Source: a bacterium (GTDB taxonomy: Bacteria > Actinomycetota > Acidimicrobiia > Spongiisociales > Spongiisociaceae). Taken from it: a stretch of DNA of 64,000 bases. The stretch lies in NCBI GenBank assembly GCA_028820935.1, contig JAPPHZ010000009.1, positions 62,001 to 126,000 of the forward strand, given 5' to 3'. The position numbers and the translations under genes were made by a program. Of the stretch, positions 1 through 64,000 are shown one piece after another; the first letter of the stretch is position 1, and each line of letters starts with the position of its first letter. Under the pieces are notes generated by a model. That model was not told the origin of the DNA. It searched no databases and worked only from the letters and a program-made list of their open reading frames with translations.

Positions 1-1
1 G

Positions 2-1237
2 CCTTTCGCCTACTGGGAAGTGCCGGACCGGGGCCTCGCCATGGCCGCCGCCGGTGAGGCGCACGTCATCCGGACCCCGGCGGACGCCGCACGCTTCGGC
101 ACCGCCTCGGCCGCCGTGCGGGACCTCGCGAGCCGGACCCACCAGGCGGCGCTCGACGGAGCAGAGCGGGCGCCGCTCCTGGTCGGGGGCTTCTCGTTCG
201 CGCCGTGCGGCGCCTGGCCGGGATTCCCGGCGGGGCGTCTCGTGCTTCCCCAGCTGGCCTACATCCAGCGGGACCCCGGCAACCGGGTGTGGATGGCGGC
301 AACCGAGGTTCTCGCCGGCGCGGATCCGGCCGCGGTCGCCGGCAGGCTGATGGCGCGGATCCGGTCCGCCCGCCGCATGGCGCCGGCGCCGGTCGCTCCC
401 GGGGTGACGGACCACCGGCGCGCCCGCGACATCGACCTGAGCGATCCGGGATACCTGGCCGGCGCCGGGGACGCGATCCGGTTGATCCGCGACGGAGACC
501 TGACGAAGGTGACCCTGGCCCGCAGGCTGGATGTCGGTCACCGGCCGGATCTCGGCCCATTCCTCGCCTCCCTGCGCCGGATCCACGGCGGCTGCGTCAT
601 CTTCGCGTTCGCCCGACCCGGAGGCGCGGTGTTCTGTGGCGCCACTCCCGAGCTGCTGGCTCGGGTCGAAGGATTGACGGTCAGGACGCTCGCCCTGGCC
701 GGAACCGCGCCGCGGGGCTCGTCCGGGTCGGAGGACCGGCGCCTGGCCCGCCTCCTCCTGTCCGATTCGAAGGAACTCGAGGAACACGCCCACGTCCGCT
801 CCGAGCTCATGAGCCGGCTGTCGGACCGGGGTTTCGCGCTGGACCCCCCGGAACGGATCGCCGTGCTCGAGTTGCCCGGCATCCTCCATCTCGCCACCCC
901 GATCAGCGCGGTGGCGCCGGTCGGAACCGGCGTTCTGGACGTGGTGGGATCCCTCCACCCCACACCGGCAGTGGGCGGCCTGCCCCGGGACCGGGCCACG
1001 AACTGGATCACGGCCCGCGAGCCCTTCGACCGCGGTTGGTACGCCGGGCCGGTGGGCTTCTGCGACCTGTCCGGTAACGGGGAGTTCCATACCGCCCTGC
1101 GGTCCTGCCTGATCGAAGGCGACCGGACCAGCCTCTTCGCAGGCGCAGGTATCGTCTCGGCATCGCAACCGGAGAAGGAACTCCTGGAGACCGATCTGAA
1201 GCTGGGAGCGCTGCTCCCGTCTCTCACTCCGGTATGA
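2..1237 (+). CDS. menF: Isochorismate synthase (MenF/EntC family), 5' end outside window
   Basis: Converts chorismate to isochorismate, the first committed step of menaquinone synthesis. The reading frame is open to the left window edge, and the residues before the first possible start (PFAYWE, then GTG at 20) still look like family sequence, so the true start lies upstream. Visible family motifs are the KVTLARR strand with the general-base lysine (about residue 163 counted from the GTG at 20), GATPELLARVEG, the ALAGTAPRG loop, DSKELEEHAHV, and the C-terminal block WYAGPVGF...GAGIV. About 411 residues are visible, close to full family length (about 400-450). Its stop overlaps the start of menD by 4 bp (ATGA), so the two are translationally coupled. 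A salicylate or siderophore isochorismate synthase is possible, but the menD neighbour favours menaquinone. Confidence 0.93.
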   Translation, partial: PFAYWEVPDRGLAMAAAGEAHVIRTPADAARFGTASAAVRDLASRTHQAALDGAERAPLLVGGFSFAPCGAWPGFPAGRLVLPQLAYIQRDPGNRVWMAATEVLAGADPAAVAGRLMARIRSARRMAPAPVAPGVTDHRRARDIDLSDPGYLAGAGDAIRLIRDGDLTKVTLARRLDVGHRPDLGPFLASLRRIHGGCVIFAFARPGGAVFCGATPELLARVEGLTVRTLALAGTAPRGSSGSEDRRLARLLLSDSKELEEHAHVRSELMSRLSDRGFALDPPERIAVLELPGILHLATPISAVAPVGTGVLDVVGSLHPTPAVGGLPRDRATNWITAREPFDRGWYAGPVGFCDLSGNGEFHTALRSCLIEGDRTSLFAGAGIVSASQPEKELLETDLKLGALLPSLTPV

Positions 1238-2919
1238 CCGATCACCGGCGGCGAGCCTACGCCACCGCCGACACCCTGGCTGCCGCCCTGGTCGAGGGAG
1301 GCGTGGCCGGGGTGATCATCTCTCCGGGTTCCCGTTGCACACCACTGGCGCTGGCTGTGAGCGACGGTGGCCCGCCCTCCGAGGTGGTGCTCGATGAGCG
1401 CTCCGCCGGGTTCACGGCCCTGGGATTGGCCAGGGCGACCGGCAAGCCGGCCGCGGTGATCTGCACCTCCGGTTCGGCAGCCGCCAACTACCTACCGGCC
1501 GTGGTGGAGGCCGACCGGGGCCGCGTACCGCTGGTGGTCGTCACCGCCGACCGTCCGCCCGGTTTCCTCGATCGCGACGCTCCCCAGACCATCGACCAGA
1601 TCGGGCTCTACGGCTCGGCGGTGCGCGCCTCCGCCAACCTTCCGGTGGCGCACGAGAGTGATCGCGAGTGGACAGCCGGTGAGGTGCTCCGGGTGCTGGG
1701 GGCCGCCTACCCGCCCAACGCCGGCCCCGTTCATCTGAACGTCCCGTTCGACAAGCCCCTGGAGCCACCGGAGTGGCGCGACACCGCACCGTCGTTCGAG
1801 ATGTCGCTCCCCGAATCCCGGGACGAGAGGGTGCTCGGGCCGTCGGTGGAGACGCTGGAAGGTTTCATGGACCGGGCCGATAACGGCGTAATGGTGGTGG
1901 GTCCCAGACAGACCGGGCAGGCCGAGCGGGACGCCGTTTATCGATTGGCGGCGCGGTCCGGATGGCCGATCCTGGCCGACGGGATGTCGGGACTGCGCAG
2001 CTGCGTCGGAGAGAACCTGGTGACCACCGGTGACGTGCTGGTCGGGGACCGGAGCTTCGCAGCCCTCCACACCCCCGACGCGGTACTCCGGATCGGCGCC
2101 ATGCCCACGGGCACCATCACCCAGAACTGGCTGGAAGGGCTCCGTGCACCCGAGATCGTCCTGGATCCGGACTTCCGGTGGCGGGCCTCCGGCCCAGAAG
2201 CGGTCCTGCGCGATCCGATCGCGCCGCTCGTGGATCGAGTGTCGCCCTCACAGCAGGACGGCATCTGGACCCGTGCCTGGCGATCTGCAGAGCTGCGGGT
2301 TCGCGAGCGGCGCCGCTACGAGCGCACCCACCACCCGGACACGGAGCTTGCGCTGACCGCGGAGGTACTCGACAACGAAGCCCTGGTCTGGGCGGGTTCC
2401 AGCATGCCGGTGCGCCATGTGAACGCCATGCTGGAGCCGGGCTGCGGGGCCGCCGTGCTCGGCAACCGGGGTGCGTGCGGGATCGACGGTGCGCTGGCGT
2501 CGGCTGCCGGCGCCGCGCTGGGTTTCGGAAAGCGGGTCACCGCCCTGCTGGGGGACCTGACCTTCCTCCACGATGTCGGGTCGCTGGCCGCGGCCCGATC
2601 GCTGGGGGTGGACCTGTCGATCGTCGTGCTGGACAACGGGGGAGGCGCCATCTTCGAGATGCTCCCCTACCTACGATCCCTCCGGGAGTCCGGCGCGGAG
2701 GCTGCCTACCAGCAGGCTCGGGAACTCTTCGTCACCCCCCACGACCAGGACTTGGTGGCCGTGGCCGGCGGATTCGGCGTAGCGGCCGAACGTATCGGGC
2801 CCACCGAGATGGTGGGGGCGCTACGAAGGGCAAGGTTGCGACCCGGTGTGAGCGTGCTGGTTGTAAAAACCGACCCCGAGGCCATGTTCACCGCCTACCG
2901 CCGCCTCTACCGAACCTGA
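1234..2919 (+). CDS. menD: SEPHCHC synthase MenD
   Basis: 2-succinyl-5-enolpyruvyl-6-hydroxy-3-cyclohexene-1-carboxylate synthase, a ThDP-dependent enzyme joining isochorismate and 2-oxoglutarate in menaquinone synthesis. The 561-residue length is normal for MenD. The N-terminal pyrimidine-binding domain starts with the signature ISPGSRCTPLALA (about residues 29-41) and contains the LDERSAGFTALGLA motif with the ThDP-activating glutamate. The C-terminal PP domain carries GDLTFLHDVGSLAAA and VVLDNGGGAIFEMLP, the MenD form of the ThDP/Mg motif. The start ATG overlaps the menF stop by 4 bp. The stop codon lies inside the first arm of a short direct repeat (see 2915-2981). No unusual residues were noted. 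Confidence 0.96.
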   Translation: MTDHRRRAYATADTLAAALVEGGVAGVIISPGSRCTPLALAVSDGGPPSEVVLDERSAGFTALGLARATGKPAAVICTSGSAAANYLPAVVEADRGRVPLVVVTADRPPGFLDRDAPQTIDQIGLYGSAVRASANLPVAHESDREWTAGEVLRVLGAAYPPNAGPVHLNVPFDKPLEPPEWRDTAPSFEMSLPESRDERVLGPSVETLEGFMDRADNGVMVVGPRQTGQAERDAVYRLAARSGWPILADGMSGLRSCVGENLVTTGDVLVGDRSFAALHTPDAVLRIGAMPTGTITQNWLEGLRAPEIVLDPDFRWRASGPEAVLRDPIAPLVDRVSPSQQDGIWTRAWRSAELRVRERRRYERTHHPDTELALTAEVLDNEALVWAGSSMPVRHVNAMLEPGCGAAVLGNRGACGIDGALASAAGAALGFGKRVTALLGDLTFLHDVGSLAAARSLGVDLSIVVLDNGGGAIFEMLPYLRSLRESGAEAAYQQARELFVTPHDQDLVAVAGGFGVAAERIGPTEMVGALRRARLRPGVSVLVVKTDPEAMFTAYRRLYRT

Positions 2920-2981
2920 GGATCAGAACGCCATAAACGGTGCCCTGTTCCTGAGGATCAGGGCGTCAAATATGACGTTCT
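2915..2981. repeat. Nested direct and inverted repeat at the menD 3' end
   Basis: CCTGAGGATCAG occurs exactly at 2915-2926 and again at 2950-2961, and the similarity continues to 15 of 18 bases. Superimposed on this, AGAACGCCATA (2925-2935) pairs with TATGACGTTCT (2971-2981) with one mismatch, and TGCCCTG (2941-2947) pairs with CAGGGCG (2959-2965) counting one G-T pair. The result is a two-tier imperfect hairpin just after the menD stop, whose TGA lies in the first direct-repeat arm. It could be a terminator without a T-tract or the remnant of a small palindromic element. Confidence 0.5.
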
Positions 2982-3354
2982 CTGCCCAAAGTTCGAGAAG
3001 TCGCGAAATCCGATGCTCCGCATCGGGCCCTCCCCCGCCACCACCTGTCCTGGTTCGGAGCGTGGCCGGCCATGCCCGGCTGGATGCCGGGATCGGCGGT
3101 TCGCTCCACGAAGCCCCGTATGTTCCCTCCGGACCGGCCGTTCCGATCGGTACACGCATCAGCCGGTGTAGGTGCTTGGCGAAAGTCAACGTATCGAAGG
3201 GGTATGACAAATACGTGTGATCCGTCCGATCCACCGAGGAATCGCCACCGGCGCGGTCACGAGATCGTGCGGTATGGGAGCGGAAAGCTGCCTGCACGGG
3301 CCAGTGTGGTCCGTGAAGGCCGTCACCGACAGAGACCGACCAGCGATTCGTCAC
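2982..3354. other. Non-coding stretch between menD and the MBL hydrolase
   Basis: No convincing gene is seen on either strand. All ORFs here are short, proline/arginine-rich and lack family motifs. One minus-strand frame around 3140-3210 reads YPFDTLTFAKHLHRL, which resembles the N-terminus of DUF1640/CCDC90-like small coiled-coil proteins, but the rest of that frame does not continue the resemblance. It may be a decayed gene or chance. No hairpin stronger than the one at 2915-2981 was noticed. Confidence 0.5.
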
Positions 3355-3360
3355 TAGAGT
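3355..3360 (+). promoter_or_regulatory. -10 box of a probable leaderless promoter for the MBL hydrolase
   Basis: TAGAGT ends exactly 7 nt before the ATG at 3368 (spacer CGCCGCC), and no Shine-Dalgarno sequence is present. This matches the spacing seen before 6365, 10901 and 31875, so transcription probably starts at the ATG. No good -35 is visible 16-18 bp upstream. Confidence 0.45.
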
Positions 3361-3367
3361 CGCCGCC

Positions 3368-3985
3368 ATGAGTTGGACCTTCGACAACGGCACCATCCTG
3401 ACCAAAGCGGCCCTGGTGGGCGAGTACGCCAACAATGCCTTCGTGGTGGCCTGCGCCCGGACCGGTCACGGAGTGATCATCGACGCCGCCGCCGAACCGG
3501 ATCGGATCCTTGAGCTGGCCGACGGCGTGGAGGTGGAGGCATTGCTCACCACCCATGGCCACTACGACCATCTGAGAGCCGTCGCACCGGTGGTCGAGGC
3601 CCTCGGCGTGCCGTTCCTCCTCCACCCTGCCGACCACGAGTTGGCGGAGCGGACCACTCGGGTCACTCCGACACCGTTGCGCGACGGGGAAGTGATCCCT
3701 CTGGGCGAGACCAGCCTGCTGACCCTGCATACACCCGGCCACACTCCCGGATCGGTGTGCTTCCTCAGCCCGGGTGTGCTCTTCTCGGGGGACACCCTGT
3801 TCCCGGGCGGCCCGGGCGCCACCGAGTACGAGGGTGGGGATTTCGACGAGATCATCAAGAGCATCAAGGACCGGCTGTTCACCCTTGACGAGTGCACCGA
3901 CGTCTACCCGGGGCACGGTCCGACCAAGACCACCATCGGGACCGAGAAGCCGGAGCTGCCCGAGTGGATCGCCCGAGGCTGGTAG
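3368..3985 (+). CDS. Metallo-beta-lactamase-fold hydrolase (glyoxalase II-like)
   Basis: Small (205-residue) single-domain MBL-fold protein, probably a hydroxyacylglutathione-hydrolase-like thioesterase; in an actinobacterium the thiol partner may be mycothiol. Binuclear metal motifs appear in order: THGHYDHL (HxHxDH with Tyr replacing the second-shell residue, about residues 59-66), HTPGHTPGS in the middle, SGDTLFPGG with the bridging aspartate, and YPGHGPTKT at the C-terminus. Length and motif order fit the glyoxalase II/YcbL group rather than RNase Z or beta-lactamase. It is a single gene converging on the fur-like gene. The ATG has no Shine-Dalgarno and is probably leaderless. The exact thioester substrate cannot be read from sequence. 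Confidence 0.85.
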   Translation: MSWTFDNGTILTKAALVGEYANNAFVVACARTGHGVIIDAAAEPDRILELADGVEVEALLTTHGHYDHLRAVAPVVEALGVPFLLHPADHELAERTTRVTPTPLRDGEVIPLGETSLLTLHTPGHTPGSVCFLSPGVLFSGDTLFPGGPGATEYEGGDFDEIIKSIKDRLFTLDECTDVYPGHGPTKTTIGTEKPELPEWIARGW

Positions 3986-4015
3986 CCGGCATACAGTAGA
4001 GCCAATCCCCGGCTA
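3983..4015. terminator. Inverted repeat between convergent genes
   Basis: TAGCCGG (3983-3989, containing the MBL stop) pairs perfectly with CCGGCTA (4009-4015) across a 19-nt loop, in the 38-bp gap between the convergent MBL and Fur genes. It could act as a weak bidirectional terminator. There is no T-tract. Confidence 0.35.
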
Positions 4016-4023
4016 GGGCCGCG

Positions 4024-4500
4024 CTAACCGCTTCCCCTTGGATGGGGATGGTCGTCCTGCGGGCCGCACTCCCTGCAGGATCCCACGATTGCGAAGTGAT
4101 GTGGGCTGGTGTGGAAACCGTACTTGCTGAGGAAGAGCTCGTAGAGGGGCGCGACCTCCGTGTGAGGTACCTCGATGGTTCTGCCGCAGGCTTCGCACAC
4201 GAGATGTTCGTGGTCGTGGTCGAGCGTGATGTGCCATCTTCCCGACCGCCCGCTGCCCAGTGAGATGTGGTGAACCAGCCCGATCCGGGCCAGATCGTCG
4301 AGGATCCGGTAGACGGTCGACGCTTCTATCCGGCCCGTGGTCTCCTGAACGTGATCGATGATCAGCCGTGCGCTGACGAAAGGTTCTTCGCTCGACGCCA
4401 GGGCGCGAAGCACGGCCCTTCTCGGAAGGGTGAGGCGGAGTCCGGCTTCGCGGAGCCGCTCTATGAGTAGGTCCTCGGTCAGGATGACTTCGTTCGACAT
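4024..4500 (-). CDS. Fur-family metal-responsive transcriptional regulator
   Basis: A 158-residue Fur/Zur/PerR-type repressor. The N-terminal winged helix runs to about residue 85 and includes LREAGLRLTLPRRAVLRAL and the recognition helix in RIEASTVYRILDDLARIGLV. The dimerisation/metal domain shows the histidine-rich HITLDHDHEHLVCEACG segment, then SCREC near the C-terminus. The two CxxC pairs are the structural zinc site of the family. Which metal it senses (Fe, Zn, Mn or peroxide via Fe) cannot be assigned. The tail QDDHPHPRG adds further histidines. It is a single gene with its own promoter (4546-4574) and no obvious target operon next to it. Confidence 0.9.
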   Translation of the reverse strand: MSNEVILTEDLLIERLREAGLRLTLPRRAVLRALASSEEPFVSARLIIDHVQETTGRIEASTVYRILDDLARIGLVHHISLGSGRSGRWHITLDHDHEHLVCEACGRTIEVPHTEVAPLYELFLSKYGFHTSPHHFAIVGSCRECGPQDDHPHPRGSG

Positions 4501-4545
4501 GTGGAGGCCCCACGCTGTAGCAAATGCATGCTCGAGCCAGTTGTG

Positions 4546-4574
4546 ATTCTATGTCATCTGGGTGGTCTTACCAA
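4546..4574 (-). promoter_or_regulatory. Sigma-70-type promoter of the fur-like gene
   Basis: Read on the minus strand: TTGGTA (4574-4569), a 17-bp spacer, then TAGAAT (4551-4546). The predicted start is near 4539, giving an mRNA leader of about 40 nt before the ATG at 4500. The leader contains the self-complementary AGCATGC near 4526-4532, which may be an autoregulatory half-site. Confidence 0.55.
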
Positions 4575-4944
4575 CTGTGCCTCCTGTCCGGCTCTCCTAA
4601 CGACAACGACCACAAATGTGCTTGTCAGGGAAAGACCACCGCCACGGCTGCAGTCACGACGGTCACGAAGGGGACTGGCTCCGTCCCCGGGCACCGGTGA
4701 ATTGCCTGGCACGCTGTGGCCTGTCTACGAAACGACCAGGCGTGCCCTGGCGGCATACCACACCGCCGCTCCACAGACAGGCGGCTAGACTGCTCGCCAG
4801 ACCGGACGGAAAGGCGCGACCAGCCTAGGCGGGCCAATTCCCCTCACGGTCCACAAGATGACCACTTGCTCTCCGAGTTCCAGTGACCACTCTGGAGCCG
4901 GGAGGTATCCCCCAACCTCGATGGTGGGGAGAAACGGAGCAGCC
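4575..4944. other. Intergenic stretch upstream of panB
   Basis: No gene is supported. It holds a perfect 6-bp hairpin GGGGAC (4670-4675)/GTCCCC (4685-4690), a near-perfect pair GCCTGGCACGC (4706-4716)/GCGTGCCCTGGC (4742-4753), and a short copy of the dispersed palindromic repeat (4718-4784). Short ORFs here lack motifs. The panB promoter could not be placed with confidence. Confidence 0.5.
4718..4784. repeat. Short, internally deleted copy of the dispersed palindromic repeat
   Basis: Terminal inverted repeats GCCTGTCT (4721-4728) and AGACAGGC (4777-4784) are perfect. The right end (GGCATACCAC, then CTCCACAG) closely matches the right ends of the copies at 20715-20874 and 49417-49579. The roughly 90-bp middle section of those copies is missing. 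It is best read as a deletion derivative of the same family. Confidence 0.6.
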
Positions 4945-5850
4945 ATGTCGAACGCTAAGTCGGATCATCCGCCAGCCGCCATCCGCAAGAAGGTGAACGC
5001 GCCTGCAGTGCGGGCCCGGAAGGGCGGGAAGCCGCTGACGATGTTGACCGCCTACGACTTCCCCGGCGGCAAGGTGGCGGATCAGGCCGGGGTCGACATC
5101 ATCCTGGTGGGCGACTCGGTGGCCAACGTGGTTCTCGGATACGAGACCACCAACGAGGTGACGCTCGACGACATGATCCACCACACGGCCGCGGTAGCGC
5201 GAGCCCGTCCCGGTGCCCTGCTGGTGGCGGACATGCCGTGGATGACCTTCCATGTCAGCCCTGAGGAGACCCTGCGCAACGCCGCCCGCCTCGTCCGGGA
5301 GGGCGGGGCCGAGGCCGTCAAGCTCGAAGGCGGCACGACCCGGGTCGAGATGATCCGCAAGTTGGTGTCGGCCGAGATCCCGGTAATGGGACACATCGGG
5401 CTGACCCCCCAATCGGTCCACGCCGCCGGCGGGTACCGTATCCAGGGGAGAAGGTTGGAGGACGCCAGGCGGCTGATAGAGGACGCCCTGGCCCTTGAGG
5501 AGGCGGGTGTGTTCGCCGTGGTCTTGGAGGGTGTCCCGGCCATTCTGGCCCAGGCCATCACCCGACGGGTGAGCGTCCCCACCATCGGCATAGGCGCCGG
5601 GCCGGACACCGACGGACAGGTGTTGGTCATGCATGACATGCTCGGCCTCAACTTCGGCCACTACCCCAAGTTCGTCCGGCGCTACGCAGAGCTGTCCAGC
5701 GAGGCCGTGGCAGCAATAGATCGCTGGATCAGGGACGTTCGCCATGGTTCGTTCCCGAGCGAGGAGGAGTCCTACCACATGATCGACGCCGCCGCCTTGG
5801 AGCTGATCGAGGAACCCGCCGGAGCCGACCGGGCCATCGGGCACCGATAA
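4945..5850 (+). CDS. panB: 3-methyl-2-oxobutanoate hydroxymethyltransferase PanB
   Basis: Ketopantoate hydroxymethyltransferase, which transfers a hydroxymethyl group from 5,10-methylene-THF to 2-oxoisovalerate in pantothenate synthesis. The TIM-barrel motifs are clear: LTAYDFPGGKVAD, ILVGDSVANVVLGYETT (Mg ligand Asp), VADMPWMTF, AVKLEGG (Lys and Glu), and PVMGHIGLTPQS. The late TIGIGAGPDTDGQVLVMHDMLG is the family hallmark. The frame is open further upstream, but the ATG at 4945 has a good GGAG (4936-4939) at 5-nt spacing and gives 301 residues, so it is preferred to the ATG at 4858. It is a single gene, with no panC or panD beside it. Confidence 0.95.
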   Translation: MSNAKSDHPPAAIRKKVNAPAVRARKGGKPLTMLTAYDFPGGKVADQAGVDIILVGDSVANVVLGYETTNEVTLDDMIHHTAAVARARPGALLVADMPWMTFHVSPEETLRNAARLVREGGAEAVKLEGGTTRVEMIRKLVSAEIPVMGHIGLTPQSVHAAGGYRIQGRRLEDARRLIEDALALEEAGVFAVVLEGVPAILAQAITRRVSVPTIGIGAGPDTDGQVLVMHDMLGLNFGHYPKFVRRYAELSSEAVAAIDRWIRDVRHGSFPSEEESYHMIDAAALELIEEPAGADRAIGHR

Positions 5851-5958
5851 GACCCGGCAGCGCGTTCGGGGGCCGACCACCGTCAACCTGCTTGCCACTA
5901 CCACTGCGGGAGGGACACCTAGACTTGCCCCATAGGTATCCGGGGCGAAAGGAACGCC

Positions 5959-6246
5959 ATGGACAGTCAGTCTGGAACGCAGGGTCAGGTTGCTCCGGCC
6001 AGCAACGGGATGGCGATCGCCGGCCTGGTGCTCGCCATTTGCGCGGTGGCGCTCTCGTGGTTGCCCGTGGTCAACTTCGCCTGCTGGGTCCTGGGACTGA
6101 TCTTCTCGATCATGGGCCTGAGGAATGCCAACCGTGGAGCACCGTATCGCGGCTTGGCCATCGCCGGGTTGGTGATCTCTCTAGCGGGCATCGTTCTGAT
6201 CGTCGTGTTGATTATCGTCGTAGGACTCGTGGCCGTTGCCGCCTGA
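5959..6246 (+). CDS. Small DUF4190-like membrane protein
   Basis: A 95-residue protein with a polar N-terminal tail (about 16 residues) and two hydrophobic blocks, the first (about 18-55) likely spanning twice. The pattern AIAGLVLAI...VLGLIFSIMGLRNA...RGLAIAGLVIS is typical of DUF4190, a domain common in actinobacterial membrane proteins of unknown role. GAAAGGAAC before the ATG is an adequate ribosome binding site. No functional partner is evident from the neighbours. Confidence 0.75.
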   Translation: MDSQSGTQGQVAPASNGMAIAGLVLAICAVALSWLPVVNFACWVLGLIFSIMGLRNANRGAPYRGLAIAGLVISLAGIVLIVVLIIVVGLVAVAA

Positions 6247-6328
6247 TCGGGTTACAACCCCGCATCGACCAACTCACAGACGACCCGACCCCGACTGTCG
6301 CGCTGCGCGAGAGCGTTGATCAAGGGTC

Positions 6329-6357
6329 TTGAAAGGATCCCCGAAACCACATACGTT
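6329..6357 (+). promoter_or_regulatory. Leaderless promoter: TTGAAA-17-TACGTT
   Basis: TTGAAA (6329-6334), a 17-bp spacer and TACGTT (6352-6357), followed by 7 nt to the ATG at 6365. This is one of the two best-formed leaderless promoters in the window. It also shows that the upstream in-frame TTG at 6329 is part of the -35 box, not a start codon. Confidence 0.6.
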
Positions 6358-6364
6358 GCCCGGC

Positions 6365-6646
6365 ATGGGCAATTGGTCAATCGAAATCAGGGTTCCGAGG
6401 TCCGGTGATGCCGACCTCGACACCGAAGTTCACCGGCGGGCGCTGAGCGAGCTCGAAGGTCAGAGAGTGGGTCGGGAGTTGTACAACCTCCTCCGCAGGA
6501 AGCACCAGGGCTCGTTCCTGAGCCGCGAGGGTGCCAGCGCGGTGTCGACCATCGCCGAGGCCGCCCTGGCCATCACCAGGGCAATGGAGGGCGCGCAGCA
6601 GGGCATCCCGTCCGAGTTGACCGTCATCCTCCACAGGAATCGCTGA
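6365..6646 (+). CDS. Hypothetical small protein
   Basis: Family not recognised. With the ATG at 6365 it is 93 residues, mixed alpha/beta in appearance. It has a beta-like start (NWSIEIRVPRSGDAD), an amphipathic central helix (VHRRALSELEGQRVGRELYNLLRRKHQG), an alanine-rich helix (VSTIAEAALAITRAMEG) and an ending SELTVILHRNR. It has no signal peptide, membrane segment or cysteines. The start is chosen because a TTGAAA/TACGTT promoter ends 7 nt before it and no Shine-Dalgarno exists. It may be transcribed with the HAD gene downstream, but a 60-bp gap separates them. Base composition suggests a real gene. Confidence 0.6.
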   Translation: MGNWSIEIRVPRSGDADLDTEVHRRALSELEGQRVGRELYNLLRRKHQGSFLSREGASAVSTIAEAALAITRAMEGAQQGIPSELTVILHRNR

Positions 6647-6706
6647 GCCGGCCGTGCGAGCGCCTGAACCGGAACCGGCCGAGCCTCCGGTTAACTTGTC
6701 GGCCTG

Positions 6707-7354
6707 ATGGCAGTTGACGCAGTCGCCTTCGACTTCGGAGGGGTGGTTATCCGGACCCCCTTCGAGATGGCGCCCGGGCTGGAGGACCGGCTCGACCTGC
6801 CGCGGGGCAGCATCGATCTGGCCGGTCCCTTCGACCCGGATGCCGATCCTCTCTGGCGGAGATTCCAGGCCGGGGAGTTCACCGAACTCGAATACTGGCA
6901 TCGCCAGGCCGACCGTCACGCCGGGATGATCGGCGCCGGCCCGGACCGCCTGCGCAGCTTCATCGACGCCCTGTTCGACGCACCCCGGGAGGAAGTCATC
7001 CGCCCCAGGACCTGGGAGTTGCGAAGAACCCTGCGCTCCCTGGGGTTACGGGTGGGGGTTCTCACCAACGACCTGAGCCGGTTCCACGACCCGGCCTGGA
7101 TCGAGCGCATGCAAGTACTCGACCGTTTCGATCCCTTCGTCGATCTCTCCAACACCGGCATCCTCAAGCCCGATCCCCGGGGCTACCTGCGCCTGCTGGC
7201 GCGCATGGAACTGCCCGCCCATCGGGTGCTGTTCGTGGACGACCAGCCCGTCAACATCGCCGGTGCCGCGAAGGTGGGCATGCAGACCGTCCACTTCAAC
7301 GTGCTCGACCGACCGGCCTCGATCGGCCGGGTGCTGAGGACGATCGACCTCTAG
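6707..7354 (+). CDS. HAD-superfamily hydrolase
   Basis: A 215-residue haloacid-dehalogenase-like hydrolase, probably a phosphatase. Motif I is FDFGGVV near the N-terminus (nucleophile Asp at about residue 9), motif II is VLTND, motif III is the lysine in LKPDPRGY, and motif IV is FVDDQPVN. The cap looks like the helical C1 type. It is clearly paralogous to the HAD protein at 10947-11597: both continue motif I with TPFE and share an EYW motif. The ATG lacks a Shine-Dalgarno; TAACTT 9 nt upstream might be a leaderless -10. The substrate is unknown. Confidence 0.8.
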   Translation: MAVDAVAFDFGGVVIRTPFEMAPGLEDRLDLPRGSIDLAGPFDPDADPLWRRFQAGEFTELEYWHRQADRHAGMIGAGPDRLRSFIDALFDAPREEVIRPRTWELRRTLRSLGLRVGVLTNDLSRFHDPAWIERMQVLDRFDPFVDLSNTGILKPDPRGYLRLLARMELPAHRVLFVDDQPVNIAGAAKVGMQTVHFNVLDRPASIGRVLRTIDL

Positions 7355-7456
7355 GTCCGCTTTTTCTCAGCGACGCCCTGGAGCGCGGGAACTGTCGATT
7401 CGGCCGGCCGTCTGGATCCTGGTCAGGACTGCGTTGAGCTATAGCCCGCGTGCTCG

Positions 7457-9049
7457 CTACGGCGCCGGGGCGTGGGTGGGGTCTACCCAGTCGGGGCTGT
7501 TGACCTCGTCGAATAGCCGTGTGATGTCATCGGACGGGGGTGCCGTCACCAGGGTCACCGCGATGGCCAGGGCCGTTGCCGCCGCGAAGCCGGGAACGGC
7601 CGGGTTGATCGCCCATATTCCGAGGTCGGCAACGCTTCGGACCGCGGACGCCAGCCCGAGAGACGCCGTCAGGTCAAGTAGGCCCTGGTTGCCCAGATCC
7701 ATCAGCCACCAGAAGGTGGAGACCACGGTGCCCGAGATGACACCCGTGAAGGCCCCCGCCAGGTTGAAGCGCCTCCAGTACAGGGCCATGACGGTTACCG
7801 GACCGAAGGCCGCGCCCATGCCGCCCCAGGCCAGTGACACCAGGGCGAACACCGACTCCGGCGAGAGGATCGAGATCACGGCGGCCACCACGCCGACCGC
7901 AACCAGCAACAGCCTCCCGACCGTCACCTGCCGTTCGGCTCGCACTCGCTCCGTGATCCGCTTGAGCAGTGGCATGTCTCTCGAAGCGATGGCGGATGCC
8001 AGCAACAGTTGCGAGTCGGCGGTGCTCATGACGGCCGCCGCCACCGCCGTCAGCAGCAGGCCGCCCACGATGGGGTGGAAGAAGACCGACGAGACCACCA
8101 GGTAGAGCCGCTCCGAGTCGGGAATGTCCACGCCTCGGGCGGCGAGGGCCGGCGCGGCGACCAGACCCGCCAGCAGCCCGAACGAGAACACGAGCGCCGC
8201 CCAGCCCACGTTTATGTAGGTACTACGAGGAATCAGCCGTTCTTCTCTTATGGCCATGAACCGCGCCAGGAGCCTGAGGGCTCCGAAGGTGCCCAGTCCC
8301 CAGCCGAGGGCGGATGCGTAGGGCGTCCAGCCCAGTCCGTCTCCGGCTGCGTCCGTGAACGGGTTCCAGAACCCGGGAGCGGCATTCTCGAGACCCTGGA
8401 AGGGGTTGCTCGTGTTCAGAGTGAGGGTCAAGGCGATGATGACGAACCCGCCCAGCATGAGGAGGGCCTGGAAGACATCGGTCCGGGACACGGCCACAAA
8501 CCCCATGAACGTGTAGGACAGCAGGGCGAGCAGGGTGACGAGGATCGCCATGTTGTGGGCAGCGCCGGTGGGATCCAGGTCGAAGACTTCCTCGAGGAGC
8601 TTGGCGCCCGCGATCAGCCCCGAGCAGACGTAGAGCGTGATGAAGTAGAGGCTGATCGCGGCGGCCAAACCGCGCAACGTGCCGCTGGTGTCCCGGAAGC
8701 GTTTCTCCCAGAACTCCGGGATGGTCAGCGCATCGTCGGCCGCGATGGTGTAACGCCGGAGGCGTTTGGCCATGACGATCCACACCAGCCAGATGCCCAC
8801 CACGAGCCCGGCCACCGTCCAGAGGTGCATGAGACCGCCGGCGAAGGCCAGCGCCGGCAACACCAGCATGGTCCAGCCGCTGGCGTTGGAAGCACCGGCG
8901 CTCAGGGCGATGGTGAAGGCACCGAGCCTTCGCCCGCCCAGGACGTAGTCGCCCATGTTCGCCACGCCGTCTGACCGGTAGAGGACGATGCCGATGAGGA
9001 CGACGGAGTACAGGGCGAAAACGATCAGCGTCCAAGCCCAATCGGCCAT
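7457..9049 (-). CDS. Sodium:solute symporter (SSS family, PutP-like)
   Basis: A 530-residue integral membrane transporter with about 13 hydrophobic segments, as expected for the SSS fold. Family features are the early GDYVLGGRRLGAFTIALSAGASNASGW (Na+-binding TM1), PEFWEKRF after the first cytoplasmic loop, TADSQLLLASA in TM8 (Na2-site Ser/Thr) and LAWGGMGAAFGPV. These match proline/Na+ symporters best, but substrate specificity within SSS is not reliable from sequence. It is a single minus-strand gene. The 102-bp downstream stretch (7355-7456) shows no gene. Confidence 0.88.
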   Translation of the reverse strand: MADWAWTLIVFALYSVVLIGIVLYRSDGVANMGDYVLGGRRLGAFTIALSAGASNASGWTMLVLPALAFAGGLMHLWTVAGLVVGIWLVWIVMAKRLRRYTIAADDALTIPEFWEKRFRDTSGTLRGLAAAISLYFITLYVCSGLIAGAKLLEEVFDLDPTGAAHNMAILVTLLALLSYTFMGFVAVSRTDVFQALLMLGGFVIIALTLTLNTSNPFQGLENAAPGFWNPFTDAAGDGLGWTPYASALGWGLGTFGALRLLARFMAIREERLIPRSTYINVGWAALVFSFGLLAGLVAAPALAARGVDIPDSERLYLVVSSVFFHPIVGGLLLTAVAAAVMSTADSQLLLASAIASRDMPLLKRITERVRAERQVTVGRLLLVAVGVVAAVISILSPESVFALVSLAWGGMGAAFGPVTVMALYWRRFNLAGAFTGVISGTVVSTFWWLMDLGNQGLLDLTASLGLASAVRSVADLGIWAINPAVPGFAAATALAIAVTLVTAPPSDDITRLFDEVNSPDWVDPTHAPAP

Positions 9050-9297
9050 GCGAGACCCCCTACCTCGATTCGTAGCCGTACCCAGGGTCGCCTGTAGAGC
9101 CGAACCCGCCCTACCGGCACGGCGAGGGATTACCGCAGTATACGGCCAGGCTCCCCGGATCCTTGCCAGCCGTCCTCTCCGTGCCCGGCGTCGGGGTGGG
9201 CATCGAAGAAACCCGGCTCACCGGGTATCGAGCCCATGTACCGGTACCCACCGCTCCCGGCGATAATGCACGCCGGCAGCGAACAGAAGGAGCCAGC

Positions 9298-10107
9298 ATG
9301 CCGGAGTCGGCATCGACATACACGATGGGCTATGACGAGGATTTCCTGCAGATGCTCCACTGGCGCAGCGCGGAGACGCATGCCAAGCACCTGCTCCCGC
9401 ACCTCGAACCCGGCCTCAGCGTGCTCGACTTCGGCTGCGGGCCCGGGACCCTGTCGGTGGGCCTGGCCAGGGCCGTGGAGCCCGGCGAGTTCCACGGCGT
9501 CGACATCGAGCCGTCTCAGATCGAGATGGCCCGGGCCGCTGCCGGAGCCGGCGGGCACGGCAACGCTTCGTTCCAGGTGGCGGACGCCACCGATCTTCCC
9601 TTCGACGACGACACGTTCGACGTGGCCCACTGCCATACCGTCCTGATGCATGTTCCGGACACCCACGCCGTCCTGGCCGAGGTCAAGAGGGTTCTCAAGC
9701 CCGGCGGGATCATCTCCTGCCGCGAACTGATAGCTGCGTCCAGCTTCTCGGAACCCGCCTACAGCCTGGCGGGAGCATGGGAGACGTTCACGAAGCTGGT
9801 GATCGCCAACGGCGGGCACCCCCAGATGGGGAGGGAACTCAAAGCCAAGCTGCTGGACGGCGGATTCGTGGATGTACAGGCGACTGCCTCCGTCGACATG
9901 TTCAGCACCCCCGAAGCCAGAGCCGTTCTCGACGCTGTGATCACCGAGTGGTTCTTCTCCCCCAAGGTGATGGCCGCTGCCACCGCATCCGGGTTGGCCA
10001 CCCAAGAACAGTTCGACACTTGGAAGGTCGACCAGGCGAGGTGGCGAGACCATCCGGGAGCGCTGGGCGCCATCGCCTTCGGCGAGGCCATAGCCACCAA
10101 GCCGTGA
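9298..10107 (+). CDS. SAM-dependent class I methyltransferase
   Basis: A 269-residue methyltransferase of the UbiE/Methyltransf_11 type. Motif I is VLDFGCGPGTLSVGLA (about residues 43-58), the acidic loop is HGVDIEPSQIEMARAAA, motif II is the ADATDLPFDDDTFDVAHCHTVLMHVPD stretch, and motif III is EVKRVLKPGGIISCRE. The frame is open to 9163, but the ATG at 9298 has AGAAGGAG (9285-9292) just upstream and the earlier part has no family character. The acceptor is unknown; menaquinone or secondary metabolism are possible. The 248-bp gap upstream (9050-9297) holds no gene; GATAAT at 9261-9266 could be its -10. Confidence 0.85.
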   Translation: MPESASTYTMGYDEDFLQMLHWRSAETHAKHLLPHLEPGLSVLDFGCGPGTLSVGLARAVEPGEFHGVDIEPSQIEMARAAAGAGGHGNASFQVADATDLPFDDDTFDVAHCHTVLMHVPDTHAVLAEVKRVLKPGGIISCRELIAASSFSEPAYSLAGAWETFTKLVIANGGHPQMGRELKAKLLDGGFVDVQATASVDMFSTPEARAVLDAVITEWFFSPKVMAAATASGLATQEQFDTWKVDQARWRDHPGALGAIAFGEAIATKP

Positions 10108-10133
10108 CTACGAGGTCGGTCATCTCGGCCGGA

Positions 10134-10529
10134 TCACACCTCGACGATTCGGGCTCGTGCGTCCAGGACAGAGAGCAGCATCCCCAACTCACCGGAGTCG
10201 GATGTCAGCAGCGTGACCTCCTCGTCCGAACGCCGAGCCCGAGCCACCGCGGGCGCAACGGACGCATCGATCACGTCGCTCGTAGCCGCCCGGCCACACA
10301 GTTGGCCGCCGGCGCGAGCCGTCGCTCCGTCGAGAACGACCTCGTTGCATCGGTTGAGCGTTCGCGATAACAGGGCTTGGCGGTCCGGGCTCCTCCACGC
10401 CTGGCCGATCACGCCGGTGGGTACATGAACCGCTTCGCCCCTGGCGAAAGCGGCCTCGAGCGCTGCCAGGACTTCTCGGTTGCCGCGATCCACCTGGATC
10501 AGGGCGCCCGCGTCGAGCACCAGGGTCAC
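10134..10529 (-). CDS. PIN-domain protein, VapC-like toxin
   Basis: A 131-residue PIN-fold ribonuclease. Conserved acidic residues are the Asp in LVLDAGAL (D6), the acidic position in DVIDASVA, and the Asp in LLTSDSGEL near the C-terminus. The GTG start lies 3 bp after the stop of the preceding antitoxin-like gene, the classic antitoxin-first arrangement. The pair sits downstream of the meta-cleavage operon on the same strand but has its own promoter (10909-10937). It is converged upon by the methyltransferase gene with a 26-bp gap. The RNA target cannot be predicted. Confidence 0.8.
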   Translation of the reverse strand: MTLVLDAGALIQVDRGNREVLAALEAAFARGEAVHVPTGVIGQAWRSPDRQALLSRTLNRCNEVVLDGATARAGGQLCGRAATSDVIDASVAPAVARARRSDEEVTLLTSDSGELGMLLSVLDARARIVEV

Positions 10530-10532
10530 CGT

Positions 10533-10901
10533 CTACCTACCTAGGATGGCGCGGCCCCGCCGAAGCTCCTCCTCGGTGAATGCCCCGTTCTCCGCCTGCC
10601 ACTCCTCCATCAGTTCGCGGAAGCCCTCCGCCGCTTCGCGCCGCCACTCCGGACCGTAGCGGAGCCTGTCCCGTCGGTCCGCCGCCTCGAAGGCCTTCTC
10701 CATGAGGTCGGCCAGCACCGGATCCTCAGGGCGGCCCATGCTGATGATCTGGATCGCTACCAGACCTGAAGGCTCCGGTGATCCGGCGGGCCGATGCGCA
10801 GCCGGATCCGTCCGATCCTCGTCGCCAACCGGTGGATCGGGCGTCCGAGGGGACTGGACGATGCCGTCGTCGAGCGAATCGGCAAGAACTGTGGTTTCCA
10901 T
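10533..10901 (-). CDS. Putative antitoxin of the PIN toxin
   Basis: A 122-residue protein whose last 65 residues are highly charged and helical (ADLMEKAFEAADRRDRLRYG, REAAEGFRELMEEWQAENG, TEEELRRGRAIL). This is typical of VapB-type antitoxin C-termini that wrap the toxin. The first 50 residues are low in complexity, with many Pro and Asp, and no DNA-binding motif is recognised. The start ATG at 10901 is chosen because a TAGACA-17-TACATT promoter ends 7 nt before it. A shorter form from the ATG at 10739 (68 residues) is possible and would retain the whole conserved part. The antitoxin role is inferred from position and composition. Confidence 0.65.
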   Translation of the reverse strand: METTVLADSLDDGIVQSPRTPDPPVGDEDRTDPAAHRPAGSPEPSGLVAIQIISMGRPEDPVLADLMEKAFEAADRRDRLRYGPEWRREAAEGFRELMEEWQAENGAFTEEELRRGRAILGR

Positions 10902-10908
10902 ACCGGAC

Positions 10909-10937
10909 AATGTACAGAGCCTTGTTGGAGATGTCTA
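10909..10937 (-). promoter_or_regulatory. Leaderless promoter of the toxin-antitoxin pair
   Basis: On the minus strand: TAGACA (10937-10932), a 17-bp spacer, TACATT (10914-10909), then 7 nt to the ATG at 10901. It lies partly in the gap after the HAD gene stop, so the pair can be transcribed independently of the meta-cleavage operon. Confidence 0.6.
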
Positions 10938-10946
10938 GACCCTCGT

Positions 10947-11597
10947 CTAGCGGTGCGTGGCCTCCGTCGGGCCCCGCCGAGGGTTCAGGTAGCTCACGAG
11001 GTCCGAGCAGCTGTCCGCGACTTGGGTGTGGTCGAAGAAGAAGCCGGGCATGCCGACCGCCTCGGCGCCGTCTAGGTTGACTTGCATGTCGTCCACGAAC
11101 AGGCACTCGGAGACGTGGAGGCCCATGCGGTCGGCGGTGGTCGTGTAGGTGAGGGGATGCGGCTTGCGAACCCCGAGGGTCACCACGTCTATGACCTGCT
11201 CGAACAGGTGCCTGTAGGGCCACGTGTCCCACCACCCGTAACCCAACCACTCGCTCGAGTCGTTCGAGAGGGTGGCCTGGCGGAACCGCCGGCCGAGGAT
11301 CTCGATGGTGGCCATCACCTCGGGACGCTCCGTACCCGTCCAGTCGATCTCCCTCGTCAGGTCCAGGGGGCGGCCGTTGGCGGCGCTGGTCTGCTGGTAC
11401 CTCTTCCAGTACTCCGTCTCGGTCAACTCCCCGGTCGAGCACTTGGCGTAGTCGGCGTCGCCCCCGGGCGAGAAGGGTCCCCGCGGCAGGGTGCCCGGAG
11501 GCCAGCCCCTGGATGCTTCGAGATCGTCGAGCAGCTCGAAAGGGGTCGGGTAGAGGATGCCTCCCATGTCCCAGATGACGGCCCGGATGTCAGCCAT
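10947..11597 (-). CDS. HAD-superfamily hydrolase in the meta-cleavage operon
   Basis: A 216-residue HAD hydrolase. Motif I is WDMGGILYPTPFE, motif II is TLSNDSSEW, motif III is RKPHPLTY and motif IV is FVDDMQVN. Motif I has the pattern DMGG, keeping the nucleophile Asp but with Gly at the usual general acid/base position, as in epoxide-hydrolase-N-like HADs. It is a paralogue of 6707-7354. The start overlaps the Rieske ferredoxin gene by 8 bp, so it belongs to the aromatic operon. A phosphatase acting on an aryl phosphate from the divergent phosphorylation module is an attractive but unproven role. Confidence 0.78.
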   Translation of the reverse strand: MADIRAVIWDMGGILYPTPFELLDDLEASRGWPPGTLPRGPFSPGGDADYAKCSTGELTETEYWKRYQQTSAANGRPLDLTREIDWTGTERPEVMATIEILGRRFRQATLSNDSSEWLGYGWWDTWPYRHLFEQVIDVVTLGVRKPHPLTYTTTADRMGLHVSECLFVDDMQVNLDGAEAVGMPGFFFDHTQVADSCSDLVSYLNPRRGPTEATHR

Positions 11598-11961
11598 CCC
11601 CGCGGTCCCACTCCCGGGCGTGCTCCAGCATCACCTCCCGCATGGACCGGGGCGGCTCGGGCTCGGGTAGATCGACGAGGACCGTGCCCGACTCGATCCT
11701 GACCGGGTAGGAGTCGAGCCGGAGCTCCGGCTCCCCGCACTTGGCGCCCGTGTCCGCCTCGTAGCGCCAGAAGTGGAGCGGGCAGGTGATGACCCCGTCC
11801 TTGACGAGCCCGCCGGCCAGCCGAGACGCCTGGTGCAGGCACTCGTTCCGGTAGGCGTAGGCCCGATCGCCGACCCGGACCACTACCGCCCGCCCATCCC
11901 CGATCTCGACACAACTGTTGGTGGGCAGGTCCTCGACGGGGCCGGCGCTAACCGTCGGCAA
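11590..11961 (-). CDS. Rieske [2Fe-2S] ferredoxin
   Basis: A 123-residue soluble Rieske protein. The cluster ligands are C41/H43 (CLH) and C60/H63 (CPLH), with 16 residues between the two pairs as in bacterial Rieske ferredoxins and oxygenase N-domains. The start is TTG at 11961, 4 bp after the dehydrogenase stop, with GAGG just upstream in the end of that gene; no in-frame ATG exists. It could carry electrons to the Rieske oxygenase at 26006-27316. No dedicated flavin reductase is seen in the window. A nitrite-reductase-small-subunit-like role is the main alternative. Confidence 0.85.
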   Translation of the reverse strand: MPTVSAGPVEDLPTNSCVEIGDGRAVVVRVGDRAYAYRNECLHQASRLAGGLVKDGVITCPLHFWRYEADTGAKCGEPELRLDSYPVRIESGTVLVDLPEPEPPRSMREVMLEHAREWDRGDG

Positions 11962-11965
11962 CGCC

Positions 11966-13417
11966 TCAACCGTCCAGCTTCATCACCACAGCCTTGGATT
12001 CGCTGAAGAATTCATAGCTGTACTCGCCCCCCTCCCGGCCGACACCGGAGTCCCCATAGCCGCCGAAGGGCGCCCGCAGATCTCGCACGAAGAAGCAGTT
12101 GACCCACATCGTGCCGGCCCGCACCTCCCGGGCGACCTTGTGGGCGGTGTTCACGTTGGTGGTCCACACCATCGCCGCCAATCCATAGCGGGTGTCGTTG
12201 GCCATCTCGATCGCCTCGTCGACCTCGTCGAAGGGGATGATCATCTCGACCGGCCCGAAGATCTCGTCCTGGCAGGACCGCATGTGGTTGTCGGCATCGG
12301 CGAAGATGGTCGGCGCCACGTAGTTCCCGCTCGCCAGGGCGCCTTCGGTGACCCGGTAGCCGCCCGTCATCAGCTTGGCCCCCTCCTCCTTGGCCAGGTC
12401 GATGTACGACAGCACCTTCTCCATGTGCTCCCGGGTTACCAGCGGGCCCATGCCGGTAGCGGGATCGAGCGGGTTGCCCACCACGTACCGCTCGGCGCCG
12501 TCCACCATCCGCGCCACGAACTCGTCGTAGACGGGACGCTGGACGAGCAGGCGGGCGCCGGCCAGGCACACCTCGCCCTGGTTGGTGAAGATGCCCCGGA
12601 GCGAACCGGCGACGGCCTTGTCCAAGTCGGCATCGGCGCAGACGATGTTGGGCGAGTTGCCGCCCAGCTCGAACGACAGCTTCTTAAGGCTCGGCGCCGC
12701 GGCCGCCATGATGGCCTTGCCGGTGGCCGACTCGCCGGTGAAGGTGATCCCGTCCACATCGGGATGCCGGACCAGCGCCTCGCCGGCCTCCTCCGGCCCG
12801 AAGCCGTGGACCAGGTTGAACACCCCGTCGGGCAGGCCGGCGTCCCGGCAGATCTCCGCCAGCAGGGTGGCGGTCACCGGGGACTGCTCGGCCGGCTTGG
12901 CCACCACCGTGCAGCCGTAGGCGAGGGCCGGCGCCACCTTCCAGGTGAGGAGCATCAGGGGGAAGTTCCATGGCGAGATGGCGCCCACCACCCCGAGGGG
13001 CTCCCGCAGTTCGTAGGTGAGGACCCCGTCCCAGGGCTTCGAGAAGGCCTTGGTGTGGGCGTGCTCGGCGGCGTCGGCGAAGAAGCGGAAGTTGTGGGCG
13101 GAGCGGGGGATGTCCTTGGAGCGAGCAGCCGAGATCGGCTTACCCATGTCCCGGACCTCCCACTCCGCCAACTCGTCTAGGCGGGCCTCGATCCCCTCGG
13201 CCACCCGGTACAGGGCCTGGCGGCGCTCGGCGGGGTCCATCGATGCCCAAGCCGGCAGCGCGGCCCGGGCCGTTCCGACCGCCCGGTCCACGTCCTCGGC
13301 GTTCCCTCTGGCTACGGTCGCGATCGGGGCGTTGTCGATGGGGCTCACCGACTCGAACGTCTCGCCGGAGGACGGGTTCTCGAACCGGCCCCCGATGAAG
13401 TTCCGCAGCGTGATCAT
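11966..13417 (-). CDS. 2-hydroxymuconic semialdehyde dehydrogenase
   Basis: A 483-residue NAD-dependent aldehyde dehydrogenase, the oxidative branch enzyme turning 2-hydroxymuconate semialdehyde into 2-hydroxymuconate. Catalytic residues are N151 (SPWNFP), K174 (VVAKPAEQSP), E250 (FELGGNSPNIV) and the nucleophile C284 (GEVCLAG). Assignment within the ALDH superfamily rests on the GEVCLAG active-site form seen in XylG/DmpC/AmnC-type enzymes and on the neighbours (tautomerase, decarboxylase, hydratase, aldolase). The start ATG overlaps the tautomerase stop by 4 bp. A betaine- or muconate-type aldehyde dehydrogenase would be the alternative outside this context. Confidence 0.87.
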   Translation of the reverse strand: MITLRNFIGGRFENPSSGETFESVSPIDNAPIATVARGNAEDVDRAVGTARAALPAWASMDPAERRQALYRVAEGIEARLDELAEWEVRDMGKPISAARSKDIPRSAHNFRFFADAAEHAHTKAFSKPWDGVLTYELREPLGVVGAISPWNFPLMLLTWKVAPALAYGCTVVAKPAEQSPVTATLLAEICRDAGLPDGVFNLVHGFGPEEAGEALVRHPDVDGITFTGESATGKAIMAAAAPSLKKLSFELGGNSPNIVCADADLDKAVAGSLRGIFTNQGEVCLAGARLLVQRPVYDEFVARMVDGAERYVVGNPLDPATGMGPLVTREHMEKVLSYIDLAKEEGAKLMTGGYRVTEGALASGNYVAPTIFADADNHMRSCQDEIFGPVEMIIPFDEVDEAIEMANDTRYGLAAMVWTTNVNTAHKVAREVRAGTMWVNCFFVRDLRAPFGGYGDSGVGREGGEYSYEFFSESKAVVMKLDG

Positions 13418-13653
13418 GCCTCCCCCTCCGTGCTGGTGGTCTGCCCGCCCGCCGCCTGCCGTTCGGCCATCACCACCCGGGCGGGTCGCCCGGCGATGCC
13501 GAAGCCGTACGGCGCTATCTCGTTGACCATGATCCGTACGGTCTCGATAGGAGCGTCGAGGCTCCTGACCAGGGCGTCGGAGACTTCGGCGATCATGTTC
13601 TCGATCTGCTCCGGCGAGCGCCCTTCCATCAGGTTGACGGTCACTATCGGCAT
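13414..13653 (-). CDS. 4-oxalocrotonate tautomerase
   Basis: 2-hydroxymuconate tautomerase, converting 2-hydroxymuconate to 2-oxo-3-hexenedioate (4-oxalocrotonate). Met is followed directly by Pro (MPIVTVNLMEGRS), so the catalytic N-terminal proline would be exposed after Met removal. A conserved arginine follows in LMEGRS, with the helix EQIENMIAEVSDALVRSL and the VRIMVNEI strand after it. At 79 residues it is slightly longer than the usual 62, owing to a polar tail (AERQAAGGQ onward). Its stop overlaps the dehydrogenase start (ATGA). This gene pins the operon to the oxidative catechol meta-cleavage branch. Confidence 0.93.
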   Translation of the reverse strand: MPIVTVNLMEGRSPEQIENMIAEVSDALVRSLDAPIETVRIMVNEIAPYGFGIAGRPARVVMAERQAAGGQTTSTEGEA

Positions 13654-13681
13654 GACGACTCCTCTCTGCTCTTAGCGATGA

Positions 13682-14485
13682 CTACTCGTGGACCCGCATC
13701 GAAGCGGTGCCCAGGCGATCGATCTCGACGAGGACGGTCGTGCCGGGCAGGAGATCGACCGGACCCGTCAGGCCGCCGGAGATGATCAGGTAGCCGGCCT
13801 CCAGCCCCCGACCCGACCCCGCCAGCCGCCGCACGAGCCAGGCGACGCTGGCCGCCGGATGGCCGAGGGCGGCCGCACCGGACGACGTCTGGAACAGCTC
13901 CCCGTTCACCGTGACCACCGCCCCCACCCTGGACAGATCGAAGGCCGGCCTGGTAACCCGGCTTCCGAGCACCACCATCCCGGCTGACGAGTTGTCGGAC
14001 GTGTTGTCGAGCGCCCGGAACCGGAAATCCATAAACCGTGAGTCGACCACCTCGATGACCGGCATCACGTAGGCGGTCGCGGACAGGACGTCCTGCGCCG
14101 ACACGGCGGCGCCCTCCAGATCCTCGCCGAGCACGAAGGCGATCTCCGGTTCGGCCTTGGGGTGGATCAACTCGCCCAGCGACACCCGCCCGTCCGAGAC
14201 GATCATCGGGTCGGTGAGCCATCCGTAGTTGGGCGAGTCGACGCCCATGGCCTGCCGCATGGCTGCCGAGGTGAACCCGAGCTTGGCGCCCACCACCCGC
14301 TCGCCGGCGGCCAAGCGCAGGGCGACCCCGTGGTCGGCGATGGCGTAGGCATCGGCTTCGGTGAGTCCGGGATGATCGTCGGTCAACCGGGTGGTGGGGG
14401 TCCTGGACCGGCGGGCCTCGTCGAGCCGGCCGGCCAGTTCCGAGATGGTCTCCCGGTCGAGACCCGGCGCCGCGGGGCTTCTCAT
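13682..14485 (-). CDS. 4-oxalocrotonate decarboxylase / 2-oxopentenoate hydratase family, copy A
   Basis: A 267-residue member of the FAH-like hydratase/decarboxylase family, with metal ligands in the PKAEPEIAFVLG block (ExE) and the VIEVVDSR motif. The later segment DNTSDNSSAGMVVLGSR resembles the decarboxylase subgroup (XylI/DmpH), which turns 4-oxalocrotonate into 2-hydroxypenta-2,4-dienoate. The ORF extends far upstream, but the ATG at 14485 overlaps the preceding gene's TGA by 4 bp and begins the family homology. Two adjacent decarboxylase-like paralogues in one operon is unusual. Which is the true decarboxylase cannot be settled by eye. Confidence 0.82.
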   Translation of the reverse strand: MRSPAAPGLDRETISELAGRLDEARRSRTPTTRLTDDHPGLTEADAYAIADHGVALRLAAGERVVGAKLGFTSAAMRQAMGVDSPNYGWLTDPMIVSDGRVSLGELIHPKAEPEIAFVLGEDLEGAAVSAQDVLSATAYVMPVIEVVDSRFMDFRFRALDNTSDNSSAGMVVLGSRVTRPAFDLSRVGAVVTVNGELFQTSSGAAALGHPAASVAWLVRRLAGSGRGLEAGYLIISGGLTGPVDLLPGTTVLVEIDRLGTASMRVHE

Positions 14486-15270
14486 GCCACGGACAACCCG
14501 ACCGAGCCGATCCGGTCGAAGGAGGCGACCACCGAGTCTCCAGGGCCGATCGGGACCGCGCCGGTCAACGCCCCGGGCAGGACCACGGAACCGGCGGGGA
14601 GACCCCCGCCCCTCTCTGCCAGCTTCCGCACGAACCAGGCGACCGCCGCAGCCGGATGCCCCAGCACGGCGGCTCCGGCAGCGGTCCCCACCAACTCGCC
14701 GTTCTTCTCGAACACGCATCCCACCAATGACAGGTCGATGCTCCCGAGGGGTACGGGATTCCCGACCACGAAGGCGCCGGCGCTGCAGTTGTCGGCCACC
14801 ACGTCGGCCAGCGTGAACGAGTAACCCGCGAAGCGCGAGTCGAGGATGTCGAGCGCCGGCGCCACGGCGGCGGTGGCGGCAAGGACATCGTGCAGTCCCA
14901 CCGGCCCTTCGAGATCGCGAGACGTGATGAGGGCGATCTCCGGCTCGGCCCGCGGCTGGATCAGACGGCCGCTGTGGAGAGGTTGTCCGGGGTCCAGGCG
15001 GTGCCGGTCGGTCAGCCACCCGTACAGCGCTTCCGACACCCCCATCTGCTCCTGCTTGGCCCGGCTGGTCAGGCCGAGCTTGGCCGCGACGATGGTCCCG
15101 CCACCGGCCACGGCCCGCGCCAGAGCCGCATCCTGGATGTCGTAGGCGGCGTCGACGGTGAACTCGCGCTCGCTCGTCAGGGAGCTGATCGCGGTCCGGC
15201 TTTCGACTGCCTCTGCCAGCCTGGCCGCTAGTCCCTCCACCAGATCGCTCTGAGACTGGCGCTCATCCAT
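14482..15270 (-). CDS. 4-oxalocrotonate decarboxylase / 2-oxopentenoate hydratase family, copy B
   Basis: A 262-residue paralogue of copy A. Key blocks are AAKLGLTSRAKQEQMG, PRAEPEIALIT (metal-binding glutamates), DILDSRFAGYSFTLADVVADNCSAG and AAGAAVLGHPAAAVAW. ADVVADNCS is close to the XylI/DmpH-type decarboxylase signature. The ATG at 15270 is preferred over 15291 because AAGGGA lies just upstream and the upstream aldolase stop is at 15281. The last 4 bp overlap the copy A start. In known meta pathways decarboxylase and hydratase form a complex, so copies A and B could be partners. Confidence 0.82.
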   Translation of the reverse strand: MDERQSQSDLVEGLAARLAEAVESRTAISSLTSEREFTVDAAYDIQDAALARAVAGGGTIVAAKLGLTSRAKQEQMGVSEALYGWLTDRHRLDPGQPLHSGRLIQPRAEPEIALITSRDLEGPVGLHDVLAATAAVAPALDILDSRFAGYSFTLADVVADNCSAGAFVVGNPVPLGSIDLSLVGCVFEKNGELVGTAAGAAVLGHPAAAVAWFVRKLAERGGGLPAGSVVLPGALTGAVPIGPGDSVVASFDRIGSVGLSVA

Positions 15271-15280
15271 TGGCGGTCCC

Positions 15281-16312
15281 TTATCCCGCAAACGCAGGTT
15301 GGGCCGCCGCAGCCCGGCGCTGCAGCTCCATCGCCACGTCGATGATCATGTCCTCCTGGCCACCCACCACTCTCCGCTCCCCCAACTCGAGCAGGATGTC
15401 CCTGGTGGGGACCCCGTACCTCTCGGCCGCCCGCTTCGCGTGGAGAAGGAACGACCCGTAGACGCCCGCGTAGCCCAGGAGTAGCCCGTCACCGTCGATG
15501 ACTCCCTGCTCGGGACGGATGGGGCGCACTGCCCGGTCTGCCACCTCGATGAGGGAGATCGGATCGATGCCGGTCTCCCAGCCGGTCTTCTCGCAGGCAG
15601 CCACCAGGACCTCGGTCGGGCAGTTCCCGGCCCCGGCGCCCAGACCGGTCATGCACCCGTCGATCTGGTCCACCCCTTCCTCAAGGGCGGCCAGTGAGTT
15701 GGCGACCGCCAGGGACAGGTTGTTGTGGGCATGGACTCCCACCTGGCATGACAGGCCGTCCTTGAGGGCGGCCACCCGGCGGCGGGCGTCGTCGATGGTC
15801 ATCGCCCCGGCCGAGTCGACCGTGTAGACCACGTCCGCCCCGTACGACTCCATGAGCCGCGCCTGTTCGAGCAGCGCCTCCGGTTCGATCATGTGGGACA
15901 TCATCAGGAACCCCACCGCCTCCATGCCCAACTCCTTGGCCAGAGCGATGTGCTGCTCGGAGATGTCGGCCTCGGTGCAATGGGTGGCGACGCGGGCAAC
16001 CCGGACGCCCATCCCCGCGACCCGACGCAGGTCGTCCTTCACCCCGATGCCCGGGAGCATCAGCACAGCGATCTTGGAGTCGACCGCCGCCTCGACAGCC
16101 GTCCTGATCAGGTTCATCTCGTTGGTGTGGGAAAAGCCATAGTTGAAGGATGAACCGCCCAGCCCGTCGCCGTGGGTGACCTCGATGACCGGAACACCGG
16201 CCCGGTCCAGCCCGGTCACGACCCGCCGGACCTGGTCCTCGGTGAGCTGGTGGGCCACCGCGTGCGAGCCGTCGCGCAGGGTGGAGTCGGTGAGGCGGAA
16301 GGCGGCGGTCAT
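15281..16312 (-). CDS. 4-hydroxy-2-oxovalerate aldolase
   Basis: A 343-residue DmpG/BphI-type aldolase, splitting 4-hydroxy-2-oxopentanoate into pyruvate and acetaldehyde and channelling the aldehyde to its dehydrogenase partner. The TIM barrel begins with [16 protein letters not shown] (Mn-binding Asp and catalytic Arg), followed by [17 protein letters not shown]. The metal-binding [16 protein letters not shown] is the HxH motif, and [16 protein letters not shown] closes the barrel. The true start ATG at 16312 overlaps the acetaldehyde dehydrogenase stop (ATGA); the longer open frame is not coding. The C-terminal communication domain is present. Confidence 0.94.
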
Positions 16313-17196
16313 CGGGCGGCTGCCACGGCCTCGGCCACACGAACGGCCGAAGCGGTCATGATGTCGAGATTGCCTGCGTACGGAGGCAGGTAGTCGGCGG
16401 CTCCTTCCACTTCGAGAAGCACCACCACGCGGGCCTTCACGTCGCCGCCGGGGGTGCGGAACAGGTCCTCGTCGAACACCGGTGCCGCCTTGATCCGGTA
16501 CCCGGGCACGTACGAGGCCACGATGCGGACCATCTCGGTGATCGAGTCGGCCACCTCGTCCCGGTCGTACCCGTCGCCCAGGGCGCAGAAGACGGTGTTG
16601 CGCATGAGGATAGGGGGCTCGGCCGGATTGAGGATCATGATCGCCTTGCCGTGGTCGGCCCCTCCCACCTCGACCAGCGAGGCGGAGGTGGTCTTGGTGA
16701 ACTCGTCGATGTTCTGCCGGGTGCCCGGTCCTGCCGACACCGACGAGACCGTCGAAACGATCTCCGCGTAGGGGACCGGCGCCACTGCTCGGACCGCCGC
16801 CACGATGGGGACGGTGGCCTGCCCGCCGCAGGTGATGAGGTTGAGGTTGGTGGCGTCGAGATGGGCTTCGAGGTTGACCGGGGGGACCACGAGGGGCCCC
16901 AGCTTGGCCGGGGTCAGGTCGATCGCCGTGATCCCCGCCTCCCGGTAGCGAGGGGCGTTCATCCTGTGCACCCATGCGGAGGTGGCCTCGAACACCAGGT
17001 CGAACCGGTCGGCTTGTGCGATCAGCCAGTCCGGTCCCTCCGAGGTCGCCTCGACTCCTTCAGCCGCGGCCCTGGCCAGTCCTTCCGAGTCGGGATCGAT
17101 GCCCACCATGGCGGCCACTTCGAGGACGTCGGAACGGAGGAGCTTGTGGAGCAGGTCGGTGCCGATGTTCCCGCTGCCGACGATGGCGCACCGCAT
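16309..17196 (-). CDS. Acetaldehyde dehydrogenase (acetylating)
   Basis: A 295-residue DmpF/BphJ-type enzyme, oxidising acetaldehyde with CoA and NAD+ to acetyl-CoA in complex with the aldolase. The Rossmann motif [16 protein letters not shown] is at the very N-terminus, and the acylated cysteine is C123 in [11 protein letters not shown]. Further family blocks are [20 protein letters not shown] and [16 protein letters not shown]. The ATG at 17196 is preferred because homology starts there, although the frame is open to 17277; a TTG six nt further upstream is possible. It begins about 10 bp after the hydratase stop. Confidence 0.94.
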
Positions 17197-17206
17197 CCGG
17201 CTCAAG

Positions 17207-17974
17207 TCAGGCCATCCTGAGCGCGACCGGGCCCAGACGGTCGAATTCGGCCCGCACCGCGTCGCCGGCTCGCACATCCACGGCGGCGTGTAGCGAACCG
17301 GTCATGACGAACATCCCCTCCTCCAGGGTGACATTGTGTCGGGCGAGGGTGTTGGCCAGCCACGCCAGCGCGGCCAGCGGGTTCCCGAGAGCGGCGGCGC
17401 CGGCGCCGGTAGCTGCCACCGAACCGTTGAGCGAGAAGGTCATGCCCACCAGCCGCAGGTCGAAGTCGATGGGCACGACCCGGCTGCTCATCACCACACC
17501 GCCGATGGATGCCAGGTCGCTGATGGTGTCGGCCAGCTTGATCCGCCAGCCGGCTATCCGGGAGTCCACCACCTCGATGGCGGCCACCGCGCCCCCCACC
17601 GCCCGGGCGGCCTCGAGGGTGGTCACTCCTGGACCCTTGAGAGGCCGGTCCAGGACCAGGGCGATCTCCGCCTCCACCTTGGGCTGGATGAATGCGGACG
17701 CGTCGAGGTCCCCGTCGTGGACCATGGAATGGAGTACCGGCCCGAAGTCCGGATCGGAGATGCCCATCATCTGCTGCATGGCCTTGGACGTCAGGCCGAG
17801 CTTGTAGCCGGATATCGAATCGCCGTCGGCCAGGAGCATGGAAGCGAAACGGGTCTGCACGGCATAGGCATCATCGGCCGTCATCCCGGGGTCGGCGTCG
17901 GTGAGGGGCTCGATCGGAACCCGGGTCATCCGGGCCGCGTACAGCGCTTCGGCCCTCTGCTGAGCGGTGGTCAT
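17207..17974 (-). CDS. 2-oxopent-4-enoate (2-hydroxypentadienoate) hydratase
   Basis: A 255-residue hydratase that adds water to 2-hydroxypenta-2,4-dienoate to give 4-hydroxy-2-oxopentanoate. It follows the XylJ/MhpD subgroup: [16 protein letters not shown] with [48 protein letters not shown] and [22 protein letters not shown]. One deviation is SDLASIGG where relatives read ADNAS(C/S)G. It is the first gene of the operon in the direction of transcription. The region upstream (17975-18268) holds the candidate regulatory sites. Confidence 0.88.
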
Positions 17975-18152
17975 CGGTTGCGGTCCTTGCCTGGCCTGAC
18001 GCCTCTACCGTACCCAAGCGGCCGCGGAGGCACTCAACAACGTTCTTCTATGCGGTACGGGTGCGGCGCCTGCCCATTCACTGCGAAGGTCACCAACCCG
18101 CCGGTTTCCTGGTGACCGCGACACATGGAGAGGCATTTCCTTGACAACGACA

Positions 18153-18177
18153 GAGACCGCCCTGAACGGGCGGTCTC
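18153..18177 (-). terminator. Perfect hairpin between iclR and the meta-cleavage operon
   Basis: GAGACCGCCC (18153-18162) pairs perfectly with GGGCGGTCTC (18168-18177) around the 5-nt loop TGAAC. On the minus strand the stem is followed by TGTCGTTGTC, moderately T-rich, so it probably terminates the regulator transcript before the catabolic operon. If so, the operon promoter must lie in 17975-18152, where no clear -35/-10 pair was found. A weaker inverted repeat, CCGTACC (18008-18014)/GGTACGG (18054-18060), lies in that leader. Confidence 0.55.
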
Positions 18178-18199
18178 GGCCCTACCGTCGGATCGATAG

Positions 18200-18220
18200 G
18201 GGAAGTACAAGGGAAGTATA
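18200..18220. promoter_or_regulatory. Direct-repeat putative operator near iclR
   Basis: GGGAAGTACA (18200-18209) and GGGAAGTATA (18211-18220) are 9/10 identical and spaced 11 bp apart, one helical turn. TATACT on the minus strand (18220-18215) overlaps the second copy. The pair may be an operator or activator site for the meta-cleavage operon, but it lies upstream of the hairpin at 18153-18177. Confidence 0.35.
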
Positions 18221-18268
18221 CCGTGACCCCCCGCCTCGCCTCAATGGCCCGTCCACACCATCACGGGG

Positions 18269-19030
18269 TCACTTCCTATATCCCAGCTGATGCGACGCGA
18301 CGGCCGCGGCTTCGAGGACCGACTGGGTCAGGGTGAGCATCTCCGGACCGAGGCGTGACTTCGGACCGGCAACCGAGACGGCTGCCGCGACGGTGCGGGT
18401 CCGGGTGCGGATCGGGGCCGAGACCGAGATGACCCCCAGCTCGGACTCCTCGAGATTGCGGGCGTAGCCAAGGCGACGGATCTCCACCAGTTGCCTGCGG
18501 AGCGTCGTGGTGTCGGTGATGGTGTGGACCGTCTTGGGCTCCATCTCCCATCCGTCGAGGGTCCGGTCCAGCATGGAGTCGTCGAGGTGGGCGAGCAGGC
18601 ACTTCCCGGTGCTGGTGGAGTGGGCCGGCTGCCGCCGCCCCACCTTGATGAAGAGACGCAGCATGTGCGGCGAGTCGAGGCGCTCGATGTAGATGACTTC
18701 CCGATTGTCCAGCACCCCGGCGTGGACCGTTCCCCCGGTCACGTCCTGGAGCCAGTTCATGGGTGGGGCCAGGGCGGCATGCAGGTTCAGGCCGTTCACC
18801 GCCGTGTTGCCCAGGTCGTACATGGCCAGGCCGAGCCGGTACCGGGCTGTGCCCGGGTCCTTAACCAACAACTGCTCCTCGGTGAGCGTGGTAACCAGCC
18901 GGTGAACGGTCGACTTGCCAAGGTCGAGCCGGCGGGACAACTCGGTCACCCCCATCTCCGGGCCGTGGACCGAGATCTCCTTGAGTAGCCGGGCGGCGTT
19001 ACGAACCGATGACAGCGTCCGGGCGCTCAT
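18269..19030 (-). CDS. IclR-family transcriptional regulator
   Basis: A 253-residue regulator with an N-terminal winged helix (SSVRNAARLLKEI, TELSRRLDLGKSTVHRLVTTL) and a C-terminal effector domain of IclR type (RYRLGLAMYDLG, GKCLLAHL, GYARNLEESELGVISVSAPI, DNREVIYIERLDS). Members near aromatic catabolic genes often act as substrate-responsive repressors or activators. It overlaps the small gene upstream by 4 bp (ATGA), so both start from the divergent control region at 19696-19804. It probably controls both the meta-cleavage operon and the divergent dioxygenase/phosphorylation operon. This regulatory target is inferred. Confidence 0.9.
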   Translation of the reverse strand: MSARTLSSVRNAARLLKEISVHGPEMGVTELSRRLDLGKSTVHRLVTTLTEEQLLVKDPGTARYRLGLAMYDLGNTAVNGLNLHAALAPPMNWLQDVTGGTVHAGVLDNREVIYIERLDSPHMLRLFIKVGRRQPAHSTSTGKCLLAHLDDSMLDRTLDGWEMEPKTVHTITDTTTLRRQLVEIRRLGYARNLEESELGVISVSAPIRTRTRTVAAAVSVAGPKSRLGPEMLTLTQSVLEAAAVASHQLGYRK

Positions 19031-19695
19031 GCATCCCCCCGGAGGGCGGTGAGCAGAGCACGGCGCACGGCCGTCCGGTCACCCGTGCGCGAGGCCGCCC
19101 TCACGGATTCGCTCCACGGCGCCAGCCCGCACGCCACCAGACCGTGGGCGCGGGTCAGCCCGGCGGCATCGGCGGCGGCCAGCTCGTCGACCAACCCGGC
19201 GTCGCCGGTGGCGTGGGCGCGGATGGCCTCGTAATCCCGGGCGGCCGCCAGATGGGCATTGGCCAGGCCGGTGCCGGCGTGGGTGGCGTGGTGGGAAGAC
19301 AGATCCGAGCCGGGCCGGACCACTAGGTGGTAATGGTGGCCACCGATGCCGATGACCCTCCGCACCCCGGCCGGATCGGCCCCCTCGGTCCCTTCGGCGC
19401 CGGCCAGAGCGGGGAGCACCACCGGGTCGAGGAAGCGGAGGGTCCACGCCATCCCGTCGTGCTCCTGATCCCAGGCCACCTCCTGGCCGCGGGGAGCCGC
19501 CAGCGACTGACCGGTGGCGATCACGTGCAGGTTGCGCGCCCCGGCCGCCACCACGGTGAACGGCTCCCCCAGGAGCGCCAAGCTGCCCTGGATGGCCGGC
19601 GGATGGGTCGCTGCAACCCGGCGATAGGCGGCATGGACATTCCGGACGTAGTCCGCCATGGAGGTGCGCAGGTCTTCGGGCCTTGCCCTGCTCAT
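19027..19695 (-). CDS. Hypothetical protein in the aromatic cluster
   Basis: Family not recognised. A 222-residue soluble protein beginning MSRARPEDLRTSMADYVRNVHAAYRRVAATHPPA. A histidine-rich central stretch (GIGGHHYHLVVRPGSDLSSHHATHAGTG) might bind a metal, and the C-terminus is helical and alanine-rich. The open frame runs to 19812, but the ATG at 19695 is preferred: the divergent control region would otherwise be coding, and TAGTGT lies 7 nt before this ATG as a leaderless -10. Its stop overlaps the iclR start, so it is co-expressed with the regulator. A role in sensing or handling an aromatic intermediate is only a guess. Confidence 0.65.
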   Translation of the reverse strand: MSRARPEDLRTSMADYVRNVHAAYRRVAATHPPAIQGSLALLGEPFTVVAAGARNLHVIATGQSLAAPRGQEVAWDQEHDGMAWTLRFLDPVVLPALAGAEGTEGADPAGVRRVIGIGGHHYHLVVRPGSDLSSHHATHAGTGLANAHLAAARDYEAIRAHATGDAGLVDELAAADAAGLTRAHGLVACGLAPWSESVRAASRTGDRTAVRRALLTALRGDA

Positions 19696-19702
19696 GGCAC
19701 CA

Positions 19703-19733
19703 ACACTAACCGTTCCGTTCCTACATACGGAAC
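19703..19733. promoter_or_regulatory. Palindromic operator and -10 in the divergent control region
   Basis: GTTCCGT (19712-19718) and ACGGAAC (19727-19733) form a perfect 7-bp inverted repeat with an 8-bp spacer. TAGTGT on the minus strand (19708-19703) lies 7 nt before the start of the small gene at 19695, so the palindrome covers its -14 to -40 region. It is a strong candidate binding site for the adjacent IclR regulator. Confidence 0.55.
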
Positions 19734-19758
19734 AAGGATGTTGGCGCCCGACCGGCCG

Positions 19759-19771
19759 CCGTAAGTTACGG
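19759..19771. promoter_or_regulatory. Second palindrome in the divergent control region
   Basis: CCGTAA-G-TTACGG is a perfect inverted repeat around one central base. It contains TAAGTT (19762-19767), a possible plus-strand -10 for the dioxygenase operon; TTGGCG (19741-19746) lies 15 bp upstream as a poor -35. It may be a second operator. Confidence 0.35.
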
Positions 19772-19804
19772 CCAGGCCTCGAAATCGTGGAAGGAGCGAC
19801 CCGG

Positions 19805-20713
19805 TTGGGCATTCTCCGGCTCAGTCACGTGGACATAGCGGTGCCGGATCTCGATCTGGCCTCCGCCTACTACACGGGCGTCATGGGGATGATCGAGGTG
19901 GAGCGGACCTCGGACCGGGCCTTCTTCAAATGCTGGGACGAGGAGGACCATCACTCCCTGGCGGTCCGCTACGACCCCCGCGTCGGTATAGACCGGTTCT
20001 CGTTCAAGGTGGAGGACGACGAAGATCTGGCCGAGCTCGAGGACCGGGTCGAGTCGTTCGGCTTCCGGGTCGAACGGATCTCGAAGGGGGAGGAGATCGG
20101 GCAGGGCGAGTCGATCCGGTTCGCCACCCCGTCCGGCCACACCATGGAGTTGGTGCGGGAGGTGGAACGGGTTGGCGGCCTGCTCCCCAAGCTCAACCCG
20201 CCCCCGGCGCCGCTCGACCTGCCGGGTATCGCCCCACCCCGGATGGACCACCTGCTGGTCACCGCCGAAGAAGTCGGGGAAGCCACCAAGTTCTACACCG
20301 ATGTCCTCGAGTTCAGGATCACCGAGCAGCTTCTCGACGGGGAGGGCCGCCAGATCGGGACCTGGCTGGAGCGCAGCCACTCTCCGCACGACCTGGCCGT
20401 GGTCTCGGGACCGAACGGTGGTCTCCACCACTTCGCCTTCTGGCTGGACGACTGGGATGACGTCCGCCGCTCGGCCGACATCCTCGCCTACCACGCCATC
20501 CAGATCGACGTGGGTCCCACCCGGCACGGCATCACCCGCGGGAGCACCATCTACTTCTTCGATCCGATGGGCACCCGCAACGAGGTGTTCACCGGCGGGT
20601 ACCGGCCCGATCCCGACTTCCCCACCATCACCTGGACGGAGGACAACATCGGCAAGGCCATCTTCTACTACGAGGGCGAGCTCAACGAGCGCTTCATGAA
20701 AGTCCACACGTAA
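19805..20713 (+). CDS. Type I extradiol ring-cleavage dioxygenase, copy 1
   Basis: A 302-residue two-domain vicinal-oxygen-chelate dioxygenase (catechol 2,3-dioxygenase/2,3-dihydroxybiphenyl 1,2-dioxygenase type) that opens a catecholic ring next to the hydroxyls. The Fe(II) ligands expected of the family are present in domain 2: H149 (MDHLLV), H208/H209 (GLHHFAFWLDDW) and E260 (NEVFTGGY), with Tyr250 nearby. The start is TTG at 19805, where family homology begins (MGILRLSHVDIAVPD) and GGAAGGAG (19789-19796) sits 8 nt upstream; the longer frame overlaps the control region. It is paralogous to the next gene, with a palindromic repeat element between them. Confidence 0.9.
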   Translation: MGILRLSHVDIAVPDLDLASAYYTGVMGMIEVERTSDRAFFKCWDEEDHHSLAVRYDPRVGIDRFSFKVEDDEDLAELEDRVESFGFRVERISKGEEIGQGESIRFATPSGHTMELVREVERVGGLLPKLNPPPAPLDLPGIAPPRMDHLLVTAEEVGEATKFYTDVLEFRITEQLLDGEGRQIGTWLERSHSPHDLAVVSGPNGGLHHFAFWLDDWDDVRRSADILAYHAIQIDVGPTRHGITRGSTIYFFDPMGTRNEVFTGGYRPDPDFPTITWTEDNIGKAIFYYEGELNERFMKVHT

Positions 20714-20714
20714 A

Positions 20715-20874
20715 TGGTCTCCCTGCGAAATAACTTGCTGCGGCCTGCTAGCCAGCGACGCCCCTCGCTGCGTTCCGCCTCCTCAACGTACCCTACGGGT
20801 ACGCCTTCGTCAGCGGGCCTTGCGACGAACGCCGCTGCCGGCGCATACCACAGCGCCATTCCACAGGGCGACCA
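20715..20874. repeat. Dispersed palindromic repeat with terminal inverted repeats, copy 1
   Basis: A 160-bp element filling the gap between the two dioxygenase genes. The ends TGGTCTCCCTG (20715-20725) and CAGGGCGACCA (20864-20874) are inverted repeats with one mismatch. Inside is a perfect 7-bp hairpin CGTACCC-TAC-GGGTACG and an outer GCGTTC/GAACGC pair, so the whole element can fold into one long hairpin. It is about 80% identical to 49418-49578. The right terminal repeat supplies the AGGG (20865-20868) that serves as the ribosome binding site of the next gene. Confidence 0.75.
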
Positions 20875-20877
20875 TTG

Positions 20878-21789
20878 ATGGGCATCCTGCGTCTCTCCCA
20901 CGTGGTGGTCCGGGTCCCGGATATCGAACTGGCTACGGCCTACTACTCGGAGGTGGTCGGCCTGATCGAGACGGCCAGGGAACCCGAGCGGGTCTACATG
21001 AAGTGCTGGGACGAGCACCAGCACCACAGCGTGATCCTCGAGTACGCGCCCACCTACGGCTTGGAGAGGTTCGGGTTCAAGGTGCAGCATGAGTCCGATC
21101 TGGATGACCTGGCATCCCGCATCGAAGCGGCCGGGATCGCCACCAAGCGGTTCGAACCCGGCGAACTGGGCATCGGGTCCGGCGCGACGGTGCAGTTCGT
21201 GGCGCCCTCCGGCCACACCACCGAACTGGTGTGGGGCATGGCGCAGGTCGGGAACCTCCTCCCGCTGACCAACCCGCCGCCCGAACCGCAGGGCCTGGTG
21301 GGAATCCACCCGCCCCGTCTCGACCACATCTTCCTGATGTGCGAGGACGTGGACGAGACCACCGCCTTCTACACGGATGTGCTCGACTTCCGCCTGACCG
21401 AGCAGATCCTGGCCGATGACGGGCACCAGCTGGTCACCTTCCTGGAACGCACCCACACCCCCCATGACATCGCCTTCATCACCGGACCGAACGGAGCCTT
21501 CCATCACATGGCCTTCTGGCTGGACGACTGGAACGAGGTCCGCAAGGCGGCCGACATCTGCTCCTACCACGGCATTGCCATCGACGCCGGCCCCACCCGC
21601 CACGGCGCCACCCGCGGGCACGGTCTGTACTTCTTCGATCCCGCCGGCAACCGCAACGAGGTCTACACCGGGGGCTACTGGGCCGACCCCGACCGGGAAC
21701 CGGTCACTTGGACTGAGGCGGAGATCGGGCGGGCCGTGTTCTACTACGAAGGGGTAGTCGACCACCGCTTCATGACGGTGCACTCGTGA
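20878..21789 (+). CDS. Type I extradiol ring-cleavage dioxygenase, copy 2
   Basis: A 303-residue paralogue of copy 1, aligned end to end (both begin MGILRLSHV and share LxFRxTEQxL and FHHMAFWLDDW/LHHFAFWLDDW). The expected Fe(II) ligands are intact: H150 (LDHIFL), H209/H210 (FHHMAFW) and E261 (NEVYTGGY). Either the two cleave different catechols or they form mixed oligomers; sequence alone does not say. The ATG at 20878 is preferred over the one at 20875 because AGGG in the upstream repeat is then 9 nt away. Its TGA overlaps the phosphatase GTG start. Confidence 0.9.
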   Translation: MGILRLSHVVVRVPDIELATAYYSEVVGLIETAREPERVYMKCWDEHQHHSVILEYAPTYGLERFGFKVQHESDLDDLASRIEAAGIATKRFEPGELGIGSGATVQFVAPSGHTTELVWGMAQVGNLLPLTNPPPEPQGLVGIHPPRLDHIFLMCEDVDETTAFYTDVLDFRLTEQILADDGHQLVTFLERTHTPHDIAFITGPNGAFHHMAFWLDDWNEVRKAADICSYHGIAIDAGPTRHGATRGHGLYFFDPAGNRNEVYTGGYWADPDREPVTWTEAEIGRAVFYYEGVVDHRFMTVHS

Positions 21790-22865
21790 CCCGCAAGCGG
21801 CCCGACCTCCCTCGCACCGAGCGGGACGAGGCGCCCATGTACCTGGCGCGCTACCTCGAGCGGGCCACCAAGGCCCCTGACCACGACGAGGACAGCGACG
21901 AAGCCATTCCCCTGTACCTGCGCCGCTTCCGGCAGCGCCGGTCCACGGAGACCATCACCGCGCCGCTGCCGCCACTGTGGGAACGGTCCGACCACGGCAT
22001 GCAGATGGTGCTCAGCGAGGACAACCGCAACAAGGAGATCGGCGCCCCACCCCAGGCCGCCCGCCCGGTGGTCAACGACGTCTACCTCGTCCGGCACGCC
22101 GAAACCCAGGGATACTCCACGGAGGCCGGCATCACGCCGTTGGGCGCCTGGCAGGCGCGCTCTGTTGGCCACACGCTGGCTCGCCGGGTCGGCGCCGGGG
22201 AGAGGATCGTGCTCGCCCATGCGGCCACCAACCGGGCCGGCCAGACCATCGAGCAGATCCACCGCTCCGTGCTGGACGGGTTGGAGCTGTTCGAGAAGGA
22301 CGTCAAGGTCATCGACCCGAGGGCGTACGACGAGTTCCGCAACTTCATGGTCGCAACCCCGGGCGGCATCATGGACGTGACCGCCGCCTTCCGCCTCTAC
22401 TACTCGGTCCTGGAGCGGTTCGAGCGCATCGCCCTGGGCGACCGCCCCGCCTGGCTGGTCGAGATCGACCGGTTCTGGCGTACCCAGCATGGCGGAGGCG
22501 ACCCGATCCAGCACTGGCTCACCATCCCCATGCTGCACTTCGAGCCGCCCGCCCTCTGCGTGCGGCGGTTCTGGACCGGGATCAGGTCCCTCGCCGCCGC
22601 CGATCCCGGGGCCCGCATCGTCATCGCCACCCACTCGGGCCCGATACGCGCCTTCGCCATCTGGGCGTTCGGTTACGACCCGGGCGAGCCTTACAACACC
22701 GAGCACGTGCGGGTGAAGCTGATGGAGGGAGGCCGGGAAGCCCTCGTCATCTACCGCAACCGGGTCCAGGAGGTCATGGTTCCCGACATCGGCGACCTAC
22801 CCACCTGGTCGCTCGACGAGGATTGGACACCGCCACCGTCGGCATCCGACCACCGGCATGTGTGA
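21786..22865 (+). CDS. Histidine phosphatase superfamily protein, candidate aryl-phosphate phosphatase
   Basis: A 359-residue protein with a phosphoglycerate-mutase-like catalytic domain from about residue 98. The phosphohistidine motif is LVRHAETQG (R103, H104, E106), and the second catalytic histidine is in IVIATHSGPIRAF. The first 95 residues are an unusual extension containing two similar amphipathic segments, PMYLARYLERAT (17-28) and PLYLRRFRQRRST (42-54), which could dock onto a partner. The GTG start overlaps the dioxygenase stop (GTGA). Directly upstream of a split PEP-synthase-like pair, it is best read as the enzyme removing phosphate from a phosphorylated phenol after oxidation, analogous to CreD in Corynebacterium p-cresol catabolism. 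This role is inferred. Confidence 0.78.
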   Translation: MTRKRPDLPRTERDEAPMYLARYLERATKAPDHDEDSDEAIPLYLRRFRQRRSTETITAPLPPLWERSDHGMQMVLSEDNRNKEIGAPPQAARPVVNDVYLVRHAETQGYSTEAGITPLGAWQARSVGHTLARRVGAGERIVLAHAATNRAGQTIEQIHRSVLDGLELFEKDVKVIDPRAYDEFRNFMVATPGGIMDVTAAFRLYYSVLERFERIALGDRPAWLVEIDRFWRTQHGGGDPIQHWLTIPMLHFEPPALCVRRFWTGIRSLAAADPGARIVIATHSGPIRAFAIWAFGYDPGEPYNTEHVRVKLMEGGREALVIYRNRVQEVMVPDIGDLPTWSLDEDWTPPPSASDHRHV

Positions 22866-22935
22866 TGCGTGCCCCACCGTCAGCCCCGATGCCAGCCTCC
22901 CCCGTCCGGCGCCGACCCCCGACCGGGAGCCCAAC

Positions 22936-24042
22936 ATGAGTAACCGGTTCATCATCTGGTTCAACGACTACCGGACCGAGGACAGGCCCAGGATCGGGGG
23001 CAAGAACGCCGGGCTGGGCGAGATGATCAACGCCGATCTCCCCGTTCCGCCGGGTTTCGCCATAACCACGGACGGGTTCGAGACCATCAGGAACCACCCC
23101 CGGACCGTGGAGGAGGTCAGGGCTCTCCTGGCCACGGTCGACTTCGGCGATCCCCCCGGTATAAGGGAGGTGTCCGGGCAGGTGCGGTCCCTGATCGAGG
23201 CCATACCCATGTCGGCCGGAGTGGAGGACGCCATCCGCGCCGCGTATGCGGAGTTGTGCTCGCGTTGCAATCAGGACGACGTGCCCGTCGCGGTCCGCTC
23301 GAGCGCCACCGCCGAGGACCTTCCGGACGCCAGCTTCGCCGGGCAGCAGGACACCTTCCTGTGGGTGCGGGGCGCCGCCACCGTCGTCGAGCATGTCAAG
23401 CGGTGCTGGTCGTCCCTGTTCACGGACCGGGCCATGTCGTATCGCCACGAGATGGGGTACGACCACCAGGTGGTGTCGATGTCGGTGGCCGTCCAGCAGA
23501 TGGTCGATCCCAAGTCGGCGGGGGTGGCCTTCACGCTCGATCCGGCCACCGGGGACCGGTCCCAGGTCGCCATCGAGTCCTCCTGGGGCCTGGGCGAGGC
23601 GGTCGTGTCGGGAGAGGTCACCCCTGACAACTTCCTGGTGGACAAGGTGATCCTCGAGATCCACTCGCGCACCGTCTCCCCCAAGCACACCGAGCTGGTG
23701 ATGCGCGCCGACGGAGACGGGGTGGAGTGGCGTGACGTGGTCGCCGCCAGGCAGCAGAGCCCGTCGGTCAGCGACACAGAGCTGCTCGAGATCGCCCGCA
23801 TGGCCAAGGCGGCGGAACGCTACTTCGGTTCCCCCCAGGACATCGAGTGGGCCGTGGACCGCCACCTGCCGGAGGGTCGCAACGTGGTGATGCTCCAGAG
23901 CAGGCCCGAGACGGTGTGGAGCCGCAAGGCCCCTCGCCAGGTGTCCGAGCCCACGTCGGGATTCATGGACAGCATCGTGTCCACCCTGCTCTCCCCTATC
24001 CACACGCGGGATCCCGCATCCATCGATGACAGGGAGGCATGA
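22936..24042 (+). CDS. PEP-synthase-like ATP-binding half (aryl-phosphate synthase subunit)
   Basis: A 368-residue stand-alone PPDK N-terminal (ATP-grasp) domain. Typical elements are GGKNAGLGEM (residues 21-30), VPPGFAITTDGF, VAVRSSATAEDLPDASFAGQQDTFL, QQMVDPKSAGVAFTLDPATGD, IESSWGLGEAVVSGEVTPD and the closing QSRPETVW. It ends where full-length PEP synthase would continue into the phosphohistidine domain, which is encoded by the next gene. The same split is known in phenylphosphate synthase of anaerobic phenol degraders and in CreHI of Corynebacterium, where ATP phosphorylates a phenol. The ATG at 22936 has GGGAG upstream and starts the homology. Rifampicin phosphotransferase-like activity is an alternative but is normally a single chain. 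Confidence 0.85.
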   Translation: MSNRFIIWFNDYRTEDRPRIGGKNAGLGEMINADLPVPPGFAITTDGFETIRNHPRTVEEVRALLATVDFGDPPGIREVSGQVRSLIEAIPMSAGVEDAIRAAYAELCSRCNQDDVPVAVRSSATAEDLPDASFAGQQDTFLWVRGAATVVEHVKRCWSSLFTDRAMSYRHEMGYDHQVVSMSVAVQQMVDPKSAGVAFTLDPATGDRSQVAIESSWGLGEAVVSGEVTPDNFLVDKVILEIHSRTVSPKHTELVMRADGDGVEWRDVVAARQQSPSVSDTELLEIARMAKAAERYFGSPQDIEWAVDRHLPEGRNVVMLQSRPETVWSRKAPRQVSEPTSGFMDSIVSTLLSPIHTRDPASIDDREA

Positions 24043-24115
24043 CAGGACCTGAACAGCGGAGTCGAAGACAACCGGCAGAACCGAGAAGCATCCATTTCGA
24101 AAAGGAGACCAACAA

Positions 24116-25900
24116 ATGGCCAAGCGCTTCCCCAGTCCGTTCGAGGCTGAGACCCCACCCGGCGCCGAAGGGTGGCAGGATCTGTACACATACTCCCTCC
24201 CGTTTTCCGAGGATCGGCGGGACTACGAGGAGGCCACCTTCTGGTTCCAGGACAGCATCCACTGGGCGGAGCCGCTCACACCCTGGGACGCCACCTGGTA
24301 CGAGTACGCGATCGCGGCGCTGTCCCAGTACAACACGCGTCACTACCTGATCCCGCCGGCCCTGGGAATCGACTACCGGGTACTGAACGGCTACACGTAC
24401 CTGACCCCGGTACCCGTCCTGGACGGCGCCGAGATCGAGGCCCGCGTACCGCAGTTCATGGAGCGGGCCGGGTTCTATTTCATGAACTGGGGCGACCTGT
24501 ACGACAAGTGGCTCGTCAAGATGAAAGACCTGATCGACGAGATGGAGAGTCTGAGCTTCTCGCCTCTTCCCGAGAAGGAGGACCTCGAGGTCATCACGGA
24601 AGGCCACGGAACCGGCTCCGGACTCACCATCCAGGAGGAGTACCGTCGCCTGCTGAACCTCGGTCTCAAGCTCTGGCACTACCACTTCGAGTTCCTGAAC
24701 CTGGGCTACGCGGCCTATCTTGACTACTTCGGATTCTGCAAGCAGGCCTTCCCCAACATCCCCGACCTGGCGATAGCCCGGATGGTCGCCGGGGTCGAGG
24801 TGGACCTGTTCCGGCCGGACGAGGAGCTCAAGACCCTCGCCGCCATCGTGGCGGACAACGGGTTGGAGGACCAACTGGCGGGCGGCTTGGACGCCCTCGA
24901 GGGCACGCCGTTCATGGACCACTGGAACTCCGTCAAGCACCCCTGGTTCAACTACTCGGCGGGCAACGGCTTCTACCACAGCGACAAGGTCTGGATCGAG
25001 CATCCGGAGATCCCGCTGGGCTTCGTGGCCGGGTACGTCGAGCGCCTCAAGGCGGGCGAGGACATCTCGAGGCCCATCGAGAGGATACGCGCCGAGCGCG
25101 ACCGGATCGTGGAGGAGTACACGGCGTTGCTGTCCTCGGACGAGGACCGCGAGGCCTTCCAGGGCAAGCTGGGCCTGGCCCGGGTGGTCTTCCCCTACGT
25201 CGAGAACCACAACTTCTACGTCGAGCACTGGAGCCACTCGGTGATGTTCCGCAAGATGAAGGAACTGGGCGACGTATTCGTCAAGGAAGGGTTCCTGGCC
25301 TCTCGGGACGACGTCTTCTACATGAAGCGGGACGAGGTCAACGAGGCCCTCTGGGACATGTACTCGGCCTGGGCGGTGGGCACCAGCCCACGCGGCCCGG
25401 TCTACTGGCCACGCGAAGTGGCCCGGCGCAGGGGCATCGTCGACGCCCTGCGGCAGTGGAGCCCGCCCCCGGCCCTGGGCGAGCCGCCGGAGGTGGTCAC
25501 CGAGCCGTTCACGATCATGCTCTGGGGCATCACCTCGGAGAGCATCGGCATGTGGCTGGGCGCCGGGGACGACGCCGACGGCGGCCTGCGCGGGTTCGCC
25601 GCATCTCCCGGAGTGGCGGAAGGCCCCGCCCGGGTCATCATGTCGGCCGACGACATCGGCCAGCTCCAGGAAGGCGAGATCCTGGTGGCGCCGATCACGG
25701 CGCCGAGCTGGGCGCCCGCCTTCGGCACGATCGGAGCGGCGGTCACCGACATCGGTGGGATGATGTCCCACGCCGCCATCGTGTGCCGGGAGTACGGCCT
25801 GCCGGCCGTCACCGGAACCGCCTTCGGCACCAGGGACATCGAGACCGGAACGATGCTGCGGGTCGACGGAAGCTCCGGCACGGTGACCGTCCTCGACTGA
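24116..25900 (+). CDS. PEP-synthase-like phosphohistidine half (aryl-phosphate synthase subunit)
   Basis: A 594-residue protein. The last 90 residues are the PEP-utilising mobile domain with the phosphohistidine at H552 in DIGGMMSHAAIVCREYG, followed by LPAVTGT. The usual Thr before Cys/Ser-His is Met here. The first 480 residues are helical, rich in Trp and Tyr (WFQDSIHW, WHYHFEFLNLGY, WFNYSAGNGFYHSD) and probably bind the phenolic acceptor. The C-terminal PEP/pyruvate TIM barrel of PEP synthase is absent, so this is not gluconeogenic. With the preceding gene it forms a complete ATP-to-acceptor phosphotransferase. AAAAGGAG precedes the ATG. Homology to CreI/PpsA-type subunits is judged from architecture, not a search. 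Confidence 0.83.
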   Translation: MAKRFPSPFEAETPPGAEGWQDLYTYSLPFSEDRRDYEEATFWFQDSIHWAEPLTPWDATWYEYAIAALSQYNTRHYLIPPALGIDYRVLNGYTYLTPVPVLDGAEIEARVPQFMERAGFYFMNWGDLYDKWLVKMKDLIDEMESLSFSPLPEKEDLEVITEGHGTGSGLTIQEEYRRLLNLGLKLWHYHFEFLNLGYAAYLDYFGFCKQAFPNIPDLAIARMVAGVEVDLFRPDEELKTLAAIVADNGLEDQLAGGLDALEGTPFMDHWNSVKHPWFNYSAGNGFYHSDKVWIEHPEIPLGFVAGYVERLKAGEDISRPIERIRAERDRIVEEYTALLSSDEDREAFQGKLGLARVVFPYVENHNFYVEHWSHSVMFRKMKELGDVFVKEGFLASRDDVFYMKRDEVNEALWDMYSAWAVGTSPRGPVYWPREVARRRGIVDALRQWSPPPALGEPPEVVTEPFTIMLWGITSESIGMWLGAGDDADGGLRGFAASPGVAEGPARVIMSADDIGQLQEGEILVAPITAPSWAPAFGTIGAAVTDIGGMMSHAAIVCREYGLPAVTGTAFGTRDIETGTMLRVDGSSGTVTVLD

Positions 25901-25940
25901 CAGCGGGCGGAGGCAGACGGATCAAAGGCGTACGCGGACA

Positions 25941-25985
25941 AGGAGGGTGCCGAAACCCAGCTGGATAGCCTTCCGGCACCCTCCT
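25941..25985 (+). promoter_or_regulatory. Strong intercistronic hairpin before the Rieske oxygenase
   Basis: AGGAGGGTGCCG (25941-25952) pairs perfectly with CGGCACCCTCCT (25974-25985), a 12-bp stem with a 21-nt loop, in the 105-bp gap between the phosphotransferase and the oxygenase. No T-tract follows; CAAAGGAG for the next gene begins 6 nt later. The 5' arm itself contains AGGAGG. It could be an attenuator, an RNA-processing or stability element, or a partial terminator that lowers oxygenase expression. Confidence 0.6.
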
Positions 25986-26005
25986 AGACACAAAGGAGAG
26001 AAGCA

Positions 26006-27316
26006 ATGCTTTCCAAGGAGCAGAACGAACGGCTCACCCGGGTCGGTCCGGGTACGCCTATGGGCGAGCTATTGCGCCGCTACTGGTATCCGGTCGCGTT
26101 CACGAGGGAACTCGACGAGTGGCCCATCCGCAAGGTGAGGTTGCTGGGCGAGGACTTCGCCCTGTGGAAGACGCCGCAGGGTGGCTACGCCATCGTCCAG
26201 GAGGCCTGCCCTCACCGGGCCGCCTCCCTGATCTACGGCGTGGTCGAGGAGGACGGCCTGCGGTGCGGCTACCACGGGTGGAAGTTCGACTGCTCCGGGA
26301 ACTGCATCGAGCAGCCGGCCGAGCCGGGCAAGTCCGCCTTCATGCGGCACGTCAAGGCCTTCGCCGGCAAGGCAGAGGCGCTGGGAGGGATGGTGTGGGC
26401 ATACATCGGCCCCGACCCGGCCCCGGTGCTGCCCCGGTTCGACGTGTTCGTGGATCCGGGTTTCGTCGACGTGGGCCACTCGATGCTGCCCTGCAACTGG
26501 CTCCAGATCATGGAGAACTCGGTCGATCCCCACCATGTCGAGTGGCTGCACGGTCGCTACTTCGAGTTCCTGGGCGCCCAGCAGGGCTTCGTGGCGCCCA
26601 AGTCCTTCCAAAAGAAGCACCTGAAGGTTGGCTTCGACGCCATGGAGTGGGGCATCCTGAAGCGCCGGGTCCTAGAGGGTCACACCGAGGAGGACGATGA
26701 CTGGGCGGTGGGCCATCCGCTGGTGTTCCCGCACTCGATGCGGGTGGGCGGCGCCGGCATCGATCAGATGCAGATCAGGGTGCCGATCGACGACACCACC
26801 ACCTGGGCGATGTTCTACTCGAACCACCACCCCGACGGCCTCGACACCTATCCGGAGCAGATCTACCCGGTCGACTACGAGTACAAGTGGCTCGACGACA
26901 AAGGTCGCCACATCGTCGACTACATCGAGGGCCAGGATGTGATGGCGTGGGTGAGCCAGGGCAAGATCGCCGACCGGACCTCCGAGCACATCGGCAAGTC
27001 CGATATCGGCGTCATCATGATCAGGCGCATGTTCAAGGCCCAGATGGCCCGCGTGGAGGCCGGGGAGGATCCCACGGTGGCCTTCACCAGGGTGCCCCAG
27101 GAACGGATCGAGCTTCCGTGCGAGAAGAAGAAGTTCGGCGCCGGGATCGACTTCGCCCTGGCCTGGCTGGACATGGGCTCCACCCGCTACTCGCCGGCCC
27201 TCGACACCCTGCGCAAGATCCATCTGGAAGCCGCCCGGGCCCGGGGTGAGATGCCGAGCTCGGACGAGTACGCGGTGAGGCAGCCTTTCGACGCAGGCGC
27301 GCCTCGGACCATGTGA
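26006..27316 (+). CDS. Rieske non-heme iron oxygenase, alpha subunit
   Basis: A 436-residue ring-hydroxylating or demethylating oxygenase of the VanA/phthalate 4,5-dioxygenase type (alpha-only, no beta subunit gene nearby). Rieske cluster ligands are C68/H70 (CPHR) and C87/H90 (CGYHGW). The mononuclear iron site is N171-SV-D174-PH-H177-VEWL-H182. The bridging Asp and catalytic-domain core follow, and the C-terminus is normal. AAAGGAG (25992-25998) sits 7 nt before the ATG. Electron donors could be the Rieske ferredoxin at 11590-11961 plus an unlinked reductase. Its position after a phenol-phosphorylating pair suggests it oxidises a phosphorylated aromatic; this is inference. Confidence 0.9.
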   Translation: MLSKEQNERLTRVGPGTPMGELLRRYWYPVAFTRELDEWPIRKVRLLGEDFALWKTPQGGYAIVQEACPHRAASLIYGVVEEDGLRCGYHGWKFDCSGNCIEQPAEPGKSAFMRHVKAFAGKAEALGGMVWAYIGPDPAPVLPRFDVFVDPGFVDVGHSMLPCNWLQIMENSVDPHHVEWLHGRYFEFLGAQQGFVAPKSFQKKHLKVGFDAMEWGILKRRVLEGHTEEDDDWAVGHPLVFPHSMRVGGAGIDQMQIRVPIDDTTTWAMFYSNHHPDGLDTYPEQIYPVDYEYKWLDDKGRHIVDYIEGQDVMAWVSQGKIADRTSEHIGKSDIGVIMIRRMFKAQMARVEAGEDPTVAFTRVPQERIELPCEKKKFGAGIDFALAWLDMGSTRYSPALDTLRKIHLEAARARGEMPSSDEYAVRQPFDAGAPRTM

Positions 27317-27320
27317 TGCG

Positions 27321-27557
27321 ATGACGGAGCAACGCGTCTCCGGCGCCCACTGGTGGGATCCCGACCGGATCTCCCACCTGGCGGACAGGCCCCGCCATTG
27401 CCCCAACTGCGGAGGTGCGGTGACGGGAGCGGAGGGCATCTCCGTCGAGTACTGGGAAGCCGATCGGAAGGTGTTCCACACCTGGTGCAACGCCTGCGGC
27501 TGGGCCGGCGACATAGTGAGAATCCAACGAATGGTCGGCCACGAGCCCGAGGACTGA
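27321..27557 (+). CDS. Small zinc-ribbon protein after the Rieske oxygenase
   Basis: A 78-residue protein with two CxxC pairs, HCPNCGG (residues 27-33) and WCNACGW, spaced like a zinc ribbon or rubredoxin-like knuckle. The rest is polar with several Trp (SGAHWWDPD, VEYWEAD, FHTWC). It starts 4 bp after the oxygenase stop, so it is cotranscribed. Possible roles are an accessory or assembly factor, or a small electron carrier for the oxygenase; no specific family is recognised. Confidence 0.75.
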   Translation: MTEQRVSGAHWWDPDRISHLADRPRHCPNCGGAVTGAEGISVEYWEADRKVFHTWCNACGWAGDIVRIQRMVGHEPED

Positions 27558-27586
27558 GACGCACCACTTGTCGCGCCGGTTCTGAG

Positions 27587-27600
27587 CGAGCAGCTGCTCG
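27587..27600. terminator. Palindrome between convergent genes
   Basis: CGAGCAGCTGCTCG is a perfect 14-bp palindrome in the 44-bp gap between the zinc-ribbon gene and the convergent acyltransferase gene, abutting the acyltransferase stop codon. A likely bidirectional terminator hairpin (5-bp stem, 4-nt loop) without a T-tract. Confidence 0.4.
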
Positions 27601-27601
27601 G

Positions 27602-28693
27602 CTAGTCCGCGGCCTTCGGGATGGCGGTTGCGGTCGGGCGTTTGGTGACGCGATACAGGGCTAGGAGGGGCCAGGTGGCGATGGCGGGGCCGATCAGCCA
27701 GATGGGTCGGGTCAGCCACCATTCGAGGGTGGGTTCGGCCGGCGGGACGTAGCCGAAGCCGAACAGGATGGCCACCACCACGGCCATGCCGGTGGAGTGG
27801 AACAGGTAGAGCGGCATGGCGTGCTCGTTGATCCAGCCCACCACCCGCTGGGCTAGGTCCCCCTTCTCCAGCCATGCGAGGACCTTGGGCCGGATGACCA
27901 GCACCAGCCCCACCTGCAGGAAGGTCAGCGCCACGATCGCCAGGGTCGGGGGTCCCATGTTGGAGAAGCGTTCACCGGGTACGCCCACGAGAGAACGCGG
28001 GTAGAAGCCCATGTTGGTGAGGGCCACCAGCGCGAACAGGCCGGCCCAGAACATCATCCAGCCGGTGCGGGCAGGAGCGGCCACCAGACGGTCGTAGAAG
28101 AAGCCGAGTTGGTGGGCAAGGCCCCAGATGACCAGGAAGTTGGCCCAGGCAGCCCAGCCCTGACCCTGGGTGAAGCGGAGCACATCCAATACCCCTGCCA
28201 AGCCGAGTAGCCAGACCGGTGCGATCTCGCCCCAGCGCCAGTGGGCCCGGATGGCGATCGGTGCGATGAGGACCATCACCACGTACACCACCAGGAACCA
28301 CAGCGGCGACAGCACCAGGATCACTGCTGACCAGATCCAGGCGGGATCCACGGTCACCTCCAGCACCCAGCCGATGATGACCCACACGGCCACCAGTCCC
28401 AGCGCCGGTGCCAGCAGCCGTCCCATCCGGCGCTTCAGGAACCGCCGGGAGGTCCCTCGGGTGTAGTTACGGAAGGACCGATGGTGCGTGTAACCGCCCA
28501 CGAAGAAGAACACGGGCATGACCTGCAGCACCCACGTCGCCACCCAGAGGCCGCGGGTGGACCCTATCGGATTCGACGGCGACACCGTCGAGGGCGAGAC
28601 CACGAGGATCGTGAACACCCAGTGCCAGATCACCACCACCACCAGCGATATCGACCGCAGAAGATCTACATACTGGTCCCGATACGCCGCCAT
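27602..28693 (-). CDS. Acyltransferase 3 family membrane protein
   Basis: A 363-residue integral membrane protein with about ten hydrophobic segments, of the acyltransferase_3/OafA type. It starts RDQYVDLLRSISLVVVVIWHWVF, where the conserved Arg and the catalytic-type His of the first helix are visible, and it keeps MPVFFFVGGYTHHRSF and WFLVVYVVMVLIAP. Such proteins O-acylate cell-surface sugars or lipids; no acceptor is suggested by neighbours. It is a single gene converging on the Rieske operon. The 180-bp stretch upstream (28694-28873) shows no gene. Confidence 0.8.
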   Translation of the reverse strand: MAAYRDQYVDLLRSISLVVVVIWHWVFTILVVSPSTVSPSNPIGSTRGLWVATWVLQVMPVFFFVGGYTHHRSFRNYTRGTSRRFLKRRMGRLLAPALGLVAVWVIIGWVLEVTVDPAWIWSAVILVLSPLWFLVVYVVMVLIAPIAIRAHWRWGEIAPVWLLGLAGVLDVLRFTQGQGWAAWANFLVIWGLAHQLGFFYDRLVAAPARTGWMMFWAGLFALVALTNMGFYPRSLVGVPGERFSNMGPPTLAIVALTFLQVGLVLVIRPKVLAWLEKGDLAQRVVGWINEHAMPLYLFHSTGMAVVVAILFGFGYVPPAEPTLEWWLTRPIWLIGPAIATWPLLALYRVTKRPTATAIPKAAD

Positions 28694-28873
28694 CCGCCCG
28701 GAATCCTACCCATTGGGCACTCGCCTGGTTGGCCCAGATCGTGGCAAGCCGGGTGTCGCAGCGGCACCCGGTTGGCGGGACACGGCCGCATGACCCGGAC
28801 ACGATGGATACAGTGAACGAAGCGGCTCGCACGAGCGGGAATCGGGATCCGCCGACAGCGAGTCCGATCCCCC

Positions 28874-29359
28874 TTGTCGGATCGTGAGCTACTGGTCCTC
28901 GAGTGGGAAGGATGGGCCACCACAGTGCGGTTAGCCGTCGGCTGGATCATTGCCGGCACCTTGCTCGCAGTCACCGTGTTGGGTGCGATATCTTCTCAAG
29001 ACACCCCGGAGACAGCGACCTGGATGGTGATCAGCGTTGCGGTCGCAGCCGGGCTGGGAGCGATGATCGTGTCGGCCGGATCGGTGCCGGCCCGTGGCAG
29101 GACGGGACTCCTGCTTGCGATCTTGCGAGCCATGTTGTCGGTCGCGGCGGGTGTGGTCACCCTCCTGAGCACGATGGTCGCCGGATGCAATGACTTGGGC
29201 GGGGTTCCCAGCTGGGAGCGCTGCCACACCTGGTTGGGCAACCCGACCGTCGACTGGCCGGGGGCGCCTTTGCTCGCGCTCGCGCTCGCTCTGGGCGTCG
29301 GCTATCTCGTCTGGTGGCTCTTCGGGAGGGTGTTCTCAAGCCGTGCGGACGAGCAATGA
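28874..29359 (+). CDS. Hypothetical membrane protein
   Basis: A 161-residue protein with four hydrophobic segments (approximately residues 16-38, 49-66, 77-103 and 130-150) and short polar ends; family not recognised. One loop has two cysteines (AGCNDLGGVPSWERCHTWLG), which could form a disulphide outside the cell. The start is uncertain: TTG at 28874 gives the full ORF but has no ribosome binding site, and GTG at 28925 would remove the charged N-terminal tail. It is separated by 91 bp from the aminotransferase downstream. Confidence 0.5.
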   Translation: MSDRELLVLEWEGWATTVRLAVGWIIAGTLLAVTVLGAISSQDTPETATWMVISVAVAAGLGAMIVSAGSVPARGRTGLLLAILRAMLSVAAGVVTLLSTMVAGCNDLGGVPSWERCHTWLGNPTVDWPGAPLLALALALGVGYLVWWLFGRVFSSRADEQ

Positions 29360-29450
29360 CCCCGCGAACGAGGCTCCCGTAACCGGCCCGACCGCCAGGG
29401 GTAGCATCACCGGCAGATCGGGTACCGGTACTGTCCGGGAGGTGCGACAG

Positions 29451-30779
29451 ATGCAGGGCGAGATGGTCAAACTGGGCTTCGAGCAGTCGCGGCGCCTTTT
29501 GGAGAGTTCCAGGAAGGTGATCCCCGGGGGGGTCAACAGCAACGTCCGGATGGGGGAACAGCCCCACCCCATCTTCTTCGAGTCGGCGGAGGGACCCTAC
29601 CTGTTCGATGCCGACGGGAACCGGCTGATCGACTACGTGATGGGCCAGGGCCCCATGCTCCTCGGGCACCGGCCCGATTTCGTCCTCGAAGCTGTCGAGC
29701 ACCAGCTGTCACGGGGCATCCTCTACGGCGGCCAGCACGAACTGGAGGTCGAGGTAGCGCGCCTCGTGACCCGGATGGTGCCCTCCGCCGAGATGGTGCG
29801 CTTCAACATGACCGGCACAGAGGCGGTCCAGGCCGCCGTCCGGATAGCCCGCGCCGCCACCGGCCGCAGCCTGGTGGTCAAGTTCGAGGGCCACTACCAC
29901 GGCTGGGCCGACAGCGTCCTCTTCAACGTGGGCAGCGGGTCAGAGCCCGCAGCGGAAGGCCCGGGGCTGGCGGCCGTGCCCGAGTCTGCCGGCATGGCAC
30001 CGGAGGCGGGCTCGTCCCTGATCGTCGTGCCCTGGAACGATGCGGGCGTGATCGAAGAGGTACTGGCATCGGTGGGCGATTCGGTGGCGGCGGTCATCAT
30101 GGAGCCGGTCATGGCCAACAGCGGGGTGGTTGAACCGGTCCCCGGCTACCTGGAGGCAGTGCGCGACCTGTGCAGCCTCCACGGGATCGTTCTCATTTTC
30201 GACGAGGTCATCACCGGTTTCCGGGCCGGCATGGGTGGCGCCCAGGGCCGATACGGCGTGACCCCTGACCTCACCACCATGGGCAAGGCCCTCGCCTCAG
30301 GCTTCCCGGTCGGCTGTGTGGCCGGCCGGCGGGAGATCATGGAGATCGTCAGCACCGGCGCCGTCACCCATGCCGGCACCTTCAACGCCTCTCCGATCAG
30401 CATGGCCGCCGCCCGGGCGGCTCTCGAACACCTGTACCTGGGCGGCAGCGAACTCTACGGCGCGCTGGAGGCGGAGGGCCTCCGCCTCATGCAGGGGCTC
30501 CGCGGGGTGATCGAGGACCGTGGCGCGCCGTGCCTGGTCCAGGGCCTGCCCACCATCTTCAACCTGATGTTCACCGGGATGGCCGGAGTGAGGGACCACC
30601 GCGAGGTCCTGATGACCGACAAGGCCCGGCGGGCGGCCTTCCTGTCGCACCTGGCCGCAGCCGGGGTACGGATCTCGGGGCTCGGCAACCTGTTCCTGTC
30701 CAGCACCCACACCGGGGACGTCATCGACAGCACCGTGGAGCGCTTCGACCAGGCCCTTCGCTCCTTCCTGTCGGGGTGA
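29451..30779 (+). CDS. Class III aminotransferase (glutamate-1-semialdehyde aminomutase-like)
   Basis: A 442-residue PLP enzyme of the HemL-like branch: KVIPGGVNSNVR near the N-terminus, GPYLFDADGNRLIDYVMGQGPMLLGH, FNMTGTEAVQAAVRIARAATG, KFEGHYHGW, LIFDEVITGFR (PLP Asp) and the Schiff-base lysine in TMGKALASGFPVG. HemL itself normally shows a different N-terminal set and a haem context; here the partner is a phosphotriesterase-like gene overlapping by 4 bp (GTGA). A catabolic beta- or gamma-amino acid or amino-ketone transaminase is therefore more likely. GGGAGG lies 8 nt before the ATG at 29451. The long frame upstream overlaps a membrane protein and is not used. Confidence 0.85.
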   Translation: MQGEMVKLGFEQSRRLLESSRKVIPGGVNSNVRMGEQPHPIFFESAEGPYLFDADGNRLIDYVMGQGPMLLGHRPDFVLEAVEHQLSRGILYGGQHELEVEVARLVTRMVPSAEMVRFNMTGTEAVQAAVRIARAATGRSLVVKFEGHYHGWADSVLFNVGSGSEPAAEGPGLAAVPESAGMAPEAGSSLIVVPWNDAGVIEEVLASVGDSVAAVIMEPVMANSGVVEPVPGYLEAVRDLCSLHGIVLIFDEVITGFRAGMGGAQGRYGVTPDLTTMGKALASGFPVGCVAGRREIMEIVSTGAVTHAGTFNASPISMAAARAALEHLYLGGSELYGALEAEGLRLMQGLRGVIEDRGAPCLVQGLPTIFNLMFTGMAGVRDHREVLMTDKARRAAFLSHLAAAGVRISGLGNLFLSSTHTGDVIDSTVERFDQALRSFLSG

Positions 30780-31861
30780 CACCCGCCCTAGGAAATCCGC
30801 CCCCGCTCGAGCAGGCCCGGGTGCGGACGGTGCTGGGGGAGATCCCCGCTGCCGAGCTCGGCACCACCCTGGTCCACGAGCACCTGCTGGTCGACATCCG
30901 TTGCAACTGGCGGCCGGACGACGACCCCGCCATCGCCTTCTGCCCGGTGACTCCGGAGCGCCTGGGCCGCGTCCGGGCCAGCCCGTTCGCATGCCGGGAC
31001 AACCTGGTGGTGGACGAGCCCCATGTCCTGGTAGAGGAACTCAAGCGCTACCGCGCTGCCGGAGGTCATACGATCGTGGACGCCACCCCGCCCGGCCTGG
31101 GCCGCGATGCTCGCGTCCTCGAATGGCTGGCGGCCGAGTCAGGTGTGAACATCGTGGCCGGATGCGGCTTCTACGTCGAGGCCACCCATCCGGCCGGCCT
31201 GCACCGCTGGCCGGTGGAGGATATCGCCGCGGAGATGATCCGGGACCTCACCGAGGGCATGGACGGTACCGCGATCAGGGCCGGTGTGATCGGCGAGTTG
31301 GGTGTCACCGGCTACCCGATGGAACCGGCCGAGCGCAAGGTGTTACAGGCCGCCGCTCTGGCCCAGCAGCAGGTGGGCTGCGCCATCATCGCCCACTCGG
31401 CCGCAGGGGCCGACTCACCCCTGGAGGTGATCGAGGTGCTGTCGGACGCCGGCGCCGACATGAGCAGGGTGGTCCAGAGCCACCTCGACGACCGGTTTCG
31501 CTCCGACCTCGACCGCTACCGGCAAGCCGTGAAGTGCGGTGCCGGCCTGGGCCTCGACACCTTCGGCCGGGAGCTCTACTACGCGATGCGCAAGACCTGG
31601 CTCCCGTCGGACGAGGACCGCATGGACGCCCTGGTCATGCTGATCGAATCAGGATTGACCGACCGTATCTTCCCCGGCCAGGACATCTGCTTCAAGCACG
31701 AACTGGCCGCCTACGGCGGTCACGGCTACGACCACTTCCTCCGCCACATCGTCCCTCGTCTCGAAGCCCGGGGTGTTTCCGACGCGGATCTGGACACGCT
31801 CCTACAGAAGAACCCCGCCCGCCTGCTGGCCGGACACTCCGGTGCGGGCCGCAGCGAGTAG
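30776..31861 (+). CDS. Phosphotriesterase-family amidohydrolase (PTE/Php-like)
   Basis: A 361-residue TIM-barrel metal hydrolase. The first metal motif is LVHEHLLVD (HxH). GVIGELGVTG takes the place where PTE proteins carry the bridging Lys or Glu, so a glutamate bridge is likely. Later come IIAHSAAG, VVQSHLDD and FPGQDICFKHEL with the catalytic Asp. Family members are mostly lactonases or amidases rather than phosphotriesterases. The start is GTG at 30776, overlapping the aminotransferase TGA; this coupling suggests the two act on the same compound, for instance a lactam or lactone of an amino acid. Confidence 0.84.
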   Translation: MTPALGNPPPLEQARVRTVLGEIPAAELGTTLVHEHLLVDIRCNWRPDDDPAIAFCPVTPERLGRVRASPFACRDNLVVDEPHVLVEELKRYRAAGGHTIVDATPPGLGRDARVLEWLAAESGVNIVAGCGFYVEATHPAGLHRWPVEDIAAEMIRDLTEGMDGTAIRAGVIGELGVTGYPMEPAERKVLQAAALAQQQVGCAIIAHSAAGADSPLEVIEVLSDAGADMSRVVQSHLDDRFRSDLDRYRQAVKCGAGLGLDTFGRELYYAMRKTWLPSDEDRMDALVMLIESGLTDRIFPGQDICFKHELAAYGGHGYDHFLRHIVPRLEARGVSDADLDTLLQKNPARLLAGHSGAGRSE

Positions 31862-31867
31862 TACAAT
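31862..31867 (+). promoter_or_regulatory. -10 box of a probable leaderless promoter
   Basis: TACAAT directly abuts the preceding stop codon and lies 7 nt (CCCGGGC) before the ATG at 31875. No Shine-Dalgarno is present. The -35 region is not recognisable. Confidence 0.5.
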
Positions 31868-31874
31868 CCCGGGC

Positions 31875-32183
31875 ATGAGCGATACCACCGACAAGGACAT
31901 TCTGAGCGTCGTGGCGTGGGTACGGGCCGAGCCCGGCGCCGAGGACACGGTTCGGGAGACGCTGGCGGGCTTCGTTGCCCCCACCCTCAAGGAAGAGGGT
32001 TGCGTCGACTACCAGCTGCACGGCGTCAACGACGATCCCGGCCTCTTCTATTTCGTCGAGTACTGGCGGAGCGAGGAAGACCTGGAACGTCACATCGCCT
32101 CGCCCCACATCCGCGACGGAAGCGCCGCGGTCACGCACCTGATCCTGGAGCACGGCGAGATGAGGATGACGCAGATCGCCTGA
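31875..32183 (+). CDS. ABM-domain protein (YgiN-like monooxygenase), copy 1
   Basis: A 102-residue antibiotic-biosynthesis-monooxygenase-fold protein. It has the ferredoxin-like pattern of the family: LSVVAWVRAEPGAEDTVRETL, EEGCVDYQLHGVNDDPGLFYFVEYW, SEEDLERHIASPHI and a C-terminal strand. Relatives are quinol monooxygenases or stress-linked dimeric proteins, usually cofactor-free. The ATG at 31875 is preferred because of the TACAAT 7 nt upstream. A second ABM protein lies at 33762-34043; substrates are unknown. Confidence 0.8.
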   Translation: MSDTTDKDILSVVAWVRAEPGAEDTVRETLAGFVAPTLKEEGCVDYQLHGVNDDPGLFYFVEYWRSEEDLERHIASPHIRDGSAAVTHLILEHGEMRMTQIA

Positions 32184-32212
32184 GCGACCCCGGCTTCGGC
32201 CGTGGGACTGGT

Positions 32213-33640
32213 TCAGCGCCGGGTGGTGATGGCCACCTGTTCGACCAGGAGGTCGGCGGTCACGGTGCGCAGGGCCGCCAACTCGGATGCCGCCCTGCCA
32301 TGCCAGTAGGCGGCCGACCGGGCCGCCTCCGCGCCGTCCCCCCCGGCGGCGGCCCAGAACGCTCCGATCATCCCCGCCAGCACGTCGCCGGTGCCGATGG
32401 TGGCGAGCTCGGGTCCGCCCGAGTTGACCAGCCAATGCTCCGCGCCCATGACGAATGTCGGCGCTCCCTTCAACAACACGGTGGCTCCCGTGTCCCCGGC
32501 CAATAGGGCCGCCTCCCGGTAGGTTGCCGCCCGTCCGGTCAAGCGTTGGAACTCTCCCGCGTGCGGCGTGATGACGGTGTCTCCCTGGCGGGCAAGTTCT
32601 CCCGGATCTCCGAGCGCGTTCAGGGCGTCGGCGTCGGCTACCACCGGCCCCCGCCTACCCCGGAGAAGCCCGGTAACAAAGCGTCCGAGGTCGGGAGACG
32701 AGCCGAGGCCGGGCCCGATGATCACGAGATCGAAGCGCTGAGCGAGTTCCAGCACCTGGGGGAGGTCGGCCGCCGATAGCGAGCGGCCCGATCCGATCGC
32801 CCGGGTCATGATCTCGGGTGCCCGGACCTTTTCCTCGACCGTGGGGGGACAGGCGATCATCACCGCCCCGGCACCGGCGCGCAGCGCCGACCGGGCGGTC
32901 AGCGTGGCGGCCCCGTCCAGGCCGTCCGATCCACCCACCACCAGCACCGAGCCCGCCGACCACTTGTGCGCGGTCCGGGACCGCACGGGAAGAGGAGCGT
33001 CCCCCTGCTCGCACAGCCACAGCTCCGGCTCTACATCCGGCAGGCCTATGTCGGCCACCACGACATCGCCGCACCGGTCGGGACCGGAGCCCACCAGGTG
33101 CCCGACCCGGTATCCGTGGAAGGTGACCGTGGCCCGGGCACAGGGTGTGCCCTCGGCCGCCTCGCCGGTGGTCGCGTCCAGCCCGGAGGGTACGTCGACC
33201 GCCAACCACGGCACGCCGGCTGCCTCGCCGGGGCCGGGCCGCGTCCACGATGAGAGGTCGGGGGGCTCGCCCCGGAAGCCCGCTCCGAACAGAGCGTCGA
33301 TCACCATGTCGGCGGGCCTGGTATCCGACCAGCTCCGAACCCGCGCCCCTTCCCGGCTGGCCAGGTCGCGCGCCCATATCGCCGGATCGGTGCGCGGCTC
33401 GGCCAGCGGATAGATGTCCACCGCTATCCCCCGCCCTGCCAGATAGCGGGCCGCCACGTACCCGTCACCCCCGTTGTTCCCGGGACCGGCCAGCACCGCC
33501 ACCCTGGATCCGTAGCCCGCCCCCAGTGCGACCGCCTGCAAGGCGACCGCCAGGCCGGCCCGGTCGAGCAGGGTGCGCGGATCCACGGCGGCCGCCGCAT
33601 CCTGGCGCCGGGATTGTTCAGCCGTGAGAACCGGAATCAT
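32213..33640 (-). CDS. nnr: Bifunctional NAD(P)H-hydrate repair enzyme (epimerase + dehydratase)
   Basis: Repairs hydrated NAD(P)H. The 475-residue protein has an N-terminal YjeF_N epimerase domain (AGPGNNGGDGYVAARYL, VDALFGAGFRGEP, AVDVPSGLDATTGEA) and a C-terminal ribokinase-like dehydratase domain (VVGGSDGLDGAATLTARSAL, GPGLGSSPDLG, VADADALNAL, VITPHAGEFQRLTGR, NSGGPELATIGTGDVLAGMIGAFWA). The ATG at 33640 is chosen over the longer frame because homology begins at once and TACAGT (33654-33649) lies 8 nt upstream as a leaderless -10. It is a single gene, convergent with the ABM gene downstream. Confidence 0.95.
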   Translation of the reverse strand: MIPVLTAEQSRRQDAAAAVDPRTLLDRAGLAVALQAVALGAGYGSRVAVLAGPGNNGGDGYVAARYLAGRGIAVDIYPLAEPRTDPAIWARDLASREGARVRSWSDTRPADMVIDALFGAGFRGEPPDLSSWTRPGPGEAAGVPWLAVDVPSGLDATTGEAAEGTPCARATVTFHGYRVGHLVGSGPDRCGDVVVADIGLPDVEPELWLCEQGDAPLPVRSRTAHKWSAGSVLVVGGSDGLDGAATLTARSALRAGAGAVMIACPPTVEEKVRAPEIMTRAIGSGRSLSAADLPQVLELAQRFDLVIIGPGLGSSPDLGRFVTGLLRGRRGPVVADADALNALGDPGELARQGDTVITPHAGEFQRLTGRAATYREAALLAGDTGATVLLKGAPTFVMGAEHWLVNSGGPELATIGTGDVLAGMIGAFWAAAGGDGAEAARSAAYWHGRAASELAALRTVTADLLVEQVAITTRR

Positions 33641-33648
33641 CAGACAGA

Positions 33649-33654
33649 ACTGTA
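33649..33654 (-). promoter_or_regulatory. -10 box of a probable leaderless promoter for nnr
   Basis: TACAGT on the minus strand, 8 nt before the ATG at 33640, with no Shine-Dalgarno. No -35 is recognised. Confidence 0.4.
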
Positions 33655-33761
33655 TCGCCTGCCCACCCGGACGGGGAGTGTCCCGGTGCGGCGTATTATC
33701 CGAGGCGTCCCGGTGTTCTCGCACTTGAGCACATAACGACCTGCAGAGGGAAGGAAACGGC

Positions 33762-34043
33762 ATGACCATTGTCCTGGCGACCTACACGACGGCACCCGGC
33801 AAGGACGGCGAAGTGGCGGACCTGCTCAGGGGCTACACGGCTCTAGTGCTGGAGGAGCCGGGGTGCCTCGCGTTCGAGGTCTACAGGAGCGTGGACGACC
33901 GGCGCAGGTTCCTGCTGCTGGAGAAGTATGTCGACCGGGCCGCGTTCGCCGCGCACCAGGCGACCGAGCACTTTACGGAAGTGGCTGTGAAGCAGATCCG
34001 CCCGCTGCTGGACGACCGTAGCGTCGAGATCGTGGACTCATAG
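33762..34043 (+). CDS. ABM-domain protein, copy 2
   Basis: A 93-residue ABM-fold protein (VLATYTTAPGKDGEVADLLRG, EEPGCLAFEVYRSVDDRRRFLLLEKY, RAAFAAHQATEHF). Unlike copy 1 it has a clear Shine-Dalgarno (GAGGGAAGGAA) before its ATG, so it is translated conventionally. TATTAT near 33694-33699 may be the -10. It is expressed divergently from nnr and converges on the ABC permease gene. Function beyond the fold is unknown. Confidence 0.8.
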   Translation: MTIVLATYTTAPGKDGEVADLLRGYTALVLEEPGCLAFEVYRSVDDRRRFLLLEKYVDRAAFAAHQATEHFTEVAVKQIRPLLDDRSVEIVDS

Positions 34044-34054
34044 GCCGGGAGTTT

Positions 34055-34102
34055 CCGGTCCGGGCCGGATGTCCTTCCGGTAGGTGGTGCGGATCGGACC
34101 GG
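34055..34102. terminator. Inverted repeat between convergent genes
   Basis: CCGGTCCG (34055-34062) and CGGACCGG (34095-34102) are perfect inverted repeats 32 bp apart, in the gap between the ABM gene and the ABC permease gene. Smaller CCGG palindromes lie inside. Possible bidirectional terminator; weak evidence. Confidence 0.3.
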
Positions 34103-34109
34103 CGAGGGG

Positions 34110-35162
34110 TCAGAGTCCGCCGCGGCCCAGCGCGCCCAGCCCGCCGGTGCTGCGTCCCTCCAGGCGGCGGCCGATAGCGTCGAGGCTGGCGGCCACCACG
34201 AGCGCCGCGCCGGCGCTCACGCGGAACCAGAACGGTGCCACGCCGAACAGGAGAAGCCCGTTGTTCAGGAGCCCGACGAACAGCACGCCGGCTATCACCC
34301 CGATCAACGATCCCCGACCGCCGCCGAACGCGACGCCGCCGAGGAGCACCGCGCTCAGCACGTTCAACTCGAGACCATCCCCGGTGAGGGGGGGTGCCGC
34401 ATCAAGCCTCGAGACCAAGATCATCGCCCCCACCGCACTTCCCGCTCCGGTCGCCATGTAGAGGTAAACGGGTATCGCCTTGATCCGGATCCCCGCCCTG
34501 AAGGCTGCTCTCGCGTTGACGCCGATGGCCACGACGTAGCGACCCCATCTCGTCCTGTAGAGGAATATGGCCCCGAGCAGCAGGGTCACCGCGGCAATGG
34601 CGACCGGAACGGGTATCTCCAGCCAGCGGACCCGACCCCGGCCGATGATCGCGAAGGTGTCGCCGAATCCCGATGCTGTCCTTGCGTCGGTCACCACGAA
34701 GACCACCCCGCGGACCCCTGTGAAGAAACCCAGGGTCACCACGATCGGCGACAATCCCAGCGGGGAGCACAGTATTCCCTGCGCGGCGCCGACCGCCACA
34801 CCGAGCAGTACCACGATGATCAGGGCGGGTACGATCCCCGTGGTTTCCAGGAGCTTTCCGAGAATAACCGCACACAGGCCGGTGATAGAGCCGATGGCGA
34901 AGTCGACATATCCGGCCATCAGGAGCAGCGCGCTCGGTATGGCAAGGGTGGCGATGACGGCGGTCTGCAACAGGACCAGGCGGAAGTTCGACACGGTGAG
35001 GAACCGGTCGGAGAAGATGGCGAAGAAGACAACCTCCACCACCAACGCCCCGACGATCCCGTTGCGGAGGATCTTCGCCCAGGTACCTGCGATCTCCTGT
35101 TGGTTGTCTCCAAGTAGAGCCGCGGCCCGCGAACGCAGCCCTAAACGCTCACGTCCGGGCAT
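34110..35162 (-). CDS. Sugar-type ABC transporter permease (RbsC-like)
   Basis: A 350-residue inner-membrane permease of the BPD_transp_2 family with 8-10 hydrophobic segments. The family-typical stretch LLLMAGYVDFAIGSITGLCAVILG follows the third helix, and LNVLSAVLLGGVAFGGGRGSLIGVIAG is the conserved cytoplasmic coupling region. It lies 105 bp downstream of the binding-protein gene. The matching ATPase is probably the divergent gene at 39589, so the transporter genes are split by the hydrolase/amidase block. Its ATG has no clear Shine-Dalgarno, so the start is uncertain. Confidence 0.87.
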   Translation of the reverse strand: MPGRERLGLRSRAAALLGDNQQEIAGTWAKILRNGIVGALVVEVVFFAIFSDRFLTVSNFRLVLLQTAVIATLAIPSALLLMAGYVDFAIGSITGLCAVILGKLLETTGIVPALIIVVLLGVAVGAAQGILCSPLGLSPIVVTLGFFTGVRGVVFVVTDARTASGFGDTFAIIGRGRVRWLEIPVPVAIAAVTLLLGAIFLYRTRWGRYVVAIGVNARAAFRAGIRIKAIPVYLYMATGAGSAVGAMILVSRLDAAPPLTGDGLELNVLSAVLLGGVAFGGGRGSLIGVIAGVLFVGLLNNGLLLFGVAPFWFRVSAGAALVVAASLDAIGRRLEGRSTGGLGALGRGGL

Positions 35163-35267
35163 CAGGCCTCGATCCGGGATCCATCTTCATGAGAACAGGC
35201 GAGGCGGCCGTTGAGCATGCGTCCTAACACCGCTCACCGACCGCCCCGAAATACCTGACCTGGTGAT

Positions 35268-36653
35268 CTAGCCCAGGAATTGCGCGTAGTTGTCCAGCAC
35301 CTGCTGCGCGAAGTTCGCCATACCCGGCGTGATTGCCACGTAGTTGAGTACGAGGCTGGTGGGCGGCTGCCCTTCGAGGATGTTGGCAGGAAGGTCCGCC
35401 ACGGCCTTGCCCAACTGGTCGATGATTATGGCTCCCGAAACGCGGTAGATGCCGTACTCATCGGCACCGGCCAGCAGCTCCAAGGCCTCGTTCTGTCCGT
35501 CCATTCCCCCGACGAAGATCTCGCCCGGATCCCGGCCATCCTGCTCGATCTGGGCCACGAATGCCTGATAGGCGCCGAGCGCTCCGCCGTCGTTGATCCC
35601 GATGACCATGTTGAGTCCCGGATCAGCCTGGAGGAAGGTCTCCGTTGCTTCCAGTCCGGTGGCCTCGGCAACCGACTCCGCCTCGAGAGGAGCCACGCCG
35701 GTCGCTTCTGTGATGATCTCTCGGATCGGATCGGTACGGTCTGTACACGCCCTTCCGCACTGATCGAACGTGAAGAGCGCCCAGGAGAAGGTCTCCGGAT
35801 CGCCCGTGAAGTCCTCTTCCAACCAGCGAAGAGCCTCAGCTGCCACCGCGCGGGCTCCGTCGACGTTCGCGTAGACGATGGACGAGTCACCACCGGGGAC
35901 CGCGGTCGAATATCCGACTACGACGATGCCGGCATCCTTGGCCGCCTGCACCACAGGCAGGTACGGCTCGATGCCGCACAAGGGAAGGAACACGATGGCG
36001 GAGACACCGGCGGCCACGAAGCCCTCGATGTCCTGGACCTGCTTCTCGCAGTCGCCATTCGCCGAGCCCTCGACCCAGTCATAACCGCGCCGCTCGGCCT
36101 CGAGTCTGGCGGGGTCGGCGACGAGCCGGTATATCCCAGCACCCTCATTGCCAAAGCTGAACGCGATGGTGCCCTTGCTTGCCGCCGCCGCAGCAGCCTG
36201 CTCTGCGGCCATCTGCTCCGCCTCAGCCAACGCAGCCTCCGCCTCGGCCAGCGCAGCCTGGGAAGCCTCATCGCCCTCGATAGCAGCGGCAGCCGCCGCC
36301 TGGGCAGCTTCCAACTCGGCTTCAGCAGTCGCCAGCGCCGCGGCAGCCGCATCAGCTTCCGCCTGGGAAGCCTCATCGCCCTCCATGGCAGAGGCAGCCG
36401 CCGCCTGGGCAGCTTCCAACTCGGCTTGAGCCGTGGCCAGCGCCGCCGCGGCCGCATCGGCTTCCGCCTGGGCCGCCGAGGCCTGAGCCTGCGCAGCGGA
36501 AGCTTCGGCCTCAGCGCTTGCAGCCGCGGCACGCGCTTGGGCCGCAGCCGCGTCGGCCGCCGACGTGTCCGCCTCCTCGGCACCGCATGCCGCGCCCACC
36601 AGAGCCAGGACCAGTAGCAGGCCCAACAACCTCCACATCCTTACCGTTCTCAC
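35268..36653 (-). CDS. ABC sugar-type substrate-binding lipoprotein with alanine-rich stalk
   Basis: A 461-residue secreted lipoprotein. The signal peptide MWRLLGLLLVLALVGAAC ends in a lipobox. Residues about 30-155 are an Ala/Glu/Gln-rich, uninterrupted helical stalk containing two 35-residue tandem repeats (see 36256-36465). The periplasmic-binding-protein domain follows (GTIAFSFGNEGAGIYRLV, EAERRGYDWVEG, IEGFVAAGVSAIVFLPLCG, VVGYSTAVPGGDSSIVYANVDG, MVIGINDGGALGAYQAF). The GTG start at 36653 has GGGAGG just upstream; ATG at 36638 is the alternative. Ligand is unknown; a sugar, sugar-like compound or autoinducer is usual for the family. The stalk is not a normal feature of the family. Confidence 0.88.
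   Translation of the reverse strand: MRTVRMWRLLGLLLVLALVGAACGAEEADTSAADAAAAQARAAAASAEAEASAAQAQASAAQAEADAAAAALATAQAELEAAQAAAASAMEGDEASQAEADAAAAALATAEAELEAAQAAAAAAIEGDEASQAALAEAEAALAEAEQMAAEQAAAAAASKGTIAFSFGNEGAGIYRLVADPARLEAERRGYDWVEGSANGDCEKQVQDIEGFVAAGVSAIVFLPLCGIEPYLPVVQAAKDAGIVVVGYSTAVPGGDSSIVYANVDGARAVAAEALRWLEEDFTGDPETFSWALFTFDQCGRACTDRTDPIREIITEATGVAPLEAESVAEATGLEATETFLQADPGLNMVIGINDGGALGAYQAFVAQIEQDGRDPGEIFVGGMDGQNEALELLAGADEYGIYRVSGAIIIDQLGKAVADLPANILEGQPPTSLVLNYVAITPGMANFAQQVLDNYAQFLG
36256..36465. repeat. Two tandem 105-bp coding repeats in the binding-protein stalk
   Basis: Units 36256-36360 and 36361-36465 begin with the same GCCTGGGAAGCCTCATCGCC and stay highly similar throughout. 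Each encodes 35 residues of Ala-rich helix containing EGDEASQA. A third, diverged start (GCCTGGGCCG) is at 36466. The unit length is a multiple of 3, so copy number can change without frameshift. Confidence 0.75.
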
Positions 36654-36857
36654 ATCGCCCTCCCTAATCGCCCGCTTGCTCTGCCTGTAGCACGCGATGG
36701 CTACCCCATAAACATAGTGTCCCGGACCTCTGGACGTCCACAGAAATGGCACCGCCCTCTCGATCCCTGGGATTCTGGATGCGGCTGATCCGTAATCCGG
36801 ACATTCGTGTCTCCAGCCCCGTTCTTGATACCCGGGGACCTCCACCCCTTACGCCGG

Positions 36858-37667
36858 TTAGATCCCTCCGTTTCGCGCCAGCCAGTCAAGGGTCACCCGA
36901 TTGAAGGTGGCCGGATCTTGCATGCCGAACAGGTGCGATCCGCCGGGGAAGACCACCAGCTCCGCACCGGGAATCCCGTCGGCCAGCTCACGGCTGAAAT
37001 ACGGCGGCAGGCACATGTCGAGTTCCCCCACCGTGACGAGGGTGGGCGCTCGGACAAGCGACAGCCGATCCGCTTCGTCATGCGTCAGGTTGGCCTCGAT
37101 CTGCCCGGCCAAGCCGGCCATGGGTGACGAGTTGGCCTTCATCCGTTGGAGAATCTCGAGGGTGAGGTCGTATTCCCTGGTGATGAAGTCGGGCGGGAAC
37201 AGGTAGAGAAGCGCCGCCTCGTAGTAGAAGTCCAGACCGCCCTCCTCGAGGAACCGCTTCAGCAGCGACAGGTACATCCTGGCGTAGCCATGGGTCTTCG
37301 CCCAGGCGCCATGGAGCTGCAGGGTCGTAACCCGCTCGGGGAAGTCGATCGCCAGCCTGACTGCGATAGCGCCTCCGAGCGACATGCCGGACAGGTGGCA
37401 GGTATCGATCCCGAGATGGTCCAGGAGGGCGATCGTGTCGTCAACCATCATCGGGACGGTGTAGGGACCGGGCGGGGCCGAACTCCTCCCGGCTCCCCGG
37501 TTGTCGAAGATCACGCACCGGTAGCGATGCTGGTACTCCTCGACCTGGGGAAGCCAGCGGGAGCCGTCGGCGCCGGTGCCTCGCACGAACACCACCGGTG
37601 GGCCGTCGGCGGTACCGTGCCACTCGTAGTAGAGGTCGACGCCCGTGCTCAGGGCAGCTGTCGGCAA
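36858..37667 (-). CDS. Alpha/beta hydrolase
   Basis: A 269-residue alpha/beta-hydrolase-fold enzyme. The oxyanion region VVFVRGTGADG replaces the common HG motif. The nucleophile elbow GMSLGG puts Ser at residue 96, FDNRGAGRSSAP precedes it, and the catalytic His is in GGSHLFG near the C-terminus. Similar proteins include meta-cleavage-product hydrolases, lactonases (3-oxoadipate enol-lactonase type) and esterases. Neighbours (amidase, cupin) suggest a catabolic role, but the substrate is unassigned. The roughly 200-bp region between it and the binding-protein gene holds the perfect palindrome TGGACGTCCA (36731-36740), which may be an operator. Confidence 0.83.
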   Translation of the reverse strand: MPTAALSTGVDLYYEWHGTADGPPVVFVRGTGADGSRWLPQVEEYQHRYRCVIFDNRGAGRSSAPPGPYTVPMMVDDTIALLDHLGIDTCHLSGMSLGGAIAVRLAIDFPERVTTLQLHGAWAKTHGYARMYLSLLKRFLEEGGLDFYYEAALLYLFPPDFITREYDLTLEILQRMKANSSPMAGLAGQIEANLTHDEADRLSLVRAPTLVTVGELDMCLPPYFSRELADGIPGAELVVFPGGSHLFGMQDPATFNRVTLDWLARNGGI

Positions 37668-37710
37668 GAGAGTCCTTGGTCGCGGACGGCCATCCTAGGA
37701 GTTCTTCTGT

Positions 37711-39126
37711 TTACGAGCCGACCATCGGTGGGAAGCCCGGGCTCGGGAGGACCGCGGCGGCTCCCGCCGCGGCGTCCATCACCGCGTTCTCGGACAGGGG
37801 CGGCCCGGTCAGCTGGATTCCCAGGGGAAGGCCTTCGCCGTCCCGACCGTTCGGCACCGCGCATACGGGGAGCCCGAACAGGTCCTGGGCAACCGTGTAG
37901 TCCATCACCACATCACGGAACGGAGCCTCTCCGGCGCCGTCCGACGAGTCGTCCGGCGCCGAGGTCGTGGACGGTCCACCGGCCGTTATGGGGGTCGCAA
38001 CCACGTCCACCTCGTCGAACAGGCGGGCGAAACGGTGCCGGAGGGCGCGCTTGGCTTCCAGGGCCGACAGGTAGTCGGCCAGGCCGATGTCCGCCGACAT
38101 CTCGAGCCGTCCCCTCACATCGGCGCCGTATTCGGAGGCCCGCCGGGGGAAGATCCCCATGACTGACGAATGAACATGGTGCGCCTCCGCCATCTGGATA
38201 GTTGCGAAGGTCGGCCTGATCTCCTCGGCCCCGGAAAACCCGAGCTCGACGAGGAGGGCGCCCGCCTCCGACATCGCTTCGATGGCCGCATCGAACCGGA
38301 TCCGCTGGTCCTCGCGGAGCGGCCGTGGATGGAGACCGGCCACCACTCCGACCCGGACACCGGCGAGCGAGGACGTCACCGTGGCCGAAGGCGGCGGGAT
38401 GGGCAGGGTGCTCGGGTCCGAAGGGTCATATCCGGACATGGCCGACAGCCCGACCGCCAGATCCGGAACCGTTCGGGCGATCGGTCCCGGGTGGTCCAGG
38501 GACGGAGCGAGCGATACGGCGCCGCGCTTGGCAACCCGCCCGTAGGTGGGTTTGATCCCGGCCACACCACAGAAGCAGGCCGGGATCCGTATGGAACCAC
38601 CGGTATCGCTCCCGAGTGCCAGGGGCACCATGCCCATCGCGACCGCCGCCGCCGATCCTCCGCTCGATCCTCCGGGTACGCGGTCCGTGTTCCAGGGGTT
38701 CAAGGTGCTTCCGAGCGTCGCATGCTGGGTGGTGATTCCCCAGCCGAACTCGTGCGAGCGGGTGGTGCCGACCACGATGGCCCCCGCCTGCCGCCAGCTA
38801 GCCACCGCGGCAGCATCGGACGGAGCGATGCGGTCCGCCAGGATGGTCGACCCGTAGCAGCCCACCGCACCCTCCACGTCGAAGAGTTCCTTGATAGCAA
38901 CGGGAACGCCGTGCAGCGGACCGGCCCAAACTCCTCGCGCGAGCTCGTCGCTCCGCTGCCGAGCCTCGTCGGCGGCCCGCTCGCGGAACACCTCGCGAAA
39001 GGCGCCGATGGACGGATCCAGGAGTTCTATCCGGCGGAGGGACGATTCGACAACCTCGATCGGCGAGGTGCTCCCGCTCCGGTACGCGTCGATTAGCTCC
39101 GTGACCGAGTGCTGCCAGAGATCCAC
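37711..39126 (-). CDS. Amidase (amidase signature family)
   Basis: A 471-residue amidase-signature serine hydrolase. The Ser-cisSer-Lys triad is visible: Lys in HGVPVAIKELFDV, the Gly/Ser-rich signature VPGGSSGGSAAAVAMGM, and the nucleophile Ser in GSDTGGSIRIPA. The C-terminal FGLPVCAVPNG and GLPLGIQL blocks are typical. GTG at 39126 is the likely start, because it overlaps the cupin stop by one base and opens the homology (MDLWQHSVTELI). GatA is unlikely, since no gatB or gatC is present. The substrate is unknown. It is coupled to the cupin gene upstream. Confidence 0.88.
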   Translation of the reverse strand: MDLWQHSVTELIDAYRSGSTSPIEVVESSLRRIELLDPSIGAFREVFRERAADEARQRSDELARGVWAGPLHGVPVAIKELFDVEGAVGCYGSTILADRIAPSDAAAVASWRQAGAIVVGTTRSHEFGWGITTQHATLGSTLNPWNTDRVPGGSSGGSAAAVAMGMVPLALGSDTGGSIRIPACFCGVAGIKPTYGRVAKRGAVSLAPSLDHPGPIARTVPDLAVGLSAMSGYDPSDPSTLPIPPPSATVTSSLAGVRVGVVAGLHPRPLREDQRIRFDAAIEAMSEAGALLVELGFSGAEEIRPTFATIQMAEAHHVHSSVMGIFPRRASEYGADVRGRLEMSADIGLADYLSALEAKRALRHRFARLFDEVDVVATPITAGGPSTTSAPDDSSDGAGEAPFRDVVMDYTVAQDLFGLPVCAVPNGRDGEGLPLGIQLTGPPLSENAVMDAAAGAAAVLPSPGFPPMVGS

Positions 39127-39524
39127 TATTCGGACGCACCGACCGAGACGTAGCCGGCGTCCTCGAGGCTTCCCGCCCCGCCCAGGACCCAGTAGATGAC
39201 CAGGTCCTCGTCGCCGTCCGACTCGGCCCCGTGGACGACGTTGCGCGGGACGAAGATGATGTCGCCGGGCCCGACGTCGTACCAGTGGTCTCCAACCAGA
39301 TGGCGGCCCCGGCCCGACTGGACGATCACGACCTCCTCCGCGTTCGGGTGCAGGTGCACCTCGTGAGTCCCTCCATGAGCTGGATAGATGGTCTGGCCGA
39401 CGCCGGTCAGCTCGGCTCCGTTCCGTTCGTCGCTCACGAGCCACCGCACGTCCAGATGGCTGAAGGCCGTTCCCGAGAGGTCGGATGGGGGTGTGGTGTC
39501 GGCTCGAACCACGTATTCGGGCAC
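39126..39524 (-). CDS. Cupin-domain protein, copy 1
   Basis: A 132-residue single-domain cupin. Motif 1 appears as GGTHEVHLHPNAEEVVIVQSG (His/His/Glu metal ligands) and motif 2 as GDIIFVPRNVVHGAES. GTG at 39524 is used as start: it has AGGAGG 5 nt upstream and the longer frame crosses a divergent gene. It is coupled to the amidase by a 1-bp overlap. It could be a small metal enzyme (isomerase or dioxygenase) or a binding protein. A second cupin is encoded at 43993-44337. Confidence 0.8.
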   Translation of the reverse strand: MPEYVVRADTTPPSDLSGTAFSHLDVRWLVSDERNGAELTGVGQTIYPAHGGTHEVHLHPNAEEVVIVQSGRGRHLVGDHWYDVGPGDIIFVPRNVVHGAESDGDEDLVIYWVLGGAGSLEDAGYVSVGASE

Positions 39525-39549
39525 TCGGGCCTCCTTTCCTGGGGACGGA

Positions 39550-39571
39550 TATACTTTAGGAGACCTCCTGA
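39550..39571 (+). promoter_or_regulatory. -10 box and operator-like palindrome of the 39.6-47.5 kb operon
   Basis: TATACT (39550-39555) is a near-consensus -10. It is followed by AGGAG-AC-CTCCT, a palindrome located at the predicted transcription start. The -35 is not clear. The gap to the divergent cupin start at 39524 is short, so the promoters face each other closely. Confidence 0.45.
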
Positions 39572-39588
39572 CAGGCCGGTTCGATGCG

Positions 39589-40437
39589 ATGGTAAAGACC
39601 CACGATCCACCCGCTCCCGACACCCATGCGACAGCTTCGAGTCGATCCAACGGTTCGGTTGCCCTCGAGGTGCGTTCCCTGTCGAAGTCGTTCGGAGCGG
39701 TCCGCGCCGCCAGGGAGGTCAGCTTCGAGATCCGGCGCGGCGAAGTGCTCGGTCTGCTCGGCGACAACGGGGCAGGCAAGACCACCGTTGTGAACTGCGT
39801 CTCGGGTGGCCTCACCCCCGACTCGGGGGACATCCTCATCGACGGTTCCGTGGTGTCCATCGAGAACCCTGAGGTCGCCCACCGGCTCGGCGTCGAAACG
39901 GTCCACCAGGACCTATCACTGGTGGACACGCTCGATGTCGCCACCAACCTCTTCCTGAACAGGGAACACACCTTCAGGTGGGGACTGTTCGGCTGGCTGG
40001 GATGGTTGGACCGGCGCCGCATGTACAGGGAATCCCGGGAGATACTCGACCGGCTGAGCATCGACATCCCGTCGGTGCGACAACCTGTCGACAAGCTGTC
40101 GGGAGGCCAGCGGCAGGCGGTAGCGGTCGGCCGGGCCGTGGCATGGGGTAACCACATCGTGGTTCTCGACGAACCGACGGCCGCGCTCGGAGTCGAGCAG
40201 ACCCGCTTGGTGCTCGACCTGATCGAGCGCCTCAAGAAGCAAGGGGTCGCGGTACTGCTGGTGAGCCACAACATGCACGATGTCGTGAAGGTATGCGATC
40301 GGGTGGTCGTGCTCCGCCACGGCCTGAAGGTGGGCGAGATCGAAAGCATGGAAGGGATCACTCCCCGCCATCTCGTCGACATGATCACCGGCGTGGCGCT
40401 CGGGGATCTCGACACCGCCCGGCATACCGAAACATAA
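39589..40437 (+). CDS. Sugar-type ABC transporter ATP-binding protein (single domain)
   Basis: A 282-residue ATPase with one nucleotide-binding domain. Walker A is GDNGAGKTT, the signature is LSGGQRQAVAVGRA, Walker B is HIVVLDEPTAAL, and the switch His is in LLVSHNMHD. The short single-domain form resembles FrcA-type subunits rather than double-domain RbsA. Together with the permease at 34110 and the binding protein at 35268 it would complete one importer. The ATG at 39589 is chosen by homology; the ribosome binding site is weak. It appears to be first in an operon that continues to 47549. Confidence 0.88.
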   Translation: MVKTHDPPAPDTHATASSRSNGSVALEVRSLSKSFGAVRAAREVSFEIRRGEVLGLLGDNGAGKTTVVNCVSGGLTPDSGDILIDGSVVSIENPEVAHRLGVETVHQDLSLVDTLDVATNLFLNREHTFRWGLFGWLGWLDRRRMYRESREILDRLSIDIPSVRQPVDKLSGGQRQAVAVGRAVAWGNHIVVLDEPTAALGVEQTRLVLDLIERLKKQGVAVLLVSHNMHDVVKVCDRVVVLRHGLKVGEIESMEGITPRHLVDMITGVALGDLDTARHTET

Positions 40438-40459
40438 GCACACATAAGGAGGGATCGCC

Positions 40460-41308
40460 ATGGCGACGATGTTGATGGGCTACGACACCGAGTATCACGC
40501 TATCGGTGAGAATCTGGCGCGGGGCGGCGGGGAGAGCTTCTACGGCTCCCTGCCCGACGACACCACCGAAGCGGGACTCGACATCATCACGGCCATCCAC
40601 GAAGCCGTAGGTGTCACGGGCACGCTGTTCGTGTGCGGCCGGACGCTGCTCCAATGCCTCCCCGCGCTCAGGAAGGCAGCCGCCAACCCGCTGCTCGACG
40701 TCCAGCAGCACACCTACAGCCACATTCTCTTCAAGGACGACACCTGGAAGGGAGGGCTGTTCCCGCAGTCGCGGCCCGAGGCCCTCCGCCACGAACTGGA
40801 GGCGACATCCGCGCTCATCAAGGAGCATCTGGGCACCGACTGCATCGGGCTACGGACCCCGCACGGTTACTACCTGGGTCTCGCCGACCGGCCCGACCAT
40901 CTGCAGCTGCTGGCGGATAACGGAATCGAGTACGTAACCTCCTGGGGGCGGAACTCGGAGCACGACATGCCCTCACCCTTCGATATCCAGCCGTTCTGGT
41001 ACGAGGAGCAGGGATTCCCCGACATCCTGGAACTGCCCTTCCAGCACTGGGCGGACGCTTTCTGGTTCGAGGGGTACGGCATCGACCGGGGCGCCGAGTT
41101 CCTCGAAGTCCTCAAGCAAGGGGTGGACGAGATCGTCGACACGGACCTGGTCTACGGAGCCTGTTTTCACGAGTGGGCGATGATCCGCTACAACGAGGCG
41201 GGGACGGGCTGGGCGCGCGGCGTGATGGAGTACGCGGTCGAGCAGGGCGTGGAGGTCATGTCCTACACCGACTATTACAACCAGCAGCTGCAACAGCGAG
41301 GGTCGTGA
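40460..41308 (+). CDS. Polysaccharide-deacetylase-family hydrolase
   Basis: A 282-residue NodB-fold protein. The first motif is GYDTEYHAIGE (Asp, in place of the usual DD). The metal-binding histidines are in VQQHTYSHILF (HxxxxH), and LRTPHGYY supplies the conserved Arg/Pro. It has no signal peptide, so it acts in the cytoplasm. Soluble relatives such as PuuE allantoinase or cyclic-imide hydrolases act on cyclic amides rather than polysaccharides. That would fit the amidase, amidohydrolase and molybdenum hydroxylase genes around it. AAGGAGGG before the ATG is a strong ribosome binding site. Confidence 0.82.
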   Translation: MATMLMGYDTEYHAIGENLARGGGESFYGSLPDDTTEAGLDIITAIHEAVGVTGTLFVCGRTLLQCLPALRKAAANPLLDVQQHTYSHILFKDDTWKGGLFPQSRPEALRHELEATSALIKEHLGTDCIGLRTPHGYYLGLADRPDHLQLLADNGIEYVTSWGRNSEHDMPSPFDIQPFWYEEQGFPDILELPFQHWADAFWFEGYGIDRGAEFLEVLKQGVDEIVDTDLVYGACFHEWAMIRYNEAGTGWARGVMEYAVEQGVEVMSYTDYYNQQLQQRGS

Positions 41309-41673
41309 GGGCTCAGGCCTTGACGCGCGGGCGTTTGGCGCTCCTGGTCGCGATCTCGGTGCTGGCGGTATCGTGCTACCTACCGCGTGCCGAGGGTGAC
41401 CGTGACGTCGAGACATTCATACTGGCCAGCGTCCGCCAGTGTTCGTCGGAATCGGTGGGCGGCACGTTGCGCAACGACGCCGACGTGGCGGTGCGGCTGG
41501 AACTGGTGGCGATGTGGCTAGACCTCGCCAGTGAGGTCTACCACGAGGTGGGGTTCACGGTGGACCGGGTCGAAGCCGAAAGCGAAGTGCCATACTCGGT
41601 CGATGCCGGGGCTGATGTGGACCCGCCGCTTATCTGCACCGTGGAGACGTCATCCGTGGAAGTGATCGAATGA
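41305..41673 (+). CDS. Small putative lipoprotein
   Basis: A 122-residue secreted protein. The signal LTRGRLALLVAISVLAVSC ends in a lipobox, after which the mature part is beta-rich and acidic with two further cysteines (QCSS and ICTV). This resembles a small FxLYD-like Ig fold, but family assignment is not certain. The start GTG at 41305 overlaps the deacetylase stop (GTGA); TTG at 41320 is an alternative. A lipoprotein inside a catabolic operon is odd and may belong to the transporter. Confidence 0.6.
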   Translation: MRAQALTRGRLALLVAISVLAVSCYLPRAEGDRDVETFILASVRQCSSESVGGTLRNDADVAVRLELVAMWLDLASEVYHEVGFTVDRVEAESEVPYSVDAGADVDPPLICTVETSSVEVIE

Positions 41674-41722
41674 GGACATCAACATGTGTTCGGGTGGCTG
41701 CCGGACCGCTAGGAGGTCAAGC

Positions 41723-42592
41723 ATGCAGACGGTGACCGACGAGGTTCGCACCAGCGCACTGAGCGCCGACGAGCTTCTTGAGTTCCATCACAAGGGATTC
41801 CTGCGACCAGGCCGGGTGTTCACCACCGAGCAGGTGGAGATGCTGCGGGACGTGGTGGAGAGGGCCCGCGTCCTCCAGAGGGGCAAGGGTGAGGAGTGGG
41901 ACCTGCTCGATCCCGCCATCTGGCCCGAGGACAGCGTGCTCCCTCCCGAGCCGGGCAAGTCGGTGGGCTTCCTGTTCAACCTCTGGACATGGGACGAGAA
42001 CATCCGGATCGTCTCCTTCAACTCGATCCTGGCCGGCTGGGCATCCCAGCTCATGGGATCGCGCCAGGTTCGGATCCTGGAGGACAACGCCCTGTTCAAG
42101 GATCCCGGGAAGGGCGGCAGCCTCAAGTGGCACCAGGACTATCCCTACTGGCCGCTCGCCCAGCCGAACGCCGTCACCGCCTGGCTGGCGCTCGACGACG
42201 TGACCGCCGAGAACGGGGCGATGCAGATGGTCCCGGGAAGCCACGTGATGGGCGAGACGCTGCCGGCCGCCTTCGGGACCGGATCGACCTACCTGCACGA
42301 CCTGCGCCCCCCGACTGTCAGACCGATCGACGACCCTGCCGAGGTCGGCCTGCCGGTGGAGACGATCACGTTGCCGGCCGGTTCGGTGTCCATGCACCAC
42401 TGCCTGACCTGGCACGCCTCGCTACCCAACGTCTCGACCATCCCGCGCCGGGCCATCGTCGTTCGCTTCTTTGCCGACGGCACCCGCTGGTTCGGCAGCA
42501 GACGATACGAGTTCAATTACTCGGACGACGAGGTGGGGATAGAGATCGGTGAGCCGATGGGAGGCAAGTACTTCCCCATCGTCCCGATCTGA
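41723..42592 (+). CDS. Phytanoyl-CoA dioxygenase (PhyH) family oxygenase
   Basis: A 289-residue Fe(II)/2-oxoglutarate-dependent oxygenase of the PhyH group. The facial triad is HQD in LKWHQDYPYWP (His and Asp) with the distal His in MHHCLTWHAS, and a 2-oxoglutarate-binding Arg follows in IPRRAIVVRF. It also has the family motif NGAMQMVPGSH. AGGAGGT lies upstream of the ATG at 41723. The substrate cannot be assigned; family members hydroxylate a wide range of compounds. Confidence 0.86.
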   Translation: MQTVTDEVRTSALSADELLEFHHKGFLRPGRVFTTEQVEMLRDVVERARVLQRGKGEEWDLLDPAIWPEDSVLPPEPGKSVGFLFNLWTWDENIRIVSFNSILAGWASQLMGSRQVRILEDNALFKDPGKGGSLKWHQDYPYWPLAQPNAVTAWLALDDVTAENGAMQMVPGSHVMGETLPAAFGTGSTYLHDLRPPTVRPIDDPAEVGLPVETITLPAGSVSMHHCLTWHASLPNVSTIPRRAIVVRFFADGTRWFGSRRYEFNYSDDEVGIEIGEPMGGKYFPIVPI

Positions 42593-42614
42593 GGCACGCA
42601 GAGGAGATAGGACC

Positions 42615-43976
42615 ATGACGGGTTATCGGTTCAACGGGGGCCGGGTACTGCCATGCGAGGACCAGACGGTCATCGATCGAGGCTGCGTGGTGGTCGAGGC
42701 CGACCGGATCGCTTGGGTGGGTCACGCCGACGCCATCCCGCGGGAGTTCTTGGCAAACGGCTACGAGGAAGTCGACACCACCGGCCTCACGGTGATGCCC
42801 GGGCTGGTTGACGGGCACATGCACATAAGTTTCGGAGAGGCCGAGTCCGAAGAGGAGCTGTCGATCTACACACCGGCCGAATACCGGGCGATCCGCGCCT
42901 CGGTCGATGCGGAGAAGGCGCTGATGGCGGGCGTGACCTCCAGCTGCGATCCGGGAGGACCGTATGCGGTGGCGATCGCGGTGCGGGACGCGATCGAAGC
43001 CGGCCTCATCCAGGGACCGCGGATGGCCTGCGCGGGCAAGCAGATCACCACCCAGCAGGGAATCGGGGACGGTTTCCCCAGCTGGATCGGGGTCCCGGAG
43101 TCCTCGTTCGGTGCACTGGTGCGCAACCGGGACGAACTGCTCCAGGAGATCCGCAACGAGGTGAAGGACGGTGTCAACCTCATCAAGATCGCCGGATCCG
43201 GCGCCTCGTCCGACGAGTACGCCTCCTTCCGGCTGGATGAACTCGAGCTGGCCGTCGAGGAGTCCCACCGCCTGGGCCGTCCGGTCACCATCCACGCCCG
43301 GTCCCGCCAATCGGTCGAGTACGCGGCGCTGGCGGGCGTGGACTGGATCATGCACGCCTCCTACATGGACGAGCCGACCCTCGAGATGGTCCTGGAGAAG
43401 GACATCCCCCTGCTCCCTGCCATGACGCTGCTGGTCAACACCCTGGAGGCCAACCGGGCCAACCTCTCCCCGCCCGTGCGGGACCGTTTCAAGCGCGAGC
43501 TGGACGCCGCGGTCGCAATCCTCAGCAAGGCGCACGAGTCCGGTGCCACCATGATCGGGGGTTCGGAGTCAGGATTCGCCATGACCCCCTACGGCCAGTG
43601 GCATGCCAGGGAGATGGAGCTGTTCGTCGACCTCCTCGGCATGTCCCACTTCGAGGCCCTGCTGTCGATGACCCGTAATAGCGCCGTAACGCTGCCGCAG
43701 CACGCCAGCAAGATCGGAACGTTGACGCCGGGCAAGTACGCCGACCTGCTGGTAGTGGAGGGCAACCCGGACGAGGACGTCACGATCCTCCAGGAGCGGG
43801 CGAGCATCCGCACCATCGTCAAGGCCGGGAGCCCGGTCTCGCCATGGCGGCCTGCCTCACTGCCGAGGTTGAAGCATTCCTTCGAGAAGACCCACGTCTT
43901 TACCCCGGAGGTGTACCGGTTTGATGAACGGGCCGGATCGTCCGACTCTTATGCGGCACTGATCGCGACGCTGTGA
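42615..43976 (+). CDS. Metal-dependent amidohydrolase
   Basis: A 453-residue amidohydrolase of the imidazolonepropionase/prolidase-like branch. Metal motifs are VMPGLVDGHMHISF (HxH), the Lys in NLIKIAGSG, VTIHARSR (His), IMHASYM (His) and GGSESGFAMTP where the catalytic Asp is usually found. The Asp is not obvious in that last motif and may be replaced. The C-terminal TPGKYADLLVVEGNP is the usual composite beta-domain. GAGGAGATAGG precedes the ATG at 42615. Relatives hydrolyse amides, hydantoins or dipeptides. Confidence 0.86.
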   Translation: MTGYRFNGGRVLPCEDQTVIDRGCVVVEADRIAWVGHADAIPREFLANGYEEVDTTGLTVMPGLVDGHMHISFGEAESEEELSIYTPAEYRAIRASVDAEKALMAGVTSSCDPGGPYAVAIAVRDAIEAGLIQGPRMACAGKQITTQQGIGDGFPSWIGVPESSFGALVRNRDELLQEIRNEVKDGVNLIKIAGSGASSDEYASFRLDELELAVEESHRLGRPVTIHARSRQSVEYAALAGVDWIMHASYMDEPTLEMVLEKDIPLLPAMTLLVNTLEANRANLSPPVRDRFKRELDAAVAILSKAHESGATMIGGSESGFAMTPYGQWHAREMELFVDLLGMSHFEALLSMTRNSAVTLPQHASKIGTLTPGKYADLLVVEGNPDEDVTILQERASIRTIVKAGSPVSPWRPASLPRLKHSFEKTHVFTPEVYRFDERAGSSDSYAALIATL

Positions 43977-43992
43977 GGGAAAGGACCGTTTT

Positions 43993-44337
43993 GTGAGCGA
44001 AGGCTTCCCAGACTTCATCAAGGCACTGCCCGTGCCGGACAGCCCGGTCGACATGCGGGCTCACATCGTTCCGAACGAGTACTGCATGCCGATGTTCTAC
44101 GAGATCGACCACGATGTCGAGGTGCCCGAACACGTCCACGGCGCGCAGTGGGGGGTGGTTCTCGAGGGGGAGATGGAGATGACGATAGGAGGCGAGACCC
44201 GCACCTACCGCCGCGGTGACACCTACACGGTCCCCGCCGGTGTAACCCATATCACCCGCATCCGGGGGGGTTACCGCGGGATCGACGTGTTCGCAGACGC
44301 CGACCGTTACCTGCCCAAGAAGGAGACGACACCATGA
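43993..44337 (+). CDS. Cupin-domain protein, copy 2
   Basis: A 114-residue cupin. Motif 1 is VPEHVHGAQWGVVLEGEMEM (two His and a Glu), and motif 2 is RRGDTYTVPAGVTHITR. The start is GTG at 43993 with GGGAAAGGA upstream. Its stop overlaps the reductase start (ATGA). Enzymatic role unknown; small cupins next to oxygenases or hydrolases often catalyse isomerisations or sense a ligand. Confidence 0.8.
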   Translation: MSEGFPDFIKALPVPDSPVDMRAHIVPNEYCMPMFYEIDHDVEVPEHVHGAQWGVVLEGEMEMTIGGETRTYRRGDTYTVPAGVTHITRIRGGYRGIDVFADADRYLPKKETTP

Positions 44338-45275
44338 AGGCCGCCCTAATCACCGCACCCGGCGCTACTCCTGTCGTGGAGGAGCGCGACCTGCCGGCGC
44401 CGGCGGAGGGCGAAGTCGCTGTAGAGCTCGAGGCGGCTTCTCTCAACCCGGTCGATCTGGCCATCGCATCCGGCGGGTTCTATGCCGGACACCCGCCCAT
44501 GCCCTACGTAACAGCCGTCGAGGCAGTGGGCCGCCTGGAGGACGGCAGGCGCGTGTTCGTCATGGGCGGTGGCCTCGGCGTGGTGCGGGACGGGACCGCC
44601 GCCGAGCGTTTCAATGCTCCGGAGATCGCCCTGGTCGATATCCGTGACGACGCGGATGCCGCCACCGCCGCGGCGCTCGGAACCGCCGCGCTCGCCGGCT
44701 GGCTTCCCATCACCTGGGCGGCGAAGCTGCAGCCGGGAGAGACCGCCATCGTCCTGGGGGCGACGGGTGCGGCGGGAAGCATCGCGGTCCAGGCGGCACG
44801 CATTGCCGGAGCGGCGAAGGTGGTGGCCGTGGGACGGAATCCCGAGCGGCTTGCGGCCCTGGTGGGGATGGCCGACGCGGTGGTATCCACCGAGGGTGAC
44901 GATCTGGCCGGCCGATTGCAGGCCGCTGCCGAAGGCGGGGCCCAGGTGGTGTTCGATGCCCTATGGGGCGGTCCCCTCGAGGCGGCGCTCACCGCCACCG
45001 CGCTCGGGGCCCGGGTGATCCACGTCGGGCAGGCGGCGAGCGGCGTCGCCACGCTCGCGTCCGGGCTGGTCCGCGGTAAGCAGCTCACGATCAGGGGATA
45101 CAGCAATTTCGGAGTACCGCGCGACGTGGTGGTCGCCACGTACCTGGAGATGGTGGACCTGGCGACCGCCGGCGATCTGATCCTCCCGGTTGCCACGACG
45201 CCGCTCTCCGGCGTGGCCTCCGCCTGGGGCGGGGTAGCTTCGGGCAACGGCAAGCAAGTGCTGATCCCCGGGTAG
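44334..45275 (+). CDS. MDR-family NAD(P)H-dependent oxidoreductase (quinone-reductase-like)
   Basis: A 313-residue medium-chain dehydrogenase/reductase with the GroES-like start (LPAPAEGEVAVELEAASLNPVDLAIASGG) and the Rossmann motif VLGATGAAGSIAVQAARIAGAAKVVAVGR. It lacks zinc-binding cysteines, so it belongs with quinone or enoyl reductases rather than zinc alcohol dehydrogenases. It is cotranscribed with the cupin (4-bp overlap) and the lipoyl domain (14-bp gap). The substrate is unknown. Confidence 0.85.
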   Translation: MKAALITAPGATPVVEERDLPAPAEGEVAVELEAASLNPVDLAIASGGFYAGHPPMPYVTAVEAVGRLEDGRRVFVMGGGLGVVRDGTAAERFNAPEIALVDIRDDADAATAAALGTAALAGWLPITWAAKLQPGETAIVLGATGAAGSIAVQAARIAGAAKVVAVGRNPERLAALVGMADAVVSTEGDDLAGRLQAAAEGGAQVVFDALWGGPLEAALTATALGARVIHVGQAASGVATLASGLVRGKQLTIRGYSNFGVPRDVVVATYLEMVDLATAGDLILPVATTPLSGVASAWGGVASGNGKQVLIPG

Positions 45276-45289
45276 GGCAAAGAACATCC

Positions 45290-45568
45290 ATGGCCCACGA
45301 GGTCTTCATACCCAAGACCGGCATCTACATGGACGACTGCCACCTGATCGACTGGCTCGTGGAAGAGGGGGCATCGGTCCGCGCCGGTGAGGCACTGTTC
45401 CTCATGGAGACCAACAAGGTGGAGATGGAGATCGAGGCGGGCGCCGACGGGATCGTGCATCATGGGGCGCCGGTCGGTGAGGACTACCCGATCGGGAGAG
45501 TGATCGGCTGGATCGCCGAGAGCGAGGCCGAGTACCGGAGCCTGGTCGAGGGAGGAGCAACCGCATGA
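45290..45568 (+). CDS. Stand-alone lipoyl/biotinyl-domain protein
   Basis: A 92-residue protein consisting only of a lipoyl-attachment domain. The modifiable lysine is K43 in METNKVEMEIEA, where TNK replaces the common TDK; HEVFIPKTGIYMDD and GEDYPIGRVIGWI are the flanking strands. It has no E2 catalytic or peripheral-subunit-binding domain. It overlaps the E1 alpha start by 4 bp, so it is made together with E1 alpha and beta. It should be the acyl-carrying partner of this E1, with the transferase supplied from elsewhere or dispensed with. Confidence 0.85.
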   Translation: MAHEVFIPKTGIYMDDCHLIDWLVEEGASVRAGEALFLMETNKVEMEIEAGADGIVHHGAPVGEDYPIGRVIGWIAESEAEYRSLVEGGATA

Positions 45569-46533
45569 CCATCGCGGACCGGACGCTGCTCGAGATGTTC
45601 GAGACGATGATGAAGATCCGGCTGTTCGAGGAGAGGGTCACGCTCGAGTACCAGCGGGGAGACATGCCCGGCTTCGTCCACACCTACATCGGCGCGGAGG
45701 CCGTGGCAACCGCGGTGTGCGCCAACCTGTCGGACCATGACCTCATCGCCAGCACCCACCGCGGCCATGGGCACTGTCTGGCCAAGGGATGCTCGATCGC
45801 GGGGATGCTCGCCGAGCTGTACGGGCGCGAGACCGGCCTCTGCAAGGGCCGGGGCGGATCGATGCACATCGCAGACTTCGAGATAGGGATGCTGGGCGCC
45901 AACGCCATCGTCGGCGGGAGCATCGGCCTCGCCACCGGCGGAGCCTTCGCCCAGCAGGTCAAGGGCACGTCGAACGTCTCGGTCAGCTTCTTCGGGGACG
46001 GCGGGGCCGGGCAGGGCATCCTCTACGAGTCGATGAACCTGGCTTCCATCTGGAAGCTGCCGGTCATATACGTGTGCGAGAACAACGGCTGGGCGGAGTC
46101 CACCCCGGCGTCCTACTCCCAGAGCGTCGAGGATCTGAGCCGACGGGCCGACGGGTTCGGCATTCCGGGACATGTGGTGGACGGCGCCGACGCCTGCGCG
46201 GTCCACGACGTAGCCGCAGAAGCGATCGGGCGGGCCCGGCGCGGCGCGGGTCCTTCGTTCATCGAGGCGAAGATCCCCCGCATCTCGGCTCACTACGTGG
46301 GCGACACCCAGAAGTACCGAGACGAAGACGATCTCGAGGCCGCCAGGCGGAGGGATCCGCTCAAGCGGTTCCGGTCGGAACTGGAGGCGGCCGGGATACT
46401 CACGGAGGCAGCCGTGGATGGCATCCGCGCGGCCATCGTGGATGAGCTGGACCGGGGCGTGGCGGCCGCCAAGGCCGATCCGTGGCCGACCGCCGCCGGC
46501 GTCACCGACTACGTCTACAGCGGAGCGTACTAA
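45565..46533 (+). CDS. ThDP-dependent E1 component, alpha subunit (2-oxoacid/acetoin dehydrogenase type)
   Basis: A 322-residue E1 alpha. The ThDP/Mg motif runs GDGGAGQGILYESMNLASIWKLPVIYVCENNGW (GDG to NN). Also present are PGFVHTYIGAEAVATAV, HRGHGHCLAKG and KGRGGSMHI. Length and motifs fit the AcoA or PdhA class. Substrates could be acetoin, pyruvate or a branched 2-oxoacid. The gene overlaps both neighbours (lipoyl domain by 4 bp, E1 beta by 1 bp). Confidence 0.92.
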   Translation: MTIADRTLLEMFETMMKIRLFEERVTLEYQRGDMPGFVHTYIGAEAVATAVCANLSDHDLIASTHRGHGHCLAKGCSIAGMLAELYGRETGLCKGRGGSMHIADFEIGMLGANAIVGGSIGLATGGAFAQQVKGTSNVSVSFFGDGGAGQGILYESMNLASIWKLPVIYVCENNGWAESTPASYSQSVEDLSRRADGFGIPGHVVDGADACAVHDVAAEAIGRARRGAGPSFIEAKIPRISAHYVGDTQKYRDEDDLEAARRRDPLKRFRSELEAAGILTEAAVDGIRAAIVDELDRGVAAAKADPWPTAAGVTDYVYSGAY

Positions 46534-47549
46534 TGCCTAGAAGGCCGATCACCATGCTCCAGGCCGTGGGCGAGGCCATGTTCCAGGCGATGGCAGCCGA
46601 CGATACGGTGGTGGTGTACGGCGAGGACGTGGTGGGTGGAGCAGGTCTCGGCGAGCCGTACGAAGGGGCGATGGGGGGCACCTTCGGTGCCACCAGGGGC
46701 CTGTTCCACGAGTTCGGTCCTACCCGGGTCCGGGACACCCCCATCTCCGAGGCGGGCATCGTCGGGATCGCGGTCGGCGCCGCAGCAGCCGGGATCCGGC
46801 CGGTGGTCGATATGATGTGGTCCAGCTTCACGCCGCTGGCCTTCGACCAGATCCACAACCAGGCGGCCAAGATGCGCTACATGTTCGGCGGCCAGGCAAA
46901 CGTGCCCCTCGTGCTGCGGATGGCCATAGGCGCCGGGCTGGGAGCGGCCGGGCAGCACTCCGACACGCTTTACTCCGTCTACACGCACCTGCCGGGGATC
47001 AAGGTCGTGATCCCTACCACCCCCTACGACGCCAAGGGACTGCTGCTGGAGTCCATCGCGGACGACAATCCGGTCCTGTTCTTCGAGCACATGCGCCTCT
47101 ACAACACCCGCCAGGAGGTGCCGGAGGACCCGTACACCGTCCCCCTCGGCTCGGCCTCGGTCACCCGCCCGGGAACGGACGTGACCATCGTCGGGATCTC
47201 GTACATGGCCAAGCTGGCGTTGGAGGTAGCCGACGCCCTGGCTTCGGACGGCATCGAGGCGGAGGTGATCGACCCCAGATCCCTGTCGCCGCTCGACTCG
47301 GAGACAATCCTGGAGTCGGTCCGCAAGACCGGACGGCTGGTCGTGGTGGACGAGAGCCCGCCCAGGTGCAGCATCGCGGCCGACATCGCCGCCATGGTCT
47401 CGGAACACGCCTTCGACGCGCTCGCCGCCCCGGTGAGGCGGGTCACGTCCCCCCACTCCCCCGTACCGCTGAGCCCACCCCTGGAGAACGCCTACATCCC
47501 CGATGCCGCCCGCATCAAAGCAGCTGTCGGGAAAGTTCTGAGTTCGTAA
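46533..47549 (+). CDS. ThDP-dependent E1 component, beta subunit
   Basis: A 338-residue E1 beta of the transketolase-like pyrimidine-binding class. Its blocks include VVVYGEDVVGGAGLGEPYEGAMGG, VRDTPISEAGIVGIAVGAAAAGIRPVVDMMW, RMAIGAGLGAAGQHSDTLYS, the C-terminal domain signature EVIDPRSLSPLD and VVDESPPRCSIAADIAAMV. The ATG at 46533 overlaps the last base of the E1 alpha stop. No E2 or E3 genes follow in the window. Confidence 0.92.
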   Translation: MPRRPITMLQAVGEAMFQAMAADDTVVVYGEDVVGGAGLGEPYEGAMGGTFGATRGLFHEFGPTRVRDTPISEAGIVGIAVGAAAAGIRPVVDMMWSSFTPLAFDQIHNQAAKMRYMFGGQANVPLVLRMAIGAGLGAAGQHSDTLYSVYTHLPGIKVVIPTTPYDAKGLLLESIADDNPVLFFEHMRLYNTRQEVPEDPYTVPLGSASVTRPGTDVTIVGISYMAKLALEVADALASDGIEAEVIDPRSLSPLDSETILESVRKTGRLVVVDESPPRCSIAADIAAMVSEHAFDALAAPVRRVTSPHSPVPLSPPLENAYIPDAARIKAAVGKVLSS

Positions 47550-47581
47550 CGGTTCAACCCTATCCCCATCCCGGCTGGTCC

Positions 47582-47600
47582 TTGGTCGTCTCGTGACCAA
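47582..47600 (+). terminator. Hairpin after the E1 operon
   Basis: TTGGTC (47582-47587) and GACCAA (47595-47600) pair perfectly around 7 nt, 33 bp after the E1 beta stop. It is a short stem with no T-tract, so a weak terminator at best. The remaining gap to 47747 shows no gene. Confidence 0.3.
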
Positions 47601-47746
47601 CGAGGCTCTGCCCGACGCGTGGGAGCCGGTTCGTCTAGCCTCAGTCAGCAAAGTTCAGCCGAATTGGACCGCACGCTCCTGCCTCCGCGCAGACGTGTCG
47701 GCGGTGCGCGAGCTGGACCAAGCTCCATGAGGCGAGGGAGGCTCCC

Positions 47747-49387
47747 ATGAGACTACGACCCCTTTACCGCATGATTGCTTGCCTACTGGCGATCGGGCTG
47801 GTGGCGGCGGCGTGCGGAACCGACGAAGAAGAGGCCCCGGCGACGACTCAAGCGGCCACCCAAGCGACCACCCAGGCCACGCAAGCGCCCACAACGACCG
47901 AAGCGGCCATGGAAGGTCCCCAGCGGGGCGGCACGCTCGTGTTCGCCCGCCAGTTGGAGACCAACACGCTCAACCCCTTCGAGCTGTCAGACAACGGTCA
48001 GATCTACGCCCACGAGTTGATCTTCGACACCCTGGTGTACGCGGATCCCAAGGGAGGCACCTCGATCATCCCGGCCCTCGCCGAATCGTGGACGGTCAGC
48101 GATGACGGCCTCGACTGGAGCTTCACCCTCCGGGAGAACGCCATGTTCAGCAACGGCGACCCGGTCACGTCCGAGGACGTGCAGTACTCGCTCGACAGGT
48201 TCGCCAATCCCGAGATCAACACGATCCTTCCGTTCCTCGCCCTCGGGTACACGGGCACCGAGATCATCGACGACCGCAACTTCATCATCCATCTCGACCA
48301 GCCGATCGCGGCGTTCTTGGAGAACATCAGCATCTTCCCGGCGTACATCGTGCCGAAGGCCGTGCTCGAGGCCCAGGGCGATGCCTTCTGGGAGGACCCC
48401 GTCGGAAGCGGCCCGTTCAAGCTCAAGGAGTGGATCCGGGGTACGAGCATCAGCTTCGAGCCGAATCCCTACTACTGGGAGGAGGGCAAGCCCTACCTCG
48501 ACGAGCTGCGCTACGACTTCATAGTGGACGACAACACGAGGGCGTTGAAGCTCGACTCGGGCGAAGCTCACGTGATGGAGAGCGTCCCGTTCACCCAGAT
48601 CGACGCGGTCGGAGATATGGACGGGGTAACTGTGCTGGTACGGGAAGTCACCCGCCAGGAGCCCGTCTGGATCAACAACAGCGCCCCACCGCTCGACGAG
48701 CTCGCCGTCCGCCAGGCGCTGAGCTACGCCACCGATAGGGAAGCGATAAACGCCGCAGTGTTCGGAGGGGTCGGCACGATCCCCAACCACCTGATACCGC
48801 CGCTCAAGTACAACGCGCCGACCAGCGAAGTGGCCCCGTTCGAGTTCGATCTGGACAAGGCCAAGGAATTGATCGCATCGTCCTCGGTTCCCGACGGGTT
48901 CAGCATCACCTTCCAGTTCCCGGCCGGCTCGGGGCAGCACAAGTCCCTGGCCACGGTCCTGCAGGCCCAGTGGGCCGAGATCGGCGTGGACCTGCAGTTG
49001 GTGGAGTTGGATGAGAGCACCCTGGCCGACAACCTGTTCAGCTACGGTTACGAGATCACCATGCCCTTCCTGAAGTGGACCTCGGACGTGCTGGTTCCCG
49101 ACGAGTTCGCCCTGCTGATGACCGATCCCACCGAGGGTGGGCTGGACGGCTTCTTCAGCGCATGGGGCAATGAGGCGTTATGGGCCATGGTGGAGGAGGC
49201 GGTTGCGGCCACCGAGGAGCGACGGCAGGAGCTCTGGCCCCAGATACAGGCTGCGTGGGTCGCCGACATGCCGTGGCTGAACATCCTGTGGCTGCCCCTG
49301 GCGACGGGCGTGCGGGACGGCGTGCACGACGTCGACCAGGACGCTCTCGGCGTGTACCACTTCGAGAACACATGGATCGAGCAGTAG
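47747..49387 (+). CDS. Dipeptide/oligopeptide-type ABC substrate-binding lipoprotein (family 5)
   Basis: A 546-residue SBP_bac_5 protein. The signal MIACLLAIGLVAAAC ends in a lipobox. A Thr/Ala/Gln linker (TTQAATQATTQATQAPTTTEA) follows, then the binding domain with GGTLVFARQLETNTLNPFE, PALAESWTVSDDGLDWSFTLREN and FSNGDPVTSEDVQYSLDRF. It is first of a five-gene importer, with a palindromic repeat element (49417-49579) between it and the permease. GGGAGG upstream of the ATG is a good site. Ligand could be a peptide, glycoside, opine or other small molecule. Confidence 0.92.
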   Translation: MRLRPLYRMIACLLAIGLVAAACGTDEEEAPATTQAATQATTQATQAPTTTEAAMEGPQRGGTLVFARQLETNTLNPFELSDNGQIYAHELIFDTLVYADPKGGTSIIPALAESWTVSDDGLDWSFTLRENAMFSNGDPVTSEDVQYSLDRFANPEINTILPFLALGYTGTEIIDDRNFIIHLDQPIAAFLENISIFPAYIVPKAVLEAQGDAFWEDPVGSGPFKLKEWIRGTSISFEPNPYYWEEGKPYLDELRYDFIVDDNTRALKLDSGEAHVMESVPFTQIDAVGDMDGVTVLVREVTRQEPVWINNSAPPLDELAVRQALSYATDREAINAAVFGGVGTIPNHLIPPLKYNAPTSEVAPFEFDLDKAKELIASSSVPDGFSITFQFPAGSGQHKSLATVLQAQWAEIGVDLQLVELDESTLADNLFSYGYEITMPFLKWTSDVLVPDEFALLMTDPTEGGLDGFFSAWGNEALWAMVEEAVAATEERRQELWPQIQAAWVADMPWLNILWLPLATGVRDGVHDVDQDALGVYHFENTWIEQ

Positions 49388-49416
49388 GGAACGGCCTGCG
49401 AACTCGGCAGTACAAA

Positions 49417-49579
49417 GTGGTCTGTCTGCAAAACGGCTTGCCGCGCCCTGCTTGCCATCGACGCCCCTCGCGGCGTTCCGCCTCCTCGACGTACCGCTGC
49501 GGGTACGCCTTCGTCGGCGCGCCTTGCGAGGAACGCCGCTGCCGGCGCATGCCACGGCGCAGTTCCGCAGACAGACCAC
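49417..49579. repeat. Dispersed palindromic repeat with terminal inverted repeats, copy 2
   Basis: GTGGTCTGTCTGC (49417-49429) and its exact complement (49567-49579) bound this 163-bp element between the importer's binding-protein and permease genes. Inside are a perfect 10-bp pair GCGGCGTTCC (49470-49479)/GGAACGCCGC (49530-49539) and a central hairpin CGTACC (49490-49495)/GGTACG (49502-49507). The central region (GACGCCCCTCG, then CCGCCTCCTC) is shared with copy 1 in the same orientation. It shows no coding potential. Confidence 0.8.
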
Positions 49580-49599
49580 CGGGCGGCTGACCCGGCAAC

Positions 49600-50544
49600 G
49601 TGTACCGTTACATGGGTCGCCGCCTGCTGCACAGCATCCCGGTGGTAGCGGCGGTCATCGTCGGCGCGTTCGTCATCATCGTGCTCGTGCCCGGAGACCC
49701 GGCCCTGAACATGCTGGGGTACAACGCCACGCCGGAGAGCCTGGCGATCCTGCGTCGTGAGTTGGGTCTTGACCGTTCGGTACCCGAGCAGTTCATCGGC
49801 TTCCTCAGGGGCGCCGTGGTCGGTGACTTCGGCGAGTCGATCCTCAAGAAGGAACCGGTCCGCGACGTAATAGCCACCCGTGCGGTGATCAGCTTCGCTC
49901 TGCTGTTCTACAGCGTGGTGATCGCGGTGCTCGTGGCGGTTCCCCTCGCGATCCTGTCCGCGGTGAAAAGGAATCGCTGGCAGGACCATCTCATGCGGTT
50001 GGGCAGCATGATCACCTTCGCCATGCCCTCCTTCTGGCTGGGGCTGCTGCTAGCGCTGTTCTTCGCCATCCGGTTGGGCTGGCTGCCGGTGGCGGGATAC
50101 GACAAGACCAGCGTCCTCACCATCCTGCGCAGCCTCACCTTGCCGGCAACCACCATCGGGTTGTTCCTGGCGCCGATCCTGGCCCGAACCTTGCGCTCCA
50201 GCATCATCGAGGTGCTGGACCAGGAGTACGTGGAGGCTGCCCGGGCCAGGGGGTACCGCGAGTCCAGGGTGATCGGCCGGCACGTCATGAGGAACTCGCT
50301 GATCGCCACGGTCACGGTGCTTTCGCTGATCATCGGGTTCATGATCAGCGGGTCCGTGATCATCGAGAACGTCTTCGCGATTCCGGGCCTGGGGTCGCTG
50401 ATCGTCGACGCCGTGCTGCAGCGCGACTACCCGGTCATCCAGGCACTGGTGCTGTTCTTCGGGCTCACCGTCATCCTGATCAACCTCGCGGCCGACCTCA
50501 CCTACGCCGCGATAGACCCGCGCGTGAGGCTGATAACCAAATGA
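49600..50544 (+). CDS. Dipeptide-type ABC permease, DppB-like
   Basis: A 314-residue permease with about six membrane helices. N-terminal GRRLLHSIPVVAAVIVGAFVIIVLVPGDPA is typical of DppB. The inner-membrane coupling motif EYVEAARARGYRESRVIGRHVMRNSL is present, as is VIIENVFAIPGLGSLIVDAV. Start at GTG 49600 (MYRYMGRRLL) or ATG 49612; neither has a clear ribosome binding site, probably because the repeat element was inserted just upstream. Its stop overlaps the next start (ATGA). Confidence 0.9.
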   Translation: MYRYMGRRLLHSIPVVAAVIVGAFVIIVLVPGDPALNMLGYNATPESLAILRRELGLDRSVPEQFIGFLRGAVVGDFGESILKKEPVRDVIATRAVISFALLFYSVVIAVLVAVPLAILSAVKRNRWQDHLMRLGSMITFAMPSFWLGLLLALFFAIRLGWLPVAGYDKTSVLTILRSLTLPATTIGLFLAPILARTLRSSIIEVLDQEYVEAARARGYRESRVIGRHVMRNSLIATVTVLSLIIGFMISGSVIIENVFAIPGLGSLIVDAVLQRDYPVIQALVLFFGLTVILINLAADLTYAAIDPRVRLITK

Positions 50545-51443
50545 CCATCGCGAGCGAGGCGCCGGCGCGCCAGGAGCGGTTGCTGGTGGCGACCCGGCGG
50601 CTACGGAGGCGGGCCCTGTCCGACCGGCGGTGGTCGAACGTCGCGCTCTACATCGGCGGGTCGATAGTGGTACTGGTCGTCCTCGCCGGACTTCTGGCTC
50701 CATGGATCTCGCCGTACCCGCCCAACGAACTCGACCTGACGGCAACGCTCCAGCCGCCCTCCGGCGAACACTTCTTCGGCACCGACGAACTCGGCCGGGA
50801 CGTCTTTTCCCGCGTGCTGCACGGGATACGGCTGGACATGGCGATCGTGCTCGTGATCACCTACGTGCCGCTGCTGGTGGGAGTCACCCTGGGCATGATC
50901 GCCGGTTACTTCGGGGGCTGGGTCGACACGGTTATCAACCGTGCAGTCGACATCGTGATGGCTTTCCCTTTCCTGGTCGTCGTGATCGCGGTCGTAGCCA
51001 TCACGGGACCCGGTCTGGTCGGCATCTTCATCGGCGTGCTGTCGGTCGGCTGGGCTCTCTATGCCAGGCTGGCCCGGAGCGAAATGCTGGTGATCCGTGA
51101 GCAGCAGTACATGCTGGCCGCCAAGGGCCTCGGCTACTCCACCTCCCGCATCCTCGGCCGCCACGCCGTGCCCAACCTCATCCGGTCCCCGCTGGTGTTC
51201 TCGGTGGCTGACATCGTGCTCAACCTGCTGCTCATCGCCGGTGTCTCCTACCTCGGTCTCGGTGTCCAGGCGCCGACAGCCGAACTCGGCGTCATAGTCG
51301 CCGACGGACAGGGCCACCTCCGGGTCGGGTGGTGGATCACCACCCTGTCCGGTCTGGTGCTGGTAACGATCGGGGTCGGTTTCAGCATGCTCGGCGACGC
51401 GCTGGCCGACCGGCTCGGAGAGGAGTTGCGATTGACGGTGTAG
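50541..51443 (+). CDS. Dipeptide-type ABC permease, DppC-like
   Basis: A 300-residue permease. The N-terminal [46 protein letters not shown] pattern is the DppC signature, and [25 protein letters not shown] is the coupling loop. It has six hydrophobic segments. It overlaps DppB by 4 bp at its start and the next gene at its end (by 13 bp if that gene starts at 51431). Confidence 0.92.
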
Positions 51444-52459
51444 GCGGACCCCCGCTCCTCGACGTGGAAGATCTCCACACCGGCTTCCCAACCCTGGAAG
51501 GCCTGCTACTCGCCACCAACGGGGTGAGTTTCACCGTGGAACGGGGCGCCACCCTGGCGCTCGTGGGCGAGTCGGGATCTGGCAAGAGCATGACGTGCCG
51601 ATCGATCATCGGGCTGGTGCCCAAGCCGGGAGAGGTCATCGACGGGCGGGTGGTGTTCAACGGGCGTGACCTGCTCAGGCTGTCCCGCGCCGAACTCCGT
51701 AAGGTGCGCGGGGGCGAGATCGGGATGGTCTTCCAGGATCCGACCGCCTCGCTCAACCCCGTCTACAAGGTCGGCAACCAGATCGTCGAAGTGCTCAAGA
51801 TCAAGCGCGGGATGGGTACGCGGGAGGCAAACCGGCGGGCGATCGAGCTGCTCGACCGGGTCGGCATCGCCTCGCCGGAGACGCAGTTCCACTCGTACCC
51901 GCACGAGATGAGCGGCGGCATGCGACAGCGGGCGATGATCGCCAGTGCCATCGCCGCCGAACCGATGCTCCTGATCGCGGACGAACCCACAGCCGCCCTC
52001 GACGTGACCGTGCAGGCGCAGATCATGGCGCTGCTCAGCGAGCTGCAGCAGGACACGGGGATGGCGATGATCCTCGTCTCCCATGACTTCGGGGTCATCG
52101 CCCAGCACTGCGACCACGTGGCGGTGATGTACGCCGGCTACATAGTCGAGCAGGCGCCGGTCCAGGAGATATTCGACCATCCCAACCATCCCTACACGCA
52201 GGCGTTGCTGGCATCGATCCCGCATCTCGACGCCGTGAACCGTACGGAGATAGTCCCGGTCAAGGGGCAGCCCCCGGAGCTCTCCAGGCTGCCTTCCGGA
52301 TGCCCGTTCAGCCCCAGATGCAGCTTCGTCAGGGATGGCTGCGGCTCGGTCCCCATGTCGCTGCAAGCGGTGGGACGCGACCATGTCACGGCTTGCCCGT
52401 TCGTGACGTGGCGCGATCGCCAGGCCGGGGCACCGGACCGGGGAGACGCGCTGCCGTGA
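51431..52459 (+). CDS. Peptide-type ABC ATPase, DppD-like
   Basis: A 342-residue ATPase: Walker [11 protein letters not shown], signature [13 protein letters not shown], Walker [13 protein letters not shown]-loop LVSHDFGVI, and the Dpp-type C-terminal cysteine-rich end ([16 protein letters not shown]). The start is ambiguous. The frame has no ATG/GTG/TTG at the homology start; AGGAG (51421-51425) lies 5 nt before an in-frame ATT at 51431, which would give [15 protein letters not shown]. The first normal start, GTG at 51464, has no Shine-Dalgarno and cuts into the first strand. ATT is chosen here with reserve. The stop overlaps DppF (GTGA). Confidence 0.88.
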
Positions 52460-53487
52460 CCATGACGCGTCCACCGGAGGACCCGAGCCGGGACGTTCTG
52501 CTCCAGGTCGAAGGCCTCACCAAGGGCTACCCGGTGCGCCGTACCTTGGTCGAGCGGATGAGGAGAGCCCCGGTCCGGCGTCTCGTCGCCGTGGAGGATG
52601 TCTCCTTCCGGGTGCGCCGCCAGGAGGTGATGGGCATAGTCGGCGAGTCGGGAAGCGGCAAGACCACCCTCGGCCGATGCCTGATCCGCCTGGTCGACCC
52701 CGATGACGGAAGCGTCAGGTTCGACGGCATCGACGTGCGGTCCATCGAGGGAACCGAACTGCGCCGGCTGCGCCGCCGGGTGCAGATGGTCTTCCAGGAT
52801 CCATTCACGTCGCTGAATCCCCGCCTCACGGTGGGAGCGTCGATCCTCGAAGCCGGCAAGGTGCATGGCCTCGTCGACGCCGGCCAGGACGATGCGTTCG
52901 TGGCCGGGCATCTCGAGAGCGTCGGGCTCTCGGCCACGCTCGCCGACCGGCGTCCCAGGCAACTGAGCGGCGGGCAGCGGCAGCGGGTCGCCATCGCCCG
53001 GGCTCTGGCGGTCGGCCCGGACATGCTGGTCGCGGACGAGCCGGTGAGCGCACTCGACGTCTCCATCCAGGCCCAGATCATCAACCTCTTCCGGGATCTG
53101 CAGGCCCGCCTGGGGCTCACGATGATCTTCATCGCCCACCAGCTCTCCGTCGTCTCCCAGGTGGCCGACACGGTGGCGGTCATGTACATGGGGCGGATCG
53201 TGGAGCGGGGACCGATCGAGAAGGTGTTCGGGCGGCCCGAGCACCCCTACACGCAGGCTCTCCTGGCTTCGCGTCCCGACCCGGATCCGCGCCACAAGGC
53301 CGAACCACCGCTGCGTGGAGACGTCCCGTCACCCCTTGACATGCCCCCCGGGTGCAAGTTCTCCACCAGGTGTCCCTTCGTCCAGGACATGTGCCGCGAG
53401 GCCGAACCCGCTCTCGAGCACACCGGGTCGCGGCACCTGGTAGCTTGCTACGTGAAGCCCCCGGCCCGGGAGGGCGGTTACGCATGA
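52456..53487 (+). CDS. Peptide-type ABC ATPase, DppF-like
   Basis: A 343-residue ATPase. Walker A is GESGSGKTT, the Q-loop is in VQMVFQDPFTSLNPR, the signature is LSGGQRQRVAIARA, Walker B is LVADEPVSALDVS, the H-loop is IFIAHQLSV, and the C-terminus has the Dpp motif PPGCKFSTRCPFVQDMC. GTG at 52456 overlaps the DppD stop; ATG at 52462 is the alternative. With the preceding four genes it completes a binding-protein-dependent importer (A-B-C-D-F). Confidence 0.92.
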   Translation: MTMTRPPEDPSRDVLLQVEGLTKGYPVRRTLVERMRRAPVRRLVAVEDVSFRVRRQEVMGIVGESGSGKTTLGRCLIRLVDPDDGSVRFDGIDVRSIEGTELRRLRRRVQMVFQDPFTSLNPRLTVGASILEAGKVHGLVDAGQDDAFVAGHLESVGLSATLADRRPRQLSGGQRQRVAIARALAVGPDMLVADEPVSALDVSIQAQIINLFRDLQARLGLTMIFIAHQLSVVSQVADTVAVMYMGRIVERGPIEKVFGRPEHPYTQALLASRPDPDPRHKAEPPLRGDVPSPLDMPPGCKFSTRCPFVQDMCREAEPALEHTGSRHLVACYVKPPAREGGYA

Positions 53488-53566
53488 ACTCGCATCTTCG
53501 CCAGACGGGGAGCGCTCTCTCGGACCGCGCCGGCGCAGTATTCGGTTCGCCGTTCGGGAGCGGTTG

Positions 53567-54427
53567 ATGCGGCCGGCCGACTTCGAATTCCGCTCAGCCG
53601 GCACCGTCGACGAAGCCATCGCAGCCCTGAGCGGCGAGAACGGCACCATGGCGCTGGCAGGAGGGCAGAGCCTCATCCCCATGATGCGCTTCCGGCTGAT
53701 CCGGCCGTCGGTCGTGGTCGACATCGGCAGGATCGAGGGCTTAGGTTCCATCGGGTCATCGGACGGGCTCCTGGAGGTAGGCGCCCTCGTGACCACCGCC
53801 CGGCTGGCCCGCAGCGCGACCGTCCGCTCGCTCTCACCCTTGTGGGCCGAGACCGCCTCGGCCATCGCGGACCCGCTCGTCCGGAATCTCGGCACAGTGG
53901 GCGGCAACCTGGCTCATGCGGATCCGCTCAACGACCTGCCCGCCGCCCTGGTGGCGGCCCGGGGACAAGTGATCGTCGTGGGGCCGAGCGGAGCGAGGAC
54001 CGTCAGCAGTGACGATCTCTTCGTCGGGCCTTTCGAGACCTCGCTCCGACGAGGCGAACTGATCACCGGAATCCGGCTACCCCGTGGATCGGGAGGCGCT
54101 TACGAGAAGATGAAGAGGGCGGCGGCCGATTACGGAGTGGCTGCGGTTGCGGTCCAACTCGCCATGGACGACGGGGGACGTATCACGCAGGCCGGCATCG
54201 CGGTGACCGGCGGGGCAGATGTAGCCGCTCGCGCTGCCGAAGCCGAAGATCTGCTGGTCGGGTCCGATCCGCGGCCGTCGACAATCGCCCGTGCTGCGTC
54301 GGCCACCGCTGCGTCGGCCCTCATGGTCACCGACGACCGAGGCAGCGCCCGGTACAAGCGAGAACTCGTGAAGGCGCTCGCCGGGCGCGCCATCGAGCGC
54401 GCCACCAACCGGGGTGATGGCACATGA
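53567..54427 (+). CDS. Molybdenum hydroxylase FAD-binding (medium) subunit
   Basis: A 286-residue CoxM-like subunit that carries FAD. AGGQSLIPMMRFRLIRPSVVVDIGRI and TVGGNLAHADPLNDLP are the two FAD-contact motifs. Start ATG at 53567, with GGGAG upstream; the TTG just before it is also in frame. It overlaps the small subunit start (ATGA). M-S-L order as in CO dehydrogenase-type operons, but see the large subunit for why CO is not indicated. The 79-bp stretch before it shows no gene. Confidence 0.9.
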   Translation: MRPADFEFRSAGTVDEAIAALSGENGTMALAGGQSLIPMMRFRLIRPSVVVDIGRIEGLGSIGSSDGLLEVGALVTTARLARSATVRSLSPLWAETASAIADPLVRNLGTVGGNLAHADPLNDLPAALVAARGQVIVVGPSGARTVSSDDLFVGPFETSLRRGELITGIRLPRGSGGAYEKMKRAAADYGVAAVAVQLAMDDGGRITQAGIAVTGGADVAARAAEAEDLLVGSDPRPSTIARAASATAASALMVTDDRGSARYKRELVKALAGRAIERATNRGDGT

Positions 54428-54891
54428 GGGTCACGGTCGCGGTCAACGGCGTCACCCGCCGCGTCGACTGCCACCCCTCAACGCTGCTCGTGCACCTGCT
54501 GCGGGAGGAACTGGAGTTGACCGGCACGCACGTGGGATGCGACACGAGCAGCTGCGGCGCCTGCACGGTCATACTCGACGGGGCGGCGGTCAAGTCCTGT
54601 ACCGTGCTTGCCGGCCAGGCCGACGGCCGCGAGATCGAGACGGTCGAGGGACTCGCCGACGGCCACCGGCTCTCACCCCTGCAGCAGGCCTTCGCCGATC
54701 ACTTCGCTCTCCAGTGCGGATTCTGCACCTCCGGCTTCCTGATGGCCGCCACCGCTTTCCTACGCCAGAATCCCGAGCCCACGGAGGCGGAGGTCAGAAA
54801 GGCCCTCGAAGGAAACCTCTGCCGTTGTACCGGCTACCAGCACATCGTCGACGCGATCCTCTCCAGCGACACACCGGGAGACCAACGATGA
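54424..54891 (+). CDS. Molybdenum hydroxylase 2Fe-2S (small) subunit
   Basis: A 155-residue CoxS-like protein with two [2Fe-2S] clusters. N-terminal plant-type cluster cysteines: GCDTSSCGACTV, then KSCTVLAG; C-terminal cluster: QCGFCTSGF and CRCTGYQ. Length and spacing are standard. It passes electrons from the molybdenum subunit to FAD. It overlaps both neighbours by 4 bp. Confidence 0.95.
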   Translation: MRVTVAVNGVTRRVDCHPSTLLVHLLREELELTGTHVGCDTSSCGACTVILDGAAVKSCTVLAGQADGREIETVEGLADGHRLSPLQQAFADHFALQCGFCTSGFLMAATAFLRQNPEPTEAEVRKALEGNLCRCTGYQHIVDAILSSDTPGDQR

Positions 54892-57203
54892 CGGCCATCG
54901 GCGCCCGCCTGCCCCGCAAGGAGGATGCCCGGATCCTGTCGGGCGGGGGCCGCTACGTGGACGACATCACGGTCCCCCATACGGTCCATGCCAGCTTCAT
55001 GCGGAGCCCCTTCGCCCACGCCGACATCGCGTCGGTCGACTTGGAGCAGGCCCGCCGGGCGCCGGGGGTCGTCGCCGCCTACTCCGGAGCCGAGTCGGCC
55101 GGGTCGATGCCCCTCATTCCCAGCGCGGCCGCCGACGATTCGCCGCCCCGGACCCCCCTCACCGGAGACCGCGTCCATTACGTGGGAGAGCCGGTGGCGA
55201 TGGTTCTGGCGACCGACCCGAGGAGCGCACTCAACGCCGCCGAGCGAGCGGACATCGACTACGAACCCCTCCCCCACGTCCTGGATCCGTGGGAGGCGCT
55301 GTTACCGGACGCACCGCTGGTGCATCCAGACCGGGGAACCAACAAGATCGGCGAGATACACAAGGTGCTCGGGGATCCCGACAGTGCGTTCGCCCGGGCC
55401 GACCACGTGGTGTCCCGGCGGCTGGCGGTGCAGCGCATCTCCGCCTCTCCCATGGAACCGCGGGCCATCCTGGCGGTGCCGGAGCCGGCCTCCGGCCACC
55501 TCACGGTGTGGCTCTCGTGCCAGGCCCCCCACACCCTGCGGACGTGGTTGGGTCACATCTTCGACCTGGACGAGTCCAAGCTGAGGATCGTCGCCCCCGA
55601 TGTGGGCGGCGGGTTCGGCAGCAAGCTCAACCTGTACTCCGACGAACTTGCGGTCATCTGGGCCGCACTGGAGTTGGGTGTCCCGGTGAAGTGGGTCGAG
55701 ACCAGGACCGAGAACTTCACGGCCGGCGTGCACGCCCGGGACCAGATCCACAACGCCGAGCTCGCCCTCGATGCCGGGGGGAAGATACTGGCCCTCCGCA
55801 GCCACTTCGTCGGTGATCTCGGCGCGTACTTCCACTTCTTCACACCGGTCGTCCCGGACCTGACAATCGACACGCTCACCGGTAACTACGACATACCCAG
55901 CGTCGACATCAAGCTGGAGAAGGTGTTCACCAACAAGATGTCGATCGAGGCGTTAAGAGGTTCGGGAAGGGCCGAGGCGACCTTCGTGCTGGAGCGGATG
56001 ATCGAGGAAGCCGCCCGGGAGCTCGACCTGGACCCCGTGGAGATCCGGCTTCGCAACCTCGTCGCACCGGATCAACTGCCGTACGAGACCCCGTTCGGGC
56101 TCATGTATACCGGAGGTGACTACCCCGCTCTTCTGAGGCGAGCGGTGGAGTTGGTGGGATACGACTCGGTGCGGGCTCGTCAGGCGGAGGCGCGCCGGAA
56201 CGGGCGGTACATCGGGGTGGGATTCGCTACCTACAACCTGCTGTGCGGCTTCTCCCCGTCGGGCCACGCCTGGAACCCGATGAAGTTCTTCCCCGGCCAC
56301 GAGTCGACGCTGGTCCGGGTGGACCCCCAGGGCAAGGCGGTCGCCTACTCGGGTCTCTGCCCACAGGGGCAGGGTTCGGACACGATGGTCGCCCAGATCG
56401 TCGCGGACCAGCTCCAGATCCCCTTCGACCACATCACGGTCGTCCACGGCGACACCGAGACCATCCCGTTCGGGGGCGGCACCCACGGCAGCCGGGGCGC
56501 AGTGGTAGGCGGCCATGCCGCGCTGGTGGCGGCTCAACGCGTGGTCGAGAAGGCACGGCAGGTGGCGGCGGCCATGCTCGAGGCGGCTTCGGAGGACATC
56601 GTGTTCGCGGACGGCTCGTTCACCGTCGCCGGTAGCCCCGCGTCCACGGTCTCGTGGCAGGAGGTGGCCGACGAGGCACACTTCCTCAAACGCTGCGGGC
56701 CAATGTTCGAGCCGGGCCTCGAAGCCACCGCCTTCTACGACCCGCCCGACGTCAACTTCGCCTTCGGCGCCAACGCAGCGGTCGTCGAGGTGGACACCGA
56801 GACCGGAAAGGTGAAGATCCTCGAGTTCGTGTCTGTGGACGACTATGGCGTGGGGATCAACCCCGGGATAGTCGACGGCCAGATACACGGCGGGATCGCC
56901 CAGGGAATCGGCCAGGCCCTCTACGAGCAGGTCAGCCATGACGAGGCGGGGCAGCTGCCGTCGGCCAGTTTCGCCTCCTACCTGCTCCCCTCCGCGATGG
57001 AGATGCCCCCGCTGAAGATGGACAACATCGTCTCCCCCTCTGACACGCCGCTCGGCGTGCGCGGTGTCGGCGAGTCCGGGACGCTGGCCTCGCCTCCCGC
57101 CATCGCGAACGCGGTCGCCGACGCCCTCGCTCCGTTCGGCGTGCGGATCGACCGGACCCCGCTCCGTCCGGACGTGGTCTGGGAGTTGATACACCCTGAA
57201 TGA
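54888..57203 (+). CDS. Molybdenum hydroxylase large subunit (xanthine oxidase/CoxL family)
   Basis: A 771-residue molybdopterin-cytosine-dinucleotide subunit. It opens IGARLPRKEDARILSGGGRYVDDI. Mo-cofactor contacts include GGGFGSKLNLY, PFGGGTHGSRGAVVGG and the catalytic Glu in GVGESGTLASPPA. The AYRCSFR loop of true CO dehydrogenase is absent; the equivalent place reads EALRGSGRAEATF. It is therefore a hydroxylase for an aldehyde, N-heterocycle or similar compound rather than CO. ATG at 54888 overlaps the small subunit stop. Confidence 0.92.
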   Translation: MTAIGARLPRKEDARILSGGGRYVDDITVPHTVHASFMRSPFAHADIASVDLEQARRAPGVVAAYSGAESAGSMPLIPSAAADDSPPRTPLTGDRVHYVGEPVAMVLATDPRSALNAAERADIDYEPLPHVLDPWEALLPDAPLVHPDRGTNKIGEIHKVLGDPDSAFARADHVVSRRLAVQRISASPMEPRAILAVPEPASGHLTVWLSCQAPHTLRTWLGHIFDLDESKLRIVAPDVGGGFGSKLNLYSDELAVIWAALELGVPVKWVETRTENFTAGVHARDQIHNAELALDAGGKILALRSHFVGDLGAYFHFFTPVVPDLTIDTLTGNYDIPSVDIKLEKVFTNKMSIEALRGSGRAEATFVLERMIEEAARELDLDPVEIRLRNLVAPDQLPYETPFGLMYTGGDYPALLRRAVELVGYDSVRARQAEARRNGRYIGVGFATYNLLCGFSPSGHAWNPMKFFPGHESTLVRVDPQGKAVAYSGLCPQGQGSDTMVAQIVADQLQIPFDHITVVHGDTETIPFGGGTHGSRGAVVGGHAALVAAQRVVEKARQVAAAMLEAASEDIVFADGSFTVAGSPASTVSWQEVADEAHFLKRCGPMFEPGLEATAFYDPPDVNFAFGANAAVVEVDTETGKVKILEFVSVDDYGVGINPGIVDGQIHGGIAQGIGQALYEQVSHDEAGQLPSASFASYLLPSAMEMPPLKMDNIVSPSDTPLGVRGVGESGTLASPPAIANAVADALAPFGVRIDRTPLRPDVVWELIHPE

Positions 57204-57300
57204 TCGAAGGCATCGGCCGGGACGAAGGGTGGGATCGACCCTACGACCCCACCCCTACCGGCTCGATATTCTCTCTGCCGTCTCCTGAGGAGCCTGCCAT

Positions 57301-58656
57301 ATGGGCGATCCCACCGATGAGCGTGATCTGACGCAGAGCCGGGCCGTAGCGGCCCGCGACGAGGCGGTCATCACGCCGTCGATGAAGTACCGGCTGTATC
57401 CGTTCGTGGTCGCCAGGTCGGACGGCGTCCGTATGTGGGACAAGGACGGCAACGAGTACCTCGACTGGATGGCGACCGGAGGTACTGCCGCCGCGGGATA
57501 CGGCCACCCGAAGGTGCGGCAGGCGGCAATGGACGCCATCAACAACGAGTACAGCGGTCCGCTCGTCTGTTACATCCACGAACCGGCCGTCGAGCTGGCG
57601 GAGCGCCTGATCGACATCTTCCCCGGAGACTTCGCCAAGCAGGCCTGGTTCGGCGTCTCCGGCTCCGACGCGATGGACGTGCTCGCCAAGGTGGCGCCTA
57701 TCGCATCGGGAAGGCCGCGCCTGATCTCCTACATCGGCGCCTTCCACGGTATGACGATCGGCTCCGGCGCCATCTCGGGCCACGGAGCGCTGACGCGCCC
57801 GATACCCGGCGGCCACATCACCAAGGCTCCGTATCCCAACCCCTACCGGTGCGCCTGGGGCCCGTGCGATAAGAGCGAGTGCTCCCTCAGATGCCTCGAC
57901 TACCTGAAGAACGACCTGCTGGTCAACGTGTCGCCCTCGGACGAGACGGCGGCGATCTTCGCCGAGAGCATCCAGTCGGACAGCGGCGAGATCGTCCCGC
58001 CGGACAACTACTTCCCTGCCCTGCGGGACCTGTGCGACGAGCGGGGGATCTGGTTGATATTCGACGAGGTCAAGGTAGGCCTGGGGCGGACGGGACGCAT
58101 GTTCGGCTTCGAGCACTTCGGGATCGAGGCGGACGCGGTCGGGCTCGCCAAGCCGTTGGGAGGAGGCTTCCCGCTGTCGGCGGTGGTAGGCCGCCAGGAG
58201 ATCCTCGATGTCGACCTCTACACGGCCTACACGCTGGGCGGCTCGCCGTTGTCCTGCTCCGCGGCGGTGGCCGTACTCGACGTGATCGAGGAGGAGGACC
58301 TGGTCCGCAACGCTGAGGAGATGGGCAGGTACCTGCGCGACAAGCTCGACGAGATGAGAGCCGACCACCCGCTCATCGGGGACGTGCGCGGCAAGGGCCT
58401 CCTGATCGGGGTCGAGTTGGTGAAGGACCACCGGACACGCGAGCCTGCCGAAACCGATGCGTACCGGCTCGCCTACCGCTGCTTCGAGCTCGGCCTGATA
58501 CTGCTGGCGTTCGGCAACGTGATGGAGATCACCCCGCCGCTGACCATCACCCGGAGCGACGCCGATGAAGCATTGGACATCTTCGACCGCGCCCTGGCCG
58601 ACATAGAGGCCGGCCGGTTCGACGACAGCAAGCTGCCCGATTTCCTGGGGCACTGA
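57301..58656 (+). CDS. Class III aminotransferase (omega/4-aminobutyrate type)
   Basis: A 451-residue PLP enzyme. GNEYLDWMATGGTAAAGYGHP is the entry motif, followed by GVSGSDAMDVLAKVA, YIGAFHGMTIGS, WLIFDEVKVGLGRTG (PLP Asp) and the Schiff-base lysine in LAKPLGGGFPLSAV. Three cysteines in CAWGPCDKSECSLRC form an unusual cluster between the PLP motifs, seen also in some 2,2-dialkylglycine or GABA-type relatives. It lies 97 bp after the large subunit, probably in the same transcriptional unit. Amino donor unknown. Confidence 0.87.
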   Translation: MGDPTDERDLTQSRAVAARDEAVITPSMKYRLYPFVVARSDGVRMWDKDGNEYLDWMATGGTAAAGYGHPKVRQAAMDAINNEYSGPLVCYIHEPAVELAERLIDIFPGDFAKQAWFGVSGSDAMDVLAKVAPIASGRPRLISYIGAFHGMTIGSGAISGHGALTRPIPGGHITKAPYPNPYRCAWGPCDKSECSLRCLDYLKNDLLVNVSPSDETAAIFAESIQSDSGEIVPPDNYFPALRDLCDERGIWLIFDEVKVGLGRTGRMFGFEHFGIEADAVGLAKPLGGGFPLSAVVGRQEILDVDLYTAYTLGGSPLSCSAAVAVLDVIEEEDLVRNAEEMGRYLRDKLDEMRADHPLIGDVRGKGLLIGVELVKDHRTREPAETDAYRLAYRCFELGLILLAFGNVMEITPPLTITRSDADEALDIFDRALADIEAGRFDDSKLPDFLGH

Positions 58657-58885
58657 TCGCTGGACATCGGCGCGTCCGGCCAGGGTCACCCACTAGCCCG
58701 ACACAACATTTCGGCCCTCGGTAACGGCTCTCGAGCCCTTCCCACGAGCTGACCTCCTTCCGGTTCGCCGGGACTCGCATTCCGATCATCTGAGCCAATC
58801 CGTCGGCCCGTATACACCTCCCTCGTACCTCCTAGCCCGCATCGGCACGCCGCCGCGCCGGTCCGATGGATTCTCAGATGTTTCC
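58657..58885. other. Intergenic stretch after the aminotransferase
   Basis: Part of a 312-bp gap to the next gene. No gene, tRNA-like clover or strong terminator hairpin was seen; small ORFs here are unsupported. The right part of the gap holds the promoter and operator described at 58886-58940. Confidence 0.5.
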
Positions 58886-58940
58886 CACCTGGTCTTCAGG
58901 TGATTCACAGGTTGGGGTCGAAAGATGCTGATCAGTAATC
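58886..58940 (+). promoter_or_regulatory. Promoter and operator-like inverted repeat of the secreted protein gene
   Basis: CACCTG (58886-58891) and CAGGTG (58897-58902) form a perfect inverted repeat with a 5-bp spacer. Immediately downstream are TTGGGG (58912-58917), a 17-bp spacer and GTAATC (58935-58940). The gene starts 28 nt later with an AAAGGAG site. The inverted repeat is placed where an activator or repressor would bind. Confidence 0.45.
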
Positions 58941-58968
58941 GAGCCCTCAGTGATGAAAGGAGAAAATC

Positions 58969-59541
58969 ATGAGGAAGAAGATCATGGCTCTGGGGCTGGC
59001 GGGAGCGCTGGTCCTGGGGACAGGCGCCATCGTGTGGAGCGAAGGCGGCGATCAGCAGACACAACAGACCATCCATGCGGAGGTCGGGGAAGCCGGCGGC
59101 GCTGAAGGGGCCGGCGAGGGTACGGAGACCGGTACCGGCGGCGGTGAGGAAAACACCACCCAGTACGGCCTCAACGACACCTTCGACCAGGTCCGGGCCG
59201 GGTCACGGCTCATCATGAACTACGACCCGGCGGCCAACGCCTTCATCGGGACGGTGGAGAACACCACCAACACCACGCTGAAGAACGTCCGGATCGAGAT
59301 CCACCTCTCCAACGGGGTGGAACTCGGACCCACAACCCCCATCGACCTAGCACCCGGAGAGATCGTGGACGTCCGCCTGGACGCCACCACCCAACCCTTC
59401 GACACCTGGGTCGCCCACGCCGAAGTGGGCACCCAAGGCACCGACCAGGGAACCGGAGGCGAAGGGACCGGCGAGGGTTCCGAAGGATCAGGCGGTGAAG
59501 GAAGCGGAGAGGGTCACGGCTCCGAGGGCGGCGGTTCGTAG
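58969..59541 (+). CDS. Secreted FxLYD-like protein with Gly/Glu-rich tails
   Basis: A 190-residue exported protein. The signal MRKKIMALGLAGALVLGTGAI has no lipobox. A Gly/Glu-rich linker (EGAGEGTETGTGGGEE) follows, then a beta-rich domain (about residues 65-145) reading FIGTVENTTNTTLKNVRIEI, HLSNGVELGPTTP and LAPGEIVDVRL, like an FxLYD or Ig-type fold. It closes with a second Gly/Glu/Ser-rich repeat tail (GEGTGEGSEGSGGEGSGEG). The composition suggests an extracellular, perhaps wall-associated protein. It has its own promoter and terminator. Confidence 0.72.
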   Translation: MRKKIMALGLAGALVLGTGAIVWSEGGDQQTQQTIHAEVGEAGGAEGAGEGTETGTGGGEENTTQYGLNDTFDQVRAGSRLIMNYDPAANAFIGTVENTTNTTLKNVRIEIHLSNGVELGPTTPIDLAPGEIVDVRLDATTQPFDTWVAHAEVGTQGTDQGTGGEGTGEGSEGSGGEGSGEGHGSEGGGS

Positions 59542-59565
59542 AACCTCACCCCACCGTCCTCCCGA

Positions 59566-59592
59566 CTCGACCCCGGCTCAGCCGGGGTCGAG
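59566..59592 (+). terminator. Strong hairpin terminator
   Basis: CTCGACCCCGGC (59566-59577) pairs perfectly with GCCGGGGTCGAG (59581-59592), a 12-bp stem with a 3-nt loop, 25 bp after the secreted-protein stop and 14 bp before the convergent fuconate dehydratase stop. GCATTTGC follows. Probably works for both strands. Confidence 0.7.
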
Positions 59593-59605
59593 GCATTTGC
59601 AGCTC

Positions 59606-60934
59606 TCATCGCGCAGTCGTCCCGCGCCAGGCAGGACCTGTCGGGTAGCGGAACTCGTCGAGTGACGCCCCCCGGATCTGGGAACTGAATCCTGGCCGGC
59701 TCGGGGCGACATAGGACCCATCGGCTACGACCACCGGATCCACGAAGTGTTCATGCAGGTGATCGACGAACTCGATGGATCGTCCCTCCATCTCGGCGCC
59801 GATGGCGATGAAGTCGAGCATCGCCAGGTGCTGGACCAGCTCGCACAGCCCCACCCCTCCCGCATGCGGCACTACCGGGACCCCGAACTTGGCGGCCAGC
59901 AGGAGGTTGGCGATGTTCTCGTTCACCCCGGCCACCCTCGTGGCGTCGATCTGCATGATGTCGATCGCTCCGGCCTGGAGCAGCTGCTTGAACACGACCC
60001 GGTTCTGGACCGCCTCCCCCGTGGCAACCTTTATCGGAGCGACCGCTCGCCGGATGGCGGCGTGGCCGAGGATGTCGTCCGGGCTGGTGGGTTCCTCGAT
60101 CCAGTACGGAGAGTGCGACGCCAACTCGCCCATCCACTCGATGGCCTCTCCCACGTCCCACTTCTGGTTCGCGTCCACGGCGATCAGCACGTCGGGCCCC
60201 ACCGCCTCGCGGGCCAGCCGCAGGCGGCGCTGATCGTCCTCGATGGAACCGCCGACCTTGAGCTTGATGAGCGTGAAGCCGTCGTCGACCGCTTCCCGGC
60301 ACAGGCGTACCAGCTTGGAGTCCGAGTAACCCAGCCACCCCGGACTCGTCGCGTAGGCCGGATACCCGTGCTCCAGCAACAGGCGCTCCCTCTCGGCCCT
60401 GCCGCTCTCGGCACGGCGCAACAGCTCGACCGCCTCTTCCTCGGTCAGCACGTCCGACAGGTACTGGTAATCGACCATCGCCGCCAGTTCCTCCGGCGAG
60501 AGATCGGCCAGGTACTTCCAAAGCGGTTTGCCTGCCGCCTTGCTCGCGAGGTCCCAGACGGCCGTGATGACGGCCGCCGCGGCCATGTGGACGACTCCCT
60601 TCTCGGGACCGAGCCAACGCATCTGAGAATCCTGGGTGAGGAGGCGGGAGAAGGACCGTGAGTCGGCCACGATCTCGGCCAGGTCGAGACCGACAACCAG
60701 CGGGGCGAGAGCTTCGAGCGCTGCCACCTCGATCTCGTTTCCCCTACCGAGGGTGAAGCAGAACCCGTGGCCCTCGACGCCATCACCGGCATCGGTCCGA
60801 AGGATCACGTACGCGGCCGAGTAGTCGGGATCGGTGTGGACCGCATCCGACCCGTCCAGGTGCTCGGACGTTGGAAACCTGATGTCAAACGCCTCTGCGG
60901 CGGTGATCCGTCTGCCCGCTAACACCCGCTTCAT
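59606..60934 (-). CDS. L-fuconate dehydratase (enolase superfamily)
   Basis: A 442-residue enolase-superfamily enzyme, expected to dehydrate L-fuconate to 2-keto-3-deoxy-L-fuconate. Family-specific blocks are [40 protein letters not shown] (catalytic Lys), [11 protein letters not shown] (Mg Asp), [14 protein letters not shown] (Glu), KVATGE and [21 protein letters not shown] (catalytic His). The last run is characteristic of FucD. It is followed on the same strand side by an SDR, in line with the non-phosphorylative L-fucose route. ATG at 60934 is at the homology start. Confidence 0.9.
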
Positions 60935-60948
60935 GATCGGTGCCCCGG

Positions 60949-61788
60949 TCAGTGACCAGACGCGGGAACGTAGCCCTCGAGAGGTTGGACCAGGATGCCG
61001 CCGTCGACGACGAGGAAGGCCCCGGTCACGAAGGCGGCCATGTCGGAGGCGAGAAACAGCACCGCCCTTGCAACGTCGTCAGGATCGCAGAGGCGGCCGA
61101 GCGGAGTCCTCTCCTTGATGCCGTCCCACTGCGCCTCTACGTCGATCCCCTCCGGTGCGCCTGCGGTCACCAGGGCGATCGCCCCCTCGGTCATGGCCGC
61201 GCCCGGGCACACGGCGTTGACCCGGATGTTGTGGCCCGCCAGCTCGACCGCCATGGACTTGGTCATCCCCCCGATGGCGTGTTTCGAGGTCGTGTAGTGC
61301 GACAGGCCCTCCGCAGAGGTGTTGAACGCGTCGACCGAAGCGATGTTGACGATGGAACCACCGCGGCCGTCGGCGATCATCCGCTGGGTGACCGCCTGGG
61401 CCATCTGGAACGTGCCGACCACGTTGACCGAAACCGTGTCGGCGAACTCATGGGGTGGCATGTTCGAGAAGTAATAGTTCGAGAAGATACCGGCGTTGTT
61501 GACCAGTATGTCCACCCGGCCGGACCGCTCGGCCGCAGCCTCGACCAGCGCGTCCACTTTGTCCCTGTCGGCAATGTCGACGCTTTGTGCGACAACGTCG
61601 CATCCGAGACCTCTCAACCGCTGCGCCGACTGCTCGGCGCCCTCCACATTCCTATCAGCGACGAAAACCGTCGCGCCGGCTTCGCCGAGACGGCGCGATA
61701 TGGCAGCGCCGAAACCTTGGGCTGCTCCCGTGACGATGGCGCACTTCCCCTCGAGGCTCACAAGCTCGCTGATACTGGGCAGTGCCAT
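60949..61788 (-). CDS. Short-chain dehydrogenase/reductase (likely sugar-acid or keto-deoxy-fuconate dehydrogenase)
   Basis: A 279-residue classical SDR. The Rossmann motif is [16 protein letters not shown], the acidic cofactor-selecting residue is the Asp in [15 protein letters not shown] follows, the Ser is in VNIASVD, and the catalytic Tyr/Lys pair is in HYTTSKHA. The first 13 residues before the core suggest cytosolic NAD-linked use. It lies 14 bp upstream of the fuconate dehydratase in transcription order. 2-keto-3-deoxy-L-fuconate dehydrogenase is the best fit by context. ATG at 61788 with GAAGGA upstream is used; the longer frame is not coding. Confidence 0.85.
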
Positions 61789-62008
61789 ATCGCATCCTTC
61801 GGTCGTCGCTTCCCGGTGCCGGACGATCTTACCGCCGGGACTGCGCGCCAACGCCCCCGGCCGGTCCGGTTACTGTTCGCTGGCGGGCGTCAGGCGTTTG
61901 CCCGAATGCGGCGCCCGCTTGCGATAGTGGCCATGGCAGCGAGGTCCGTGGTGCCGGCTCCGGTCACGAGGGCCCGCTCAACCGCCAGATTCGAGACGAG
62001 GGGTCGCG

Positions 62009-62896
62009 ATGAGAGTCGGGTTTGTAGGTACAGGGATCATGGGTCGGCCGATGGCCGGCCGTCTCCAGGAGGCCGGCCATCCGTTGTTCATCGTCCGGCA
62101 CCGGTCCGAGCCACCAAGGGAACTCCTTGATGCCGAGGCCCTACTCGTGGAGTCGGCCATGGCGGTCGCCGAGGCGTCCGACGTGATCTTCACGATGGTT
62201 CCCGACACAGCCGCTGTGGAAGACGCTCTCTTCCGGGACCGCGGCGTAGCGACAGGGTTGAGCCCGGGGAAGGTCGTGGTCGATATGAGCTCGATCTCCC
62301 CGTCCGCCACGCAGGTGTTCGCGGAACGTGTCCGAGAGCTGGGCTGCGAGTACCTCGACGCGCCGGTGTCGGGGGGTGACGTGGGCGCCAGGGACGGCAC
62401 CCTGTCCATCATGGTGGGCGGGCCTCAAGAGGCTTTCGAGAGGGTCAGACCCCTCTTCGACGTGATGGGCCGGACGGTCACGCTGGTGGGTGGATCCGGC
62501 GCGGGCCAGCTGTGCAAGGTCGCCAACCAGATGATCGTGGGCATCAACATCGCCGCGGTGAGCGAGGCGCTGGTGATGGCGTCCAAAGCGGGCCTGGATC
62601 CGGTACCGGTCAGGGAGGCACTGTTGGGCGGCTTCGCATCCTCCCGAATCCTGGAGGTGCACGGTCAACGCATGATCGACCGTGCTTTCGAGCCCGGGGG
62701 CCGGATCGAGCTTCACCAGAAGGATCTGGGCTTGGCCCTCGCTGAGGCAGAGCAGTTGGGGGTTGCAACACCGATGACTTCGGTATGCCGGGATCTGATG
62801 GATGCCTGTGCATCTCAGGGCGGGGCCGGATGGGATCACTCCGCGCTGATCCGCGCCTACGAGCTGCTGGCCGATCACGAATTGGGCACCCTCTAG
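62009..62896 (+). CDS. Beta-hydroxyacid dehydrogenase (3-hydroxyisobutyrate/tartronate semialdehyde type)
   Basis: A 295-residue NAD(P)-dependent dehydrogenase. GFVGTGIMGRPMAGRL at the N-terminus, then the substrate motif YLDAPVSGGDVGARDGTLSIMVGG, the catalytic Lys in GAGQLCKVANQMIVG and the C-terminal KDLGLALAEAE helix. This matches 2-hydroxy-3-oxopropionate reductase or 3-hydroxyisobutyrate dehydrogenase; these cannot be told apart here. The neighbouring sugar-acid genes favour the former. It is divergent from the SDR across a 220-bp gap with no gene. GAGGGG lies before the ATG. Confidence 0.88.
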   Translation: MRVGFVGTGIMGRPMAGRLQEAGHPLFIVRHRSEPPRELLDAEALLVESAMAVAEASDVIFTMVPDTAAVEDALFRDRGVATGLSPGKVVVDMSSISPSATQVFAERVRELGCEYLDAPVSGGDVGARDGTLSIMVGGPQEAFERVRPLFDVMGRTVTLVGGSGAGQLCKVANQMIVGINIAAVSEALVMASKAGLDPVPVREALLGGFASSRILEVHGQRMIDRAFEPGGRIELHQKDLGLALAEAEQLGVATPMTSVCRDLMDACASQGGAGWDHSALIRAYELLADHELGTL

Positions 62897-62904
62897 CTCC
62901 TTGT

Positions 62905-62988
62905 GCGCCCACTCGGGCGCCATCCCGGTCAAAGAGAGACCGGGAAATGGGTGTGGATATAACCGAAGTTCGGGGAGGGAAACTTCGG
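62905..62988 (+). ncRNA. Three consecutive perfect hairpins (terminator cluster or structured RNA)
   Basis: GCGCCC-ACTC-GGGCGC (62905-62920), then TCCCGGTC-AAAGAGA-GACCGGGA (62923-62945), then CCGAAGTT (62963-62970)/AACTTCGG (62981-62988) with a 10-nt loop. The first two follow the dehydrogenase stop directly and may act as a terminator. The third is separate. The remaining 164 bp to the next gene have no ORF and contain further short complementary blocks, so a small structured RNA is possible. Confidence 0.4.
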
Positions 62989-63152
62989 GGAAAGCCGCTC
63001 GGGAACGACCGTGTGGATCGGCGTCTAAGTAGGCGCCACAAACCGGACCTGCGGCAGGATCTCCGGCAACCGGCCCGAGAAGCGCCGAAGGCCCCGCACC
63101 AGTGGCTCCTGACGCTGAGCCGACAACGAGCGCTTAGTGCTCCGTTGACCTG

Positions 63153-63878
63153 ATGAGTAACGTGGGATCCACCATGCGTTTTGCTGAAAGGCAGCTCGGC
63201 GGCTGGTCACTCTTGCTCGGGACCGCGGCAGTGGCGATGGGTTATGCGCTCTCGCCTGGCCGCGGCGCGGTGGACACCGTGCCCAGCACCAGCCTCACAG
63301 ACCTCACGCTGGCGATGGCGCGCAACCAGGAGCTTTCCTACACCGTCCCTCTTGTGATCCTCTTTGGCGGCCTGCTCATGTTTCATGGCCTCCTGACCCT
63401 GCGACGGCATGCCGACCCCCTGGCACAGCTCGGCCTTCTGGGGATGGTCTTCGGCCTGGTGCTGCAGATGGTGATGCGAGGCCTCGACTACATGATCACC
63501 GGTTTGGGAGTGGCGGCGCTGGATACCAGCGGGGAGCGGGCGCAGGAGTGGCTCCAATCGGCCCACGAGATGCAGCGGCTGGTGTTCGGGCTGCAATTCA
63601 CCTCGATAGTTGTGGGCTTTACAGGAGCGGCGATCATGGCGCTGGGACTGGCCCTCAGGCCGGAGCCCTTACGCATTCCCCCCGTGCTGAACATGATCGT
63701 CGCGGTGCTGGCCGTGGCGGCGCTGGGGCTCTTCATCGCCGCGTGGCATTCGAACGCGCTGGAGTTGGCGCTGGCGCCCGCCTTCGCAGGAATGTCGCTG
63801 GGCGGGATCGTCTACATGAGTTTCTTGGGGTGGAGGTTGATCAGGGCAGACCCGAACCGGGAGCGAGGCAACCAGTAG
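63153..63878 (+). CDS. Hypothetical integral membrane protein
   Basis: A 241-residue protein with about six to seven hydrophobic segments (near residues 18-35, 62-82, 90-112, 145-170, 178-200 and 205-228) and short loops. It has no recognised family motif, no signal peptide and no conserved charged residues inside the helices apart from Arg/Asp in MRGLDYMITG. The stop lies 3 bp before the next gene's ATG, so the two are likely cotranscribed. A sensory, transporter or assembly role cannot be judged. Confidence 0.65.
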   Translation: MSNVGSTMRFAERQLGGWSLLLGTAAVAMGYALSPGRGAVDTVPSTSLTDLTLAMARNQELSYTVPLVILFGGLLMFHGLLTLRRHADPLAQLGLLGMVFGLVLQMVMRGLDYMITGLGVAALDTSGERAQEWLQSAHEMQRLVFGLQFTSIVVGFTGAAIMALGLALRPEPLRIPPVLNMIVAVLAVAALGLFIAAWHSNALELALAPAFAGMSLGGIVYMSFLGWRLIRADPNRERGNQ

Positions 63879-63881
63879 CCC

Positions 63882-64000
63882 ATGGTTGGCGAGGGGACTC
63901 TAAAACAGATCGAGCAGCGGGTACTGTGGCTGGCCGTGCGGATGGTCGACTACGTCAACCGGGACCGCAGCACCGAGATCAAGGTGGGGGGCCACCAGGC
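63882..64000 (+). CDS. Transketolase / pyruvate dehydrogenase E1-like, N-terminal fragment (cut by window end)
   Basis: Only 39 codons are visible: MVGEGTLKQIEQRVLWLAVRMVDY then VNRDRS and EIKVGGHQ. RVLWLAxRxVDxxNR and KVGGHQ match the N-terminus of ThDP-dependent transketolase-like E1 proteins (homodimeric pyruvate dehydrogenase type), in which SSASMV would come next. The gene continues beyond the window. It starts 3 bp after the membrane-protein stop. Confidence 0.65.
   Translation, partial: MVGEGTLKQIEQRVLWLAVRMVDYVNRDRSTEIKVGGHQ

Follow-up and report, generated by a model that had tools for sequence, protein, structure and literature searches.

A conserved hairpin core in a dispersed family of probable IS630-type mini-transposons of an actinobacterial genus

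What is the palindromic repeat that lies between neighbouring genes at this locus, how did it come to be there, and what does the folded structure in its middle do? Within the window (the whole stretch of 64,000 nucleotides that was analysed), the original prediction described two long copies and a deletion form, and all three were recovered here with slightly refined boundaries. Copy 1 (20714 to 20875, 162 bp, minus strand by its core motif) was recognized by its inverted-repeat arms, its match to copy 2, unoccupied sites in congeners and a core-less orthologous remnant in genome G010. Its hairpin core (20755 to 20834, minus strand) was matched by covariance model R1 with an E value of 8.6e-17 in the genome search (G000:C9:82755-82834:-), and an inverted-repeat search placed its decayed left terminal inverted repeat (TIR) at 20714 to 20731 (plus strand); the right TIR lies at 20858 to 20875 (minus strand). 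Copy 2 (49417 to 49579, 163 bp, minus strand by its core motif) carries a core at 49458 to 49538 (minus strand; covariance-model match L003:1541-1621:-, E 4.2e-18), and the same inverted-repeat search placed its TIRs at 49417 to 49437 (plus strand) and 49559 to 49579 (minus strand). Copy 3 (4716 to 4785, 70 bp, no strand assigned) is a short form without the core, its interior deleted, of the same class as L069, L070, L071 and L073.

The two long copies are related as predicted, at 84% identity in place of the earlier figure of about 80%. Their inverted-repeat arms measured 19 nt with 84% complementarity in copy 1 and 21 nt with 86% in copy 2, and the fold of each copy was better than that of its shuffled versions (z -3.8 and -3.3). 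Annotation of the neighbours confirmed that each long copy sits between related, codirectional genes: two extradiol-dioxygenase/glyoxalase genes flank copy 1, and the genes for an oligopeptide-binding protein and its permease flank copy 2. The right TIR of copy 1 lies immediately in front of the ATG with which the next gene starts (20878), and it is possible, judging from the sequence, that this terminal repeat was co-opted as a ribosome-binding site. The remnant at the copy 1 site in G010 (L358) keeps GGGAGACCATTGATG at the presumed ribosome-binding site, and its right end still gives GGGAGACCATTG ahead of the ATG, which is compatible with such a co-option and says nothing more.

The repeat is not confined to the window. 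The consensus query yielded at least 49 matches in the genome and the copy 1 query at least 46. The TIR end AGTGGTCTGTCTG was found with at most one mismatch at 103 sites, versus 5 for a reversed-pattern control, and exact TIRs numbered 60 versus 0. Within the genus the family was present in nine of ten genomes, and in several species the identity of copies to the consensus reached 99%; a congener with a smaller genome of 2.3 Mb (G007) had zero copies in both the consensus and the TIR searches. Several contigs of the genome (C17, C18, C33, C46 and others) begin or end inside element copies, so the copy number is underestimated and multicopy insertion sequences may be missing. A mere local duplication, for which no further copies and no empty sites had been anticipated, was ruled out by the copy number of about 50 or more and by the empty sites described below.

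Some copies had unusual arrangements or locations. Tandem dimers at L020, L021, L025, L038, L051, L074 and L293 shared an odd junction, CAGACAGAC-GCGA[AT]A-GTGGTCTGTCTG (GCGAGA in one case), with GCGA in place of the terminal CAC. The Acidimicrobiia element also occurred, almost unchanged and flanked by CTAG, in a contig labelled Terriglobia (Acidobacteriota; L229:330-500), a finding that could reflect either transfer between symbionts or a misbinned contig.

How the element inserts was read from younger copies and not from the three window copies, which are old and no longer have an intact TA duplication of their own. For 13 insertions, the two flanks joined together retrieved the corresponding unoccupied loci from congeners. 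At L014, for example, the filled site reads GCCGTCTA|GTGGTC..161..GACCAC|TAGGGTG, and three congeners have the empty site GCCGTCTA|GGGTG. Flanks of CTAG/CTAG were present in 43 distinct elements among those listed, and CTAG/CTAA and TTAG/CTAA flanks also occurred. Because of these latter flanks, TA and not CTAG was taken as the duplicated sequence, and a 4-bp CTAG duplication was disfavoured; a duplicated TA with element ends G...C would fit the sequences. CTAG itself is rare, with 34 sites in the window versus about 195 expected from base composition, and it often contains a TAG stop codon (insertions in stop codons were seen by eye). IS5-like elements of the same bacterial family, with ends CTAGGGCGTGTTCACG (L121, L124, L129 and L134), also lie in CTAG, a rare target common to two unrelated element types.

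The sites of the long window copies were likewise empty in relatives, with old, imperfect junctions: that of copy 1 was unoccupied in G007, G008, G009 and G012, and that of copy 2 in G009 and G012 (L342 and L341). Copy 2 was present at the same site, with about 90% identity, in a member of another genus (G003; L288), yet absent from closer congeners, which suggests that this locus moved between genera.

The element is thus short and non-coding, bounded by the TIR GTGGTCTGTCTG, 160-165 bp long, dispersed in high copy number, flanked by a TA duplication and absent from matching empty sites, as the MITE half of the original prediction implied; the TA duplication and the CTAG preference point to the IS630 type. 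We consider the element very probably a non-autonomous MITE of IS630/Tc1-mariner type, a grade that applies to this classification and not to any role of its core in cis. The other half of the prediction, a REPIN-type element mobilised by a RAYT (Y1 HUH) protein, was not borne out. The repeat is palindromic, intergenic and present in many copies, as dispersed REPIN palindromes are, but REPINs have no target duplication, whereas this element duplicates TA. A duplicated TA, a CTAG target and exact empty sites all characterise DDE transposition and make mobilisation by a RAYT very improbable.

The earlier observation that no transposase matches the repeat holds for the genus and fails for a sister family. 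A search of all ten genomes of the genus, which are fragmented assemblies prone to losing multicopy insertion sequences, detected no DDE_3 (IS630) protein. When DDE_Tnp_1 and DDE_3 loci were scanned for the TIR, the DDE_Tnp_1 loci of the genus lacked the element ends. Inspection of 20 apparently unpaired TIR matches for an autonomous partner showed each to be a MITE copy, a remnant or the end of a contig. At argF (C17), an apparent 590-bp TIR pair turned out to be a solo end beside a copy. The argF gene, identified by eye from its translation as encoding ornithine carbamoyltransferase, has a stop codon that overlaps a solo end, TAGTGGTCTGTCTG (L061:1165-1190).

Outside the genus, IS630 elements with comparable ends were found. 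In G126, from another actinobacterial family, the end of a sister MITE, GTGCACCGTCCCATAGATAA (L200), and that of an IS630, GTGGACCGTCCCATATATAA, were equal at 18 of 20 bases; this IS630 has ends TAGTGGACCGTCCCATATATAA and encodes a 365-aa transposase with DDE_3 and HTH domains. A second IS630, in G300, has the TIR TAGTGTACTGTCCC and sits at CTAG, and an IS630 fragment in the related genus g3 ends in ...CACAGGACACTAG. An IS630 transposase with matching ends in the same genome was therefore found for the sister family in G126 and not within the genus. Comparison of the ends makes IS630 well supported as the mobiliser class of the sister family; for the genus's own family we infer the same class. 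Applied to the genus family, "IS630-type" describes a mode of working, and direct membership would be presumptive.

An IS5-type transposase with CTAG as its target is another candidate helper. Both G009 and genus g3 contain IS5-like elements that end in CTAGGGCGTGTTCACG, and the lack of a detected DDE_3 protein in the genus would fit this reading. Those ends, however, have only TAG.G and little else in common with TAGTGGTCTGTCTG; the IS630 ends of the phylum (TAGTGGACCGTCCC and TAGTGTACTGTCCC) agree better, with about 10 of 14 positions equal when judged by eye, and for the sister MITE the agreement with an IS630 reaches 18/20. We regard an IS5-type helper as unlikely and retain the IS630-type reading.

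The interior of the long form consists of a hairpin core of about 78 nt with conserved internal loops and covarying stems, in agreement with the conserved central hairpin of the original prediction. Its occurrence in other elements came to light when the phylum was searched by BLAST and GTDB contigs were scanned for a pattern. With a covariance model built from 22 cores, 29 of the 396 genomes sampled from the phylum gave matches, and many of these 29 had at least 12 copies. The core-bearing elements elsewhere in the phylum were flanked by TA and 159-165 bp long, with very different ends. A related core with other flanks was present in Geobacteraceae, where the covariance model matched loci outside its training set (E about 1e-6 to 1e-7); these loci had been found by a 28-base exact pattern, so the match is not a blind test. 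No core was found in viral contigs or in plasmids. It was also absent from the IS630 elements examined, including the insertion sequence whose ends match the sister MITE.

All 19 representative TA-flanked elements were 159-165 bp long, and the ends of core-bearing elements included GTGGTCTGTCTG, GTGCCCCGTTCCATAAATAC, GTGCTCCGTCCAGGAACCTT, GTGCACCTTCGCGTAAGT, GTGCCTACTTGTATAAGTCC, GGGCCTGTTTGGTGG and GGAGCCCGTCTAAATACTCC. Mean identity was 0.68 for the core versus 0.55 for the ends (the latter as the best of four comparisons); both the contrast and the tight spread of lengths are in part products of the sampling, because the core served to collect the set and representatives were hand-picked, partly via a length filter of 155-170 bp. 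The unfiltered element list still clustered at 162 bp where both TA flanks were intact.

Across 58 aligned cores, 95 double-change cells were counted versus 31 ± 5 in shuffled alignments (0 of 500), with at most 24 in slid controls, and 11 of 14 base pairs had changes on both sides; this alignment was fitted to the structure, which favours covariation. A structure-free alignment gave 24 double-change cells versus 8 ± 2. The internal loops (GCAAGG/AACGCA; GAC.RAGG/GAGG.AG) were nearly invariant. Part of the covariation can come from template-switch repair of imperfect palindromes, which requires no selection. Hairpins are known substrates of such quasipalindrome correction, and the core might on that basis be a passive passenger, descended from one old 162-bp ancestor whose ends diverged with their helpers while repair tidied the palindrome. 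The constant length and architecture do point to common descent. Template-switch repair would, however, erase mismatched loops, whereas these loops are nearly invariant, and in Geobacteraceae the core recurs with other flanks. We consider a purely passive core conceivable, if doubtful.

A structured RNA is a further candidate. The core might act in operon transcripts on mRNA processing or stability and be kept since it made insertions tolerable or useful. The covarying stems, the copies between operon genes, a related Geobacteraceae element inside a cobalamin-riboswitch-like leader and the reviewed influence of ERIC on mRNA stability (PMC2229807) all lend this some weight. Against it, the 110 copies scored with a simple codon-usage gene caller had no gene-orientation bias, although the internal loops differ between strands: 32 versus 33 lay in either orientation within codirectional gene pairs, 13 between convergent and 12 between divergent genes. 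Such a lack of preference is not the pattern of a terminator or a strand-specific leader. The element matched none of the Rfam covariance models at E values up to 10, which rules out a known RNA family. Selection of the core as RNA seems to us rather unlikely. A cobalamin riboswitch of Trichlorobacter thiogenes, recognised by a weak, split Rfam match, is interrupted by a core element of the Geobacter type (L241:1435-1585 (-), 4852-5068 (-); L221 near 1058); about 3.4 kb from this riboswitch there is a second copy of it that is intact.

The fate of the core after insertion was visible in the short forms. Copies of 66-70 and 92-95 bp lacked all or most of the core, and their breakpoints, which recur between copies, coincide with the short direct repeats ATGGC and GCAGCG. 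In G010, the site of copy 1 retains a remnant of about 70 bp with both ends kept and the core gone; deletion after insertion is directly seen in this core-less orthologue, as the term "deletion form" had implied. Given the common breakpoint, the short forms may themselves have been amplified, and if short copies do transpose, the core is not required.

Taken together, a transposase acting in trans would recognise the ends (GTGGTCTGTCTG...) and insert the element of about 162 bp at rare CTAG sites, or occasionally at TTAA, with the central TA as the target that is duplicated; in the genus this helper is presumed. The depletion of CTAG and the TAG stop within it would place insertions between genes. 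As a DNA hairpin or cruciform, the core may help mobility in cis, for example by bringing together the ends of an element about as long as the stiffness length of DNA, or alternatively by recruiting a conserved factor. Once inserted, the core would be dispensable and lost by slippage between short direct repeats. We tentatively prefer this cis role, which is suggested by the kept pairing, the neutral gene orientation, the constant length, the core-free full-size IS630 elements and the decay after insertion. More broadly, and with some doubt, the core may be an independently selected module, carried by MITEs with many IS630-type ends across the phylum and in another form in Geobacteraceae, as a cis hairpin used by several transposases or by a conserved host factor.

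MITEs are usually seen as two transposase-recognised ends around arbitrary filler. The closest described kinds are RUP, ERIC and Correia elements (PMC2229807). RUP of Streptococcus pneumoniae, with its partner IS630-Spn1, resembles the present family in its size of about 100-160 bp, TIRs, TA targets, IS630-like ends, about 100 copies and intergenic location (PMC2229807); it differs in sequence and length and was reported without a further structure or function signature, whereas here a covarying core occurs in MITEs with other ends. ERIC/IRU of enterobacteria share a long imperfect hairpin, TA termini, intergenic location and spread over a bacterial family, and Correia/NEMIS of Neisseria are mini-elements with TIRs, TA termini and an internal motif; both belong to other host groups and were set apart by description, ERIC/IRU also by its length of 127 bp. 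The "class 4" multicopy sequences of Geobacter metallireducens, likened here by description, possibly contain the same core and, in the portion of the source consulted, are not presented as the core of a mobile element (PMC2700814). The literature searched contained no description of the core or the MITE family, and an exact-motif search likewise gave nothing relevant.

A recurring folded core with compensating changes across a phylum is not expected of ordinary mini-transposons. The covariance model finds such elements in uncultured actinobacteria, and the filled and empty sites are a resource for studying insertion between operon genes. A structured interior of constant length, common to families with diverged ends, allows a direct test of whether the interior has a role in the mobility of bacterial MITEs; if the core is indeed an independently selected module, it would in effect serve mini-transposons as a common aid to mobility, one that is missing from full-size insertion sequences.
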